From Bacteroidota bacterium (GTDB lineage Bacteria > Bacteroidota > Bacteroidia > AKYH767-A > 2013-40CM-41-45): 60,184 nt of DNA. The notes below the pieces were generated by a model that was not told the DNA's origin, searched no databases, and saw only the letters and a program-made list of their open reading frames with translations. The stretch is from contig PLYJ01000054.1 of the NCBI GenBank assembly GCA_003151745.1, positions 1-60,184 on the forward strand, written 5' to 3'. This document shows, one piece after another, positions 1 through 60,184 of the stretch (within the stretch, counting starts at the first letter, position 1; every line of letters begins with the position of its first letter). Both the position numbers and the translations under genes were made by a program.

Positions 1-844
1 AATCCCATAAGTGGTCACCCGCATGCCTTGGTACTGTTTCAAATCCAATAGTAGAATCATGTGGAAGAGTATAAATGGGAATAAAGTTTGCTGGTGGACC
101 GGAGCATGAAGCAGCTTTATGATTTGGATCACCATATCCGTCACCATCCATATCAGCATAATAAGTAACACCAACAGGGTTGAGAGCATTGGGGCTAACG
201 GGTGATTGACCTGTATAAGCATTAGTAGTAGGATCGCTATTGAAATAAGCAATACTATAAGCACTTCCATTATATGAACCCAAAGCAGTAATATCTGAAT
301 CATTTAATACAGGACTGCAACTGGCAAAAAAGTCTATTTTGGTTGGCCAAGGTGAGCCTGATCTTACAACACTGTCACCACTTAGTACATTTCCATAATT
401 GAATTCAAGGTTAGGAGCATGGCAACCAAAGCCTCCGGAAGTTGCTAATTGAATTGTGTATATCGCAACCGGAGGAGTGCCTATAGAAGTTGTTGATGTA
501 CACACAGTACCAGTATCCACACTAATACGAATCATCGAATTGGTATTATCCCACGATATTGTTCCCTGATGGCCGGGACCTTTGTACGAAACAATAGAAG
601 GTGTAATTGTACCTGAGCTATCGAAGTTTGAGCTGACAAATATGCCAAACTGGAAGTCACTAAATTTAATGGTACCGCTTACCGTACTTACCTTAATATT
701 GAATGTATAGGTGTTGGTAGTTGTCACATCACTATCTATATAGCAATTAAATGTCGGTGTCGTAGCATAACCCAGGGTCGTTAAAACCAGGAGCAAAGCT
801 GTTAACATTAATCCACGAAGTGTAGTAGTAGGATTTGATCTCAT
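1..844 (-). CDS. Secreted protein, N-terminal part, runs off the window (putative T9SS cargo)
   Basis: Reading leftward from an ATG at 844, a frame of 281 codons stays open to the window edge, so the C-terminus is missing. Residues 1-27 look like a Sec signal peptide: a short charged start, then the hydrophobic core LMLTALLLVLTTLGYA. The rest is rich in Thr, Ser and Asn, as in exported beta-rich proteins. Near residue 228 there is a YYADMDGDGYGDP motif, typical of MopE-like / thrombospondin-3-like calcium-binding repeats in Bacteroidota surface proteins. I infer an exported surface protein that probably uses the type IX system, but the sorting domain that would prove it lies outside the window. 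The frame is convincing; the exact function is unknown. Confidence 0.8.
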   Translation of the reverse strand, partial: MRSNPTTTLRGLMLTALLLVLTTLGYATTPTFNCYIDSDVTTTNTYTFNIKVSTVSGTIKFSDFQFGIFVSSNFDSSGTITPSIVSYKGPGHQGTISWDNTNSMIRISVDTGTVCTSTTSIGTPPVAIYTIQLATSGGFGCHAPNLEFNYGNVLSGDSVVRSGSPWPTKIDFFASCSPVLNDSDITALGSYNGSAYSIAYFNSDPTTNAYTGQSPVSPNALNPVGVTYYADMDGDGYGDPNHKAASCSGPPANFIPIYTLPHDSTIGFETVPRHAGDHLWD

Positions 845-1996
845 ATTAGTTGTATTTGAAAGTGTTGTTGTTTCGTTAGTGTATTGATCGGAAGTTTTCG
901 CAAACGATATTAAACCGTTTAGATGCTTATCATTGTTTATAATTTTATCTTCTGTGTTGCTTAGTGCCAGAGTATAGTTTATTCATCCCGTTTCCTTTTA
1001 AGCTTTAAATTTATATGAAATTCAGGAGTGAGTAAAAAATAAAAACACGCAGGAACAAAAATTCCAGCGCGCTTCGGCTAAATCATTAATTGCATTTGGA
1101 ATGTACATATTTTTCATCAAGCTTAATTAATCGAATTTTTTCCGTTAATAGTTTATTAAATATCCCTAAAGCGTTCTCAAAACGCCGTTAATCTCCTGAC
1201 GTTTTTTATCCAAGATTTAAATCAGCGGCACAATAATATGTAATAAAATTATACAAACCTAATATTGTTGAAAACTTTCGTGATTTATTTGGTAAACGTC
1301 TTATTTCAGTAGGTGAATGCACCAAAGAATGTTCGTTTTTCATCTTTAATTATAGGCTAATGTTTTATTTTTCAAGTGCTTCCAGATGTTAAAGCATTTA
1401 ATTTTCTCATTAAAACCCAAGGCATCTGAGAGTCTGCTTTCTACACTGTTTTAAAGTTCCTTACTATCTATCAAAATTAACTTAAACTCTATAAATCTTA
1501 ATCAGCGGAATTTAAAATCAAAATATATATTTTTGTTTAACCCGATCTTTCCCTTTTCTTCCCAAACCTTGGTGCAAGATAAAACAAGTTTCTAATATGT
1601 CAAGCATTTTTAAAAATACTTTATCAATTATTTGGTAAGCATGCCATTTTGATGGGTAAGAATTAATAAAATTTGACAAATATTAAATGAAATGCTAAGC
1701 TTCTTTCCTTAGCTGTGATCCATAGTCGATGAAACATCGCACAAATTACTCTGATTATAAACTATTCTTTAACGTAATAAGGGGTAGTCTAAGTTTGATC
1801 TAAAACTGCGGTTATCTTACAGTATAATCGCAAAATTTCTTCATACTAATACTACTATCAACTCGAAGACCTCCGAAAAAACACGTTAAATCCAAGAATA
1901 TACAAGACTATATGTGCAATAAATTTAATAAAAGATTAAAAAAAATGAAATGATTACTCATTTTACAGAAATCCTAATAAAAACATTCTAAATTAT
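845..1996. other. Long AT-rich intergenic stretch, no gene recognised
   Basis: Stops are frequent in all frames and no conserved protein motif was found. The only structure seen is a weak hairpin at about 1048-1069 (CGC-A-GGAA / TTCC-A-GCG). On the minus strand it would be followed by a T-rich tract (1034-1047), like a leftward terminator, but no leftward gene to its right was recognised. The promoter of the leftward secreted-protein gene must lie in the first part of this stretch. Confidence 0.5.
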
Positions 1997-2024
1997 GTGA
2001 AAAGAAAGGAATTCCAGCAAAAAA

Positions 2025-2232
2025 GGAAGGTACATTTAAGAATAAGGAAGGTACAATTATCAATAGGGAAGGTCACAATTGGTAAAAAGGAAGAACAATT
2101 ACAGATAAGGAAGGAAGAATTACTGAAAAGGAAGATAAAATTTGTAAAAGGAAAGGTAAAATTACAAAAAGGGAAGGTAGAATTAGTAATAAGGAAGGTA
2201 CAATTTGTAAAGAGGAAGGAAGAATTAATGAT
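2025..2232. repeat. 21-bp-period array A (about 10 diverged units)
   Basis: Ten purine-rich units built on GGAAGGTACAATT follow one another. The AATT core falls at 2034, 2055, 2077, 2097, 2118, 2139, 2160, 2181, 2202 and 2223, which is a 21-bp register with one compensated 22/20 step. Units differ at many positions, so this is not a fresh tandem duplication. Because 21 is 3 x 7, one plus-strand frame (1997-2299, GTG start) stays open and would give a Lys/Arg-rich heptad repeat of the type RKVQLxI. No promoter or homologous protein is recognised, so I list it as a repeat rather than a gene. It ends about 180 bp before the first glycan operon. Confidence 0.75.
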
Positions 2233-2407
2233 TATTACTTCCTTTTTCGAAACAATTATTGGTAAAAATCGAATTTATTATAATTTGAAATTCAAATAAA
2301 TTCCTATTTATTAAATATATTAATAAAATTTATAAAAGGGTTACTTAAATTTTTAATACGTTTGCCCATCTGATATTTTCGTCATATTCTATTAACCCAC
2401 TTTTTAA

Positions 2408-3661
2408 ATGATTGAAAAAATTAAGGCTTGTCGCATTTGTGATAATACAAATCTGGTTTTGTTATTAAACTTGGGCGAACAAACGCTGACAGGGGTTTTT
2501 CCTAAAACTAAAACTGAAAAAATCACCTCCGGTCCTTTAGAATTGGTGGAATGTGTGGGGCATAAAGGAGAAGATGTTTGCGGGCTTGTGCAATTACATC
2601 ATGTTTATGATAATAAGGAAATGTATGGAATGAATTACGGCTATCGTTCAGGACTTAATCAATCCATGGTAAGACATTTACAAAGCATTGTAAGGAAAAT
2701 AACTGAACGAATAACCCTCTACAAAGACGATCTGATTATTGATATAGGAAGTAATGATTGCACACTGCTAAAAAGCTATCCATCTGATAAAGGATTGGTC
2801 TTGGTAGGGATCGATGCATCAGGAGAGAAGTTTAAAAAATATTATCCCGACCATATTCAACTAATACCGGACTTTTTTTTAGGTGCAACCATCAAAAAAC
2901 ATTTTCAAAATAAAAGAGCAAAAGTTATTACATCCATCGCCATGTTTTATGATCTGGAAAAACCGTTTGAATTTGTTAAACAGATTAATGAAACATTGGA
3001 TGATGATGGTATTTGGGTGTTTGAACAAAGTTATCTGCCGATGATGTTATCCACCAGCGCGTATGATACCATCTGTCATGAACATGCAGAATACTACGCA
3101 TTGAAGCAAATTAAATGGATGCTTGACAAAGCAGGCTTGAAAATAGTGGATGTTGAATTAAACGATACAAATGGAGGAAGTTTCCAGGTAACCGCAGCGA
3201 AAAAAAATTCTAATTTAAAACCGAATGAACAAAAGATGGAGGAATTGTTGAAGAAAGAAGAAGAAATGAGGTTAAATGATTTTTCTGCATATCAAAAATT
3301 TGAAGGCAATATTGAACGACACAAAAGGGATTTACAGCAATTAGTGCATCAAATCAATAACAGCGGAAAAAAAATATTCGGTTATGGCGCATCCACCAAG
3401 GGAAATGTTATTTTACAATATTGCGGATTCACAGCTAAGGATATTCCTTATATAGCAGAAGTAAATGAAGATAAATTCGGTTCATTCACTCCGGCAACAC
3501 ACATTCCGATCATTTCAGAAAAAGAAGCCAAGGCTTTAAAGCCAGATTATCTATTAGTGTTGCCATGGCATTTCAAAGAAGGGATACTCAAAAGGGAAAA
3601 GGAATTTTTACAATCGGGAGGTAAATTTATTTTCCCTTTACCGCAAATAGAAATTATTTAA
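2408..3661 (+). CDS. Sugar C-methyltransferase family protein (class I SAM-dependent)
   Basis: All three domains of the TylC3/NovU/TcaB9 family of NDP-sugar C-methyltransferases are visible. There is an N-terminal zinc-binding domain with Cys8, Cys11, Cys49 and Cys58. The central Rossmann fold has the SAM motif IDIGSNDCTL at 111-120 and the catalytic-type motif YDTICHEHAEYY at 219-230. A C-terminal domain carries GYGASTKGNVIL near 325-336. Its length (417 aa) is normal for the family. Known members methylate keto-deoxysugars on a nucleotide carrier, so this enzyme probably makes a branched deoxysugar for a surface glycan. It is the first gene of a tight rightward operon. A -7-like box TACGTTTG lies at 2357-2364, but I see no clear -33 element. 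Confidence 0.85.
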   Translation: MIEKIKACRICDNTNLVLLLNLGEQTLTGVFPKTKTEKITSGPLELVECVGHKGEDVCGLVQLHHVYDNKEMYGMNYGYRSGLNQSMVRHLQSIVRKITERITLYKDDLIIDIGSNDCTLLKSYPSDKGLVLVGIDASGEKFKKYYPDHIQLIPDFFLGATIKKHFQNKRAKVITSIAMFYDLEKPFEFVKQINETLDDDGIWVFEQSYLPMMLSTSAYDTICHEHAEYYALKQIKWMLDKAGLKIVDVELNDTNGGSFQVTAAKKNSNLKPNEQKMEELLKKEEEMRLNDFSAYQKFEGNIERHKRDLQQLVHQINNSGKKIFGYGASTKGNVILQYCGFTAKDIPYIAEVNEDKFGSFTPATHIPIISEKEAKALKPDYLLVLPWHFKEGILKREKEFLQSGGKFIFPLPQIEII

Positions 3662-3664
3662 TTC

Positions 3665-4366
3665 ATGGATGAATCTCTTTTCGTCTCTGTTATTTTGCCC
3701 TGCTATAATGAAAGCGGCAACATAATCCCCCTTATAGAGCATATTCACTTACAACTAAGCTTTTGCAACCATGAAATAATTGTGGTGGATGATAGTAGTC
3801 CGGACGGAACCTTTGATTTAGTAAACAATAAAAAATACGATTTTGTACGAGCTTTCTTACGAACGTCTGATGCGAGTTTCGCAAAATCTATAAGAAAAGG
3901 AATAGAAGAAGCGAAAGGGAATGCATTACTTGTGATGGATAGTGATTTCAACCATCAACCCATGTACATCCCTCAAATGGTAAAAAATTTAGCCTATTAT
4001 GATTGCGTTTCCGGATCAAGGTTTGTCTATGGAGGCGCCATGAATAGCCGTTTAAGACATCTTGCCAGCTGGATATTTAATGTCTTCGTCCGCATTCTCA
4101 CCCGAAAATATGTAACAGATAGTTTGTATGGCTTCTTTGCCATTAAAAGAAATATTATTCAAAAACTGGACTATGACAAAATCTTTTGGGGATTTGGCGA
4201 TTATTATATACGATTCCTTTATTATTTACAGGAAGAAAAAGCTACTATATTGCAAATCCCGGTAATAAATGGTGAACGGTTGAAAGGAGAAGGTAACAGT
4301 AAATTCATGAAAGTTTTTTTACAATATGGTTTAGCCACCATTAAACTTGTTTTGAAACGTAAGTAA
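3665..4366 (+). CDS. GT2 glycosyltransferase, polyprenol-phosphate mannosyltransferase (DPM1)-like
   Basis: This 233-aa GT-A protein opens with VSVILPCYNESGN, followed by the nucleotide-binding VVDDSSPDGT at 40-49 and the metal-binding MDSDFNHQP at 91-99. The last corresponds to the MDADLSHxP motif of dolichyl/polyprenyl-phosphate sugar synthases. Its length suits a soluble DPM1-type enzyme with no added membrane domain. Such enzymes load a sugar from a nucleotide donor onto a polyprenyl phosphate, which GT-C transferases then use; the GT87 protein at the end of this operon could be that user. It starts 3 bp after the previous stop. The exact sugar cannot be told from sequence. Confidence 0.8.
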   Translation: MDESLFVSVILPCYNESGNIIPLIEHIHLQLSFCNHEIIVVDDSSPDGTFDLVNNKKYDFVRAFLRTSDASFAKSIRKGIEEAKGNALLVMDSDFNHQPMYIPQMVKNLAYYDCVSGSRFVYGGAMNSRLRHLASWIFNVFVRILTRKYVTDSLYGFFAIKRNIIQKLDYDKIFWGFGDYYIRFLYYLQEEKATILQIPVINGERLKGEGNSKFMKVFLQYGLATIKLVLKRK

Positions 4367-4367
4367 C

Positions 4368-4844
4368 TTGAAAAAAAAAGAGATTAAAATAAAACTTATT
4401 CCGGATAAAATATATCGCAGGATAACCCGGTTGGTTCCAATTGCCTGTGTTGATTTAATTGTCACAAATAATAAAGGAGAAATTTTATTGTTAAGAAGAA
4501 AGAATGAACCGGCTAAGAATGAATGGTGGTTTCCCGGCGGAAGAGTACATTTTATGGAAACAAGAAAGGATGCGGCTTTGCGGAAGCTTAAAGAAGAATG
4601 TGGTTTACGAGGGAAAATTGAAAAGGAGATAGGCACGTATGATTTAGTGCCTGAAAGTGGCTCACATCAGCGTTTGCATGCAATAACAACTGCTTTTCAA
4701 ATACATGCTAATGGTATTCATGTTAAAATAGATAGCCAGAGCGCCGATTACAAATGGCTCCTGCCTGATGAGTGTTTGAAAATAGCAAAGCATAAATTTG
4801 TCAGAACTATTTTACGGAAAATATATGACAGGCATGATCAATAA
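4368..4844 (+). CDS. NUDIX hydrolase, GDP-mannose mannosyl hydrolase-like
   Basis: The 158-aa protein has a Nudix box at 57-79 (GGRVHFMETRKDAAL, then RKLKEECGL), in which the usual RE pair reads RK. The N-terminal part, IVTNNKGEILLLRRKNEP, resembles GDP-mannose hydrolases of polysaccharide clusters. These enzymes hydrolyse nucleotide sugars or related metabolites. The frame begins at a TTG one base after the previous stop; no ATG lies early enough to keep the beta-strands before the box. It overlaps the next gene's start by about 20 bp, so translation is probably coupled. Substrate assignment is inferred from context. Confidence 0.75.
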   Translation: MKKKEIKIKLIPDKIYRRITRLVPIACVDLIVTNNKGEILLLRRKNEPAKNEWWFPGGRVHFMETRKDAALRKLKEECGLRGKIEKEIGTYDLVPESGSHQRLHAITTAFQIHANGIHVKIDSQSADYKWLLPDECLKIAKHKFVRTILRKIYDRHDQ

Positions 4845-5448
4845 AAATCAGATTGATTATTCTGTAGTGGTTGATTCTAATGATGAATTATTGATTGAAG
4901 CCGCGCAGTTACATATTGAACATCTTTCATACCGCAGCTTTATTACTTTGTTTGGCACTAAATTTATTCTGGAATTATATAAAGACATCCTTTCCGACAA
5001 GTTGGGGTTTTTTGTCTTTGCTTTGTCCGGAAACAAAGTTTGCGGTTTTGTTTTGGGATGCATGGATAGCAGCCGGTTATTCAAACTAATTATAAAGAAG
5101 TTTCCAAAATATTTAAAAAAGATTTTGCCTCAAATTATTAGCAAGCCAAAATTAATTCCAAAACTTTTTGAAACTCTCTTCTATGTTAAAAAAGAAAACA
5201 CGGATATTGTCTCCGAATTAGTGGTGATAGTTACAGATTCAGATTACAGAACTGTTGGAATAGGCTCCGGATTAGTTGAGATTTTAAATAAAGAGTTTTT
5301 GAAACGAGGCTTGCATCAATATAAAGTTACGGTACATGATGAAATGAAGCAGTCAAATAATTTTTATGTCAAAAACGGAATGAAGCTTTCTACCAGCTTT
5401 ATGATGTATAACATGAAATGGAATTTATATATCAACCAACTTGATTAA
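4825..5448 (+). CDS. GNAT-family N-acetyltransferase
   Basis: A GNAT fold of about 207 aa. The acetyl-CoA-binding region is LVVIVTDSDYRTVGIGSGLV, matching the V-x-x-x-x-R/Q-x-x-G-x-G/A pattern, and it is followed by YKVTVHDEMKQSNNFYVKNG, typical of the C-terminal half of the family. The frame also reaches a TTG at 4798, but ATGs at 4825 and 4834 are more likely; the choice between them is open. It overlaps the NUDIX gene and shares one base with the aminotransferase that follows (TAATG). In sugar clusters such acetyltransferases N-acetylate an amino sugar made by a neighbouring DegT aminotransferase, which fits here. Confidence 0.75.
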   Translation: MTGMINKNQIDYSVVVDSNDELLIEAAQLHIEHLSYRSFITLFGTKFILELYKDILSDKLGFFVFALSGNKVCGFVLGCMDSSRLFKLIIKKFPKYLKKILPQIISKPKLIPKLFETLFYVKKENTDIVSELVVIVTDSDYRTVGIGSGLVEILNKEFLKRGLHQYKVTVHDEMKQSNNFYVKNGMKLSTSFMMYNMKWNLYINQLD

Positions 5449-6557
5449 TGGAAAATAATCCAAAATATATTCCGTGGGCTAAGCCTGATTTTTGGGGAAA
5501 TGAAATCAAGTATGTAACCGATGCACTGGAATCCAGTTGGATTTCCGGTGGCGCTTATCTTGATCGTTTAGAAACTGATTTCCGTAAACTATTGAAAACA
5601 AAACATGTTCTTGCTGTTTCTAACGGAACTACAGCAATTCATCTTGCTTATTTAGGCCTGGGATTAAAGCCGGGAGACGAAGTGATTGTTCCCGGATTTG
5701 CATTTATGGCAGCGGCAAACATTGCCCTCCACATGAATTTAAAACCCGTTTTTGCTGAAGTGGACGCTGAAACGTGGTGTTTATCAGCAAAAAATCTTTC
5801 TCATTATATTTCATCAAAGACCAAAGCCATTGTTGCGGTTCATACATACGGCAATGTTTGTGATATAGATGAAATAATGAAAATCGCAGACGAACATGGA
5901 ATAGCTGTAATAGAGGATTGCGCTGAATCTCTTTTTTCAAAGTACAAAGGAAGATATTGCGGAACATTCGGAAAAATAAATACATTCAGTTTCCAGGCTA
6001 CTAAGACGATAACAACAGGGGAAGGCGGTTTGGTTGTTACCGATTCAGATGAGTTAAATAAAAAAATGGCTTTATACAGAAGTCATGGAATGGACAGGGG
6101 AAAGAAATTTTACTGGCATGATTTGCCCGGTCATAATTTTCGTCTTACTAACTTTCAGGCTGCCATTGGTGTAGCTCAACTGGAAAAGACAGATGTTATT
6201 TTAATTGAAAGAAAAAGAGTATATGAACAATATAAAAAGCGCTTGTCAACTAAAGATGGTATTGCTTTTCAAAAAATCAAAAAGGAAACAGACCCCGTAA
6301 TATGGGCCATTGCTGTTAAACTGGAAGCAAAATATTTTGCGCAGGGCAGAGATAAAGTAATTGAACAAATGAAAGCAAAAGGAATTGAAACGCGCCCGGG
6401 TTTTTATGCTTCAGGTTTATTACCCATTTATGAATCTCATTCATTACCTGTCTGCGAGGATATAAGTAAAAATGTAATTAGTTTGCCTTCATTTCCTTCA
6501 TTGCAAAATGAGGATATTGCTTTTATTTGCGAGGAATTACTAAAGTTAAGAATGTGA
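5448..6557 (+). CDS. DegT/DnrJ/EryC1/StrS aminotransferase
   Basis: A full-length (369 aa) PLP-dependent sugar aminotransferase. Visible motifs are AVSNGTTAIHLAYLGLG near 56-72 (phosphate binding), VIEDCAES near 154-161 (the Asp that contacts the PLP nitrogen), and SFQATKTITTGEGG near 181-194, with Lys186 as the likely Schiff-base lysine. These enzymes put an amino group on a keto-nucleotide-sugar using glutamate. With GNAT directly upstream, the likely product is an N-acetylated amino sugar. It overlaps the next gene by four bases (GTGA). Regiospecificity (C3 versus C4) cannot be read from the sequence by eye. Confidence 0.88.
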   Translation: MENNPKYIPWAKPDFWGNEIKYVTDALESSWISGGAYLDRLETDFRKLLKTKHVLAVSNGTTAIHLAYLGLGLKPGDEVIVPGFAFMAAANIALHMNLKPVFAEVDAETWCLSAKNLSHYISSKTKAIVAVHTYGNVCDIDEIMKIADEHGIAVIEDCAESLFSKYKGRYCGTFGKINTFSFQATKTITTGEGGLVVTDSDELNKKMALYRSHGMDRGKKFYWHDLPGHNFRLTNFQAAIGVAQLEKTDVILIERKRVYEQYKKRLSTKDGIAFQKIKKETDPVIWAIAVKLEAKYFAQGRDKVIEQMKAKGIETRPGFYASGLLPIYESHSLPVCEDISKNVISLPSFPSLQNEDIAFICEELLKLRM

Positions 6558-7354
6558 TAAAATTTAAGAGTAATTTTTTTTATAATTATCTAAAAGAAGC
6601 ACCAATTCCATTGGCACTGGAAAGATCGTTTGAATGTGAAATACTTTCAAAACAAAATTTTGTTCATCCTGTCTTAGACATTGGTTGTGGCGAAGGACTA
6701 TTTGCCCAAATATTATTTGATGAAAAAATTGATGTCGGCATAGATCCTGATGGACGAGAATTGGCAATAGCTGCGGATTACAATATGTATGAGGAATTGA
6801 TAAAATGTTTCGGAGATAAAATTCCGAAACCCTCCAGTTCATTCAATACCATATTCAGCAACAGTGTTCTGGAACACATTCCGGATATTGAATCTGTACT
6901 GAAAGAAGCTCACCGCCTGTTAGCTGCTAACGGTAGTTTTTATATTACTGTTCCCACCGATATGTTTGACCGGTACAGCATCATTAATCAGGTTTTGGTA
7001 AACACCGGCTTTAAAAAAACAGCTTCACGGTTCAGGAAATTCTTTAACCGCTTCTGGAAGCATTATCATTACTACGACATGGCGGGATGGAAAAATCTTA
7101 TGGAGAGAAACGGATTCAGCGTAGTTGAAATGAAAGAATATGAAAGTAAGGGAATATGCCTGCTGAATGATTTCCAGACACTTTTTTCTGTTCCCTCTTT
7201 AATACTAAAAAAAATGTTCAACAGATGGACGTTGCTTCCCCATGTAAGAGCATTAACACTCACACCGGTGAGGGCATTGATTAATCATCAAAGCATTGAA
7301 CGGAATATTGGTATAAAGAACGGAGGACTTATTTTTATACATTTGAAAAAATGA
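6554..7354 (+). CDS. Class I SAM-dependent methyltransferase
   Basis: The SAM-binding motif VLDIGCGEGLFAQIL and the later NTIFSNSVLEHIPD with KEAHRLL mark a Methyltransf_11-type Rossmann fold of about 267 aa. I start it at the GTG at 6554, which overlaps the previous stop as GTGA; an in-frame TTG at 6527 is further inside the upstream gene and less likely. It overlaps the next gene by ATGA. The acceptor is unknown, but its position in the sugar operon suggests a sugar or lipid-linked sugar. Confidence 0.75.
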   Translation: MIKFKSNFFYNYLKEAPIPLALERSFECEILSKQNFVHPVLDIGCGEGLFAQILFDEKIDVGIDPDGRELAIAADYNMYEELIKCFGDKIPKPSSSFNTIFSNSVLEHIPDIESVLKEAHRLLAANGSFYITVPTDMFDRYSIINQVLVNTGFKKTASRFRKFFNRFWKHYHYYDMAGWKNLMERNGFSVVEMKEYESKGICLLNDFQTLFSVPSLILKKMFNRWTLLPHVRALTLTPVRALINHQSIERNIGIKNGGLIFIHLKK

Positions 7355-8613
7355 ATTTACAGAAACGACTTGAATCCTTTTTTTCTAAAGATTCAAAGCT
7401 TAATGGACGGGTTGTCATAGGTTTAATTTTGGCAGTTTATTTCATATCCATCTTTTGCTCCTCCTTTTTTATGGATTACGCCAAGTATTGGCAAATGCTT
7501 GGAGTACCTGCTGCTTCGCAGCTTTTTTCAGATTTAAAAGCAGTAACAATCGCCATAAAATGTTCAGGTGCAACAATAAATAGCACCACTCCAAATCCCT
7601 GCAATTCATGGTTTGCTTACCCTAAAATTTGGTATTTATTCTCTTCCATTTGGGTTAGCCCTGATCATGTTGCCTATATGGCTGTTGCCCTGATAAGCTT
7701 ATTTTATTTTACTACTTTTATTCTTTTGGGCAGAATAAATGTGAATGCAGGCATCTATTATGCTTTATTGCTCTGTTCACCCCCGATGATGTTAGCGATA
7801 GAAAGAGGTCAGCCGGATTTAATTATTTTCATTTTGTGCGGAGCGGCAATATGGTGCATGAGAAAAAGAATTTCAGTGTATGGTGCAGGCACTTTGTTAA
7901 TGTTTGCAGGTTTCCTGAAGCTATATCCATTAGCAACAGTCATTTCATTTTTGAATGGCAATAAAAAAACTTCCTTACGTTTACTTTCCATTTTGACGAT
8001 TATTGGCACCGCTTATATTTTATTTAACCGGACGGATATACAATCATTGAGCAATTCGCTTACAAAAAATTATTGGTCTGTGTCGGTAGGCTTTATGCAT
8101 GGATGCCTGGTCTTCTTCACTCTTTTAAATACCTATTCATTTTTTCATAGGTTATTTCATTATATCCCTTACCCGGTTATCTCGTATTCATTTGTAACAG
8201 TCATAATGATTGTGGTATTTATATCCTCCAGAAAAAAAGGAATTATCACCTTCAACTCCGATCACATATTTTCATTCAGAGTGGGAGCTTCACTTTATGT
8301 AGGCTCATTTCTTATCGGAAATAATTATGACTATAAATTTATCGTGTTTATTTTTACGATCCCGCAATTATTAGCTTGGCTGAAAAATGCCCCTCAGGTG
8401 AAAATCATTACGATCTGCGCTTTGCTGGCTATTTTGATTACGTGCTGGTCATTTTTTTTATCTTATGTATTATATTGGGTAATTTATACATTTATGGAAG
8501 AATCTCTCAACTGGTTTATTTTCGGATATTTTGTTTTCATGTTGTTTAATACAATACCCGAATGGACAAAAAGTTTGCTGGGCTTTCGCGATGTCAAACT
8601 ATCAAAGGAGTGA
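7351..8613 (+). CDS. GT87-like polytopic membrane glycosyltransferase (GT-C fold)
   Basis: A 420-aa protein with about ten hydrophobic segments. The GT87 hallmarks are visible: AIERGQPDLIIF followed by GFLKLYPLATV, matching the E-(R)G-N/Q...KxYP pattern of polyprenyl-phosphate-mannose-dependent transferases. It would act at the periplasmic face of the inner membrane using a polyprenyl-phosphate sugar, which the DPM1-like enzyme earlier in the operon could supply. It overlaps the preceding methyltransferase by ATGA and is the last gene of the operon. Confidence 0.75.
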   Translation: MNLQKRLESFFSKDSKLNGRVVIGLILAVYFISIFCSSFFMDYAKYWQMLGVPAASQLFSDLKAVTIAIKCSGATINSTTPNPCNSWFAYPKIWYLFSSIWVSPDHVAYMAVALISLFYFTTFILLGRINVNAGIYYALLLCSPPMMLAIERGQPDLIIFILCGAAIWCMRKRISVYGAGTLLMFAGFLKLYPLATVISFLNGNKKTSLRLLSILTIIGTAYILFNRTDIQSLSNSLTKNYWSVSVGFMHGCLVFFTLLNTYSFFHRLFHYIPYPVISYSFVTVIMIVVFISSRKKGIITFNSDHIFSFRVGASLYVGSFLIGNNYDYKFIVFIFTIPQLLAWLKNAPQVKIITICALLAILITCWSFFLSYVLYWVIYTFMEESLNWFIFGYFVFMLFNTIPEWTKSLLGFRDVKLSKE

Positions 8614-8681
8614 ATTTTAAAATCTGAATACATTAATATTCTTTTCACTATTCTTTAAATCCTCCGTATTTTGCCGCCCTC

Positions 8682-9461
8682 ATGACAAATACAATAGGTT
8701 ACCGCCATCATCGTCCAAAAGAAGAAAACATCATTTATGGCATTCGTCCGGTGATGGAAGCCGTTGACGCAGATAAAGAAATCGAGAAGATTTTTATTGC
8801 CAGAGGAACGCGGGGTGAACTCATGCAGGAGCTTAAGAAAAAGCTACAGCATAAAAACATCATCTGGCAGGAAGTGCCGGTTGACAAGCTCAATCGCCTG
8901 ACGCGCCAGAATCACCAGGACGTTATCTGTTTCATTTCTTCCATCATTTATCAAAGCATTGAAGACATTGTGCCTCACGTTTTCGAACGTGGTGAAGTGC
9001 CACTCATTTTATTACTTGATCGCATCACCGATGTGCGCAATTTCGGAGCTATTGCACGCACTGCCGAATGTGCCGGTGTACATGCCATTGTTATACCCGA
9101 TCGCGGTGCCGCGCAGATAAATGCAGATGCTGTTAAAACATCAGCAGGTGCACTAAACATTATTCCTGTTTGCAAAGAACATAACCTGACAGACACCGTG
9201 CGTTTTCTTAAGCAAAGCGGTTTGCAGATAATTGCTGCTACCGAGAAATCATCAGAATATTATTTTAAGGCGGATTACTCCTCCCCCACTGCCATTATCA
9301 TGGGCTCGGAGGAGGACGGAATATCATCACAATTGATGAAGGAAGCAGATGCAGTCGTATGCCTTCCCATGCGAGGCACTATTGCTTCTCTCAATGTCTC
9401 AGTAGCATGTGGTGTCATGCTTTTTGAAGTGCTAAGGCAACGAGGCAAAAAGCAAAACTAA
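8682..9461 (+). CDS. rlmB: 23S rRNA (guanosine-2'-O)-methyltransferase RlmB (TrmH/SpoU family)
   Basis: A 259-aa SPOUT protein with the RlmB domain order. The N-terminal L30e-like substrate-binding domain begins at NIIYGIRPVMEAVDA. Three SpoU motifs follow: LDRITDVRNFGAIARTAEC, IIMGSEEDGIS and LPMRGTIASLNVSVACGV. RlmB methylates G2251 in the peptidyl-transferase P loop of 23S rRNA. The ATG at 8682 fits the family start. It stands alone, and 69 bp separate it from the GT87 gene. Confidence 0.9.
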   Translation: MTNTIGYRHHRPKEENIIYGIRPVMEAVDADKEIEKIFIARGTRGELMQELKKKLQHKNIIWQEVPVDKLNRLTRQNHQDVICFISSIIYQSIEDIVPHVFERGEVPLILLLDRITDVRNFGAIARTAECAGVHAIVIPDRGAAQINADAVKTSAGALNIIPVCKEHNLTDTVRFLKQSGLQIIAATEKSSEYYFKADYSSPTAIIMGSEEDGISSQLMKEADAVVCLPMRGTIASLNVSVACGVMLFEVLRQRGKKQN

Positions 9462-9489
9462 ATCCACGCTTTCATCATTGGATTCTTTA

Positions 9490-9647
9490 ATATATATCGG
9501 CTTTGTTGCATGAATATTTTCAGTATTGACAAGGGTTTCAGCAGGTAGTATTGATTTCTTTATATCCAATTCAAGTAAAAAAGCGATAAAACTTTGAAAT
9601 TTCATCAAAAATTTGAACATTATTCATGCAACAAAGCCATATATATC
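9490..9647. mobile_element. 140-bp MITE with IS903-type ends (IS5 family) and 9-bp target duplication
   Basis: The element spans 9499-9638. Its ends are a perfect 18-bp inverted repeat, GGCTTTGTTGCATGAATA at 9499-9516 and its complement at 9621-9638. It is flanked by an exact 9-bp direct repeat, ATATATATC, at 9490-9498 and 9639-9647. The GGCTTTGTTG end and the 9-bp duplication match the IS903 group of the IS5 family, known for an 18-bp GGCTTTGTTG-type end and 9-bp duplications. No transposase fits inside, so it is a non-autonomous element. It lies immediately before the start codon of the next gene and must form its 5' untranslated region. Confidence 0.85.
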
Positions 9648-9648
9648 T

Positions 9649-11568
9649 ATGAAAAATAAGAATAACGAAACTATTATTCTTGGCTTCATCATTCTTGCCG
9701 GCGCTGCTTTAAGGCTATGGCACTACATGAGCTTCTCCTATATAAACGATGAGTTAAGCGCCCTTACCCGCACGCATTACAGCAGCTTCAGCGAGCTGAT
9801 AGAAAAAGGAGTGAAGACTGATGTGCATCCCATCTTTGAGCAAGGCTTTCTTTTTTATTGGACCAAGATCTTCGGCTACGATGTGGCCATGGTGCGCTTG
9901 CCTTTTATTCTTATCGGCATTGCATGCATTCCGCTTATATATTCTATCGGAAAACGCTGGTTTAACAGCAGCGCAGGGTTGTTTGCAGCAGCCATGTTTG
10001 CCATATTGCGGTATCCTATATATTATACCCAACAGGCAAGGCCATATGCGTTTGGACTATTTTTCACGCTTGCGGCCGTTTATTATTGGTCAAAAATTCT
10101 TTTCCCAACTGAAGACGAAGAGAAGCTGCCGTTTTCTTCGCTTCGGAAATATTTTATCGGATTTATTCTTTTCACAGTCTTTGCATGGTACACGCATTAC
10201 TACACTTTTCTTATCACCGGCATTACTTTTATAAGCGGCTTCTTTTTTATAAAGCGAAACCTCATGAAATACTACCTGCTCAGCGGAGTAGCAGTAGCGC
10301 TATTATATATACCTCATATAAATATCTTCCTTCTTCACCTTTCGCTTGGTGGTGTTGGAGGCAAAGGAGGTTATCTTGGCAAACCCGAAAGCGATTTCAT
10401 GATTAAACATTTGCTTTTGGCATTTAACAATAGCGAACTGACACTTCTTTGTGTTGGCGCTTTTCTGCTTTTATCAATTCTGTTACGAATCAATAAAATA
10501 ACAATTACACGCTTTCATATACTCGCTATTCTGTTTTTTGCTCTTCCGCTTTTGACAGGCTATGCATATTCTGTGTTAAGAAATCCTGTGCTGCAAAATG
10601 CGGTTCCTGTTTTTTCTTTTCCTTACCTGCTGCTGTTTCTTGGTTCTTTTCTTCCGCTCAAAGCTCCAAAGCCGGTAGCGATTGCAATCATCGCCGCGTT
10701 ATTCATGCTTTGCATATATACCACTAAAAATGATAACAAGAATTACCGGGGAGGATTTAAGTTTATTGCTGAAAAGACTGTTGAATACGACAAGCAACTT
10801 GGGGAGCATAATTATTTAAAGGTGCTCAACATAGTAACTGCTCCATATATAAACTATTACCTGGAGCGTATGAATCATCCTACAACATATAGCATGTATA
10901 ATGTTTTTGAAACCGCCGATATTGTCAAACTTCAAACCATGCTCGACACTAGCCATTCACAATATTTCCTGTATGGTTATGAGTCATGCCAAAACCCTCA
11001 TGAAACAGAACCCCTCATTCGTTCTCAGTTTCCGATAGTTGTTGAGGATAATACTTTCTATGTATCCGGAATAACGCTTTACAAACGATCAACCGATCCC
11101 GCACAGCAATATCTCCCTGTGAAAGAATTCACAAGCAATGCAGGCGAAGCCTTTGTATCTGCAAATCCGACACCGATTACCATGATCAATGACACTGCTT
11201 CTCAAAATACAGAGATGAATGAGCAGAAAGAATTCAGCGCCACATTTAACAGTTCTATTGCAGATTTGCGCATGCCTGACAGCAGTGATTGCTATTTCAG
11301 TGTGTGGGTTAAGTCAGAAGGGGCCCTGGATGGCGCGCAGCTTGTATTAAGCTTTGAACGTAACGGCGCATCGCTTGACTGGGTGGGTGCAGACATGAAG
11401 CTATTCGTAAAATCACCGGGCATCTGGCAGAAAGTAATCATCGCAAGGAAGTTTCCAAAGAATGTAAAACCGGCGGACACCATCAAAGCGTATGTATGGA
11501 ATCCGGATAAAAAAATATTCCTGGTTCATGGTCTCGATCTTAAAATATTTCCACCTAACAAAAAATGA
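9649..11568 (+). CDS. GT39/ArnT-like membrane glycosyltransferase
   Basis: A 639-aa GT-C protein. The first periplasmic loop carries the acidic motif YINDELSALTR and then DVHPIFEQGFLFYW, followed by VRLPFILIGI; this is the PMT_2 (dolichyl-phosphate-sugar transferase) pattern. About ten membrane helices run to residue 360, and the remaining 280 residues form a soluble, presumably periplasmic domain. I start at the ATG at 9649: the frame extends to a TTG at 9613, but that part lies in the MITE terminal repeat. The closest neighbours are the MITE upstream and an SGNH hydrolase 21 bp downstream, probably co-transcribed. Confidence 0.8.
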   Translation: MKNKNNETIILGFIILAGAALRLWHYMSFSYINDELSALTRTHYSSFSELIEKGVKTDVHPIFEQGFLFYWTKIFGYDVAMVRLPFILIGIACIPLIYSIGKRWFNSSAGLFAAAMFAILRYPIYYTQQARPYAFGLFFTLAAVYYWSKILFPTEDEEKLPFSSLRKYFIGFILFTVFAWYTHYYTFLITGITFISGFFFIKRNLMKYYLLSGVAVALLYIPHINIFLLHLSLGGVGGKGGYLGKPESDFMIKHLLLAFNNSELTLLCVGAFLLLSILLRINKITITRFHILAILFFALPLLTGYAYSVLRNPVLQNAVPVFSFPYLLLFLGSFLPLKAPKPVAIAIIAALFMLCIYTTKNDNKNYRGGFKFIAEKTVEYDKQLGEHNYLKVLNIVTAPYINYYLERMNHPTTYSMYNVFETADIVKLQTMLDTSHSQYFLYGYESCQNPHETEPLIRSQFPIVVEDNTFYVSGITLYKRSTDPAQQYLPVKEFTSNAGEAFVSANPTPITMINDTASQNTEMNEQKEFSATFNSSIADLRMPDSSDCYFSVWVKSEGALDGAQLVLSFERNGASLDWVGADMKLFVKSPGIWQKVIIARKFPKNVKPADTIKAYVWNPDKKIFLVHGLDLKIFPPNKK

Positions 11569-11589
11569 AAAGGAAGAAGGGATAAGGGA

Positions 11590-12294
11590 ATGAAGCATAC
11601 AATCTATGTGGGTGTTTTTATTTCTTATTGCTTACTTCTTCACAAATCACCAAGTGGTTTCGATAACAACGTGGAAGCAATAAACACGAATGAAATAAAA
11701 TTCTTCCCCATTGGTGATTCTTACACCATTGGTGAAGGCGCAGGAGAGAAATATTCCTGGCCTGCTTTGCTAACTAATCATCTCAGCGATTCGGGAATCA
11801 AAATAAAGTTAATCGCAAACCTCTCCCACACGGGCTTTACCACGCAAAATGCCATTGATGCTGAACTTCCGCTTTTCATAAAATCCAAACCTGACTTTGC
11901 AACACTTCTTATCGGCGTCAACGACTGGGTGCAGGGAATAGATGAAAAAATATTCCGGAAGAACCTTGTCTACTTAATTGACAAGATGCAAAATGCAATG
12001 ACCAATAAGTCAAAGCTGCTTCTTGTTACTATTCCTGATTTTTCTGCTGCACCCTCCGGCAATCACTATGCAAGGGGAAGAAACATCAGCGAAGGATTGA
12101 AGCGATTCAACAATATCATCAAAGAAGAAGCTGCAAAAAGAAATCTTAAAGTCGTTGATATTTTTGATCTTTCTAAAGAGATGGGCAAAGATCCGTCGCT
12201 TGTTGCTGACGATGGACTGCATCCTTCGGCAAAAGAGTATGCTTTGTGGGAAGAGAAGATTTTTCCTGTTTCTTTTGATCTGTTGAAGCGGTAA
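11590..12294 (+). CDS. SGNH/GDSL-type esterase, probably exported
   Basis: All four SGNH blocks are visible in the 234-aa protein: GDSYTIGEG with the nucleophile Ser44, the Gly in SHTGFTT near 82, LIGVNDW with Asn111, and DDGLHP with Asp208 and His211. The N-terminus, TIYVGVFISYCLLLHK, is hydrophobic and may be a signal anchor. Members deacylate lipids or glycans. Placement 21 bp behind a GT39-like transferase suggests work on a surface glycan or lipid, which is inference. Confidence 0.85.
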   Translation: MKHTIYVGVFISYCLLLHKSPSGFDNNVEAINTNEIKFFPIGDSYTIGEGAGEKYSWPALLTNHLSDSGIKIKLIANLSHTGFTTQNAIDAELPLFIKSKPDFATLLIGVNDWVQGIDEKIFRKNLVYLIDKMQNAMTNKSKLLLVTIPDFSAAPSGNHYARGRNISEGLKRFNNIIKEEAAKRNLKVVDIFDLSKEMGKDPSLVADDGLHPSAKEYALWEEKIFPVSFDLLKR

Positions 12295-12380
12295 TTAACG
12301 CAATCAACGATATATATCATCTGTTTTCAAAATAACGTTCGCTTTGCGAAGATTAAATTCAACTCAACGATTCACAGCGT

Positions 12381-12690
12381 CCTGCTAATCATGAAGCATG
12401 GATAGCTAACCGCAAAACAAGACCATATAACCCTGAAACATAATGTGCTACCCGAGAAACAAGCCTGAATAACCTGAAAATATAGTCAGCTAACAAGGCA
12501 ATACGGTTAACTGACCATGAAACATATCCGCCTAACCTGAAATCAAGGTTGACCGACAACGAAAACCGATCAGCTAACCTCAAATCATGATAAGCTAACA
12601 AAGAAACTTAGCTGCTTAACCATGCATTACGGACAGCTAACCATAAAACATAGCCGACAAACTAAGCAACTTGGACGACTCACCTTGTGA
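12381..12690. repeat. 21-bp-period array B (about 15 diverged units, no indels)
   Basis: Units built on AGCTAACCnnnAAA repeat in a strict register. The TAAC-type core falls at 12386, 12407, 12428, 12449, 12470, 12491, 12512, 12533, 12554, 12575, 12596, 12617, 12638, 12659 and 12680: fourteen intervals of exactly 21 bp. Some cores are substituted (TACC, TGAC, CGAC, TCAC), but none is shifted. On the minus strand the register gives partial heptads (LAxxxxR) over 12389-12601, but a stop breaks the frame further upstream, so I do not call a gene. It occupies most of the 541-bp gap between the SGNH hydrolase and the O-methyltransferase. Confidence 0.85.
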
Positions 12691-12835
12691 AATGTTGCAC
12701 GACTTTTTGATCAGATCATTAGATTTTTTATCAAATTTGAGGTTTTTATTAAAAATCAACTATGCGCAAAGACTAATTTATAAGTTGGTATAATGAAGTC
12801 AGCGCTTCATCAAATTAACTAATCTTGCACCTCAA

Positions 12836-13621
12836 ATGCAAAGAATCTTCTTCATCCTACGCTATTTGCGTTATAGCTGGTTGGCTAAAACAAAATACCA
12901 CATTCATTCTCCTTTTGTTTATGACCTGCTTACTAATATCATTGAAGACCCTACTCCTTTTTATATATATGACAAGATTGAATCAGTACGTTCGCAAATG
13001 CTGCTTTCACAGGAAGAGATCAATGTTACAGATTTCGGAACAGGAGGCAAGAAAGATCAATCACGAAAACTCAATCTCAAATACATTGCATCTCATTACG
13101 TGAAGCCTGCAAAATACGCGCAGTTTCTTTTCCGCCTCATCAATCGCTTTAAGCCTTCCAGCCTTGTTGAACTTGGAACATCACTTGGTATCACTGCCAT
13201 GTACCAGGCTTCTCCAAACAGTAATTCAACGCTGATAACATTAGAGGGTTGTGCAGAAACGGCAGCGATAGCAAAGAGAAATTTTGAAAAAGCCAGGGTA
13301 AAAAACATCCAGGTATTCATTGGTGAGTTCGATAAAACGCTGCCACAGGCAATCTTTAAATTGCAAAAGCTGGATTACGTTTTCTTTGATGGTAACCATC
13401 GTGAGAAAGCTACGCTGAAGTATTTTAATCAGTGCCTGCAGGCTGCCCATGAAAATTCTTTTTTCATCATTGATGACATTCATTGGAGCAGCGGCATGCA
13501 ACACGCATGGAAGGAAATTAAAAAAAATTCGCAAGTCACTGTTACCATTGACCTTTTTTATCTCGGCATTGTATTCTTTAATAAGGATCAGGCGAAACAA
13601 GATTTCGTCATCAGGTTTTAG
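12836..13621 (+). CDS. O-methyltransferase-like class I SAM methyltransferase
   Basis: A 261-aa protein with the SAM motif SSLVELGTSLGITAMY around 120-135, then LITLEGCAETAAIAKRNF (acidic ribose-binding Glu) and LDYVFFDGNHREKATLKYF. The spacing matches the Methyltransf_24 / catechol-O-methyltransferase-like group, which is common next to Bacteroidota surface-glycan genes. The N-terminal 100 residues contain IHSPFVYDLL, often seen in Bacteroidota members of this group. The substrate is unknown. It lies directly downstream of array B. Confidence 0.75.
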   Translation: MQRIFFILRYLRYSWLAKTKYHIHSPFVYDLLTNIIEDPTPFYIYDKIESVRSQMLLSQEEINVTDFGTGGKKDQSRKLNLKYIASHYVKPAKYAQFLFRLINRFKPSSLVELGTSLGITAMYQASPNSNSTLITLEGCAETAAIAKRNFEKARVKNIQVFIGEFDKTLPQAIFKLQKLDYVFFDGNHREKATLKYFNQCLQAAHENSFFIIDDIHWSSGMQHAWKEIKKNSQVTVTIDLFYLGIVFFNKDQAKQDFVIRF

Positions 13622-13662
13622 CAGCAATTGCCCGTTAACATTTTATTATGCTTCGATATTCT

Positions 13663-13691
13663 TTTGTTTTAACATCTGAATAATACCTTTG
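13663..13691 (+). promoter_or_regulatory. Bacteroidota-type promoter for the ABC ATPase / cob(I)alamin operon
   Basis: A TTTG at 13663-13666 and a TACCTTTG at 13684-13691 are separated by 17 bp, matching the Bacteroidota housekeeping consensus TTG-N17/19-TAnnTTTG. The start codon follows 22 bp later. Confidence 0.6.
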
Positions 13692-13712
13692 CCTTTCAAC
13701 AGAAAAAATTTC

Positions 13713-14438
13713 ATGCCGCTTTTACAACTTACTGGTATTACCAAGGTTTACCGCATCGGCGCGGAAACGATTCATGCTTTGCGCTCCATTACTTTAGCTA
13801 TTAATAAGAACGAATATGTTGCATTGATGGGCCCTTCAGGTTCCGGCAAATCAACGTTGATGAATATTATAGGATGCCTGGATACTCCTTCAGGCGGAGA
13901 ATATATACTTAACGGAATATCGGTCGGTAAGATGACGGACAATGAGTTAGCCACCATCCGCAACAAAGAAATAGGTTTCATTTTTCAAACCTTCAATCTT
14001 CTTCCCCGCAGCAGCGCTCTTGACAATGTTGCATTGCCATTAGTTTATGCCGGCATGAACAAGGATGAACGAATCACTCATGCCACTACTGCATTGAAAG
14101 ATGTTGGCCTTGGCGACAGGATTAAACATAAACCCAACGAATTGTCAAGTGGCCAAAGGCAGCGTGTGGCTGTTGCGCGTGCGCTCGTTAATCGTCCTGC
14201 AATTATTCTCGCTGATGAACCAACAGGAAATCTCGATTCAAAAACGTCAGAAGAAATCATGGTTCTCTTCGAGGAAATTCATAAAAAAGGAAATACCATT
14301 ATTGTGGTTACTCACGAAGAAGACATCGCACAACATGCGCATCGCATTGTTCGTCTTAAAGACGGATTAATTGAATCCGATCAGATTAATGAGAATATTA
14401 AGAAAGCAGTAGTAATACAATCTCAAAAATCGGTGTAA
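13713..14438 (+). CDS. ABC transporter ATP-binding protein, MacB/LolD-like
   Basis: A 241-aa ATPase with Walker [10 protein letters not shown] at 40-48, a signature reading [15 protein letters not shown] (LSSGQ rather than LSGGQ), Walker [13 protein letters not shown], and the H-loop IIVVTHEED. The LDTPSGGEY and [19 protein letters not shown] segments place it with MacB/LolD/FtsE-type exporters. No permease is encoded nearby, so its partner must be elsewhere. The frame extends to a TTG at 13689, but that TTG is part of the -7 box; ATG 13713 is preferred. Its stop overlaps the next start (TAATG). Confidence 0.85.
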
Positions 14439-14986
14439 TGAAGATATATACAAAAAAAGGAGACAAAGGCGAAACCTCTCTAATAGGAGGAACCCGCGTT
14501 CCCAAGCATAACCTGCGTATTGAATGTTACGGAACTGTAGATGAATTAAATTCCTGGATAGGCTTATTGCGCGATCAACCGATTGATGAAAAGCATGTAA
14601 AGATTCTACTGGAGATACAGGATCGGCTATTTACTATCGGCTCTCTTCTTGCCTCCGATCCTGAAGCATCGAGAATGAAACTTCCTGAATTGAAAGAAGA
14701 AGATGTAAACTTGCTTGAACAGGAGATGGATAAGATGGAAGCCATATTACCTGAGATGAAATCCTTTGTATTGCCGGGAGGACATGTCATTGTTTCTTAT
14801 TGTCACATTGCAAGATGCGTATGCAGGAGGGCGGAACGGCTCGCCACTCATTTATCAGAAAATGACGTTGTGAGCGATCTCGTTTTAAAATATCTTAACC
14901 GCTTATCCGACTATCTTTTTGTATTGTCGCGCTGTCTTACGTATGAGTTAAAGGCAACAGAAACTCCCTGGAAGCCGCGCATGTAA
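14438..14986 (+). CDS. Cob(I)yrinic acid a,c-diamide adenosyltransferase, PduO type
   Basis: The 182-aa protein begins KIYTKKGDKGETSLIGG, the ATP-binding start of PduO-type adenosyltransferases. It also has ECYGTVDELNSWIG near 28-41, FVLPGGHVIV with CRRAERLA, and YLNRLSDYLFVLSR near the C-terminus. The family transfers the 5'-deoxyadenosyl group of ATP to cob(I)alamin. It is translationally coupled to the ABC ATPase. No other cobalamin gene lies in the window, so the link with the ATPase may be only positional. Confidence 0.9.
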   Translation: MKIYTKKGDKGETSLIGGTRVPKHNLRIECYGTVDELNSWIGLLRDQPIDEKHVKILLEIQDRLFTIGSLLASDPEASRMKLPELKEEDVNLLEQEMDKMEAILPEMKSFVLPGGHVIVSYCHIARCVCRRAERLATHLSENDVVSDLVLKYLNRLSDYLFVLSRCLTYELKATETPWKPRM

Positions 14987-15142
14987 ACGATTTTGCACCT
15001 AACAATAATATTCCCTTATCGCTCTTTTTATGGCAAGAAATGCTCGGTTTTTAAAATTTCTGAACACGCTTTCTTTTGTGAGGAATTTTTATACTTTTGC
15101 CGACCCTAAAAAATAAGCAAACATTCCAAACAAGATTTCACT

Positions 15143-15364
15143 ATGTATTGGACATTAGAATTAGCGCAGCATCTCGAAGACGCACCCTGGCCGGCAACCA
15201 AAGACGAGCTTATTGATTATGGAATCCGCTCCGGCGCTCCTCTTGAGGTAATCGAAAACCTGCAGGAACTGGAAGATGAAGGCGAGCCTTATGAAAACAT
15301 CGAAGAAATCTGGCCTGACTACCCCACCAAGGATGATTTCTTTTTTAATGAAGATGAATATTGA
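15143..15364 (+). CDS. DUF2795 domain protein
   Basis: A 73-aa acidic protein, MYWTLELAQHLEDAPWPATK onward, with the DUF2795 pattern and the RSGAPLEVIENLQEL helix; its tail is very acidic (FFFNEDEY). This short protein is highly conserved in Bacteroidota, and its function is unknown. A TACTTTTG -7-like box lies at 15092-15099, and a strong terminator follows directly, so it is probably a single-gene unit. Confidence 0.85.
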   Translation: MYWTLELAQHLEDAPWPATKDELIDYGIRSGAPLEVIENLQELEDEGEPYENIEEIWPDYPTKDDFFFNEDEY

Positions 15365-15384
15365 CAGAAAGCTCTTTCCAAAAG

Positions 15385-15420
15385 AAGGTCAATCCCGTAA
15401 ATTCAGGATTGACCTTTTTT
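15385..15420 (+). terminator. Rho-independent terminator after the DUF2795 gene
   Basis: An 11-bp perfect stem, AAGGTCAATCC / GGATTGACCTT, with a 10-nt loop is followed by a T run. It starts 21 bp after the DUF2795 stop. Confidence 0.85.
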
Positions 15421-15452
15421 ATTTGAACCATACAAAATAAATGCTTTTAGAG

Positions 15453-15482
15453 TTGATGATTTAGTAAAATTAATTAAATTTG
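15453..15482 (+). promoter_or_regulatory. Bacteroidota-type promoter of the M43 metalloprotease gene
   Basis: TTG at 15453-15455, a 19-bp spacer and TAAATTTG at 15475-15482 match the consensus. The ATG follows 22 bp downstream. Confidence 0.65.
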
Positions 15483-15504
15483 CAGAAATTAAACTGTTCG
15501 AGTT

Positions 15505-17682
15505 ATGAATAAATATACATTATGCTTTATTGCAGCAGTTAGCTTCATCACCGGAATTGCATCCGTTAATGCTCAAACTAATAGAGTCTGCGGAACTAAT
15601 GAAGCTTGGAAGCAGGCCACGCAGATAGATCCAACACTCGTAATAAGACGCGAGCAAATGAATACAATGATTGAGCAGTATCTTCAATCGCATAAAAATG
15701 CCCGTACAAGCGGAGTTGACAGCGATGCTGTTCGTATCATTCCCACCGTTTTTCATGTTATATATGAGTATAATGGCATAGGTTTAAATGATAATATTCT
15801 GGATTCATGGGTTAATGATGCCGTGCAAGGTTGTATAGCAATCACTAATGCCGACTATCGCAGGCAAAATGCTGACACAGTCAACACACCTCTTGCTTTT
15901 AGACCCGTGGCAGCCGATACAAAAATTGAATTTCGCCTTGCAACTATTGATCCTAATGGGAACTGCACGGACGGAATAACAAGAACCTTTTCGCATCGCA
16001 CATCTGGTTTCAATGATTTCGGGAAATCAGTCATTGACTGGCCTTCCGACAAATACTTAAATATCTGGGTGGTTCAGACTATCAATTTTGGATCTGCAGG
16101 TATTCCAGGTGGAGAAATTATTGGGTATGCTCAATTTCCGGTTAGCGGCCCATCACAAACTGACGGAGTTGTTCTAAAATATGATTTTGTTGGCGGATTT
16201 GGCGAAAGCACTTATTCCGGACGGGACGGCGATCATGAAATAGGTCATTATCTCAACATGATTCACATTTGGGGTGATGCTGATTGCGGTGATGATCACT
16301 GTGCAGACACTCCGGTTCAGTTTGGACCAACATACGGCGATCCTTGCTTTCCACCAACTGATACCTGTTTTTTAGGAGATGCCTGCGGCGCACCAAATCC
16401 ACCGGGCATAATGTTTGAGAATTATATGGACTACACGAATGGCGATTCTAAAAATATTTGGACACAGGATCAAAAGGCAAGAATGCGTGCCACTCTTGAT
16501 GTCGCTCGTTTTAGTCTGTGGCAACCTTCTAATCTTGCGGCAACAGGCACCAGTGATCCATATGTCTACCCTGCCCATTGTCCTCCACAGGCAGATTTTA
16601 TTCCCCTTCACAAGTCTATTTGCCCGGGTTCTATTGTTAAATTTCAGAGCAATACAACCAATGGAAAACCAACATCATGGAATTGGCAATTCCCGGGTGG
16701 CAGCCCTTCTTCTTCTAATGTTCAAAACCCTCCGAATATTACTTATAACAATCAAGGGGCTTACCACGTGATTCTTACCGTAACCAATGCACAAGGCACT
16801 ACAACAATTGACAGGGGCGATGCTGTAATTGTTGACTGGGGTTTTGGCATTACACATGTACCCTTCTTTGAAGGTTTTGAAGGCAGTCAGGCTCTTCCAC
16901 AGGAATGGAGAGTTTTTAACGACGATGGCGGACCGGCATGGCAGCGCACAAACCGTGCTTCATATTCGGGGAGTTATTCGATGTCTGTTCAGAATCACGA
17001 AACTATTAATAACACGGCTCCAGGCTCATATAAAGAGTTGCTTTCTCCTTCCGTTGATTTCAGTCGCGTTACTTCACCTGTGCTTACTTTTCAACTTTCT
17101 TACGGTCAGCAATATACCGCTAACACGGATTCATTAAGCGTAGGTATTTCTATTGATTGCGGAGCATCATGGACTGAATTAAAACATCTTGCGGGAAGCA
17201 ACTTGGCCGTCGGTAGCGGTGGTTTTCAACCCAATGATTTTGCTCCTACGAATCAGAATCAATGGCAATTAGTGTCCATTCCGCTAAATAGCTATGCAGC
17301 AAAGCCCAAGGTAAAGTTTCGCTTCCAGTTTATAACCGGAACGCTATCCAATAATATATACATTGACGATGTCAATATAACCGGCGTTGTTGGAATCAAT
17401 GAAGAATTAAATCCGGCGTTTGAATTTAATGCTGAACCTAATCCTGCAAGCCAGTCTTTTACGGTCAGCTATTTGCTCAAAAATCCCGAAGATGTGACGG
17501 TCAACTTATATGATCTGCAAGGCAGGTTTATCAGGCAGATTGAAAGCGGACATCAGTCGCCCGGTGCGCATCAAACCATGGTTGACGGAAACTCTTTCAA
17601 TCTTGCTTCAGGAGTTTATATACTTAAAATGTTTACTCCTGACGGAGTTGTAAGTAAAAAGCTGGTTTATACAAACGAATAA
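15505..17682 (+). CDS. Secreted M43-family zinc metalloprotease with PKD domain and T9SS sorting domain
   Basis: The 725-aa protein has a signal peptide ending near VNAQ (residue 24). The extended zinc motif HEIGHYLNMIH (244-254) and a Met-turn around Met308 (NYMDYTNGD) mark a metzincin of the pappalysin/cytophagalysin (M43) type. A PKD domain follows at about 362-430 (SWNWQFPGGSPSSS), then a jelly-roll-like region. A type A T9SS C-terminal domain spans about 650-725 (FNAEPNPASQSFTVSY, VNLYDLQGRF, GVYILKM). It should be exported by Sec, cross the outer membrane by the type IX system, and act on extracellular protein. It is a single-gene unit with its own promoter and terminator. Confidence 0.9.
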   Translation: MNKYTLCFIAAVSFITGIASVNAQTNRVCGTNEAWKQATQIDPTLVIRREQMNTMIEQYLQSHKNARTSGVDSDAVRIIPTVFHVIYEYNGIGLNDNILDSWVNDAVQGCIAITNADYRRQNADTVNTPLAFRPVAADTKIEFRLATIDPNGNCTDGITRTFSHRTSGFNDFGKSVIDWPSDKYLNIWVVQTINFGSAGIPGGEIIGYAQFPVSGPSQTDGVVLKYDFVGGFGESTYSGRDGDHEIGHYLNMIHIWGDADCGDDHCADTPVQFGPTYGDPCFPPTDTCFLGDACGAPNPPGIMFENYMDYTNGDSKNIWTQDQKARMRATLDVARFSLWQPSNLAATGTSDPYVYPAHCPPQADFIPLHKSICPGSIVKFQSNTTNGKPTSWNWQFPGGSPSSSNVQNPPNITYNNQGAYHVILTVTNAQGTTTIDRGDAVIVDWGFGITHVPFFEGFEGSQALPQEWRVFNDDGGPAWQRTNRASYSGSYSMSVQNHETINNTAPGSYKELLSPSVDFSRVTSPVLTFQLSYGQQYTANTDSLSVGISIDCGASWTELKHLAGSNLAVGSGGFQPNDFAPTNQNQWQLVSIPLNSYAAKPKVKFRFQFITGTLSNNIYIDDVNITGVVGINEELNPAFEFNAEPNPASQSFTVSYLLKNPEDVTVNLYDLQGRFIRQIESGHQSPGAHQTMVDGNSFNLASGVYILKMFTPDGVVSKKLVYTNE

Positions 17683-17702
17683 TAAAAAACATCTTTACAT
17701 AA

Positions 17703-17740
17703 AAGAAGCCATCCTCCATACAGGGTGGCTTCTTTGCTTT
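17703..17740 (+). terminator. Rho-independent terminator after the M43 protease gene
   Basis: The stem AAGAAGCCATCC / GGGTGGCTTCTT, with one G-T pair and an 8-nt loop, is followed by a T-rich tract, 20 bp after the stop. Confidence 0.8.
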
Positions 17741-17857
17741 ACCCATGCTGACATTCTGTCCAATTATTCCTTAAATTTAAACTACTTTTGTTCTTTAATT
17801 CCGCATGTGCGGGCTTCGGCTCAATATTTGACAGGCTGAATAACAATTAATTATTCT

Positions 17858-20800
17858 ATGATAGGAATACTCAATAAGGCAATTACCGGCATTTTTGGCA
17901 GTAAGAGCGAGCGTGATCTGAAAGAACTGAACCCCATACTCGCAAACATACTTGCTGCAGAAAAAAATATCTCCGGGCTCAGCAACAACGAACTCCGCGG
18001 AATGACGGAGGATTTTAAAAGGAGAATTGCCGAACATATCAAAGACATTGAAAGTGAAATTTCTCAACTGGAGAACGAAGCAGAGAATAATGCTGATCTC
18101 GATTTGCATGAGAAGGAAGACATTTACCGCAAGATTGACCAATTAAAGAAAGACCGCAATGCCAAAACGGAAGAAATATTAAATGAGATTTTGCCCGAAG
18201 CTTTTTCAGTAGTAAGAGAAACAGCAAGACGCTTTACGAATAGCGAAACCATTGAAGTTGCCGCAACAGATCATGACCGCAGCCTTGCTGCAAAGAAAGC
18301 ACACGTAACCATCAACGACGACACTGCCATATACAAGAATGCATGGACAGCAGCAGGCATCATGGTTAAATGGAATATGGTGCATTACGATGTGCAGCTT
18401 ATTGGCGGCCTTGTATTACATCAGGGAAAGATTTCTGAAATGGCTACAGGAGAAGGAAAAACGCTGGTTGCCACACTGCCAATATATTTGAATGCTCTTG
18501 CAGGACGAGGTGTTCATATTGTAACGGTGAATGATTACCTTTCAAGGCGTGACTCTGAATGGAACGGACCTATCTTTGAATTTCTTGGCCTTACCGTTGA
18601 TTGCATTGACAAGCATCAGCCCAATTCAGAGGAAAGAAGACAAGCCTATCTTGCTGACATTACTTACGGCACCAACAATGAATTCGGCTTTGATTATTTG
18701 CGTGATAATATGGCGCGCAATCCTGAAGACATGGTGCAGCGAGGACATCATTACGCTATTGTGGATGAAGTAGATTCCGTGTTGATTGATGATGCAAGAA
18801 CACCATTGATCATTTCAGGCCCTACTGCAAAAGGTGATAACCAGGAATTCCAGGCGCTGAAGCCAAAAGTAGAATTGCTAGTAAACTCTCAGCGCAGTTA
18901 TATTAATACAGTAATAGCTGACGCGCGAAAGCTGTTAGCTGATAAAAAGGAAACGGAAGCCGGCCTCTGCCTGTTGCGTGCCTATCGCGGACTTCCCAAA
19001 AACAAAGCGCTCATCAAGCTGCTTGGAGAGCAGGGCGTTAGAGCCTTGCTGCAGAAGACAGAAAACTTCTACATGCAGGATCAGAATAAAGAGATGCACA
19101 AAGCAGATGCAGAACTTTATTTTACCATTGATGAAAAAAACAACCAGGTTGATTTAACAGAAAAAGGAATAGCGCTGGTCACCTCCAACGCTGATGATAA
19201 GAGCTTTTTCATCATGCCTGATGTGGGTTCCGAGATTGCTGAGATTGAAAAATCAAATGCTTCTCCTGAAGAAAAACTGAACCGCAAGGATGAGATGCTT
19301 CGCGATTTTGGCATTAAGTCGGAACGCATTCATACCATGTCACAGCTTTTAAAAGCATACACGCTTTTCGAAATTGATGTGGAATACATCATTGCTGACG
19401 GCAAGGTGAAGATCGTGGATGAGCAAACAGGTCGTGTGCTGGAAGGAAGAAGATATTCTGACGGACTGCACCAGGCTATTGAAGCAAAAGAGAATGTAAA
19501 GATTGAAGCGGCTACTCAAACGTATGCAACTGTTACACTTCAGAATTATTTCCGCATGTATCATAAGCTTGCAGGCATGACAGGCACAGCTGAAACGGAA
19601 GCGAATGAATTTTGGACGATATATAAGCTGGATGTAGTGGTTATTCCCACCAACAGAAACATTGTAAGGAAGGACGAGCAGGATAAAGTTTATAAAACCA
19701 AACGCGAGAAATATAATAAAGTAATTGAAGAGATACAGCAGCTTGTGAAAGCAGGAAGGCCTGTGCTCGTTGGAACCACGTCTGTTGAAATATCAGAGCT
19801 GCTGAGCCGCATGCTGAAGCTGAATGGCATTAAGCACAATGTGCTCAATGCAAAGCAACATCAGCGCGAAGCAGAGATTGTAGCTGAAGCAGGACAGAAA
19901 AGCACGGTTACGATCGCAACTAACATGGCAGGTCGAGGTACAGATATTAAGCTTGGACCGGGCGTTGTGGAAGCAGGCGGACTTGCCATTGTAGGTACGG
20001 AGAAGCATGAGTCAAGACGTGTGGACAGGCAGTTGCGCGGCCGTGCTGGCAGGCAGGGTGATCCGGGAGGATCGCAGTTTTATGTTTCGCTGGAAGATGA
20101 TCTGATGCGCCTGTTTGGCTCTGAACGAATCGCCAAGCTGATGGACAGGATGGGTATTGAAGACGGCGAAGTGATCCAGCATAGCATGATCACAGCAAGC
20201 ATTGAACGTGCGCAGCGGAAAGTGGAAGAGAATAACTTCGGCATACGTAAGCGCCTCATCGAGTACGATGACGTAATGAACTCACAGCGCGAAGTGATAT
20301 ATACGAAACGCCGCCACGCTATTTTCGGCGAGCGTCTTGCTATTGACATCAGCAATTCCATCTTTGATGTAAGCACTTCTGTAGTAAACCAGTTTCTTGA
20401 GGAACGCAATTATGCAGAATTTAAGCTGGAGCTGATCAGGCATCTTTCTATTGAAAGCCCTGTTACAGAGCAGGAGTTCATGAATGAGAAACCCGACTCA
20501 ATCATTCAGAAAGTATTTGATGAAGCCATGCGCTTTTACAAACATAAGAGCGAGATGATTGCCGAAAAATCTTTCCCATTCATCAAGGATGTGTATGAGA
20601 ATCAAAAGGCTACTTATCAAAATATAGTAGTGCAGTTCAGCGATGGCATCAAAGGAATACAGGTGGTGGCTAACCTGGAGAAAGCATACAAGACACACGG
20701 GCGTGAATTCGTAAATGCTTTTGAACGCAATGTTACAGCCGCTCTAATTGACGATGCATGGAAAGAACATCTCCGCGAAATGGACGATCTCAAGCAAAGC

Positions 20801-21175
20801 GTGCAGAACGCCGTCTATGAGCAGAAAGATCCCTTGCTCATCTATAAATTTGAATCGTTCGAGCTGTTCAAGCAGATGCTTGACACGGTGAATAAAGATA
20901 TTATTTCCTTCCTTTTCAAAGGCATCATTCCGCAGGAGGAAACTAAAAATGTGCGCGAAGCACGCAAGCCTCAACGCACTGACATGAGCAAGCTGAATGC
21001 TAGCAAAGCCGATGCAGCTTCAGCGCCGCCCACAGGCATTCCCGATGCACCGCCTACCCAGCCTCAACGCACTCAACCCATCAAAGCGGAAGTTAAAATC
21101 AACAGAAACGATCCATGTCCATGCGGCAGCGGCAAGAAGTACAAGCACTGCCATGGTGCCGGGGTGAAGGTTTAA
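17858..21175 (+). CDS. secA: Preprotein translocase ATPase SecA
   Basis: SecA is the ATP-driven motor that pushes unfolded preproteins through SecYEG. The N-terminus shows the SecA start, then EMATGEGKT (Walker A), the [24 protein letters not shown] region, the helicase II motifs [17 protein letters not shown] and [13 protein letters not shown], and a C-terminal zinc finger [16 protein letters not shown] that can bind SecB. At 1105 aa it is about 200 aa longer than E. coli SecA. Part of the excess is an insertion after the DEAD region (about residues 335-410), as is usual in Bacteroidota. A -7-like TACTTTTG lies at 17783-17790. The T9SS proteins in this window depend on it for the first export step. 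Confidence 0.97.
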
Positions 21176-21294
21176 GTCATTGCGAGGAGCATAAGCGACG
21201 AAGCAATCCCTAACAACTACACTGTCATTGCAAACTAGTAAAGCAATCTCTTCAATTCATTGCTAAGGGATTGCTTCGCATTGCTCGCAATGAC
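21176..21294. repeat. Palindromic CATTGCGA...GAAGCAATCC intergenic element, copy 1
   Basis: The left arm, GTCATTGCGAGGAGCATAAG and onward to GAAGCAATCCC, is mirrored by GGGATTGCTTCGCATTGCTC and GCAATGAC on the right, with about 60 bp between. The same arms recur at 32065-32140. It starts at the secA stop and is probably a mobile palindrome that may also act as a transcription end. It occupies about half of the 233-bp gap; nothing else is seen there. Confidence 0.8.
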
Positions 21295-21408
21295 AAACTA
21301 TTCCATCTTTTACGCCCTTTTATAGGACAAATGTCCTATTTTGCCCTTAATAAGTGGTTTTTATCGCCCAAAAAGATCTTGAAATTCGATTTTTAAATTT
21401 CCTCCATT

Positions 21409-21774
21409 TCAAAGCAAATCAATATACTCCGCCATTTTTTTTCTCTCCGCTGCATCCGGCAATTTGCCTGTTGCCGCCTTTACATTATCTGCAGCATGAG
21501 CAGGATTAGCGGTAGCGGGAATAACACAGTTTACGGCAGGATGCGAGATGATATACTTTAAAAAATATTCACTCCAGCTCGTTATCATTAATCCTGCTGC
21601 CCACGGAGGCAACGGCTTTCCGTTTACTTTGCTGAAAAGCCTTCCTTCTCCGAAAGGGCGATTGATCAGCGTAGCCACTCCCAGGTCGGCAGCGGCGTCC
21701 AGCAAACGCTTTTCCGCATGGCGTGAAACCAGGGAATAATTGAACTGAACAAAATCCACTTTTTCCGAACGCAT
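21409..21774 (-). pseudogene. Aldo/keto reductase, C-terminal fragment
   Basis: About 122 residues from MRSEKVDFVQFNYSLVSRHA to the end align in pattern with the C-terminal half of aldo/keto reductases: VQFNYSL is barrel strand 6, LGVATLINRPFGEG follows, and the SHPAVNCVIPATANPAHAADN motif binds the cofactor phosphate. The N-terminal half, with the catalytic Tyr/Lys/His/Asp, is absent. The frame continues leftward from an IS110 fragment, so the upstream part was replaced. A non-functional remnant is the simplest reading. Confidence 0.75.
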
Positions 21775-21776
21775 TA

Positions 21777-22058
21777 TTATTGTTTGATTTGCAGCGGACT
21801 CTCTAACCACAGCGCCAATTGGTTTTCCTGGCAACACACACAGAGAGGATACGAGTACAAGCCAGTATGCTCTGCACAAATTAGTAACTCGCACAAGTCA
21901 ATCTCAAAAGACTTCATCCAGATAGTCATTTGCTTAAATCCTTTACTTGTGTTTTCAAATTTCCGCTCACCTAACTTCTGCCTCTCAGCAGCGTGGATCA
22001 GACATACATCAATGGTGAGCTTAGATTGATCAATGCCTGCAATAAATTTGTAATTCAT
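21777..22058 (-). mobile_element. IS110-family transposase, N-terminal fragment
   Basis: The sequence from MNYKFIAGIDQSKLTIDVCL through CAEHTGLYSYPL to LWLESPLQIKQ is the first about 93 residues of an IS110-family DEDD transposase. The catalytic Asp is in AGIDQSK and the Glu in CAEHTG. A full transposase is over 300 residues. The fragment stops where the aldo/keto reductase remnant begins, so the 3' part of the IS and the 5' part of the reductase gene were lost together. Confidence 0.8.
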
Positions 22059-22169
22059 AACTTTGGTTATTAAAGGTGAAACATAAAACTTCAATTAACC
22101 ACTTGTTGAATTAAACTAATACTCTTAATAAGAGCGTAACTCTAAAATTCTATCTGGTTCTGTTCAGTT

Positions 22170-22214
22170 GGGCAAAGTTTCGCGCGTTTGTATGTGTGAT
22201 GGGGAACTTTGCCC
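22170..22214. repeat. Hairpin repeat, copy 1, upstream of the PIN toxin-antitoxin pair
   Basis: A perfect 10-bp inverted repeat, GGGCAAAGTT / AACTTTGCCC, encloses TCGCGCGTTTGTATGTGTGA. A diverged direct copy lies on the other side of the toxin-antitoxin genes at 22974-23013. The function is unknown. Confidence 0.7.
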
Positions 22215-22231
22215 TTGCTATGAAAGCAAAC

Positions 22232-22261
22232 TTGACTTCCATCCAATAGTTCGTATATTTG
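22232..22261 (+). promoter_or_regulatory. Bacteroidota-type promoter of the toxin-antitoxin operon
   Basis: TTG at 22232-22234, a 19-bp spacer and TATATTTG at 22254-22261 match the consensus exactly. The antitoxin ATG lies about 108 bp downstream, leaving a long leader. Confidence 0.6.
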
Positions 22262-22369
22262 CAATTAAAATACAAACTATTAGCTAATTGAAAGAACCGA
22301 TAAGGAAGTAATTAAACGGCTTCCGGCTTTGGTTAAAGGCAATAAGCTTAATTGCCCAAAATAATAACG

Positions 22370-22579
22370 ATGAAAAGAGATTTGTTGCAACGAATAGACG
22401 ATTTGCCAAAGTCATTGCGCCAAGAGGTATTGGACTTCATTGATTTTTTAATTTCAAAAAAACCTTCAAAGAAAGGCATAGCCAAAAAAACATCTCCCGA
22501 TTTTAAATGGCAGGGAGCTTTGAAAGGCAAGTACAAGAACACAAACTCCGTAGATTTACAACACCAGATTTGGGAGTAG
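22370..22579 (+). CDS. DUF2281-like antitoxin of a PIN-domain pair
   Basis: A 69-aa protein beginning MKRDLLQRIDDLPKSLRQEV, then LDFIDFLISKK and a lysine-rich, presumably unfolded tail ending HQIWE. This is the DUF2281 / VapB-type layout: a short N-terminal dimerisation and DNA-binding part, then a tail that occludes the toxin. The frame reaches a TTG at 22352, but ATG 22370 fits the family. It ends one base before the PIN toxin starts, so the two are co-translated. Such antitoxins usually repress their own promoter. Confidence 0.75.
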   Translation: MKRDLLQRIDDLPKSLRQEVLDFIDFLISKKPSKKGIAKKTSPDFKWQGALKGKYKNTNSVDLQHQIWE

Positions 22580-22580
22580 C

Positions 22581-22958
22581 ATGTATTTGCTTGACACAAA
22601 TATTTTTCTTGAAATACTTTTAGGGCACGAGAAGCAGGATGCTTGCAAAAAATTTATTAATAAACATTCAGAAAAATGTCAGCTTTCTGACTTCACACTT
22701 TATTCTATCGGCATTGCATTGTTTCGTAAAAATCTTTTTGAAGAGTATGGCGATTTTTACAATGATGTAATATCCATCATTACACTTCACGCACTTCCCT
22801 TAAATAAGCATAGTGAATTAATAAAGACAGCCTGTAAACTGAAACTTGATTATGATGATGCTTATCAGTACGAAGTCGCAAAGCATTATAATCTTATCAT
22901 TGTTACAATGGATAAGGACTTTAAAGCTGTTAAAGATATTGATGTGATGTTTTTGTGA
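22581..22958 (+). CDS. PIN-domain toxin, VapC-like ribonuclease
   Basis: The 125-aa protein begins MYLLDTNIFLE, with the first catalytic Asp at residue 5. It later has LDYDDAYQYEVA near 93-104 and VTMDKDFKAV near 112-121, the remaining acidic residues of the PIN active site. The second acidic position, usually Glu near 40, is less clear (LSDFTLYSIGIAL). VapC-type enzymes cleave specific RNAs and are held inactive by the neighbouring antitoxin. The pair is flanked by two copies of a hairpin repeat. Confidence 0.8.
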   Translation: MYLLDTNIFLEILLGHEKQDACKKFINKHSEKCQLSDFTLYSIGIALFRKNLFEEYGDFYNDVISIITLHALPLNKHSELIKTACKLKLDYDDAYQYEVAKHYNLIIVTMDKDFKAVKDIDVMFL

Positions 22959-22973
22959 CGTCACACTTCTCAT

Positions 22974-23013
22974 TGGTAAGGTTTCGTGTGTTTGTGCGTG
23001 CGATGGACAACTT
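22974..23013. repeat. Hairpin repeat, copy 2, downstream of the PIN toxin-antitoxin pair
   Basis: GGTAAGGTTTCGTGTGTTTG then TGCGTGCGATGGACAACTTC matches copy 1 at roughly three of four positions in the same orientation. The outer stem is degraded. Confidence 0.6.
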
Positions 23014-23020
23014 CATCATT

Positions 23021-23530
23021 TTATTTAAACCACTCCGAATACATCACATAACGATCGGGCAATTCCTCTAACAGCTTTCGTTGGTCTTCGCTTATGGCTT
23101 TCACCTTTTTTGCTGGTGTTCCGGCATAGATGAATCCTGATTCACAAACTGTGTTTTCTAAAACCAAAGCTCCAGCGCCGATGATGCAATAACTCTCAAC
23201 CACTGCGTGATCCATAATGATAGCGCCCATGCCAACCAAAACACGGTCTTTTAAAGTGCATCCGTGAACAATGGCATTGTGCCCGATATTTACAAAGTTG
23301 CCGATAACAGTTTTGGCGCGTTGATACGTGCAATGAATGATGGCTCCGTCCTGGATGTTCACTTTCTTGCCGATGGTGATTGAATTTACATCTCCCCGCA
23401 CCACAGCATTAAACCACACACTGCATTCATCATCCATGGTTACATCGCCCACCACGGTTGCATTATCAGCGAGAAAACAATTTTTACCAAAAACAGGCGT
23501 TACGCCTTTTACAGGTTTTATCAGTGCCAT
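23021..23530 (-). CDS. Gamma-class carbonic anhydrase family protein (YrdA/PaaY-like)
   Basis: A 169-aa left-handed beta-helix protein with hexapeptide repeats from residue 20 onward (NATVVGDVTMDD, AVVRGDVNSITIGKKVNIQD). The metal-ligand His residues appear in GAIIHCTYQR and FVNIGHNAIVHGC, in the spacing of YrdA/CaiE/PaaY proteins. These trimers bind Zn or Fe at subunit interfaces; some hydrate CO2, others have no proven activity. It reads leftward, convergent with the toxin gene. Confidence 0.85.
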   Translation of the reverse strand: MALIKPVKGVTPVFGKNCFLADNATVVGDVTMDDECSVWFNAVVRGDVNSITIGKKVNIQDGAIIHCTYQRAKTVIGNFVNIGHNAIVHGCTLKDRVLVGMGAIIMDHAVVESYCIIGAGALVLENTVCESGFIYAGTPAKKVKAISEDQRKLLEELPDRYVMYSEWFK

Positions 23531-23536
23531 AGCTTA

Positions 23537-23616
23537 CAGTTGGCAGTCGTCAGTCTACAGTTAGCAGTGCGAATTCAATAAGTTTAGCACTACTGTGGAC
23601 TGAAGACTGTGGACTT
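23537..23616. repeat. Palindromic CAGTC/TTCAGTC repeat, copy 1
   Basis: TTGGCAGTCGTCAGTCTACA plus GTTAGCAGTGC on the left pairs imperfectly with GCACTACTGTGGACTGAAGA plus CTGTGGACT on the right. Related sequence is found at 53521-53606. It fills the gap between two divergent genes. Confidence 0.6.
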
Positions 23617-23696
23617 CTATAGATGCAACGAAGGTATATAATTGGGATGACTGAAAGAATCAAAAAATATATTTCGTACCTTAGCATTCGTATATT

Positions 23697-24209
23697 ATGA
23701 AAAGAGGTTTTCTGAAATTTTTCTTAGCCGCATTGGTTGTCATGCTTTTTTGGGGATGTTATAAACCCAAGACTTATTCTGACATTCCAAGCATCCAGTT
23801 TGTTTCGCTGACTAAACAAAGTAGCGCTTCGCGAGCGGATTCTACCACTATCATCACTATTTCATTTACTGATGGCGATGGCGACATTGGTTATACTACT
23901 CCAAACGGTAATCCACAGGACTTTATCGTTTCTTTTTTTCAAAAAGAGAAAGGAGTGTGGGTAGCGGACACCGCCGGTCAGAATGACTCTACTGTTGCCA
24001 ACTTTAGCGGAACGCTGCCTTATCTTACCCCGGATGGAAATAACAAAGCGCTGACCGGCGAAATATCTATGACTCAGTATATACAGCTCACAACATTATA
24101 CAACAATGGGATAAACGACACCATACACTACCAGATCTTTATATACGACCGCGCCATGCACCAAAGCAATACTATTACCACTTCGGATATAGTAATTTCT
24201 ACTCATTGA
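23697..24209 (+). CDS. Lipoprotein, Bacteroidota-specific, function unknown
   Basis: The 170-aa protein has a short lipoprotein signal, MKRGFLKFFLAALVVMLFWGC, with the lipidated Cys at 21. An ISFTDGDGDIGYTTP segment follows, a motif often seen in small Bacteroidota outer-membrane lipoproteins. The remainder looks like a beta-sandwich. I do not recognise a function. It overlaps the convergent glycosyltransferase by 11 bp at its 3' end. Confidence 0.75.
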   Translation: MKRGFLKFFLAALVVMLFWGCYKPKTYSDIPSIQFVSLTKQSSASRADSTTIITISFTDGDGDIGYTTPNGNPQDFIVSFFQKEKGVWVADTAGQNDSTVANFSGTLPYLTPDGNNKALTGEISMTQYIQLTTLYNNGINDTIHYQIFIYDRAMHQSNTITTSDIVISTH

Positions 24210-25293
24210 TTTTTCTTATCAATCCTTTTATTGCTGTTGAATATTCTTTATCAAAACTGATTTTAGAAAAATCCCCGAACCGATCCGTTTCTTTTAAAGC
24301 AGCTTCCATCTTAAATTCCTTCTGGCTCACAGCATAAAATATTTTTTTCTGTTTTAAATATTCAGACAGGTATTCCTGCTCTGTTTGCCCCGGTGTTGGA
24401 ATTAATATTGCCTTCTTCCTTAGTGAAACTAAATCCATGATGCCGGAATAGCCTGCCCTGCAGATAACAACCTCCGATTGCATGATCGCTTCTTTCATTG
24501 CATTACTGCTGAGGTGAGAAACCAAACGGATGTTACCATTTATCATCCTGTCATAGTTTTTCTGCGGCTCGCCGGAAACAACTAATGAAGATATGTTAAG
24601 TTCTTTTAATTGAGCGAGCACATTATGCAGCAACAAAGAACGATGTGGTTCTGGTCCCGAAATAATTGCAAGCAGGTCATATTTCTTTTCTGCAGTTTTT
24701 TCAATTGTTGAATCAAATCTTGACAGCAAGCCTACAAACATTCCATTGTGCGGTAAGCGAATCTGGTGAGATAATTCTCCTGATAAATTGTTTTCGCCAG
24801 CTGAATCGGGAACCCAACATTCATCATATTTTTTAATAAAACAATGATTGATGCGATAAAGAAGCGGTTCAAGAAATTTCAAACCGACGGGGCATTTAAT
24901 TGATAACTGGTGCGTAATAAAAATAGTATGAACACTCCTATTCCAAAGACCGTAACGGTTATCAGATATTACACAATCAATTTTATGCTCACAGATAATC
25001 TTTTTTAATCGCCTGTGCTCAAGTAGAATATTAAAAATAATTTTGGGAGATTGCAATAGCATCGAAACTGTCATTGATAGCCACTTTGAATAACGGATGT
25101 TATATCCCGGCAACCCGATAAACTTTAACGCGGGGAACTCTTCCTTCAGTAACACCAACGGGCTACCATCTGCAGCAATAAGCACTTCAGCATCTTCACT
25201 TAAAAGAGAACGAATAAGAGGGATGCAGCGTGTTGCATGACCAAGCCCCCAATCCAAGGGGCAAACGAGAACTTTCTTATGAATACTCACCAT
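24199..25293 (-). CDS. GT-B glycosyltransferase, MurG/GT28-like
   Basis: A 364-aa two-domain GT-B protein. The N-terminal part has CPLDWGLGHATRCIPLIRSL, with the G-x-G-H-x-x-R-x-x-P loop of GT28-like enzymes, and CVISDNRYGLWN near 115. The C-terminal donor-binding region is VVICRAGYSGIMDLVSLRKK followed by PTPGQTEQEYLS. The donor and acceptor are unknown. It is transcribed away from trmB, and no other glycan gene is adjacent. Confidence 0.8.
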   Translation of the reverse strand: MVSIHKKVLVCPLDWGLGHATRCIPLIRSLLSEDAEVLIAADGSPLVLLKEEFPALKFIGLPGYNIRYSKWLSMTVSMLLQSPKIIFNILLEHRRLKKIICEHKIDCVISDNRYGLWNRSVHTIFITHQLSIKCPVGLKFLEPLLYRINHCFIKKYDECWVPDSAGENNLSGELSHQIRLPHNGMFVGLLSRFDSTIEKTAEKKYDLLAIISGPEPHRSLLLHNVLAQLKELNISSLVVSGEPQKNYDRMINGNIRLVSHLSSNAMKEAIMQSEVVICRAGYSGIMDLVSLRKKAILIPTPGQTEQEYLSEYLKQKKIFYAVSQKEFKMEAALKETDRFGDFSKISFDKEYSTAIKGLIRKINE

Positions 25294-25339
25294 TCAAAAG
25301 TAGCTACAAAAAGCAAATCTTACTTTTGCGCCTTATTCT

Positions 25340-26002
25340 ATGAAAAGAAAACTACAACGGTTTGCCGAGATTGAAGAGTTTGTTCATGTGCTTCAGCCAA
25401 AGATGGGTTATCCGCCTGTTGACCAGCCTGTGAAGGGAAAATGGCATAGGGAGTTTTTTAAAAACCATCATCCGATAGTTCTTGAGCTGGGCTGCGGGCG
25501 CGGTGAATACACGGTGGAACTTGCGGAGAAATATCCCCAAAACAACTTTATCGGCATTGATATTAAAGGGGCGCGTTTATGGCGCGGCAGTAAAACAGCG
25601 CATGAAAATAATATGACGCATGTTGGGTTTATACGTACGGAGATTCAATGGATAGAGCATTTCTTCGCTGCAGGGGAAGTGAATGAAATCTGGATCACCT
25701 TTCCCGATCCGCATGTTCGCAACAGCAAAGCGGAAAAGCGGCTTACGTCTAACAGCTTCCTGAAGAAATATGCTGCCGTTATCGCTCCCGGTGGTTTCAT
25801 TCATCTTAAAACAGATAATGAAGCGCTGTACAACTTCACGCTTGAAACGCTGCATGAGCACAAATATCTCATTCACGCAAGCACGAATGATCTTTACCAA
25901 TCGCCATTGCTGAACGATGAGTTGGGAATTAAAACTACCTATGAGAAAATATTTACTGATAAGGGTTTTAAAATCTGCTATATTAAATTCAGCATATCAT
26001 GA
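25340..26002 (+). CDS. trmB: tRNA (guanine-N7)-methyltransferase TrmB
   Basis: The 220-aa protein shows the TrmB pattern: LELGCGRGEYTVELA (SAM loop), NFIGIDIKGARLWRG, ITFPDPHVRNSKAEKRLTS with the family PDPW-like motif reading PDPH, and LKTDNEALYNFTL. The enzyme makes m7G46 in tRNA. A -7-like TACTTTTG lies at 25321-25328. It overlaps the next gene by ATGA. Confidence 0.92.
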   Translation: MKRKLQRFAEIEEFVHVLQPKMGYPPVDQPVKGKWHREFFKNHHPIVLELGCGRGEYTVELAEKYPQNNFIGIDIKGARLWRGSKTAHENNMTHVGFIRTEIQWIEHFFAAGEVNEIWITFPDPHVRNSKAEKRLTSNSFLKKYAAVIAPGGFIHLKTDNEALYNFTLETLHEHKYLIHASTNDLYQSPLLNDELGIKTTYEKIFTDKGFKICYIKFSIS

Positions 26003-26355
26003 AGCAAAAGAAAAAAGAGGAAGATTCATTCTTTACCCATGTATTTGAAGTGGCAACGCTTATTCCTTACGGCAGAGTTACTTCCTACGGAGCCATTGCA
26101 AAATACCTGGGGACAGCGCGATCTTCGAGAATGGTGGGATGGGCGCTGAATTCAGCGCATTCACAAAAGAAACGGGTGCCTGCGCACCGCGTAGTAAACA
26201 GGAATGGTATGCTGACTGGCAAGCATCATTTCGGTACACCTGATTTGATGAAACAATTATTAGAATCCGAAGGGGTGAAAGTGAAAAAAGACCAGGTGGT
26301 GAACTTTAAAAAGCTTTTTTGGGATCCGGAAATAGAATTGAAAATTGAAAATTGA
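25999..26355 (+). CDS. Alkyltransferase-like (ATL) protein, MGMT fold without the acceptor cysteine
   Basis: The 118-aa protein has the DNA-binding core of O6-alkylguanine-DNA alkyltransferases (IPYGRVTSYGAIAKYLG, SSRMVGWAL). The active-site box reads PAHRVV at 61-66 instead of PCHRV, so the alkyl-accepting Cys is Ala. Known ATLs bind O6-alkylguanine and hand it to nucleotide excision repair rather than removing the group. It is translationally coupled to trmB. Confidence 0.85.
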   Translation: MKQKKKEEDSFFTHVFEVATLIPYGRVTSYGAIAKYLGTARSSRMVGWALNSAHSQKKRVPAHRVVNRNGMLTGKHHFGTPDLMKQLLESEGVKVKKDQVVNFKKLFWDPEIELKIEN

Positions 26356-26462
26356 AGATTGTAGATTCGTGTTAAAACCCTCGATAACTATGCATTTCAT
26401 ACCTTTGTAGTATCAATAATGAGCGATAATATTCAATTTTCAATCTAAAATATTCCATCCCA

Positions 26463-27566
26463 GTGGCTATTACCAAAGAACAAATACTCGATGCCCTTCG
26501 CAACGTCGAAGATCCTGATCTGAAAAAAGACCTCGTTACACTAGGCATGATTGAAGACATTGTGATTGATGGCAAAAACGTAAGCTTTACCGTCAACCTC
26601 ACAACGCCAGCCTGTCCCATGAAGGCAATGATAGAACGCGCCTGCATGAATGCAATCATTCATTATGTTGACCAGGAGGCGAACGTGAACATAAAAATGT
26701 CTTCAAAGGTGACAACGGTACGTGGTAATGAACAGCCGTTAGTGCCGGGTGTAAAAAATATCATTGCTGTGGCTTCAGGCAAAGGCGGCGTTGGAAAATC
26801 AACTATTGCGGCTAACCTCGCTGTTGCAATAGCATCAACCGGGGCTAAAGTAGGATTGATTGATGCAGATATATACGGCCCTTCCATTCCCATTATGTTT
26901 GGCGTTGAGCATGAACGTTTGTTTGTCAATGAAAAAGACGGCCGCACGTTTATGACCCCCGTTGAAAAATACGGAGTAAAGATGCTGTCCATTGGTTTTC
27001 TTACTGATCCGACAAGAGCCATTCCATGGCGCGGACCAATGGCATCAAAAGCATTACGTCAATTATTCAGCGATGCCGAATGGGGTGAATTAGATTATAT
27101 GTTCATTGATCTTCCTCCCGGCACAGGCGACATTCATCTCACATTAGTTTCTGCCGTTCCGCTCACAGGAGCAGTGGTCGTTTCCACTCCGCAGAAAGTA
27201 GCGCTGGCAGATGCACACAAGGGCATTAATATGTTTCAACTGCCTGCCATCAATGTGCCTGTACTTGGGTTGGTGGAAAACATGTCGTACTTCACTCCTA
27301 CCGAGCTGCCTGAAAATAAATATTACATCTTCGGTAAAGACGGCTGTAAAAATCTTGCTGCTGAATTGAATATTCCATTCCTTGGACAAATACCTTTAGT
27401 GCAAAGCATTCGTGAAGGAGGTGACGTAGGCCGCCCTATTGTGCTTGATGAAACTACACCAACAGCCATTGCATTCATGGAAGTAGCAAGAAATGTTGCA
27501 CAGCAGGTTTCCATTCGCAATGCACACCATGCGCCAACGAAAACAGTTGAAACCATTGGCTTTTAA
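26463..27566 (+). CDS. Mrp/NBP35-family ATPase, iron-sulfur cluster carrier
   Basis: A 367-aa protein with an N-terminal MIP18 (DUF59) domain (residues 1-85, with TPACPMKAM) and a deviant Walker A, ASGKGGVGKST, near 104-114. DADIYGPSIP and the DLPPGTGD switch region follow. The C-x-x-C pair usual near ENMSYF in many Mrp proteins is absent (ENMSYFTPTELPENKYYIFG), which I believe is normal for Bacteroidota. It starts with GTG at 26463. A NifU-domain gene follows 3 bp later, supporting a role in Fe-S assembly or transfer. Confidence 0.9.
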   Translation: MAITKEQILDALRNVEDPDLKKDLVTLGMIEDIVIDGKNVSFTVNLTTPACPMKAMIERACMNAIIHYVDQEANVNIKMSSKVTTVRGNEQPLVPGVKNIIAVASGKGGVGKSTIAANLAVAIASTGAKVGLIDADIYGPSIPIMFGVEHERLFVNEKDGRTFMTPVEKYGVKMLSIGFLTDPTRAIPWRGPMASKALRQLFSDAEWGELDYMFIDLPPGTGDIHLTLVSAVPLTGAVVVSTPQKVALADAHKGINMFQLPAINVPVLGLVENMSYFTPTELPENKYYIFGKDGCKNLAAELNIPFLGQIPLVQSIREGGDVGRPIVLDETTPTAIAFMEVARNVAQQVSIRNAHHAPTKTVETIGF

Positions 27567-27569
27567 ATA

Positions 27570-27842
27570 ATGATACCCTCAAATCAGGACCCCGTTCTTA
27601 TTGCCCGCATCGAAGATGCGCTCAACCAGCTTCGTCCTTATCTTGAAGCTGACAGCGGCAACGTTACCTTTCTTGAAGTGACAGAAGATATGGTTGTGAA
27701 ATTAAAATTCACAGGCGCCTGCAGTTCCTGTTCCATGAGCATGATGACTTTGAAGGCGGGTATTGAGCAAACCATCCTCCGCATGATACCTCAGATAAAA
27801 TCAGTGGAAGCTGTCAATGCCGAAAAAGAGGAAAGCGTATAG
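27570..27842 (+). CDS. NifU C-terminal-domain Fe-S scaffold protein
   Basis: A 90-aa stand-alone NifU/Nfu domain: LNQLRPYLEADSGNVTFLEV, then GACSSCSMSMMTLK with the cluster-binding Cys51 and Cys54, and an amphipathic C-terminal helix. Nfu proteins carry 4Fe-4S clusters to targets. It is directly behind the Mrp ATPase, almost certainly in one operon. Confidence 0.9.
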   Translation: MIPSNQDPVLIARIEDALNQLRPYLEADSGNVTFLEVTEDMVVKLKFTGACSSCSMSMMTLKAGIEQTILRMIPQIKSVEAVNAEKEESV

Positions 27843-27845
27843 ACT

Positions 27846-28661
27846 TTACTGCTGATTCAGGAATTTGCTTACCTTTTCAAAATAAGCATTCTTATCAGTA
27901 GAAAAATTGCTTGCGTTATTAGGGCTGGCTTTAACAATATAATTGTCTGTGATGCCGCTTATCTGTTTCATGTCAACCGGGGTAATCATCGGATCTTGCG
28001 GAGATACAATTGCCAGCACGCCTTTCAAATGCGGTCTTGCTTTATCAATGGCATAAATAGGTTCATAGTTTTTATCATAGCCAAAAGGTATGATCACGTC
28101 CTTCCCCATTTTATCTTTCATTTTCTTTTTCATTTGCTCAAGGCCTGTCCAGGGGCCGTCAGCAATAATTTTTCTTGTTTCCACCCTGTTAGCGCCAACA
28201 CCCATTGACAGGCCTGCACCAATATTCAGGCCGTATAAATCAAACCTTGTTATAGCTCTCGTCTTGCGCAGGTAATCCAACACCGCATTCAGGTCATTAA
28301 TAAATTGCGGATAGATATATACATCCGTATCCACTTTAAAATCGCTACTTGCACCATAACCGCGATAATCATACATGCATACATTCCATCCTGCTGAAAG
28401 AAACTGACCTGCAATTTCAATATTATCCGCCATGTTTCCATCACCGCTGGCGCTTATGACGACCCAATTCGTTGTTTTCCTCGGAGCGTCAAAAAACCAA
28501 CCGTTCAAGGTAGCTCCATCCTTGGTTGAAACTTTTTCCTCTTTGTATGTCATGCCATACTTATCAGGCTTCACCTTATATTCTTTCGAGGGATTCAAAG
28601 CCAAAGCAAGCTGGCTGGCAAAAATCATTAACAGAAAAACAGAGATTTTTAGTGATTTCAT
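27846..28661 (-). CDS. Exported alpha/beta-hydrolase-fold protein lacking the nucleophile serine
   Basis: From the ATG at 28661 the protein has 271 aa and a clear signal peptide (MKSLKISVFLLMIFASQLAL). The fold is shown by WVVISASGDGNMADN, the MYDYRGYGAS strand-turn, the nucleophile elbow, and IVSPQDPMITP with the acid Asp223. The elbow reads YGLNIGAG, so the expected Ser of G-x-S-x-G is Asn146, and no His is found near the C-terminus where the third triad residue belongs. It is probably not a serine hydrolase; a binding role is possible. The frame extends upstream to 28697, but ATG 28661 puts the signal peptide at the start. Confidence 0.8.
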   Translation of the reverse strand: MKSLKISVFLLMIFASQLALALNPSKEYKVKPDKYGMTYKEEKVSTKDGATLNGWFFDAPRKTTNWVVISASGDGNMADNIEIAGQFLSAGWNVCMYDYRGYGASSDFKVDTDVYIYPQFINDLNAVLDYLRKTRAITRFDLYGLNIGAGLSMGVGANRVETRKIIADGPWTGLEQMKKKMKDKMGKDVIIPFGYDKNYEPIYAIDKARPHLKGVLAIVSPQDPMITPVDMKQISGITDNYIVKASPNNASNFSTDKNAYFEKVSKFLNQQ

Positions 28662-28750
28662 TTTACTAGTAAGGTTTAAAAGAATTGTACGGGTCAAAAA
28701 TAATTATTGAAAGTTGTTTAGCAACATTTAAATGGAAATATATTCTAACA

Positions 28751-29179
28751 TCATTTACTGTTCATTTTAATTGAATAAGAGTAGGTCACAGAAGATGATT
28801 TATTTTCACTTTCTTTATATTGATAGTTTAGTTGTCGCGCAGGAAGTGACGCTGTGTGAAGACGGAAATGAATATTTAACGTGCGGTGATGAATAACCCG
28901 AAGCCCCCTGTATTTCTTCTTTTCAAACTGAAGCAGGCTCACAAGCCTCTTTGCTTCTTCATCGCAACCATGACCGATGCCATGCAGTATTCTTGAAGCG
29001 ATCACTTTGCCGAAAACATCAATGTCAATTTCAACGGAAACAGTCCCTTCAACTTTATCCTTAAGCGCTTCTTCGGGATAGTGCAGGTTTTCAGCGATGA
29101 ACTTATCCAATGCCTTGTCACCACCCGGGTATAGGACTTTTTTAATAAATGATTCGGGTTTGCGATGCTTGTTTTTCAA
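28751..29179 (-). CDS. TonB C-terminal-domain protein without membrane anchor
   Basis: The 142-aa protein carries a TonB_C-like domain: ALDKFIAENLHYPEEALKDK, VEGTVSVEIDIDVFGKVIAS, and the following HGCDEEAKRLVSLLQFE. In Bacteroidota this domain energises outer-membrane receptors when fused to a membrane anchor, but here only about 20 basic residues precede it and no signal peptide or TM helix is seen. The start is a TTG at 29179. It may be a degraded energy transducer or a cytoplasmic variant. Confidence 0.65.
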   Translation of the reverse strand: MKNKHRKPESFIKKVLYPGGDKALDKFIAENLHYPEEALKDKVEGTVSVEIDIDVFGKVIASRILHGIGHGCDEEAKRLVSLLQFEKKKYRGLRVIHHRTLNIHFRLHTASLPARQLNYQYKESENKSSSVTYSYSIKMNSK

Positions 29180-29198
29180 TTTATAGAAGGAAATAAGG

Positions 29199-29249
29199 GT
29201 ATAAAGGTATAAGGATATAAGGAAATATCCGCATTACCTCCTTATATAC
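29199..29249. repeat. Hairpin between the TonB-domain gene and rlmE
   Basis: ATAAGGATATAAGGA on the left pairs with TCCTTATATACTTAT on the right. It may be a terminator-like structure behind rlmE or a short repeat; no T run is obvious. Confidence 0.4.
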
Positions 29250-29855
29250 TTATCCCCCTATCCCCGTTTTCTTACCCTTTGCAATCATAAACATTTCCTT
29301 ACTGCTGCTTTGAACACTTTTGGGACGGAGAATGTTAACCTCATTAAATAAGCTTTTAAGTTCATCGCGAAAAGACATAGCATCTTCTCCTTCAAATATT
29401 TTGCAAACAAAGTTGCCGTTTGATTTTAAAAACTTCTTCGCAGAGCTTAAAGCAATTACGCACAGATCATACGAACGGCATTGGTCAACAAACTTATTCC
29501 CTGTTGTGTTAGGAGCCATATCAGAGATAACGACATCGAAAGGTTTTTCAATTTTATATTTGCTGAATAGTTCATCCAGGTTCAGCTCATTCATATCACC
29601 CTGCACACAGATGGCATTGGGAAGATTTAAAGAGATTGGTTTAAGATCAATGCCCAGCACTTTTCCTTTTTCTCCAACTTTTTTGGAAGCGTATTGCATC
29701 CACGAACCGGGTGATGCACCTAAGTCCAATACATAATCATTGCTATTAATTACTCTGTAACGCTGGTCTATCTCTTCCAATTTATAAATAGAGCGGGCAA
29801 CAAAATTTTCGTTTTTTGCTTTGCGGGCGTAATGATCGTTTGGCTTGTACGGCAT
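29250..29855 (-). CDS. rlmE: 23S rRNA (uridine-2'-O)-methyltransferase RlmE (FtsJ/RrmJ)
   Basis: The 201-aa protein begins MPYKPNDHYARKAKNENFVA and SIYKLEEID, the RrmJ start with the first catalytic Lys. The SAM loop is VLDLGASPGSWMQYA, the catalytic Asp is in VISDMAPNTTGN, and the second Lys is in GNFVCKIFEGED. The enzyme methylates U2552 in the ribosomal A loop. It is separated from recG by about 50 bp and reads the same way. Confidence 0.92.
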   Translation of the reverse strand: MPYKPNDHYARKAKNENFVARSIYKLEEIDQRYRVINSNDYVLDLGASPGSWMQYASKKVGEKGKVLGIDLKPISLNLPNAICVQGDMNELNLDELFSKYKIEKPFDVVISDMAPNTTGNKFVDQCRSYDLCVIALSSAKKFLKSNGNFVCKIFEGEDAMSFRDELKSLFNEVNILRPKSVQSSSKEMFMIAKGKKTGIGG

Positions 29856-29906
29856 AGGCGGTGAAATTAAGAATTAAGCGCTGAAGAAGCATTCCGGTTT
29901 GCAACT

Positions 29907-32012
29907 TCAGCTAACGCGACCCCAATTTCCAATCGCCTTCATTAATTCCATCAATTTGCTGCGCATGCGTTCATTTTTGCTTTTAGCGAGGTGAGGGTCA
30001 TCAGTTAAAATATCGAGGGCTTTATTGCGGGCGGCCTGCAATATATGAACATCGCGGGCAATGTCAGCAATTTTCATTTCGAGGATGCCGCTTTGCTGCG
30101 TACCTTGTATGTCTCCGGCGCCACGCAAGCGAAGGTCTGTCTCGGCAATGCGGAAACCGTCGTTTGTTTCCACCATCGTATCTATACGGAGCTTTGCTTC
30201 TTTGCTCAGTTTGTGACCTGTCATGAGAATGCAATAGCTTTGCTCTGCGCCGCGCCCGACACGCCCGCGAAGCTGGTGCAGCTGTGAAAGCCCGAAGCGT
30301 TCTGCGCTTTCGATGACCATGACGCTGGCGTTCGGAACATCTACGCCTACTTCGATTACTGTGGTAGCGACCATGATATGCGTTTCACCTTTGATGAAGC
30401 GTTGCATTTCAAATTCTTTTTCAGCAGGTTTCATCTTACCATGCACCATGCTGACATGATACTCTGGTCGCGGGAATTCTCTTGTGATGGCGTCGTAACC
30501 ATCAGTCAGGTCTTTGTAGTCCATCGTTTCAGATTCTTCGATGAGAGGATAAACAATATATATCTGCCTCCCTTTGGCTATCTGCTCCTTTAAGAACCCG
30601 AAGACACGAATGCGCGAGCTGTCAAAACGATGGACCGTAGTCACCGGCTTTCTTCCCGGTGGCAGTTCATCAATGACCGAGACATCAAGATCGCCATAGA
30701 GTGTCATGGCAAGGGTGCGGGGGATTGGTGTCGCAGTCATCACCAGAACATGCGGCACTTCAGAATTCTTTGACCAGAGGCGTGATCGTTGCTCCACGCC
30801 AAAGCGATGTTGCTCGTCTATCACTACAAGACCGGGGTTTTTAAACTGCACATCGTTTTCAATGAGGGCATGTGTGCCAATGAGTATATGTATAGAGCCG
30901 TCCGATATGCCTTGTAGTATCCTTTTTCGTTCTGCGGATTTAGTTGAACCGGTGAGCAAGGCCACGCTTACACCTGAGCCATCGGCGAGTTTACTAATAG
31001 TGCGGTAATGCTGCTGCGCTAATATTTCTGTGGGCGCCATTATGGCGTTTTGGTAGCCATTGTCCATGGAGATGAGCATGCACATATAAGCTACTAATGT
31101 TTTGCCGCTGCCTACGTCACCTTGCAGCAGGCGATTCATTTGTTTACCGGTACCGGTGTCAGTGCGAATCTCCTTAATGACGCGCTTTTGCGCATTGGTG
31201 AGTTGGAACGGAAGTTTATGTTTGTAAAAGTTGTTGAAGTGTTCGCCTATTACTGAAAACTTCCTGCCGGAATATTTTTCAGTACGTACCAGCTTCTGCA
31301 TGAGTAGCCTCAATTGATTATAGAAAAGCTCTTCAAACTTGAGGCGAAATTCTGCTTTTTGCAATTGCTGAAGGTTTTCGGGAAAATGGATTTGTTGAAG
31401 TGCTTCGCGTAGCGACAACATCTTTAAGTCCTCTATGAGTTCATCGGAAAGAGTTTCAGGAAGAACAGGAGGCAATTGTTTTGACAATGTTTGCTGCAGC
31501 CGCTGAATGCTGCGGCTGTCAAGGAATTTCATTTTCAGCTTTTCAGTTGTGTTGTACACTGCCTGCAAAGAGGATTGCAGCAAAACGTTTTCAGGTGAAA
31601 CGATTTCGATTTCAGGATGAACGATGTTTAGCTTCTTATTAAAAACGGTTGGCTTCCCGAAGATGACATATTCTGTTTTTGTCTGGAGTAATTTCTGCAT
31701 CCATTTGACTCCCTGAAACCAGAGGAGTTCCATTGTTCCGCTGTCGTCTTTAAATGTACCCACAAGCCTTAGCGGAGGCTTGTTTCCCACAACGTTCAAA
31801 GAAGTGATCGTACCGCGCAACTGCACATAAGGCAGATCAGGTGTTATCTCTTTTACTTTGTAATACCTTGAGCGGTCCGCATAACGGAAAGGAAAATGAT
31901 AAAGTAGATCGCCGAAGGTTTTTATGCCAAGTTCTTTCTCCAACAGTACGGCGCGATCCGGGCCAACGCCTTTAAGGAATCCGATGGGGGTGAGAAAAAA
32001 CTGATTAGGCAT
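29907..32012 (-). CDS. recG: ATP-dependent DNA helicase RecG
   Basis: A 701-aa RecG. The N-terminal wedge domain starts TPIGFLKGVGPDRAVLLEKE and includes an OB fold (PYVQLRGTITSLN). The helicase motifs are LLQGDVGSGKTLVAYMCML (Walker A), VVIDEQHRFGVEQR (DEQH box), VLVMTATPIPRTLAMTLYGD, and the RecG-specific QLRGRVGRG with C-terminal LRLRGAGDIQGTQQSG. RecG reverses stalled replication forks. I start at ATG 32012, which gives the family N-terminus. A longer frame to 32087 runs into the palindromic repeat and is rejected. Confidence 0.95.
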   Translation of the reverse strand: MPNQFFLTPIGFLKGVGPDRAVLLEKELGIKTFGDLLYHFPFRYADRSRYYKVKEITPDLPYVQLRGTITSLNVVGNKPPLRLVGTFKDDSGTMELLWFQGVKWMQKLLQTKTEYVIFGKPTVFNKKLNIVHPEIEIVSPENVLLQSSLQAVYNTTEKLKMKFLDSRSIQRLQQTLSKQLPPVLPETLSDELIEDLKMLSLREALQQIHFPENLQQLQKAEFRLKFEELFYNQLRLLMQKLVRTEKYSGRKFSVIGEHFNNFYKHKLPFQLTNAQKRVIKEIRTDTGTGKQMNRLLQGDVGSGKTLVAYMCMLISMDNGYQNAIMAPTEILAQQHYRTISKLADGSGVSVALLTGSTKSAERKRILQGISDGSIHILIGTHALIENDVQFKNPGLVVIDEQHRFGVEQRSRLWSKNSEVPHVLVMTATPIPRTLAMTLYGDLDVSVIDELPPGRKPVTTVHRFDSSRIRVFGFLKEQIAKGRQIYIVYPLIEESETMDYKDLTDGYDAITREFPRPEYHVSMVHGKMKPAEKEFEMQRFIKGETHIMVATTVIEVGVDVPNASVMVIESAERFGLSQLHQLRGRVGRGAEQSYCILMTGHKLSKEAKLRIDTMVETNDGFRIAETDLRLRGAGDIQGTQQSGILEMKIADIARDVHILQAARNKALDILTDDPHLAKSKNERMRSKLMELMKAIGNWGRVS

Positions 32013-32064
32013 AAAAAGAATGTGATTGGAACAAAAGTATTGTTTAAAATTATAGTTTGAGTTA

Positions 32065-32140
32065 TCATTGCGAGCGAAGCGAAGCAATCCCTACCTCGTA
32101 ACTTTAAGGATTGCTTCATCGCTACGCTCCTCGCAATGAC
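32065..32140. repeat. Palindromic CATTGCGA...GAAGCAATCC intergenic element, copy 2
   Basis: TCATTGCGAGCGAAGCGAAG then CAATCCC on the left mirrors GGATTGCTTCATCGC and TCCTCGCAATGA on the right, with about 15 bp between. The arms match copy 1 after secA. It sits between divergent recG and the rhomboid gene. Confidence 0.85.
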
Positions 32141-32172
32141 AACTTCGAACTAAAGCGTACTTTTGCTTTCAG

Positions 32173-32916
32173 ATGTCAGATGATTTAAAGGGTGAATCAA
32201 ACAAGCTGCGCAGAAGTTTTCTTCTGCCTTTTTTATTTGTTGTTCTTCTGTGGCTAATTTATATCATTGATGTCACATTCCATCTTGATCTTGCCCGCTT
32301 TGGCACAAGGCCTCGTGAAGTGTCGGGCTTGATAGGCATTCTGACCACTCCTTTGCTTCACGCTAATTATGAGCACATCATGTCAAACAGTGTTCCTCTG
32401 CTTGTGCTTGGAACGATGGTTGCTTATTTTTACGGGAAGATTTTAGGCAAGTTAATCCTCATGCTTTATCTGCTTGGTGGCTTTTGGTTATGGGTTTTAG
32501 GAACACCGGATCAGATTCACATCGGGGCAAGCGGATTAATTTATGCTTTAGTAAGCTTTCTTTTTTTTAGTGGCATCATGAGCCGCCATCGAGGAATGAT
32601 GGCTGTGTCTTTGCTCACCATCTTTCTATATAGCAGCCTGGCGCTTGGCATTATTCCATTCCTTGTTGCAGAAAATATATCGTGGCAGGGGCATCTGGCT
32701 GGGTCTCTTGCAGGTATTGTTTCGGCCTTTTATTTCCGCGGTGAAGGACCAAAACGCGAAGAATATAGGTGGGAGGAAGATGAAGAAATCGAAAATCAAT
32801 CTCTCGGTGATGCCCCTCCTGAAATAACAACATCAAATGATGCCATCAGTGGCGTAACCTACCATTTTGGAAAAAAAACGGAAACTGAAGAAGAAGATAA
32901 AGAAGATATTAATTGA
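32173..32916 (+). CDS. Rhomboid-family intramembrane serine protease
   Basis: The 247-aa protein has about six membrane helices. The L1 motif and HANYEHIMSNSVPLLVLG match the H-x-x-x-N region, the catalytic Ser is in HIGASGLIYAL, and the catalytic His is in WQGHLAGSLAG. The last 55 residues are a hydrophilic, acidic cytoplasmic tail. The start follows a -7-like box TACTTTTG at 32158-32165, directly beside the palindromic repeat. Substrates are unknown. Confidence 0.88.
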   Translation: MSDDLKGESNKLRRSFLLPFLFVVLLWLIYIIDVTFHLDLARFGTRPREVSGLIGILTTPLLHANYEHIMSNSVPLLVLGTMVAYFYGKILGKLILMLYLLGGFWLWVLGTPDQIHIGASGLIYALVSFLFFSGIMSRHRGMMAVSLLTIFLYSSLALGIIPFLVAENISWQGHLAGSLAGIVSAFYFRGEGPKREEYRWEEDEEIENQSLGDAPPEITTSNDAISGVTYHFGKKTETEEEDKEDIN

Positions 32917-33098
32917 TTTGTTTTTGCTGATTTATTTTTTTGCTGAAAAGTGTAACTATTAATCACAGAGGCAATTTGCTGCCTTATGGGCTGGCGCAGC
33001 GGTTACAGGGAAAGAAAGTTAGTAAATTTGCGTAACATTTACCTTGTATTTTTGTTAAAATCAAGTACGAAAATTTATAATCAGATTAACAAGTTTGC

Positions 33099-33947
33099 AT
33101 GTCTAATATTCAATATCATTTAAAAATAAAACCCAAGCCAAGCCTTTTTGGTTTCAACATAAAAGAATTATGGAAATACAGGGATTTGATAGTGCTTTTT
33201 GTTCGCCGGGATTTTGTATCTGTTTATAAGCAGACCATACTGGGGCCAACCTGGTTTATTATCCAGCCATTGCTCAGCACTTTAATGTACACGGTAATTT
33301 TTGCAAACATTGCTAAAATTCCGCATGAAAACCTGCCTCCCGTCCTGTTTTACATGAGCGGCACCGTGGCTTGGACGTACTTCTCAACATGCCTTATTAA
33401 AACTTCTGATACATTCATTACGAATTCAGGCATTTTTGGAAAAGTCTATTTCCCAAGAATGACTGTTCCAATTTCAATAACTATTTCTAACCTGGTTCAG
33501 TTTGCTATACAGTTTGCTTTGTTATTGGTCATTTTGATTGGTTGCGTATTATTTAAAGGAACCCACATTCATATATATTTTTCCATTTTGCTCCTGCCCG
33601 TTCTGCTGGTTATTTTAGCGGGACTTGGATTGGGATTTGGCATTATTATATCTTCTTTAACCACTAAATATCGTGACTTAAAACAGTTAGTGGCTTTTGG
33701 TGTGCAATTATGGATGTATGTAACCCCCATTATTTATCCGCTTTCATTTATAAGCGGTAAGTATAAAATATTCTTTCTTCTTAACCCATTGACAGGTGTT
33801 ATCGAATCATTCAGGGCTATTATACTTAACGTGGACACAGTGAATTATATATACCTGGGCTATAGCGCTGGCTTTATGCTGATATTACTCACAGCGGGCA
33901 TATTGCTTTTTAACCGCGTTGAAAGAAATTTTATGGATCATGTATAG
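33099..33947 (+). CDS. ABC-2 type polysaccharide export permease (Wzm-like)
   Basis: A 282-aa protein with six hydrophobic segments of the ABC2_membrane type. LVLFVRRDFVSVYKQTILGP and TWFIIQPLLSTLMYTVIFAN are characteristic of Wzm/RfbA/TagG permeases, and LNPLTGVIESFRAI is the usual late motif. It forms the channel that moves undecaprenyl-linked polysaccharide across the inner membrane. The ATPase gene follows 6 bp later. TATTTTTG at 33047-33054 with TTTG 16 bp upstream is a possible promoter. Confidence 0.9.
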   Translation: MSNIQYHLKIKPKPSLFGFNIKELWKYRDLIVLFVRRDFVSVYKQTILGPTWFIIQPLLSTLMYTVIFANIAKIPHENLPPVLFYMSGTVAWTYFSTCLIKTSDTFITNSGIFGKVYFPRMTVPISITISNLVQFAIQFALLLVILIGCVLFKGTHIHIYFSILLLPVLLVILAGLGLGFGIIISSLTTKYRDLKQLVAFGVQLWMYVTPIIYPLSFISGKYKIFFLLNPLTGVIESFRAIILNVDTVNYIYLGYSAGFMLILLTAGILLFNRVERNFMDHV

Positions 33948-33953
33948 ATTAGT

Positions 33954-35234
33954 ATGAAGGATACGGCAATATCAATTGAGCATTTAAGTAAAGAATATCG
34001 TTTAGGCGTTATAGGAACAGGAACGCTTAAGCATGATTTGAAACGTTGGTGGGCAAAGAAAAAGGGAATGGAAGATCCCACCACGAAAATTGGCATGGAA
34101 AACAAGCTGTCTGAAGCCGGTGGTGAGTATGTATATGCCTTGCGTGATATTAACCTGGAGGTAAAACAAGGTGAGATAGTAGGCATCATAGGAAAGAACG
34201 GTGCCGGTAAATCAACGCTTTTAAAAATACTCTCCCGCGTAACCACACCAACGTCGGGAACAATTGATATGTATGGCAGGGTAGCCAGCTTGCTGGAGGT
34301 TGGGACAGGCTTTCATCCCGAATTGACGGGGAGGGAAAATGTTTTTCTCAATGGAGCTATTATGGGCATGACAAAAGCTGAGATTAAAAGCAAATTCGAT
34401 GAGATTGTTGAGTTTTCCGGAGTAGGTAAATATGTGGATACTCCTGTTAAGCGTTATTCTTCGGGAATGTATGTACGATTGGCTTTCGCCGTTGCCGCAC
34501 ATTTGGAGCCGGAAATACTTGTTGTGGACGAAGTACTTGCTGTAGGCGATGCGGAGTTTCAAAAGAAAGCGATTGGTAAAATGCAGGATGTGTCAAAAAA
34601 CGGAGGCAGAACAGTACTGTTTGTAAGCCATAATATGGCAGCCGTAAAAAGCTTATGCACCCGGGGAATCATACTCGCAAACGGATCGGTGAAGTATGTG
34701 GGAGAAATTGAAAACGCCGTTTCAATCTATCTGAAAGGAAATAACACCATATCAAATCATAAAATATGGAATGATGGCGCCGAAATAAAAGATGATGATT
34801 TTGAGCTGCTGGAGATAGGTGTAAGAGCCTTGAATAAGGATTTTGACAGCACCATGCGAATTGATGAACCGATAGAATTTATTGCAAAGTTCAGACAGAA
34901 AAATCCTGATAAACGTATTGATGTTTGTCTTCATATGAAGGATGAACAAGGAAATAAAATATTTTCTACAAGTTCCAAGGACATAAATAATAATTATGAT
35001 ACTAGTTATGGCACCTATATTTCAACTGTTTTATTCCCTGCGAATTTTTTTAATTGGGGAAACTTTTATATAGATCTTTACATTGATGAAAATCGAAAAA
35101 AAGCAATAATTATAGTTAACGATATCGTTTCTTTTACCTTATCTAATAAAGAAATTGAGCTGGGCCATTGGATGGGAAGAGAGCCTGGTGCCATCATGCC
35201 TCAATTTGAATGGAAACAATTCAAAATTGGTTAG
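33954..35234 (+). CDS. ABC polysaccharide exporter ATPase with C-terminal glycan-binding domain (Wzt-like)
   Basis: The 426-aa protein has a nucleotide-binding domain in residues 1-255. It shows the Wzt-specific extended loop before Walker A, then GIIGKNGAGKSTLLKILSRV, the signature YSSGMYVRLAFAVA, Walker B ILVVDEVLAVGD and FVSHNMAAV. Residues 270-426 form a Wzt_C-type beta-sandwich (DEPIEFIAKFRQKNPDKRID). In known systems this domain recognises the chain-end modification of the polymer to be exported. That couples export to the methyl- or other terminal-modifying enzymes of the locus. Confidence 0.92.
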   Translation: MKDTAISIEHLSKEYRLGVIGTGTLKHDLKRWWAKKKGMEDPTTKIGMENKLSEAGGEYVYALRDINLEVKQGEIVGIIGKNGAGKSTLLKILSRVTTPTSGTIDMYGRVASLLEVGTGFHPELTGRENVFLNGAIMGMTKAEIKSKFDEIVEFSGVGKYVDTPVKRYSSGMYVRLAFAVAAHLEPEILVVDEVLAVGDAEFQKKAIGKMQDVSKNGGRTVLFVSHNMAAVKSLCTRGIILANGSVKYVGEIENAVSIYLKGNNTISNHKIWNDGAEIKDDDFELLEIGVRALNKDFDSTMRIDEPIEFIAKFRQKNPDKRIDVCLHMKDEQGNKIFSTSSKDINNNYDTSYGTYISTVLFPANFFNWGNFYIDLYIDENRKKAIIIVNDIVSFTLSNKEIELGHWMGREPGAIMPQFEWKQFKIG

Positions 35235-35307
35235 TAGTAGTTAAAAAATATTTCACTTTTAGCAGCACACGCATAGTCGGTAGAGCTCTTAATTCATTAA
35301 AACTAGT

Positions 35308-36303
35308 ATGAATGCATTTAAAATAATAAATGGTGGAGTGAATAGTCGCCCTCATATTAGTATTGCAATCAGAACATATAATCATCAAAAGTTTATTGGG
35401 CAAGCTATAGAAAGTGTGCTTATGCAAAATACAAGCTATTCTTATGAAATTGCTGTAGCTGATGATTGCTCGCCTGATAATACCAGAAATGTAATTTTAG
35501 AATATCAAAAAAAATATCCTGAAAAAATAAAATTAATATTACAAGAAAAAAATGTTGGACACAATAAAAATCAAATTACACTTCTAACAAACCTCTCAGG
35601 GAAATACGTTGCTTTACTTGATGGAGATGATTATTGGACAGATCCCCTTAAATTGCAAAAACAGGTTGATTTTCTAGAAAATAATGGAGATTTCGCATCC
35701 TGCTTTCACAACGTTAGTGTACTGAAAGAAGGGCAATTTCAGAATGATAATATGATTGAAGTTAAAGATGTAACTACAATTTATGATCTTGCTAGAAATA
35801 ATTACATACGTATATCTTCGTTTACATTTCGGAATAATTTAGTAAAAGATTTTCCAGAAGAAATTGAAACAGTGTCTGGAGACGATTATTTCCACTTTAT
35901 GTTAGTTTCAAAATATGGAAAAATTAGAAAAATGCGCGAGATAATGGCAGTTTACAGGAGGCACGATGATTCAATGTCCTCGGCTATGGCTGGTTTATCA
36001 ATGTTTAAAAACACAATTAGAAATGTGGAAGTATTATTCCCTCATTTTGATGATGATATTGCACAAATTTTAAAAGAGCAACACGTCGAAAAAATATTTC
36101 ACTTCGCAATTTTTCTAGTGAATTATGGATTAATAGAAGGGAAGGGTTTTTTATTTAAAAGCATGAATGCTAATATGGACACGGTTTTAATAAGAATAGT
36201 CGCCCTGATTCAGGATAATATTATTCTTAAAGGCCAACAAAAAAGCTTGAAATTTACTTTTAAAAATATTTTTAATCTATCAAAACGTAGATTCACAAAT
36301 TAA
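35308..36303 (+). CDS. GT2 glycosyltransferase
   Basis: A 331-aa GT-A protein: ISIAIRTYNHQKFIGQAIES at 17-36, VADDCSPDNT, and the metal site LLDGDDYWTDPLKLQKQ. The catalytic-base region ETVSGDDYFHFMLV and the VYRRHDDSMS motif follow. The GDDYW-DP-KLQKQ form is shared with the frameshifted gene at 43873, suggesting related transfers. It is the first glycosyltransferase after the exporter genes. Donor and acceptor are unknown. Confidence 0.85.
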   Translation: MNAFKIINGGVNSRPHISIAIRTYNHQKFIGQAIESVLMQNTSYSYEIAVADDCSPDNTRNVILEYQKKYPEKIKLILQEKNVGHNKNQITLLTNLSGKYVALLDGDDYWTDPLKLQKQVDFLENNGDFASCFHNVSVLKEGQFQNDNMIEVKDVTTIYDLARNNYIRISSFTFRNNLVKDFPEEIETVSGDDYFHFMLVSKYGKIRKMREIMAVYRRHDDSMSSAMAGLSMFKNTIRNVEVLFPHFDDDIAQILKEQHVEKIFHFAIFLVNYGLIEGKGFLFKSMNANMDTVLIRIVALIQDNIILKGQQKSLKFTFKNIFNLSKRRFTN

Positions 36304-36501
36304 TTTCGAGTGCCCAATTCTTCGGTGAATTTTAGCTTTTTCATAAGAGCACGTAGATTTGTAAGACACAGATCAAATTAAAATCTAAATGGCTGAAAAA
36401 GCTTTCAGTAATAACAGCTTAGAATATTTAATGTATATAAATATGCAAATTTTGATTCCATTTAATATAAAAAATTTCAATACCTAAAAATCAAAGTTAA
36501 A

Positions 36502-37434
36502 ATGAAGAAATTCAAAGTCTCTGTGATTATTCCAGTATACAACGCGGAAAAGTACATTAAAGCGGCAATTGAATCCGCTTTATTGCAAAATGAAGTAGGA
36601 GAAGTTATTGTAGTTGAAGATAAATCCCCTGATAATTCTTTGCAAATTTGTGTTGATATGGCACTGAAAAACACTCGGATCCGATTATATCAACATCCGG
36701 ATAAGCAAAATCATGGGGCCGGTGCAAGTCGAAATGTTGGAATTATGAATGCAAGATTCGATTATATTGCATTTTTAGATGCGGATGATTATTACCTGAA
36801 GGATCGGTTTAAGAAGGATAAAGAACTTTTTTCGGAATTTCAGTATATTGATGGTGTGTACAATGCTTTAGGGACAGATTATTATGAGGAAGTTGAAAAT
36901 GCAATGATCCCAAAACGATTTATCACCACCATTACAAAGAATATTGAACCAAAAGATTTATTCTCAACATTAGTTAGAGGAGAATCCGGTTGGATTCATT
37001 CAAATAGCATAACAGTAAAGAAAAGTGTTTTTGATAAAATGGACTTATTTGATACTTATGTAGATCTTGTTGAGGATGCACTCATGTGGATAAAAGTTTC
37101 ATCAATATGTAATCTAATGGGGGGGGAAATTGTCCATCCCGTGGCAATGCGAGGTGTTCACCTTCAAAACAGGATTAACAATACTGCAATTCTTCATCAC
37201 AACAAAACAATTATGTTTTCAAAATTGCTCGAATGGGCAATAGAAAAAAAATTACCTTTAGATAAAAGGAGACTTTTGTGGAGTGTGTATTATCAGACGA
37301 ATGTAAATAATTTGAGCAGAAACAGAATCAAGCGCCTTGCTAGCGCTATCATTGAGTTTTATCGATACCCCTTTTTATTAGGCTATTCTGAATATTATAA
37401 AATTATTCCATTTCTGACCCGAATAATAAAATAA
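36502..37434 (+). CDS. GT2 glycosyltransferase
   Basis: A 310-aa GT-A protein with FKVSVIIPVYNAEKYIKAAI at 4-23, VVEDKSPDNS, and FLDADDYYLKDRF as the D-x-D site. VDLVEDALMWIKVS marks the catalytic-base region. Its N-terminal domain resembles Kdo- or glucosyl-transferring GT2 enzymes of capsule loci, but the sugar cannot be named. A 198-bp AT-rich gap precedes it. Confidence 0.85.
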   Translation: MKKFKVSVIIPVYNAEKYIKAAIESALLQNEVGEVIVVEDKSPDNSLQICVDMALKNTRIRLYQHPDKQNHGAGASRNVGIMNARFDYIAFLDADDYYLKDRFKKDKELFSEFQYIDGVYNALGTDYYEEVENAMIPKRFITTITKNIEPKDLFSTLVRGESGWIHSNSITVKKSVFDKMDLFDTYVDLVEDALMWIKVSSICNLMGGEIVHPVAMRGVHLQNRINNTAILHHNKTIMFSKLLEWAIEKKLPLDKRRLLWSVYYQTNVNNLSRNRIKRLASAIIEFYRYPFLLGYSEYYKIIPFLTRIIK

Positions 37435-37457
37435 GAAATAAAAGGTCTATTTAGTAT

Positions 37458-38450
37458 ATGTCTTCTGCAATTGTTTCGATAATTATTCCGAGTTTTAACC
37501 GTGAAACTTTGATTTCTGAAACATTGAATTCGGTTCTAAAACAAACATTTTTTTTTTGGGAAGCGCTAGTGGTTGATGACGGTTCAGTTGACAGAACTTG
37601 TGAAATAGTAAAATCATACGTTGATAGGGACCCACGAATAAAACTAATAGTAAGAGACCGGGAACCAAAAAATGCTTCCGTTTGCAGAAATATTGGGATT
37701 GACCATGCCAATGGTAAATACGCCATCTTCTTGGATTCCGATGATTTGCTGGCTCCAAGTTGCCTTGAAAAGCGTATCAAGTTTATGAATTCACATCCCG
37801 ATCTTAACTTTGCTGTTTTTCAAATGGCATATTTTGACAAAAGAGGCGTTAATGAGTATTTAAGAATTGTAAAAAAGAGGGATAATTATCTATATGCTTA
37901 TTTAAAGCACGATTTGCCGTGGCAAACAACAAGCCCAATGTGGAATTTAACTTTTATTAGGAGCAAATTGAAGAGGTACAATGAAGCTTATCCACGATTG
38001 CAGGATCCGGAATTTAACACAAGGGCGTTAATGGAACCCAGTGTAAAATTCGAGGTGTTGTTTGAATCGGAAGTAGATGCATATTGCCGCTTACACTGGG
38101 CTAAAGAATTCAGCATTGCTATATTGCTTTCCGGCTTTAAACTATATATCGAAGAATTTTTGCAAAGAATCAAAAATCGCCCTGACTATAAAGAGTGTAA
38201 AAAAGAATTGAAATATTGTTACATTGAAGCAGTCAAAGGATTTTATATGTATTACAGGCCCAATGCTCATGATGAAGGCATCAGGCTGCTGACTGAGATT
38301 GATAATTTTGCTTATAGAGATAAATTAATAGGCGGATATTCACATTTTTTGACGCACTTATTAATAACTGGTTATAAATTTCGGCTTTTTAATACGACTT
38401 GGGGAAAGTATGTTTTGAGAACTATAATAAAATTTGTAAAAATGTCATAA
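37458..38450 (+). CDS. GT2 glycosyltransferase
   Basis: A 330-aa GT-A protein with IVSIIIPSFNRETLISETLN at 5-24, VVDDGSVDRT, NASVCRNIGIDHANGKYAIF and FLDSDDLLAPSCLE as the metal site. The final 200 residues hold LQDPEFNTRALM, a likely catalytic-base region. It ends one base before the next gene, so the two are co-translated. Confidence 0.85.
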   Translation: MSSAIVSIIIPSFNRETLISETLNSVLKQTFFFWEALVVDDGSVDRTCEIVKSYVDRDPRIKLIVRDREPKNASVCRNIGIDHANGKYAIFLDSDDLLAPSCLEKRIKFMNSHPDLNFAVFQMAYFDKRGVNEYLRIVKKRDNYLYAYLKHDLPWQTTSPMWNLTFIRSKLKRYNEAYPRLQDPEFNTRALMEPSVKFEVLFESEVDAYCRLHWAKEFSIAILLSGFKLYIEEFLQRIKNRPDYKECKKELKYCYIEAVKGFYMYYRPNAHDEGIRLLTEIDNFAYRDKLIGGYSHFLTHLLITGYKFRLFNTTWGKYVLRTIIKFVKMS

Positions 38451-38451
38451 A

Positions 38452-39456
38452 ATGAAGGAACGTCCAAAAATAATTTGTCTCACCCCGGTAAAGAATGAGG
38501 CATGGATTCTAGAACGCTTTTTGCGATTAGCTAGCTTATGGGCGGATCATATTATCATTGCTGATCAGATGAGCACAGACGGCTCGCGCGAAATCGCCAC
38601 ACAGTTCGAAAAAGTAATATTAATTGATAATGCATCTAAAGCCTTCAATGAACCCGAAAGACAAAAGCTTTTAATTGCGGAAGCTCGTAAAATTTCAGGT
38701 CCTAAATTGCTTATAACCCTTGATGCTGATGAGTGTTTCACTCCAAATTATGCTTCTTCACTCGAATGGGAAACCATGCTGACTGCAAAACCGGGCACGA
38801 TATTCAAATTTCAGATGGTTCATTTTCAACCGGATTTACGTAACATGCGCTATGACATTCATTATAATTGGGGATACATGGATGATGGTGCTAATCATGA
38901 AGGGCAAAAAATTCATAGCACCCGCATACCTTTGCCCAAAGACAATCCCACTATTGCATTGAACGCAATAAAAATTATCCACTTCCAATTTACTGATTGG
39001 GAGCGCATGAAAAGTAAGCATCGCTGGTATCAGTGCCATGAACGAATCAATTTTTTGAAGAAAAGCTCTATTGCTATTTACCGGATGTATCATCAAATCT
39101 ATTCTTTCCAAAAGGAGCATTATGCCCCCATACCACAAGCATGGTTTGAAGATTATGAGAAGTTAGGAATTGATATCAGTTCTGTTTATTGTGAGGGAAA
39201 ATTATTTTGGGATCGTGAAATATTAAACTTTTTTGATCAATACGGAGCATCTTATTTTAAGCGGGAAGCAATCTGGGATGTTGATTGGCGTGACAAAGCG
39301 CGTCTGTATGGAAAAGTAAATCCGGAAGCTTATAAAGATCCAAGAACTAAATTATATAAAAAGATTCAAACATATCTTGCCAAGACTCAACCTGTGAAGA
39401 ATAAATTTATTGTAAGGCAGGTGGATAAGTGGATAAAGATTTTGTTAAGATACTGA
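38452..39456 (+). CDS. GT2 glycosyltransferase of the LTPVKNEAW type
   Basis: The 334-aa protein starts with IICLTPVKNEAWILERFLRL, then HIIIADQMSTDGSREIA, EPERQKLLIAEARKI and LITLDADECFT as the metal site. This is the short-loop GT2 subgroup that resembles beta-1,4-glucosyltransferases of LPS synthesis. A clear paralogue with the same blocks lies at 42680-43666. Confidence 0.85.
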   Translation: MKERPKIICLTPVKNEAWILERFLRLASLWADHIIIADQMSTDGSREIATQFEKVILIDNASKAFNEPERQKLLIAEARKISGPKLLITLDADECFTPNYASSLEWETMLTAKPGTIFKFQMVHFQPDLRNMRYDIHYNWGYMDDGANHEGQKIHSTRIPLPKDNPTIALNAIKIIHFQFTDWERMKSKHRWYQCHERINFLKKSSIAIYRMYHQIYSFQKEHYAPIPQAWFEDYEKLGIDISSVYCEGKLFWDREILNFFDQYGASYFKREAIWDVDWRDKARLYGKVNPEAYKDPRTKLYKKIQTYLAKTQPVKNKFIVRQVDKWIKILLRY

Positions 39457-39474
39457 TCTAATAGACAATTTCGA

Positions 39475-40359
39475 ATGCAGAATTTTCCTAAAATATCCAT
39501 AATAACTCCTTCTTATAACCAGGAGCAATTTCTTGAGCAGACTATGTTGTCAGTATTAGGACAAAACTACCCTAATTTAGAATATATTATAATTGATGGC
39601 GGAAGCACAGACAATAGTGTTGAGATTATTAAAAGATATGAAAATAAGCTGGCGTATTGGATAAGTGAAAAAGATGAAGGGCAGGCAAGTGCAATTAACA
39701 AAGGATTTGAGCGAGCAACGGGAGATATTTTTTGCTGGCTTAACAGCGATGATATGTTTATGCCAGGAACATTCTCCTATATAGCTAATCAATTAGATAT
39801 AATGCAAACCATGTTGCTGACAGGAAGTAGTATTCGTTATTGGGAGACCGCTGAAGGTCTTAAAACCAGCAGCCATACTATTGTTAAAGATCGTGAAGAG
39901 CTTTCGCTTAATGATGTGGATTATATTATGCAACCATCTACATTTTGGACAAAAAAAACCTGGGGTGAAGTTGGAAAATTAAATGAGCAGCTTCATTATA
40001 CATTTGATTGGGAATGGTTTTTACGTGCTGAATTACTAAAGGTACAAATAAAAGCTGTAAACCATACCATGTCCATTTACCGGATACATGATAATCAAAA
40101 AACTTTCACAGGAGGAGACAAACGAGCACTTGAGATCATTAGTTTGTATAATCAATTTTCACCAGAGAATATCGCAATTTTTAAAAAACTGATACTGAAC
40201 AAAGGCAGACTAAATAACTTGATTGCAAAAGTGATTAAAAAAATTTTAAAAACAACTAATTCACAAATGCAAGATGTTGCATTGTTAAAAATACTATTTC
40301 CAGAATTTAGAAAAATTGATAATTCTAGGCTAAGAGGCATTTACTTAGCAACCATTTAG
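39475..40359 (+). CDS. GT2 glycosyltransferase (WcaA/WcaE-like)
   Basis: A 294-aa GT-A protein: KISIITPSYNQEQFLEQTML, IIIDGGSTDNSVEIIKRYE, WISEKDEGQASAINKGFERA and CWLNSDDMFMPGTF. The dGGSTDgS plus SEkDeGqasAiNKGf combination is the common WcaA-type pattern in O-antigen loci. It also carries TFDWEWFLRAELL as the catalytic-base region. It is 18 bp after the previous gene. Confidence 0.88.
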   Translation: MQNFPKISIITPSYNQEQFLEQTMLSVLGQNYPNLEYIIIDGGSTDNSVEIIKRYENKLAYWISEKDEGQASAINKGFERATGDIFCWLNSDDMFMPGTFSYIANQLDIMQTMLLTGSSIRYWETAEGLKTSSHTIVKDREELSLNDVDYIMQPSTFWTKKTWGEVGKLNEQLHYTFDWEWFLRAELLKVQIKAVNHTMSIYRIHDNQKTFTGGDKRALEIISLYNQFSPENIAIFKKLILNKGRLNNLIAKVIKKILKTTNSQMQDVALLKILFPEFRKIDNSRLRGIYLATI

Positions 40360-40564
40360 CAATGAATTTTAAAACTATTTGCAAGCATTTTTTGGAAAAG
40401 ATAAAATGTAATCTCTCATAAAACTCCCGGAATTATTCACTCGCAAATCAGTTTATATAACATTGTTGAATGATTCGGACAGTTCTTATCAGAGAAATAC
40501 TTTTGGGATTCCAAATAGACTTTAATCTTAAGCTTATCTATAGAAAGCCATTCCTTTCATTCAA

Positions 40565-41350
40565 ATGACTATGATTAAAAAAATCAAAAAACTAATTCCG
40601 GGTAAGACTAAAAAGAAATTAATATTATTCTTTCACCGGGGAAACCGATATGTGTGCCCGTTCTGCAACTATTCGTCAAGAGATTTATCTACCATTGGAA
40701 TTGACTCGCAGATCATTATAGAAAAGCATATCATCGGAGGCGGAGTAAGACCGGGCGGGTGTTATAATTGCGGCTCCATCGACAGGGAGAGATTGCTATA
40801 TATTTATCTTAAAGAAAAATTGAAATTATTTAGCAACGGAAAAAATAAAAGCATTCTGCATTTAGCTCCTGAGAAGAACTTGTCAAATAAAATACTTGAA
40901 TTTGGGTTTACGGAGTATATATGCACTGTTTATGGATTCCCGGAGGGAACCGTTTATCCAAAGCATGTAATGGAGATGAACGTTTTGAATATACCCTTTG
41001 AGGATAAGCATTTTGACCTCATTTTATGCAATCACGTTTTGGAGCATATCACTAAGGATATTGATGCAATGAAAGAGCTTTACAGGGTATTAAAGCCGTG
41101 CGGGAGAGCCATCCTCCAGGTACCGATTTCGAAAAATTCTCAAAAAACATTTGAAGATTTCTCGATCACTACAGAGGAAGATAAATTAAAGGCATTTGGA
41201 CAAATTGACCATGTGAGAATCTATGGCCAGGATTATACCGACAGGCTTAAGTCCGTTGGATTTAAAGTGGAGCGAATAAATATCAGCAATGAATTCAGCA
41301 AATACGGGCTGAATAAAGAGGAAGATATTTTTACAGCTACCATGGAATAA
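40565..41350 (+). CDS. SAM-dependent methyltransferase with N-terminal Cys4 zinc site
   Basis: The first 75 residues contain two Cys pairs, YVCPFCNYSS and GGCYNCGSIDRERLLY, likely a zinc ribbon. A Rossmann methyltransferase follows, with ILHLAPEKNLSNKILEFGF, VMEMNVLNIPFEDKHFDLIL and CNHVLEHITKDIDAMKELYR. The same ribbon-plus-methyltransferase layout is common in O-antigen loci. Its product could be the terminal modification read by the Wzt C-terminal domain, but that is inference. It ends head-to-head with a decayed gene. Confidence 0.8.
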   Translation: MTMIKKIKKLIPGKTKKKLILFFHRGNRYVCPFCNYSSRDLSTIGIDSQIIIEKHIIGGGVRPGGCYNCGSIDRERLLYIYLKEKLKLFSNGKNKSILHLAPEKNLSNKILEFGFTEYICTVYGFPEGTVYPKHVMEMNVLNIPFEDKHFDLILCNHVLEHITKDIDAMKELYRVLKPCGRAILQVPISKNSQKTFEDFSITTEEDKLKAFGQIDHVRIYGQDYTDRLKSVGFKVERINISNEFSKYGLNKEEDIFTATME

Positions 41351-42290
41351 TCAGACAGGTATCAGTTTTTTCAACATACTTCTGTCTGTCTTCCCGTTTG
41401 TGTTTAAGGGGAAAACCTCTTTTGTAATTATTTTTGCAGGTATCATGTAGTAAGGCATTTTAGATTTTAAAAATGCTGATAAAGCAGCCGTATCAGCTAA
41501 TTCGCCCTCAACAAAAAGTGCTATTTCAGTATTCCCGGTTTTGTTCTCAAATGCAACGGCTATGGCATTCTTTCCTTTTATAAACTCCCTGGCATGATGC
41601 TCAATTTCACTCAGTTCGACCCTGTATCCCTGTATCTTAGCCTGGAAATCCAATCTGCCTGAATACATAATATCTCCGTCATCATCTATATAGCATAGAT
41701 CGCCTGTTTTGTAAAACCGCACAGGAGCGCCATTTATTTTTAGTTCGAAAAAAGATTCTTTATTTTTTTCAGGATTATTCCAATATCCCGGAGTTAATTG
41801 ATCACCGGAAATCCATAGCTCCCCTTTTTCATTCGCCTTTAAAATATTTTTTTCTTCATCCACAATAACAGCGCTTAGCCCGTTCATGGCCCTACCGATA
41901 GACACCATGCCATTCAATTGCTTGTTGGCGACTTCTTTATTAAATTTATAATAGGTGCAATAAATAGTTGCCTCAGTAGGCCCGTAAAAACCATATAGTT
42001 CAGCATTCGAAATGCAACCTGACCACTCCTTTAATAAATCAACGGGAGAGGCCTCTGCAGTAAGGATGCAATACCTCATGCTTGGCACATTTATTTCACC
42101 AAAATAAGGTCGCAGGTATCGCAGCATGGATGGAGCCATGGCTCCGAACATTAACTGATGATTTTTTAATAATCCATATATATACGTGTATTTAATCTGG
42201 TTATGAGGAATGGTGTACGTACAGGCGCCCTTCGTTATTGGAACTAAACAGGACTGAACAGATACATCGAATCATTAGCGTCTTGTTTAA
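41351..42290 (-). pseudogene. Decayed AMP-binding (adenylation) domain gene, N-terminus lost and frameshifted
   Basis: The intact frame (41351-42151, 266 aa) holds the late adenylation motifs: YGFYGPTEATIY, GELWISGDQLTPGYW, FYKTGDLCYIDD, GRLDFQAKIQGYRVELSEIE and NTNGKTDRSML. The frame's own first Met is internal to the family. Upstream, recognisable sequence continues out of frame: PITKGACTYTIPHNQIKYTY ends at a TA run (about 42172-42182) that appears to have lost two bases, and FDVSVQSCLV lies at 42248-42271 behind a stop. Everything before that, including the P-loop, is gone. This is a non-functional remnant of a DltA- or NRPS-type ligase. Confidence 0.8.
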
Positions 42291-42362
42291 ACTAAAAGAT
42301 TCTCAACTGATTATCTAATTGTTCTTTGACATCTTGATATTTTTGTTTCTCATGGAGTCGGC

Positions 42363-42554
42363 AGGATTAAGCAAGGATTTGCAAAAGTTGAGGAGGGGGT
42401 ATGAAGGTTATGCGAAGAATTGCAAAAGTTAGCTGAAGAATTTGAAATTTTATCTGAAGAATCGCAGAGATTAACTGAAACATTAGTAAGACTTCAATTG
42501 ACTTCTGCCTGTTTTTTATTAAAAATCTAATTTTTTATGCAAAAAAGGGCATTT
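42363..42554 (+). repeat. 21-bp-period array C; inverted partner of array D
   Basis: Units TTAGCTGAAGAATTTGAAAT and variants repeat with GAAGAA at 42414, 42435 and 42456 and GAAACA at 42477, exact 21-bp steps. Read in frame they give coiled-coil-like heptads LCEELQK, LAEEFEI, LSEESQR, LTETLVR, but no start codon or full gene exists. The whole 192-bp block, including the non-repeat tail TTTTTTATGCAAAAAAG, matches 53629-53820 on the opposite strand at roughly 85-90 percent. It lies just upstream of the broken end of the adenylation-domain gene. Confidence 0.85.
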
Positions 42555-42679
42555 CATAGCTAAAAATGTTCGCAGATAATCACTAAAAAACTGAACAATT
42601 TTACTGATTTTCGTAAGACTATCGAATGTCTCCGAATGAAACGTCGAATGAGCATGTTAGCGATTTGCAAAGACCGATT

Positions 42680-43666
42680 ATGAAACCCAAGCTTATTTGT
42701 CTTACTCCTGTAAAAAATGAGGCGTGGGTGCTTGGTCTTTTTTTGAAGTGCACCAGCCTGTGGGCTGATCACATCATTATTGCAGATCAGAATTCGACGG
42801 ATGGTTCGCAGGATATTGCAAGGAAATATCCTAAAGTTCGTTTAATCGAGAACAAAACGAAAGAATTCAACGAGCCTGAAAGGCAAAAAATGCTGATTGA
42901 TGAAGCCCGGAAGATTGAAGGCCCGAGGATATTATTTGCGCTTGATGCCGATGAACTGTTCACAGCAAATTATCTCCATTCCAATGACTGGCAGAAAATT
43001 ATCCATTCAAAACCGGGCGATGTTTTCGGCTTTCAATGGGCGAATATCACTCCTACAAAAGACAAATATTTCCTTTCATCCTTTTATTTTCCATGGGTGA
43101 TGAATGATGACGGAACAGAACATAAAAATCATGTAAGATACATTCACAGCATGAGAATACCATATCCGATTGAAGCCGACAAAGGATATTATCATGTGGA
43201 GGACTTTAAAGTATTTCATTTAAACTATTTATACGAGCGAAGGCTTAAAAGCAAAAACAGATTTTACCAGTGCATCGAAAAAACGCGTGAATCAAATTCC
43301 AATTTTGTTTCGGCCTATAGAAGCCATCATTTTCAAAAAAACACAGATCTCTTAATACCTGAAGAATGGCTTGAAGGCTATAAAAAACAAGCTATTGCTA
43401 TTTTCAACGGGCTTAATTTTTCGGAAACATATTTTTGGTTCGACCTAGATGTTATCGAATTATTTAAGAAATATGGATTCTCGAAATTCAAATATCTTGA
43501 TGTATGGGATAAAGAATGGATGGCTCAAATGGAAGGTTTTTTAAAGATCGAAGATCCAAGAAATTTATTTATTAAATTGTTGCATTTTTATTTAAGATCT
43601 TCGCAAATATTTTATCGGAGTTTTATTATAAAAGCAATTGATAAAGTTTTAAAATCATTTAGTTGA
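42680..43666 (+). CDS. GT2 glycosyltransferase of the LTPVKNEAW type, paralogue of 38452-39456
   Basis: The protein carries LICLTPVKNEAWVLGLFLKC, HIIIADQNSTDGSQDIA, EPERQKMLIDEARKI and LFALDADELFT, block for block as in the paralogue at 38452. ATG 42680 aligns with the paralogue's start; an in-frame ATG at 42626 would add 18 residues. It stands between array C and a frameshifted GT2 gene. The two paralogues probably transfer similar sugars. Confidence 0.85.
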   Translation: MKPKLICLTPVKNEAWVLGLFLKCTSLWADHIIIADQNSTDGSQDIARKYPKVRLIENKTKEFNEPERQKMLIDEARKIEGPRILFALDADELFTANYLHSNDWQKIIHSKPGDVFGFQWANITPTKDKYFLSSFYFPWVMNDDGTEHKNHVRYIHSMRIPYPIEADKGYYHVEDFKVFHLNYLYERRLKSKNRFYQCIEKTRESNSNFVSAYRSHHFQKNTDLLIPEEWLEGYKKQAIAIFNGLNFSETYFWFDLDVIELFKKYGFSKFKYLDVWDKEWMAQMEGFLKIEDPRNLFIKLLHFYLRSSQIFYRSFIIKAIDKVLKSFS

Positions 43667-43872
43667 GATCGATAGTTGAGAAAAATGAATTTTATTGATT
43701 TTTTTTAAAACCAATTCGAATAATAATTCCGAATAAACAATTTGTTTACGAACAAAGCTGATAATGCGTGGCCACTTTGGCTATTTATCTTCTTAATATA
43801 GAAAAAGATGCATCCGATCTTGAAGTATTTTTAACATTATCAATTAGGGAGATTTATGGAAAACAAAATAAG

Positions 43873-44849
43873 ATGGAATATAAATTAGCTATTTGCCTAA
43901 TAACTTTTAATCAGGAAAAGTACATATCTCAGGCATTGGAAAGTGTTTTGATACAAAAAGCAGGTTTTCACTATCAAATATTTATTGGGGAAGATTGTAG
44001 CACAGATACTACTTTGTCTATTTGTTTGGAATATCAAAATAAATATCCTGACATTGTCAAGGTTCTTCACAATGAGAAGAATATTGGGGTTGTTGCTAAT
44101 ACGATAAATACGTTAGCTTATATCAGGAAAAGTGGCGCAAAGTATATTGCAATGCTGGAAGGAGACGATTATTGGATTGACCCATATAAATTGCAAAAGC
44201 AGTTTGATTTTTTAGAATCCAATCCGGAGTATGGGGTAATTCGTACAGGAGGATATAATTATATTCAGAAAAAAAATAAATTGATAATTGACAATCAACT
44301 TAATATTTTATCAGGAAATATTTTTACCGTTGCTAAAAAATATACCATTATAAGAACTTGTTCAGTATGCTTTCGGGAAAATTTACTCGATAAAATAGAT
44401 TTTAACGGATTCATAAGCAAAAAATTGTCAATTGCTGATTTCCCGATGTTTGCAATCTTCTCTAAATACACTAAGTTTGGATATTTAGCCGATTTATGTG
44501 TTGTTTACAGAGTTTTGGAAGGGTCGGTAAGCCATGAAAAAATTGCGATAAACGAATTGAATATGACGAAGGATTTATTAATTCTAAAAGATATTTAAAT
44601 GAACTTTTTCCTGATGAGATAGAATTTGATGAATTATTGGCTCAAGACTATTTAAATTATACGAAGCTGAAATGTGCTTTTATAAATTGGGATTATAGTA
44701 AGGCAAAAAGTATTGTTGCCAGTATTCAAACTAAAAATTATAAAGAAAAAAAACTTGTGAAGTATGTAAAAAATGTAATTACTTTTTATCTTGCAAATAG
44801 CTTGAGGTTAATACTATATAAAATAAAGGGTGTATCGGATTATTATTAA
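43873..44849 (+). pseudogene. GT2 glycosyltransferase split by a frameshift
   Basis: From ATG 43873 the GT-A domain is intact: YKLAICLITFNQEKYISQAL, FIGEDCSTDTT, MLEGDDYWIDPYKLQKQFDF and LCVVYRVLEGSVSHE. The frame then ends at 44598. Close to that point another frame carries on without a stop (EYDEGFINSKRYLNELFPDE, then LLAQDYLNYTKLKC) to 44849. The switch lies near 44550-44580 and needs a one-base change. Together they give a protein of about 325 aa, the size of the related gene at 35308. The frame also runs upstream to a GTG at 43768, but that part has no family similarity. It is either a pseudogene or a sequencing error. Confidence 0.75.
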
Positions 44850-44970
44850 TAAATTAAAAAGGAATAAAATCATTACTGCTACACATATTTTATTATATGG
44901 TGTTTTCAAAATGCAATGTATTTAGTGAATAGTCAAAAACAAAAATAATAATCATTACTAAAAATAATTT

Positions 44971-45885
44971 ATGAATCAGAAGTATAAGGATATTTTGAAG
45001 AAATTGTATGTTTTAATCCCTCTCAAAAAATACTTATATATAATAGCAAGGAGTGCAGGCATTTCAAAATATAATGTGTACACTAAATTGACATTTAACG
45101 GAAAATATTCAATCCGAATTGCTTCAAAAAAACTAAAGATATATAGCACCGGAGGGTCGATAGAAAATGAAATATTTTGGAAAGGGCTCGGTAGTACATG
45201 GGAATCGGAAACTTTATGGATATGGAAACTATTGTGCGGGAAATCAAAAATTATATTTGATATTGGCGCAAATACAGGTATGTATAGCCTGATTGCAAAA
45301 ACAATTAATCCATCGGCGACTGTAATTGCTTTTGAACCTTCTGTGAAGACATATAATACTTTATTAAAAAATTGCAGAATTAATAATTATGATATCATTG
45401 CTGAAAAAATAGCGCTATCAAATGCTACAGGCAACACCACATTTTATGATGTCTTTGAGGATAATCAAAAGAGCGCATCATTATCTCCGGATAAATTAAA
45501 GAACTTTTCCGGATATAGAGGCGAAATAAATGAATACATTGTTAAATCAACTACCCTTGCTGATTATATCAAACAAAATAACATTTCTAGAATTGATTTG
45601 ATGAAAATTGATGTTGAATTGCATGAGCCGGAAGTAATTGAAGGTTTTGGAGAATACCTGTTGCTCTACAATCCTATAATAATAGTAGAAATACTGACTG
45701 ATGAGGTGGCTGATAAAATCAATTCTTTATTTAAGAATACCAATTATCTTATATATCATTTAGAGGGTCCTCATAAAATGAAGAGAGTTGAAAAAATGTA
45801 TGTTGAGCACCAAAAATGGAATTTCCTGTTATGCCCCAAAGCATCGGTGGCCGAGTTTAAATTAACTGAATATATAACAGGTTAA
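44971..45885 (+). CDS. FkbM-family methyltransferase
   Basis: The 304-aa protein has the FkbM blocks IIFDIGANTGMYSLIAKTIN, VIAFEPSVKTYNTLLKN, KIALSNATGNTTFYDV and LMKIDVELHEPEVIEGF. Members O-methylate hydroxyls of sugars or polyketides with SAM. In this locus it probably methylates a glycan residue, perhaps the chain end. It has its own 121-bp AT-rich leader. Confidence 0.85.
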   Translation: MNQKYKDILKKLYVLIPLKKYLYIIARSAGISKYNVYTKLTFNGKYSIRIASKKLKIYSTGGSIENEIFWKGLGSTWESETLWIWKLLCGKSKIIFDIGANTGMYSLIAKTINPSATVIAFEPSVKTYNTLLKNCRINNYDIIAEKIALSNATGNTTFYDVFEDNQKSASLSPDKLKNFSGYRGEINEYIVKSTTLADYIKQNNISRIDLMKIDVELHEPEVIEGFGEYLLLYNPIIIVEILTDEVADKINSLFKNTNYLIYHLEGPHKMKRVEKMYVEHQKWNFLLCPKASVAEFKLTEYITG

Positions 45886-45927
45886 AAAGATTCGCAACCT
45901 TATATTTTCAAAAAGTAGAAACCCTAA

Positions 45928-46737
45928 ATGCCGAAGCTTTCAATTATCACTATTAATCTGAATAATTCAACAGGGTTAAGAAAAACCATTGAAAGTGTTA
46001 TTTCACAAACATCGAAAGATTTTGAATATATTGTGATTGACGGAGCTTCAACAGATGGTAGTTTAGAAGTAATAAAAGAATATGCTGATAAGATAAGTTA
46101 TTGGGTGAACGAGTCAGATTCAGGCATCTATAATGCAATGAATAAAGGTATATTAAAAGCCAAAGGCGATTACTGCCAGTTTTTGAATTCGGGAGATTGG
46201 TTAGCTTCCAATGATGTAATTGAAAAAATGCTTTCTGCTTTGCCCCCATGCAGTATCTTCTATGGCAACATGTTAAAGCCATTGAAAAATGGAAAAATTT
46301 ACCGCAACAAACGGAAAGAAACCAATCTGTCTATGCTCACTTTTTATAAGAGCACATTAAATCACTCACCCGCTTTTATAAAAAAGAGTCTTTTTGAAAA
46401 ATACGGGATGTATGATGAAAAATTGAAAATTGCAGGAGATTGGAAATTCTATTTAATAGCTGTCGGTTTGCATAACGAACCCGTAAACTATATAGATTTG
46501 GATGTAACGTGTTTCGATATGAATGGTATAAGCACTGTGAATACTATATTGGACAAACAGGAACGGAGAACGGTGCTGGAGGAATATTTGCCGACAGGGA
46601 TATTATCCGATTACGACAATTATTGGGGTGATATTGAGCAGATGCAACGATTAAAGATGTATAAAATAACCAAATACATGATTTGGTTTGTTGAAAGAAT
46701 ACTATTTAAGTGGGAAAAATTTAAACTTAAGTTATAA
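45928..46737 (+). CDS. GT2 glycosyltransferase (WcaA/WcaE-like)
   Basis: A 269-aa GT-A protein with KLSIITINLNNSTGLRKTIE, VIDGASTDGSLEVIKEY, WVNESDSGIYNAMNKGI and QFLNSGDWLASNDVIEK. The S-E-x-D-x-G-I-Y-x-A-M-N-K-G block is typical of WcaE/WcaA transferases. It follows the FkbM methyltransferase by 42 bp. Confidence 0.88.
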   Translation: MPKLSIITINLNNSTGLRKTIESVISQTSKDFEYIVIDGASTDGSLEVIKEYADKISYWVNESDSGIYNAMNKGILKAKGDYCQFLNSGDWLASNDVIEKMLSALPPCSIFYGNMLKPLKNGKIYRNKRKETNLSMLTFYKSTLNHSPAFIKKSLFEKYGMYDEKLKIAGDWKFYLIAVGLHNEPVNYIDLDVTCFDMNGISTVNTILDKQERRTVLEEYLPTGILSDYDNYWGDIEQMQRLKMYKITKYMIWFVERILFKWEKFKLKL

Positions 46738-46957
46738 TTTAAAAATATATGTAGAAGGTCAAGATTGATTTATTAAAAATATTTTATTCCAATATTTTTA
46801 AAATATGAACCTGCCCTTTTAATATACTTTCGTTCTTAACCAGGGCGCTAACTGCTATTGGTTTAGTCTAAAACACTCCTCTCATGAAAAACCACCTTAT
46901 TCTCCATTTTTCAAGACTTCATTTTACAAGCAATCATCTTTTCCATAACATGCCAAA

Positions 46958-48307
46958 TCAGTTAGTAGCGTCACCTTTTATTTTTATCGTTACCGATTTT
47001 TGCATGATGTAAGCTATCCAGAATAATAATTCCGGCACAATAACTATGAATTGGCGATTGTAAGCACTTACGAGTGAACTAATAAATAAATAAATAAATA
47101 AGAAAATAAATAAAAAACGGACGCAATATTCAATTTTTTTCCAATTTGCTAAAGTTACTATAAAAGAAAATAAAGTTAAGGTATATATAATTGCAAAGTA
47201 CCATACTTTATTCCCAGCATTTTGATAATTAAAAGTATAAGGAAAATCAAATAATAACCTGCTGACATTTGATTTTATGTTTATTAGATATTTTTTAGGA
47301 TATTCTTTAATATAGTGAAAAGCTATTTTTTTAAAAGCACTATCCTGTCCAATTAAATTGTATTTAGCAGCTTCATCGTAATCTTTTTGATGATGCAATT
47401 TAAAAAGCTTAACACGATCTGAAGCACTGTCTGCAGGGTTCCAATTGCGAGATAATATTTGATGCTTCCAATCACCATATTCATTTTCATAAGGTGTGCT
47501 CATCCAATATAAGCTCATCCCTCCTGAGTACCCCCAGTAGAATAGTTTACCTGTGGCATGCCAGGTATATACTAAATAAGGCATTGTTGTTGCAAAAGCT
47601 ATTAGCATTATTAATGCCCCTTTACGGTAATTGATTCGATTCCTGTTTTTGATCCATAGTAAGGCACTTCCAACAAATAATAGCAACAACACATAACCAA
47701 AAATAATCTTAGTTAATGCAATGTATCCCAATATGAAGCCCGATAAATAAATATATCTGTTATTGCGCAGCAAGTTGGAGTAGGGAGGAATAATATACCC
47801 CGGTTGCATCTGTTTATTAACTAATTCCATATTTCTGCTATTCATGGTAAATGACCTAATTATGGAAAAAATAAATAAAGAAATGAGGATTATGGTCAAT
47901 GGCTCCGTATATACAATTGATATGTATTCGTAAGCATTATAACAAAATGCCCAGAACAAGGTAAATATCATTGCAATTCGGAATGTTACAAATTGCATTA
48001 ATGACTTAAATAGAAAAACTATGGACAGATATATAAAAACAGCATTTAGTAAGGTCATACAAATTCTTGGCAGATGCAATGCAACAAAGGGCATTATAAT
48101 TATTGGATAACCGGGGCCACACCATAAATAAAGACCCCAATTTGATAATGAATGAAAACCATTTATAAGATTTTGTGCATAATTTAGGTACTTCTCTTCA
48201 TCTCCTATGAGCGTATTGCTATAGAATTTTATTGCATACATCATGAAAAATAGTAGAAAAGGAGAAAATAATAAATAAGGATTTTTTGTTACTTTAATAT
48301 TACCCAT
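46958..48307 (-). CDS. Polytopic membrane protein, GT-C/ArnT-like
   Basis: A 449-aa protein with about ten hydrophobic segments. The first periplasmic loop has NTLIGDEEKYLNYAQ, the Asp-Glu pair expected in GT-C transferases, followed by WCGPGYPIIIMPFVAL, like the GxP-P-Y region of the GT39/ArnT group. It reads against its neighbours. A role in adding a polyprenyl-linked sugar at the periplasmic face is plausible but unproven. Confidence 0.65.
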   Translation of the reverse strand: MGNIKVTKNPYLLFSPFLLFFMMYAIKFYSNTLIGDEEKYLNYAQNLINGFHSLSNWGLYLWCGPGYPIIIMPFVALHLPRICMTLLNAVFIYLSIVFLFKSLMQFVTFRIAMIFTLFWAFCYNAYEYISIVYTEPLTIILISLFIFSIIRSFTMNSRNMELVNKQMQPGYIIPPYSNLLRNNRYIYLSGFILGYIALTKIIFGYVLLLLFVGSALLWIKNRNRINYRKGALIMLIAFATTMPYLVYTWHATGKLFYWGYSGGMSLYWMSTPYENEYGDWKHQILSRNWNPADSASDRVKLFKLHHQKDYDEAAKYNLIGQDSAFKKIAFHYIKEYPKKYLINIKSNVSRLLFDFPYTFNYQNAGNKVWYFAIIYTLTLFSFIVTLANWKKIEYCVRFLFIFLFIYLFISSLVSAYNRQFIVIVPELLFWIAYIMQKSVTIKIKGDATN

Positions 48308-48657
48308 AGAATAGAATTTTTACATAAACTTTTATTGAAGAAATATATCATTAAATTTAATTCCTGGGCTATAACAAGGTTTTAATTGTAAAAGTTAACA
48401 TCCACATTTGGATTGTATAAATACGAAGATAATACGAAGGGTTAATCATGTCCGTCAGGTGTAAAAAGTTTTTCAACAACTTAATTTTATAAAGTAAGAA
48501 AAGAAAAGGAGGCTTATTCATTATACCTTCAACTGAGACGAGTGTCTCAGCATAAGCAATTTCAATATTGCCTTTGACTAATCAGAAGTAATATCTTTCA
48601 TTATTATCATTAATATTGCGCTGAAAAATAACAAAGAAATAAGGCTCTAAATTATAA
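48308..48657. other. AT-rich intergenic stretch between divergent genes
   Basis: No gene is seen. A small perfect hairpin, CTGAGAC / GTCTCAG, lies at 48533-48550. The promoters of the membrane protein (leftward) and the aminotransferase (rightward) must lie here; no clear consensus was picked out. Confidence 0.4.
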
Positions 48658-49758
48658 ATGATCAAATTTCTTAATCTTAAAAAGATAAATCATCAATATG
48701 CTGATGAGCTTAAAAAAGTTGCCTCAGAGGTTATTGACTCCGGGCATTATTTGTTAGGTGAAAGGCTGAAAACATTTGAAGATAATCTTGCAGCTTATAT
48801 AGGAGTAAAGCATGCTATCGGTATGGCAAACGGGTTGGATGCATTGAGGCTTATACTCAAAGCATATATGCAAATAGGTGTGATGCAGGAAGGCGATGAA
48901 GTTATCGTCCCTGCCAACACGTATATCGCTTCCGTGCTTGCAATTTCTGACAACAGGCTGAAGCCTGTTCTCGTAGAGCCTGATATCAATACTTATAACA
49001 TTGATATTTCGCTTATTGAAAAGCACATTACAAATCGCACCAAAGCCATCATGGTGGTGCATCTGTATGGCAGTGTTTGCTGGTCAGAGAAATTAGAAGA
49101 AATTGCCCGGAAACATAATCTCAAAATTATTGAAGATAATGCCCAGGCAATTGGAGCCATATATAAAAGTAAAAAGACAGGTTCATTAGGTGATGCTGCC
49201 GGATTCAGTTTTTATCCGGGCAAGAATCTTGGCGCTTTAGGTGACGCAGGAGTCGTAACCACGAAATCGGATGAAATGGCTGAAATGGTGCGGGCACTCG
49301 GCAACTATGGCAGCAAAGTGAAATATGTGAACGAATACCGGGGATTAAACAGTCGCTTGGATGAAATACAAGCCGCCTTCCTGAATGTGAAGCTAAAATA
49401 CCTTGATGCTGAAAACGAAAGAAGAAAAGAAATTGCAAAGTATTACTGTGAAAATATAACTAACAAACATATCATTTTACCTTCAGGCCAGGGCCAATCA
49501 CATGTCTGGCATTTATTCGTTGTTCGTAGTTCAGAAAGAGCTAATTTGCTAAAACATTTGCAGGAAAACGGCATTCAAACGCTTTTGCATTATCCGATAC
49601 CGGTGCATAAGCAAAATGCTTACTCCGAATGGAACGCTATGTCGCTTCCAATTTCTGAATTGATACACCGCGAAGTGGTGAACTTACCCATCAGCCCTGT
49701 AATGGAGGAATCAGAAATAGAAAAGGTAGTATCCGCGGTTAATTCATTTAAATCTTAG
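48658..49758 (+). CDS. DegT/DnrJ-family aminotransferase, FdtB/QdtB-like
   Basis: The 366-aa protein has [45 protein letters not shown] and [16 protein letters not shown], with the PLP lysine in PGKNLG. The LALx[14 protein letters not shown] and [14 protein letters not shown] blocks resemble FdtB/QdtB, which make dTDP-3-amino-3,6-dideoxyhexoses from the 3-keto sugar. A matching ketoisomerase or acetyltransferase is not next to it, so those steps must be encoded elsewhere. Confidence 0.88.
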
Positions 49759-49825
49759 ATTTAAGAAGGCTAAGCATTAGTCTCAACTTAAATCTTTCAA
49801 CTTTCAACTAATTTTTCGCAACGAT

Positions 49826-50764
49826 TTGTTTACCGTAATAATTCCTCTTTACAATAAATCGGGCCACATTCTGAAATGTGTTCATTCCGTTCTTTCACAA
49901 ACCTATTCTCAATTCGAATTAATTATCGTAAATGACGGAAGCACGGATGATAGCTTAAATGAGATAGAGCAAATAAAAGACGAGCGCGTAAGAGTCTTTT
50001 CCCAGCAAAACAAAGGCGTTTCATCGGCCAGAAATAATGGAGTAAAAGAAGCAAGATATAATCACGTTGCCTTTATAGATGCCGATGATTGGTGGGACCC
50101 GCACTTTCTTGAAGAAATGAAGGGTTTGATTGAAAAGTATCCTGACGCAGACATGTATGGTTCGAATTTTTACATTGTTAAAAATGAAATAAATCACTCA
50201 TCCACTGTGGGCGTTGATAAAGATTTTAAAGACGGATACATTGATTATTGCGAAGTATATGCAAAAACCTTTTGTGTTCCTATAAACTGTTCTTTCGTAG
50301 TTGTGCCAAAATCAATATTTCAGACGGAGCACGGTTTTAAGAGTGAATTAAAATATGGCGAAGACTTCGATCTGTGGATACGGATTGCTCTCAAATACAA
50401 AGTGGCTTATCTCAACAAATTTCTGGCTTATTCAAACCAGGACATCCATAGCAGCAACAGGGCATTGGGGAAGAATAAACTTTATACGAAAGAAGCATAC
50501 TTTATATTTAACCTTTCTTACCTCGATTCTTATGAAGCTCAAAACAAGCAATTAAAAAAGCTGCTGGATGGTTTGAGAGTACGGTCTTTGTTACGTTATT
50601 ATTTAAGTAAAACTTATGTTGATGAAGTAAAAGCATTATTATTAAAAGTTAATTTTAATCAACAACCTATGTATTACCGGCTTATTTATAGCATTCCTTT
50701 GCCTATTGTTAAATTATATTTCACATTCATTAGAATCGGATCCAAGATAAAAAATTCCTTATAA
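49826..50764 (+). CDS. GT2 glycosyltransferase
   Basis: A 312-aa GT-A protein: FTVIIPLYNKSGHILKCVHS at 2-21, LIIVNDGSTDDSLNEIE, FIDADDWWDPHFLEEMK, and the catalytic-base region LKYGEDFDLWIRIALKYK. The start is a TTG at 49826, the only position that gives the family N-terminus. It follows the aminotransferase by 67 bp and may use its product. Confidence 0.85.
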   Translation: MFTVIIPLYNKSGHILKCVHSVLSQTYSQFELIIVNDGSTDDSLNEIEQIKDERVRVFSQQNKGVSSARNNGVKEARYNHVAFIDADDWWDPHFLEEMKGLIEKYPDADMYGSNFYIVKNEINHSSTVGVDKDFKDGYIDYCEVYAKTFCVPINCSFVVVPKSIFQTEHGFKSELKYGEDFDLWIRIALKYKVAYLNKFLAYSNQDIHSSNRALGKNKLYTKEAYFIFNLSYLDSYEAQNKQLKKLLDGLRVRSLLRYYLSKTYVDEVKALLLKVNFNQQPMYYRLIYSIPLPIVKLYFTFIRIGSKIKNSL

Positions 50765-50787
50765 AAGATTGTTAGGCGGAATTAATA

Positions 50788-51954
50788 ATGAGAATACTTC
50801 AAATTGGGGACTATCCTGAGAACGAAAATGTAATTAAAGGTGGCATTCAATCATCATTATATGGTTTAGTTAATGAACTTGTCAAAAAAAATCATTATTT
50901 AAGTGTTATTTCATTACCTAATAGAAATTGCCTTAACGACTGCACTGTTCATCGGGATAATCTAAACATTTATTATTTTTCCAACAAGAGAAAATACAAC
51001 GTCCTGGGCGTTTATAGATTCTTTCATATCACTAGAAGAATAAAGGCTTCCAAACCGGATATTTGTCATCTGCATGGAACTGATTTAATGGTATTCCTGA
51101 TATATATATATTGTCGCTTAAAAGGAATTCCATCAATAGTAACGGTTCATGGCCTGGCTTATATTGAAAAAAGGAATGCATACAGAAAAAGAAAATCGGT
51201 CAAAACCTTTCTAATGTATGTTTCGCAAAGCTTTTTTGAGTTTATGATTTTAAATATCCTCGATAAAACTATTGTAGATACCCGATACGTTGCCACTTCA
51301 ATAATAAGTCTCAAAAAAAAAGGTGCGCTTTTTCATTTACCTGAAATATATATAATACCGCAGGGCATTAACGAACAATTTTTTCAACTGCCTGACGAGG
51401 CGAAACCACTGAAAATTCTATCCGTTGGATCTATAGGCGAAAGAAAAGGGCATTTATTTTTGATTAAAGCAATCGAAAAGATCATATCCGATTTTCCGGG
51501 AATTAAACTGAATATAATTGGAAGAATATCAAATCCTCAGTACTATGAGATGCTTAATGACTATGTATCAAACAATAATTTGAAAGAAAATATTAAAATA
51601 CATAAAAGCATAGCATTTGATGATTTAAAACCCTATTATATAACCAGTAATCTGTTTGCATTGCATAGCGAAGAGGAATCTCAAGGAATAGTATTTTGCG
51701 AAGCCATGGCATGCGGAAAACCCATAGTTGCAACTAATTCGGGAGGAATACCGGATGTTGTCAGCGACGGAAAAGGAGGATTTTTGTCTTCATTTGCTGA
51801 CACGTTTAAGTTTTCAGAAAACATCAAAAAAATATTAGTAAATGAAGAATTACGAAAACAATTTAGTTTGTATAACAAGACTCATGCATTGCAGTATTCA
51901 TGGCCTGTTGTTACCGAACAAATAATAGACGTTTATAAAAAAATGATCGCATAA
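50788..51954 (+). CDS. GT4-family glycosyltransferase (GT-B fold)
   Basis: The 388-aa protein has an N-terminal GGIQSSLYGLVNEL acceptor loop, DICHLHGTDLMVFL, a donor-site region KILSVGSIGERKGHLFLIKA, and the E-x7-E motif in GIVFCEAMACGKPIVATNSG. It is the only GT4 enzyme in the locus and a retaining transferase. It follows the GT2 gene by 23 bp. Confidence 0.9.
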   Translation: MRILQIGDYPENENVIKGGIQSSLYGLVNELVKKNHYLSVISLPNRNCLNDCTVHRDNLNIYYFSNKRKYNVLGVYRFFHITRRIKASKPDICHLHGTDLMVFLIYIYCRLKGIPSIVTVHGLAYIEKRNAYRKRKSVKTFLMYVSQSFFEFMILNILDKTIVDTRYVATSIISLKKKGALFHLPEIYIIPQGINEQFFQLPDEAKPLKILSVGSIGERKGHLFLIKAIEKIISDFPGIKLNIIGRISNPQYYEMLNDYVSNNNLKENIKIHKSIAFDDLKPYYITSNLFALHSEEESQGIVFCEAMACGKPIVATNSGGIPDVVSDGKGGFLSSFADTFKFSENIKKILVNEELRKQFSLYNKTHALQYSWPVVTEQIIDVYKKMIA

Positions 51955-52064
51955 GTTTCAACTCATGTCGGGCAGGTTTGGAACCAAATTTTATTATTAA
52001 AATGACTTTAAGAAACATATTATTCTTGATTTAAATAATCTGTAATCTTAAGTTAAAATAAAGA

Positions 52065-53480
52065 ATGGATAATAAAATATTATTTTTTTTTCCTAAATAT
52101 TTTTTTAAAAAAGCAATTATTGCTTTTTCAATTATATTGTTTACTGTCCAGGTTATTAATTTAAATAATTCCATGCCGTTAATATGGCTAATAATTGCAT
52201 CGGGAACAGTACTCGCTTTCTTTTATTATTTACAAAGTATGAGTAAATCGTGGTCTATATATCCCGATGAAATATTCAGACGGAAATTATTTAAAAGAGC
52301 TTTATTGATCCGCGTTATTTTTGTTGTGTTTCTATACGCATTTTTCACTATCATGTATGGGCAGCCCTTTGAGTCCGGTGCAGCTGATGCATTATTTTAT
52401 GATTATATGGGTGGATATTTATCAGATTCTATTTTAGACGGTAATTTCCATCTGATTAATGCGCTGGGTTTTTTGGATATTGCTGACAGGGGTTATCCGC
52501 TGTACCTCGGAGTTATTTATACAGTTGTTTTTAAGTCACTGCTTCTTGCCCGCATAACCAATGCATTTTTAGGAGCCTGGTCGTGCGTGCTTATTTATGA
52601 TTTCACCAAACGGAATTTTAATGAGCAGACGGCGCGCATTGCAGGCATCATGATGATGTTGCTTCCTAACCTTATTTACTATTGCGGCTTAACGCTCAAG
52701 GAAACATTGATGGTGTTTATAGTCATATCGTTCGTCAACCTGGCAGATAAATTGCTAAGGTCAAAGCATATAAAAATCATACAGGTCCTGTTAGTAACAG
52801 CTTTGGGAGGCTCTCTGTTTCTGTTTCGCACGGTATTAGCTGCCAGCATGATCCTATCGCTTTTCACTAGCATCATAATTATATCTAAACGCGTTTCAAA
52901 CCGGGGGCGAAGAATATTTATTGGTTTTTGGATTTGTGTCGCTGCCGTAGCAATCTTTTATTCGCCATTGGGAAATGATATAAACACACTTATATCGCAA
53001 AAAGATAACAACCAGGAATCCCAGATGAAAAATTTCTCCACCAGGAAAGGCGGTAATGCATTCGCCAAATATGGCACAAAGAGCATATTTCTTCCCATGA
53101 TTCTTGTCGCCCCTTTTCCCACGCTTGTGGATACGCAGCAGGAAAATCAAATGATGATTAGCGGCGGCGTATATACGCGCAACGTATATGCCTTCTTCGT
53201 TATACTGGCATTGATTACGATGTACAGGCAAAAGCTTTTGCGCAAACATGCTTTGATTATTGTCTCTCTTTCAGCTTACCTATTAATTTTAGCGTCCAGC
53301 GGCTTTGCACTTTCTGAGCGGTTTCATTTACCCATCGTTCCATTCTTAGTCATCTTAGCTGCTTTTGGCATCACACAGGTAAATTTGAAAAATTCAAGAT
53401 ACTTTCTTCCTTATCTCATACTTATTTCTTTAATAATAATCGGCTGGAACTGGTTTAAATTGGCCGGAAGGGGCATGTGA
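52065..53480 (+). CDS. Polytopic membrane protein, GT-C-like (possible periplasmic glycosyltransferase or polymerase)
   Basis: A 471-aa protein with about ten hydrophobic segments. ADRGYPLYLGVIYTVVF, LLARITNAFLGAWSCVLIYD and LLPNLIYYCGLTLKETLMVF follow the GT39-like pattern of a periplasmic loop, small-residue helix and P-x-x-x-x-Y/W helix. No Wzy signature is clear, and an ABC-exported polymer would not need Wzy. It is the last gene of the glycan locus before the repeat-rich gap. Confidence 0.6.
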   Translation: MDNKILFFFPKYFFKKAIIAFSIILFTVQVINLNNSMPLIWLIIASGTVLAFFYYLQSMSKSWSIYPDEIFRRKLFKRALLIRVIFVVFLYAFFTIMYGQPFESGAADALFYDYMGGYLSDSILDGNFHLINALGFLDIADRGYPLYLGVIYTVVFKSLLLARITNAFLGAWSCVLIYDFTKRNFNEQTARIAGIMMMLLPNLIYYCGLTLKETLMVFIVISFVNLADKLLRSKHIKIIQVLLVTALGGSLFLFRTVLAASMILSLFTSIIIISKRVSNRGRRIFIGFWICVAAVAIFYSPLGNDINTLISQKDNNQESQMKNFSTRKGGNAFAKYGTKSIFLPMILVAPFPTLVDTQQENQMMISGGVYTRNVYAFFVILALITMYRQKLLRKHALIIVSLSAYLLILASSGFALSERFHLPIVPFLVILAAFGITQVNLKNSRYFLPYLILISLIIIGWNWFKLAGRGM

Positions 53481-53520
53481 AAAGGGAGTCGTGTATCTAA
53501 AGCGTTTGCTTTAATATTAA

Positions 53521-53606
53521 AGTCCACAGCAGGCAGTCTTCAGTTAGCACTGAATAGACTTCCGGGCAAACTGAAGACTCAAGACCGTTGGCTGAAGACT
53601 TCCCAA
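53521..53606. repeat. Palindromic CAGTC/TTCAGTC repeat, copy 2
   Basis: AGTCCACAGCAGGCAGTCTT plus CAGTTAGCA on the left pairs imperfectly with AACTGAAGACTC and GTTGGCTGAAGACT on the right. Related to 23537-23616. It lies directly after the last gene of the glycan locus. Confidence 0.6.
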
Positions 53607-53628
53607 TTTTTAGTTCAACTCTTACGGT

Positions 53629-53912
53629 AAATGCTCTTTTTTGCATAAAAAACGACACTTTTAAGAAAATACAGGCAAAAGTTAATTGAAGTCTTACTCA
53701 TTCTTCAGTTAATCTCTGCGATTCTTCAGTTGAAATTTCAAATTCTTCGTGTAACTTTTGAAATTCTTCACACAACCTTGATACCCCCTCCTCAACTTTT
53801 GCAAATCTTTGCTTAATCCTTTCAATTCCTCGCATAACCTTACAAATTCTACCTGTAATCTTAGAAATTATTCGCATGAAATTTCAAATTCTTCAGCTAA
53901 CTCTTGAAATTC
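53629..53912 (-). repeat. 21-bp-period array D; inverted partner of array C
   Basis: Read on the minus strand, 53820-53629 repeats the array C block at about 85-90 percent, with the same 192-bp length, the same GAGGAGGGGGTAT interruption and the same TTTTTTATGCAAAAAAG tail. 53821-53912 adds about four more units (TTAGCTGAAGAATTTGAAAT and relatives) that array C lacks. The heptad frame contains stops, so it is not coding as it stands. Confidence 0.85.
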
Positions 53913-53963
53913 GGTCATGTATCAAAAGCGTTGGTGTTATTTAGTAACTCCCTTCCTTCTTCA

Positions 53964-54043
53964 TTCTTCAATCAAATGTTCTTCATTCTGATATCAAACA
54001 AAAGAATTCAGAATGAAGAGCAATAGAACATTCGATTGAAGAA
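53964..54043. repeat. 80-bp imperfect inverted repeat
   Basis: TTCTTCAATCAAATGTTC plus TTCATTCTGATATC on the left matches the complement of GAATTCAGAATGAAGAG and GAACATTCGATTGAAGAA on the right, with only about 8 bp between the arms. It would fold into a long hairpin. It may end transcription of the leftward T9SS gene, whose stop is at 54107, but there is no clear T run. Confidence 0.7.
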
Positions 54044-54106
54044 ATAAACCAATCGTTTTGAGACAACACCGCTTCGTTCGCAAAGAGAATTAGGTTGGAT
54101 AGTTTC

Positions 54107-57100
54107 TTATTCTTTCACAAACTTTCCTACCAGCGTGCCTCTTTCACCCCCTATAGGCACCCGGACAAAATACACACCGGCAGCAAGATTTTTGACATTT
54201 ATAATTGCTGTGTTACTGCGGCTTACTTTCTCTTCCAGGATTATTTGCCCAAGCACATTATAAATATCTATTATCGTTTCTTTGGTAAGCTTTAAGCCGT
54301 CAATCATCAACTGATCTCCTGCAGGATTGGGATACATATATATCATATTATTTGAAATGTAATCCTGCAGACCGACAGCAAAGCCCGCTGAGCTATTACA
54401 TCCATATTCATTGGTTACCTCGACATGATAGCTTCCTCCCTGATTTGTAACATAAAAAGAATTTGTTGCCCCTGCAATAAGCGTGGTATCCTGGTACCAT
54501 TGATAAGAAGTATAAGAAGGATCAATGCTGCAATAAAGCGTATCGTTCGATTTGGTAACGACAGGCATTGGCGGTGACGGAGAAACATGAATGAAATTAT
54601 TTATTACAATGGTATCGCTGCCGGCTGCATTCGCTGCGACCAGTGTTACCGTATAAAGGCCGGAATTTGGATAACATATCTGCTGCGGATTTTGGTCACT
54701 GCTTGATGAAGGTATGCCTCCCGGAAAACTCCAATCCCATGCAAGAGGAGTACCCGTGCTCTTGTCCGTAAAATTAACGCAACTGTTACTACATAATGAT
54801 GTAGCGCTCGATTGGAAAGCAGCAGCCGGTGGAACAGTGAGAATATTGATACCTACTGAAATCATACAGCCATTTGTATCTGTTACCGCTATATTATAGT
54901 TACCATTATGCAGGGCTACATAAAAAGTATCCGTAGCCCCTGGAACGAGGGCCGTATCTGAATACCATTGATAAGAGGCATATACGGGATTGGTGCTGCA
55001 AAACAGCGTATCGTACGATTGCGTGATAACAGGGGTAGGCGGCGCGGGGTAAATGCCAATGGTAACTGTTGCCGTTGCACTGCCACATACCGTGTTTGTT
55101 GCAGTCACCGTATAAGTAGTCGGTGCATATACCGTTGCCACAGGATTTGCAATCGTAGAATCGCTAAGACCTGTTGTGGGTATCCACTTATAGGTTGTGC
55201 CCCCGGTTGCATGCAACTGAACGGAAGAACCGGAGCAAACGGATGTGTCCGGATATGCGGATGCAAGGGGACTTCCTGTGATATTTTCAACCGTGACGGT
55301 TGCAGTTTGTGTGCCACCTCCATTGCCTCCTGTGCAGAGCGAGGCGACAGCAGATGAATCTATCACAACAACCGTATATACCCCAGGTGCTAAGCCGGTT
55401 GCAGTTTGTGCAGTTTGGAAGGTAGGATTCCATGAATAGGTATAGGGTCCAATTCCCCCGGAAGGGATAGCAGTAGCGGTGCCTGTTCCTAATGAGCAGG
55501 TATCAGGAGTAGAAGAAACAGCTAAATTAAAATTCGGGCCACAGGGACTGCTGCATGACACTCCTTTCAACTGGAAGGATGAAACAAAACCATCGCCGCA
55601 TACATACAATAAATTACCCGGAGCTAATTGTACATCGTAAACAGTACCGGCAGTAGGAATGATGGATTGGACGGTATAAGCGCTATCATATTTCACCACT
55701 GAATTCCGCAAGCCAACATATATATTATTGCATTCATCCACAGCAATTCCTCCCCAGCCACATAGCGTGGTTGATATGACAAGACTATCCAATATTGCCC
55801 CTGTATTTTTATTGAATCTTTTTATACACGAGCCGTCATACATATACAGATAACAACCATTAACAGCTAAGCCGTTATAGCCAGTCATGCCAGTAGGTCC
55901 GTGCGTGGAAGAATCATCTATCGAGTACTTTACACTCCAAGTCTCAATGAACTCAAAATGATCCCGCACTACGTAATCTATCGGAAGGAGCGTGCTTGCA
56001 GGGAATTTTATAAGAAGATTTCCCGCATCTGTCCTACCCGCACCTTGATCAAACCAACTTCTGCATAGCGCTGAATAACCATTACCTGCATTATCAAGAG
56101 CAAGAACCATATTATCCTCCTCCGCATTGGTAAAAGGGATGCTGACACCAATCAAAGTTGTAAGGTTCGTGTCAATGACATTTATCTGTTGAGGCGCTAT
56201 TGAATATGCATATCCTCCTACGGCAATAGATAGTTTTTTAGTGCAGTTATTATAGTTCATCCTCCACATTTCCATAACAGTATCATTGCCTACATAAAAT
56301 GCAGACTGGAAACCATTAGCATCCAACTTAATGATTTCAGATCCACCGTATGTCGTATTGCTCCAGACCTTAGGAGGCTTAAATCCTTCGCTGATATAAC
56401 TACTACCGCTGATGCCGTCCACTGCATTATCGCCAGGCTCATTTCCTCCACCTGTAAAATTATACCAGAAAGGAGTGGTAGTATAGATCCATTGCGTATT
56501 TCCCGACTTATCAAACTTTATTTCCTGCCAGGGGAAAGAGCCGCCATAAGCAAAGACATCTCCCGCAAAATCATAATCTAAAAAGTAAGCACGGTTGACA
56601 TTGGCGGAATTAGAAAACGGAGGGAAGGTGGTCCAGGGGTCAATGACAGCCCCCCTACCCCCCCAAGGGGGGATTTTGAACGATACTGCATTCCCTGATA
56701 ATTCAAAAGAGGATTCAAGGGGAGTTCCATCTGCGAAAGAAGTAAAAGGGGCATGGTCTATCATGTTTCCAAAAGGAGTTTCAATAAGCATGTTTCCTTC
56801 TTCATCCATCTTTAGCATATTTCCTTTTAAAGGTGTAACAGATTGTCCCGCGTAAGAGGCGGCGATGTCCTCACCGGAGTACTTCATCTTTATGACGGAA
56901 GCATCAGCGCCGGGATGAAGGATGACAGAATATTTGATGCCGGTTTTATCCTCAGGAAATGTATATACAATATCAATATTCGGATATATATTTTTGTATG
57001 TTATTTTATGGTAAGCAAGCGCCTTGATGGTTGATCTGTTTGATTTATCATTCCTGTCACCGTATGTATAATAATACGTAACAGGGTCTTCCGCAATTAC

Positions 57101-57574
57101 TTCAGCATCAGGGTTCGCACCCTGCCAATCCATGCTGATAAGATGGGAAATTGTTTTCGAAGCATTTCCCTCATGCTCTTCCTCTTCTTCTGCGAGGGAA
57201 ACATTGAGATCCTTTTTCCCAAGTGTTGCTTTTGCATCTTCCATTTTTTCCTTTTCTTCTTCGCTTAGCTTCTGCGTTTCATCCCGTCGGTATGTTAATC
57301 CATGGCTGGTAAAGTATATGTTCATACCCTCCGTTGTAACGGCATACTTAATCTCCTTCTGAACGTAACCAAGGGGTAGGAGCGGGTTGGCTTTGTCTTT
57401 ATTATCAATAGGGTCGAACTGCCCTTTGTTTTCTATAAAAACATGGTGCTCAAAAGGTGTACCCGACCAATTTGGCTTTTCCGTAATACCCTGTGCTTTG
57501 GTCTGGCTGAAGGCCGGATGAATAGCCAGCAGTATCATAATGATTAGAAGTGAGATTTGAGATAAATTTTTCAT
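54107..57574 (-). CDS. Large secreted T9SS cargo protein with N-terminal DUF7948-like and PKD domains
   Basis: The 1155-aa protein has a signal peptide (ISLLIIMILLAIHPAFSQ). A DUF7948-like domain follows (HHVFIENKGQFDP, IKYAVTTEGMNIYFTSHGL), with the conserved VIDPWTTF near 310. A beta-propeller-like middle comes next, then Ig/PKD modules (one near 955-1030: AWDWSFPGGIPSSSSDQNPQ). The type A T9SS sorting domain ends VYFVRVPIGGERG and LVGKFVKE. It is predicted to be displayed at or released from the cell surface. A GC-rich palindrome (56650-56672) is inserted in frame just before VIDPW. Function unknown; adhesion or polymer binding is a guess. Confidence 0.85.
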   Translation of the reverse strand: MKNLSQISLLIIMILLAIHPAFSQTKAQGITEKPNWSGTPFEHHVFIENKGQFDPIDNKDKANPLLPLGYVQKEIKYAVTTEGMNIYFTSHGLTYRRDETQKLSEEEKEKMEDAKATLGKKDLNVSLAEEEEEHEGNASKTISHLISMDWQGANPDAEVIAEDPVTYYYTYGDRNDKSNRSTIKALAYHKITYKNIYPNIDIVYTFPEDKTGIKYSVILHPGADASVIKMKYSGEDIAASYAGQSVTPLKGNMLKMDEEGNMLIETPFGNMIDHAPFTSFADGTPLESSFELSGNAVSFKIPPWGGRGAVIDPWTTFPPFSNSANVNRAYFLDYDFAGDVFAYGGSFPWQEIKFDKSGNTQWIYTTTPFWYNFTGGGNEPGDNAVDGISGSSYISEGFKPPKVWSNTTYGGSEIIKLDANGFQSAFYVGNDTVMEMWRMNYNNCTKKLSIAVGGYAYSIAPQQINVIDTNLTTLIGVSIPFTNAEEDNMVLALDNAGNGYSALCRSWFDQGAGRTDAGNLLIKFPASTLLPIDYVVRDHFEFIETWSVKYSIDDSSTHGPTGMTGYNGLAVNGCYLYMYDGSCIKRFNKNTGAILDSLVISTTLCGWGGIAVDECNNIYVGLRNSVVKYDSAYTVQSIIPTAGTVYDVQLAPGNLLYVCGDGFVSSFQLKGVSCSSPCGPNFNLAVSSTPDTCSLGTGTATAIPSGGIGPYTYSWNPTFQTAQTATGLAPGVYTVVVIDSSAVASLCTGGNGGGTQTATVTVENITGSPLASAYPDTSVCSGSSVQLHATGGTTYKWIPTTGLSDSTIANPVATVYAPTTYTVTATNTVCGSATATVTIGIYPAPPTPVITQSYDTLFCSTNPVYASYQWYSDTALVPGATDTFYVALHNGNYNIAVTDTNGCMISVGINILTVPPAAAFQSSATSLCSNSCVNFTDKSTGTPLAWDWSFPGGIPSSSSDQNPQQICYPNSGLYTVTLVAANAAGSDTIVINNFIHVSPSPPMPVVTKSNDTLYCSIDPSYTSYQWYQDTTLIAGATNSFYVTNQGGSYHVEVTNEYGCNSSAGFAVGLQDYISNNMIYMYPNPAGDQLMIDGLKLTKETIIDIYNVLGQIILEEKVSRSNTAIINVKNLAAGVYFVRVPIGGERGTLVGKFVKE
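56650..56672. repeat. GC-rich palindrome inside the 1155-aa T9SS gene
   Basis: CCCCCCTACCCCCCCAAGGG and the following GGG form a C-run/G-run hairpin unlike the AT-rich surroundings. It encodes about IPPWGGRGA in the protein at a spot where relatives carry a short YD-type linker before VIDPW. Related palindromes are at 57708 and 57791. Confidence 0.65.
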
Positions 57575-57634
57575 ATTATTTAGTTTTATAACATTTAATT
57601 TTATGTTTCTGTATGGACTTATTCCTTTACAAAC

Positions 57635-59818
57635 TTATCCGACCCATCTCCCGCTTTGATTGGCGACTTGTACGAAGTAGACGCCTGCGGGAAAAGCCTC
57701 ACCGCTGCCCTCTCCAAAGGAGAGGGAGAAAGTGCTTCCAATAAAGTGGCGGGAGAGTATTTCTTGCCCCATCACGTTATATATTGAGACCTCACCCCCT
57801 ACCCCACTCCCAAGGATAGGGGAGAAAAAGATTGTTACCTCATCAGAAGCAGGATTGGGATAGATTGAAAAGGAATTATTGCTTGTCAGATTAGTTATGC
57901 CGACTGATATGTCAGTATTAAAAGCAGGAGATGTGGCGGAACATCCATTATCATCTGTAATCGAAACAGTATACGAACCATTTTGAGACACTATATAGAA
58001 TTGATTCGTAGCGCCTGTGATGACAGAGTTATTAAAATACCATTGATATGTGTAGGAAGCAGAAGAAAGAAGAGTATCACCCTTCAGAGAAATTACGGGC
58101 TGTGCCGCTGCAGGATGGACAGCAATATAAAAGCTTAAGGTAAGTGTGTCACTGCCATAGCTATTGCCAGCAATGAGTGTTACATCATAACTACCTTCGA
58201 CGGGATAACAGATATTTTGTGGATTTTGAAGCGTGCTTGACGCAGGAGTAGCCCATGGAAAACTCCACTGCCATGAAGTTGCATTGTTGCTGAGGTCTGT
58301 AAAGTTAATGCAGGAATTAGCGCAAATATAGGTGTTATCCGATTGGAAAGAGGAGAGAGGAGAAGGAATACAAGCGCCGCATGACGAATCAATTGTAAAA
58401 CTCCACAGGTCATTATAAACTTTATAGTTTAAGTCGCCACCGCCGAATAAATAAAGATGTCCAGTATTGTCTGCCCATCCCACAGAACCTATTGTTGCGT
58501 TAGGGGTATTTGAGGCACTAGGCAGACCTAAAGTTCCCCAACTTCCCGGGGAAGCTTCCGCAGAGTCAGGGCTTATATGTTGGTTGCCATTGTCGCCCCC
58601 TTTCCAAGTCCATTGATTGCCTACAATACAATACATCCAAAGATCGTTAAAGAGGGCACCCGGCTGCCCATAAGTGCCTCCTCCAGTCCCGCCGAACATC
58701 CATAAATTGCCATTCACATCCGTCCATGATACAGCGTGGTAGCTAATGCGGCCATCAGGCATATTCATTGACTTTGCGATACACTTGGTTCCGTAAACAT
58801 TAAAAATTATTTGTTGTGATAAAGTACTGTCACCAGACATCCATGCCCAATTACCACTAACCGGATTGAAACGCCATAAATCATTTATAGAGATTTCATC
58901 AGAACCAAGTGAAACCATTCCTCCAAAAAGCCAGAAATATCCATTTATATCATTCCAACTCCAAAATTCCTGTCGGATTCCCGGATTATTCGTGCTATCC
59001 TCCACGCCTTTCTTTCCATAAACAGGTAACTCATTTGAAACAACATTACCGGTATTTGATCCTTTCATCCATGTCCATGTATTTGTGGCAATATTGTAAC
59101 GCCATAAACTACTGTTATGGCCAGAACCAAAAAGCCAGAAATTACCTGCGTTATCAGCCCAACCATTTCCAGAGTATGTTACGTCCGGATTATTACTGGA
59201 GTCAGGCACACCCTGAATACCATAGGATCCCGCACCGTTATTTATATGGGGACCTTTTATCCACGTCCATTCATTGGTGCTTATGTCATACTTCCACAGA
59301 TCATTATAAGCGTATACAAAAAACTTCAAGAAACCGAACATCCAGAAGTTGCCGCTACTATCAACCCAAGTTATAGCATTATTGGTACTTGGAGGGCGAT
59401 TAGATGGTGATTCCACTCCCTGAATCCCATAATTACCTTGGTCATTCACCGTGTTGGTACCCGTCATCCATGTCCATTCCTGCGTGAGAGGATTATATCT
59501 CCATAAATCATTGTGAATCCCATTATTGTTATCATCACTTCCTCCATAAAGCCAAAAGTTTCCATTTTTATCCGTCCATTTAGACATACCAAACAAAGCA
59601 GGAGGTTTATTCGTAGGGCTGGCCACACCTTGTGTTCCAAAGTTTCCCGGGCTACTCGTTGTGCTGTCTCCATCCATCCAAACCCATTGACCAGGCGTTT
59701 GTGCAAACGAAAGAAAAGAGGCACATATACTAAGCAATAAGCAGCATAATAACTTACGTTTGCTTTGCAATTGTGTAAATCCGGAAGCAGTTCTTAGGGA
59801 GTAAAAATTATTTTCCAT
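57635..59818 (-). CDS. Kelch-repeat secreted protein with PKD domain and (frameshifted) T9SS sorting domain
   Basis: The 727-aa protein has an N-terminal signal region (KLLCCLLLSICASFLSFAQ at 22-40). About six Kelch-type blades follow, each with GNFWLFGG / YNDLWRYN / WTWM-type strands. A PKD domain lies near 500-570 (ATSWQWSFPWATPASST), and a T9SS domain runs from about 650 (SIYPNPASDEVTIFF, VSIYNVMGQE, GVYFVQVANQS). It stops at GRWVG, yet KFVKE followed by a stop is present in the next frame at 57619-57636. Since the neighbouring T9SS gene ends LVGKFVKE, a recent frameshift has probably removed the last residues. Two GC-rich palindromes lie in the sorting domain. Confidence 0.85.
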   Translation of the reverse strand: MENNFYSLRTASGFTQLQSKRKLLCCLLLSICASFLSFAQTPGQWVWMDGDSTTSSPGNFGTQGVASPTNKPPALFGMSKWTDKNGNFWLYGGSDDNNNGIHNDLWRYNPLTQEWTWMTGTNTVNDQGNYGIQGVESPSNRPPSTNNAITWVDSSGNFWMFGFLKFFVYAYNDLWKYDISTNEWTWIKGPHINNGAGSYGIQGVPDSSNNPDVTYSGNGWADNAGNFWLFGSGHNSSLWRYNIATNTWTWMKGSNTGNVVSNELPVYGKKGVEDSTNNPGIRQEFWSWNDINGYFWLFGGMVSLGSDEISINDLWRFNPVSGNWAWMSGDSTLSQQIIFNVYGTKCIAKSMNMPDGRISYHAVSWTDVNGNLWMFGGTGGGTYGQPGALFNDLWMYCIVGNQWTWKGGDNGNQHISPDSAEASPGSWGTLGLPSASNTPNATIGSVGWADNTGHLYLFGGGDLNYKVYNDLWSFTIDSSCGACIPSPLSSFQSDNTYICANSCINFTDLSNNATSWQWSFPWATPASSTLQNPQNICYPVEGSYDVTLIAGNSYGSDTLTLSFYIAVHPAAAQPVISLKGDTLLSSASYTYQWYFNNSVITGATNQFYIVSQNGSYTVSITDDNGCSATSPAFNTDISVGITNLTSNNSFSIYPNPASDEVTIFFSPILGSGVGGEVSIYNVMGQEILSRHFIGSTFSLSFGEGSGEAFPAGVYFVQVANQSGRWVG
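57708..57726. repeat. GC-rich palindrome in the Kelch-gene sorting domain, copy 1
   Basis: CCCTCTCCAAAGGAGAGGG, a perfect 8-bp stem with an AAA loop, encodes FGEGSGEA between GSTFSLS and FPAGVYFV. Sorting domains normally have only a short turn here. Confidence 0.75.
57791..57825. repeat. GC-rich palindrome in the Kelch-gene sorting domain, copy 2
   Basis: CTCACCCCCTACCCCACTCC then CAAGGATAGGGGAG forms an imperfect hairpin. It encodes SPILGSGVGGE between VTIFF and VSIYNVMGQE, where relatives need fewer residues. Confidence 0.6.
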
Positions 59819-60100
59819 AGAATTTAGATTTTAATGAAATGATTATGCTTATTGTGATAAAAGATTGCACGGGAGTGCTTTTTCAGATGCTTTCCATTCT
59901 TTATTATTTTTTCGTATTTTATTCTGTTCAGTAACAAAACTAATGAGGCAAGATGGAGCAAATAACAACAACGGAGAGAAGAATAAAGAGTTAAAAGTCT
60001 TTTCATAACATTTTCGGAAGATGTGATTTGCTTGGGAGGAAGCATATTGACTGACACGAGCGGAAGGGTCAATCGGATATGCCGAAAATGGGCTTGCATC
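59819..60100. other. Upstream region of the Kelch gene, no gene recognised
   Basis: Open frames here have no signal peptide, family motif or sensible start. One minus-strand frame (59824-60102) runs through the terminator on its upstream side and is rejected. The promoter of the Kelch gene must lie in this part. Confidence 0.4.
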
Positions 60101-60136
60101 AAAAGAAAAAAGGATTGCGGATTAAATCCGCAATCC
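60101..60136 (-). terminator. Leftward rho-independent terminator of a gene beyond the window
   Basis: On the minus strand the stem GGATTGCGGAT / ATCCGCAATCC (11 bp, 3-nt loop, 60112-60136) is followed by TTTTTTCTTTT (60111-60101). It implies a leftward gene entering from the right edge. One frame there reads APVKAI and then a stop at about 60164, which may be its last codons. Confidence 0.8.
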
Positions 60137-60184
60137 CTTACATCTCTTCCATAAAATGCCGTTAAATGGCTTTTACGGGCGCAT

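Follow-up and report, generated by a model that had tools for sequence, protein, structure and literature searches.

Three GC-rich palindromes found in two neighbouring secreted-protein genes of a Bacteroidota bacterium, here named E1, E2 and E3, probably belong to non-autonomous palindromic repeats that resemble the Rickettsia palindromic elements (RPEs) and have repeatedly taken over loops of T9SS sorting domains. Until now, translated palindromes have counted as an oddity seen in Rickettsia and Wolbachia, apart from scattered cases among REPs. In the free-living Bacteroidota described here, gyrase, ligase, repair enzymes and tRNA-charging enzymes contain translated palindromes of a sequence-conserved family, and a single secretion domain receives them dozens of times. 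The family offers a large natural data set, with numerous pairs of element-bearing and element-free sites and with tractable laboratory hosts, for asking which agent moves such elements and how much a protein can tolerate.

Three palindromes in two secreted-protein genes

The window, that is the whole stretch of 60,184 nucleotides that was analysed, has a GC content of 38%. A sequence-only reading had claimed three palindromes in it, and their positions were confirmed, all on the minus strand. The features are the following:

54107-57574, minus strand: DUF7948/PKD secreted protein gene with a Por_Secre_tail (ORF, Pfam), carrying E1
54113-54337: sorting domain of the DUF7948/PKD gene (TIGR04183 match)
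56645-56674, minus strand: E1, C6-type palindrome, with the pattern CCCCCCTTGGGGGGGTAGGGGGG at 56650-56672
57619-57650, minus strand: 3' end of the Kelch gene, where one base more than in three paralogues shifts the conserved KFVKE terminus into another frame
57635-59818, minus strand: Kelch/PKD secreted protein gene with a Por_Secre_tail (ORF, Pfam), carrying E2 and E3
57659-57871: sorting domain of the Kelch gene (sorting-domain match)
57695-57729, minus strand: E2, R1-type palindrome within the T9SS sorting domain (loop B), with its perfect core at 57708-57726
57788-57824, minus strand: E3, diverged and imperfect R1-type palindrome within the sorting domain that carries E2 (loop A)

Read on the gene strand, E1 has the layout CCCCCC-TTG-GGGGGG-TA-GGGGGGCT and encodes the peptide IPPWGGRGA, directly ahead of VIDPW, where the DUF7948 domain ends. 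E2 is laid out as CCCTCTCC-TTT-GGAGAGGG-CA-GCGGTGAGGC, the perfect core being CCCTCTCC-TTT-GGAGAGGG, and encodes SLSFGEGSGEA, while E3 (CCCCTATCC-TTG-GGAGTGGGG-TA-GGGGGTGAGG) encodes SPILGSGVGGE. Judged by this common layout, namely a C-rich arm, TTT or TTG, a G-rich arm, 2-3 nt and a G-rich tail, the three palindromes are members of one superfamily. The E1 pattern gave no match in 100 shuffles of the window. Moreover, a window scan with a covariance model of the family scored E2 at 48.4 bits, E3 at 42.3 and E1 at 20.5, and returned no further strong copy.

Both genes occur as four paralogous cassettes in the genome. E1 is found at the same site in the paralogues C134 and C253 and is missing from C88. 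In place of the palindrome, this one paralogue has KSQISNLKSQI, a different stretch that is longer and repeat-like; the E1 site therefore shows no clean insertion. E3 is found also in C88 and in two other genes, and is missing from C134 and C253. The frameshift reported for the Kelch gene is present relative to the three paralogous cassettes, whether biological or a sequencing error: the stop at 57635 falls just ahead of an out-of-frame ...SDKFVKE tail, which the paralogues carry in frame as KKFIKE or KKFVKE.

A repeat family within and between genes

Pattern searches of the genome revealed at least 136 copies of the R1 type, to which E2 and E3 belong, and at least 30 of the C6 type of E1. The genome-wide search proposed in the sequence-only reading thus shows that the repeats recur, with copies sitting both within and between genes. 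Single units measure 33-37 nt, and inverted pairs or triplets make composites of roughly 60-140 nt. R1 and C6 units alike consist of a hairpin and an unpaired G-rich tail, with two spacer bases that vary freely (TA, CA, TT, CG, AA and others). Inspection by eye revealed no target-site duplication at the family copies.

Exact consensus copies in other genomes are found almost only in Bacteroidota, where they are spread patchily over many genera and named isolates; 42 of 132 lie inside long ORFs. None of the 132 lies in a sorting domain, which rules out a phylum-wide targeting of these domains. A literature search with DNA and peptide strings, mostly covering sources outside subscription journals, found no published description of the family.

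Could the palindromes be chance GC-rich hairpins, or an artefact of assembly? In favour of an artefact, the assembly is a draft in 279 contigs, 6.8% of it contamination. Against this stand more than 160 copies, the reversed control patterns, which gave no match in the genome, and the many named isolates in which the exact consensus recurs. Chance hairpins are ruled out by the controls and the copy number, and this explanation as a whole can practically be dismissed.

Insertions in conserved enzymes

The C6 type lies almost exclusively in genes, 29 of the 30 copies listed being in frame within long ORFs. The genes concerned include GyrA, LigA, PriA, ValRS, PrmC, RecQ, Mfd and RNase R (NCBIfam identities). 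Alignment with homologues, which the earlier reading had called for, revealed clean insertions in conserved enzymes compared with their solved homologues: inserts of about 40 aa in GyrA and about 45 aa in LigA, and gaps in PriA, ValRS, MutS and iPGM. In-frame insertions absent from homologues, the criterion used for RPEs, are thus found in each of these six enzymes. Such insertions in unrelated enzymes would require real movement of the elements.

Replacement of loops in T9SS sorting domains

T9SS sorting domains, of which the genome has more than 200 paralogues, make up 1% of its length. At least 56 of the 136 R1 copies lie in them, compared with 1.4 expected, and a second scan adds at least 4. 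Since the first search pattern, a 36-nt variant, placed 1 of its 11 copies in a sorting domain, the enrichment is mainly that of the 35-nt variant with a 2-nt spacer. Almost all sorting-domain copies sit in two loops, in several frames and in both orientations. The family is present in loop B of at least 45 sorting domains of the genome, in five frame/orientation classes.

Sorting domains with and without the element were compared as paralogue pairs within this one genome, in which near-identical sisters of both kinds exist. The median loop length is 24 aa with or without the element, which shows that the element substitutes for loop residues and does not lengthen the protein; clean insertion is therefore ruled out in these domains. 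In the sisters L031 and L097, about 18 nt of native loop are swapped for a 33-nt element. The sequence-only reading had described the palindromes as in-frame insertions that add a stretch: the frame is indeed kept, but at both sorting-domain sites loop sequence was substituted and no stretch was added. It had also held that homologues with the same Gly-rich loops and no palindromic DNA would speak against it; the palindrome-free paralogues have unrelated loops.

The constant loop length argues for a length constraint, and a decorated domain, when modelled, still resembles the solved structures of T9SS sorting domains. Both would fit an explanation by selection on the sorting domain's Gly/Pro-rich peptides, in which codon choice produced the palindrome as a side effect. 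However, five frames of one DNA sequence are in use and give unrelated peptides, which rules out selection for one peptide, and copies also lie between genes and in enzymes, which refutes this explanation as a full account. Furthermore, synonymous positions of the element are conserved: in decorated domains its third codon positions are 81% identical, whereas those of the flanks reach 55-57%, and for synonymous codons the share of identical ones is 86% versus 63%. We consider this explanation highly improbable.

The largest loop class, fwdA (VLS[SY]SLSFGEGRGEA), comprises 24 of 69 domains, which share the residues VLS[SY] beyond the palindrome. This points to copying of a decorated loop and not to separate insertions. 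After one or a few insertions, the decorated sorting domains might then have spread through duplication and gene conversion, the palindromes being passengers of domain shuffling; the four paralogous cassettes, with E1 at an identical site in three of them, fit such a history. Yet one loop contains both orientations and five reading frames, and also hosts other palindrome types, such as SGVYPDNFGREGRGE and one C6-type copy. On a tree built from the flanks the loop class changed at least 31 times, and close sisters differ in class. The far better conservation of the element than of its flanks and the enzyme insertions also stand against this history, which is possible but, in our opinion, doubtful.

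We thus favour repeated takeover of loops by RPE-like repeats. Non-autonomous palindromic units would land in genes and in intergenic DNA. With its 33 nt and its lack of stops in five of six frames, the common R1 unit would leave the reading frame open. An element would persist where the host protein offers a tolerant surface loop, and the numerous sorting domains would supply two such loops, taken over again and again by R1/C6 and other palindromic families, with residues replaced one for one. This would proceed both by fresh insertion plus local deletion and by exchange of loop cassettes between paralogues, presumably through gene conversion. The elements would be selfish or near-neutral DNA that gets translated. 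Points that weigh against this view are the lack of a linked transposase, of target-site duplications and of sorting-domain enrichment in other genomes, together with the flanking residues shared by the largest loop class. A more speculative reading, which we put forward only tentatively, is that the two loops are landing pads in which several unrelated palindromic families are swapped as cassettes between the more than 200 paralogues; if true, mobile palindromes would drive an ongoing loop diversification in the export signals of surface proteins.

Y1 transposases

A REP-associated (Y1) transposase had been suggested as the partner of the palindromes, and the elements could be of REPIN type, with a RAYT- or TIRYT-group Y1 (HUH) transposase mobilising them in trans. 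Seven Y1_Tnp genes are present in the genome, Y1 genes occur in each of the 19 element-bearing genomes tested, and inverted family pairs look like REPINs. Moreover, the R1 tail GGGGTGAG fits the motif GGGGWSAS of the TIRs beside TIRYT genes (PMC3733652). However, the loci themselves revealed no link: no R1 copy lies within about 1.5 kb of 63 Y1 loci, a C6-type pair is found at the edge of just one Y1 locus among 65, and a Y1 gene is close to only 1 of 120 element loci. In addition, the genomes G007 and G008 have Y1 genes and lack the elements, and the Y1 genes of the present genome are flanked by other palindromes. Mobilisation by Y1 therefore seems rather unlikely to us.

Comparison with known systems

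Like the GTAG and CGTC REP superfamilies (PMC3733652), the present family consists of short palindromes that have an unpaired end, stand alone or in inverted pairs, and sometimes lie inside DNA-repair and tRNA-related genes. Among the repair genes with an intragenic REP, the same paper names that of DNA polymerase I. In contrast, most REPs are intergenic, and C6 is nearly all intragenic; the terminal bases of R1 and C6 are GGGGTGAGGC or GGGGGGCT, with a variable spacer where a constant unpaired GTAG would stand beside the stem and no constant CGTC, and the RAYT association of GTAG REPs and REPINs is absent from the 63 Y1 loci. A separate CGTC-type repeat is present in the genome. The TIR families of TIRYT genes share the tail motif, but no Y1 gene is flanked by inverted copies of the present family.

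The closest likeness is with the RPEs (Ogata et al. 2000, reviewed in PMC2229807) and their relatives in Wolbachia; for RPEs, the same review describes expression and activity of a Gmk enzyme that bears one. Both are repeated palindromic DNA within and between genes, translated in frame in conserved proteins. The resemblance claimed in the sequence-only reading is supported, by analogy, by recurrence, frame and clean enzyme insertions, and we judge that the family would function like the Rickettsia elements. The differences concern the sequence, the host phylum, here Bacteroidota, and the size, since an RPE unit spans about 105-146 bp with long terminal inverted repeats, whereas single units here have 33-37 nt and only composite inserts attain 60-140 nt. 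RPE-4 and RPE-6 have CGTC, a tag by which kinship is judged here and which E1-E3 and the R1/C6 consensus lack. Furthermore, a single domain family is struck dozens of times here, its loops being replaced and not lengthened. The model of the T9SS type A sorting domain family (TIGR04183/PF18962) still recognises the decorated domains, which differ from other members in that loops A and B are encoded by palindromic DNA of a mobile type.

Results

Three palindromes in two secreted-protein genes

The sequence-only reading had described three GC-rich palindromes in two neighbouring T9SS genes, and all three are found where it had placed them. The two genes are adjacent, and both products are secreted and carry T9SS sorting domains (genes assigned from ORFs and Pfam domains):

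54107-57574, minus strand: DUF7948/PKD/Por_Secre_tail secreted protein gene
57635-59818, minus strand: Kelch/PKD/Por_Secre_tail secreted protein gene
56645-56674, minus strand: palindrome E1
57695-57729, minus strand: palindrome E2
57788-57824, minus strand: palindrome E3

On the gene strand, E1 reads CCCCCC-TTG-GGGGGG-TA-GGGGGGCT, E2 reads CCCTCTCC-TTT-GGAGAGGG-CA-GCGGTGAGGC and E3 reads CCCCTATCC-TTG-GGAGTGGGG-TA-GGGGGTGAGG. They share a common plan: a C-rich arm, TTT or TTG, a G-rich arm, two to three free bases, and a G-rich tail similar to the second arm. In single-stranded DNA folds, the C arm of E1 and of E3 pairs preferentially with the tail, whereas the two arms of E2 pair with each other; thus two alternative hairpins are possible for the element, with fold energies showing only a modest gain over shuffles. 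Compared with three paralogous cassettes, the Kelch gene has a single additional base within 57619-57650. The conserved sorting-domain end KFVKE is thereby out of frame, so that, relative to these paralogues, there is a frameshift at the end of this gene, as proposed.

The Kelch and DUF7948 two-gene cassette has three more copies in the genome (loci L266, L267 and L268, on contigs C134, C253 and C88), of roughly 80% DNA identity. E3 is present in two of the four paralogues, the other two having NKNFKYG or NKNIKDG at that place. E1 is present in three, C88 carrying KSQISNLKSQI instead, together with an E1-type copy at the E2 site.

The palindrome family and its host genes

The suggested genome search revealed abundant copies. 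For the E2/E3 type (R1), a covariance model gave at least 142 matches, at least 136 of them distinct, in the 4.6 Mb genome; a pattern search allowing up to 3 mismatches gave at least 30 copies of the E1 type (C6), and backwards-read control patterns gave no match. A third, intermediate form, CCCCTCC-TTT-GGAGGGG-NT-GGGGAGGCT, occurs in the GyrA, LigA, ValRS and aminotransferase-like genes. In many C6 inserts two copies are joined as an inverted pair (AGCCCCCC..CCCCCCAAAGGGGGG, spacer, CCCCCCTTTGGGGGG..GGGGGGCT), and the spacers are unrelated.

Of the 30 C6 copies, 29 lie inside ORFs that are 200 aa or longer and extend 25 aa or more beyond the copy on both sides; this matches gene-blind insertion at a coding density of about 87% (our own estimate), and it is noteworthy that coding sequence is not avoided. 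C6 hosts, by NCBIfam names, include PrmC, an MsbA-like ABC transporter, valyl-tRNA ligase, RNase R, RecQ, PriA, LigA, Mfd, GyrA, NAD+ synthase and RecF; R1 hosts include alanyl-tRNA ligase, NuoD (close to the N terminus), a copper P-ATPase, DNA polymerase I, MutS, iPGM and MiaA.

Clean insertion, as expected by the earlier reading, is seen in some of these enzymes when aligned to solved structures. In GyrA, the surplus residues 500-539 fit precisely between positions 641 and 643 of the solved GyrA chain that matches best, residues 491-535 of LigA are added with no residues lost, and PriA, ValRS, MutS and iPGM each have about 10-20 surplus residues. AlaRS shows no net insertion, and in sorting domains the loop is replaced.

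Concentration in T9SS sorting domains

Two combined searches gave 215 sorting-domain matches, representing 1.0% of the genome. Of these, 53 hold 56 of the 136 R1 copies (lower bounds; 1.4 expected), copies that are not independent, so that a binomial P should not be taken literally. At least four further copies came from the sampled remainder. One sorting-domain query held the element peptide and the R1 model was partly trained on sorting-domain copies, but the 40-fold excess is far above what these biases could produce.

About six of these copies lie in loop A, which links the first two strands that follow YPNP, and most others in loop B, which separates the GQ/GE turn from AG-Y-F. R1 DNA in loop B is translated in two forward frames, giving SLSFGEGRGEA and SPLLGRGAGGE, and in three reverse frames, giving SPQPSPKERE, SPPAPLLQRRGE and PALSKGEGE; in some domains this loop holds other palindrome types. 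A structure model of a doubly decorated domain, with palindromes in loops A and B (mean pLDDT 76.6), matches the solved T9SS sorting domains of NucA (8glk), mirolase (8qb1) and RemZ (8gl8); placed by sequence position, the residues of loop A lie between strands 19-23 and 35-41, and those of loop B are found at the end of strand 57-61 and in the loop after it.

The proposal that each palindrome adds a stretch fails in sorting domains: median loop B length is 24 aa both with (43 domains) and without (29 domains) the element, and L031 and L097, sister domains that align well in both flanks, differ in that about 18 nt of native loop is swapped for the 33-nt element.

In decorated domains compared in the same frame, third codon position identity is 81% in the element and 55-57% in the flanks, while same-amino-acid codons are identical in 86% versus 63% of cases; thus the elements have a more recent origin than the domains, have been homogenised or are under constraint as DNA. 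Loop class requires at least 31 changes, with hardly any clustering, on a weakly resolved tree of the flanks (52 columns). From such comparisons, our reading is that these copies may have arisen by recurrent insertion and cassette exchange.

Other palindromes also occur in these domains. Loop A of four (L038, L069, L084, L226) holds CGTC-type REP-like peptides (IASEVKQ, IARSGATRQ); the observation also covers loci L080 and L265, and exact CGTCATTGCGA...AAGCAATC copies are found elsewhere in the genome. The peptide VGWTSNG occurs in a third loop of L062, encoded by palindrome CCGTAGGATGGACATCCAACGG, and in loop A of L106. Loop B of L062, L063, L064 and L069 contains a mosaic, CTATCCCGATAATTTCGGGAGAGAGGGTCGGGGTGAGG, with a different stem and an R1 tail, as if one palindrome had invaded another.

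Spread beyond this genome

R1 was found in 13 of 26 relatives, this genome counted, with 1 to 90 copies in the other 12; in an even draw of 148 phylum genomes, the R1 consensus was present in only 8 and C6 in 2. Exact matches to the 32-nt consensus in named genomes come almost exclusively from Bacteroidota (Mucilaginibacter, Pedobacter, Flavobacterium, Chryseobacterium, Chitinophaga, Bacteroides sp. 51, Marivirga and others). There, 42 of 132 exact copies lie well within long ORFs, several of which are, by eye, leucyl-tRNA ligases, and none of the 132 lies in a sorting domain, so the sorting-domain concentration is particular to this lineage.

In several Mucilaginibacter, R1 occupies the same place in genes that, by eye, encode leucyl-tRNA ligase (L272, L298, L316, L322), often with a second copy close by. 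In another genome, G006, three neighbouring T9SS genes (L111, L122, L130) carry the element directly before YPNP (GLTPALSEGEGVHLYPNP), a site distinct from loops A and B.

Discussion

The suggested link to a Y1 transposase found no support: this genome has seven Y1_Tnp genes, R1 is near none of 63 Y1 loci in this and other genomes, and a Y1 gene lies within 8 kb at only 1 of 120 element loci. On the flanks of Y1 genes of this genome (L012, L013, L014) lies a different REP-like palindrome, GTAGTCCACCTACGGCGGAC, which belongs to these genes and has no relation to E1-E3. No target-site duplication was seen by eye. The R1 tail fits GGGGWSAS, a motif reported in the TIRs of TIRYT transposases (PMC3733652), so a distant HUH-type mover is still conceivable.

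A full-text literature search found no paper containing the family's DNA or peptide strings. Its unit size, tags and transposase link agree with none of RPE, GTAG REP and CGTC REP. By analogy, the family appears to work like RPE, as the earlier reading had suggested: RPE are palindromes translated within conserved genes (PMC2229807), and so are R1 and C6.
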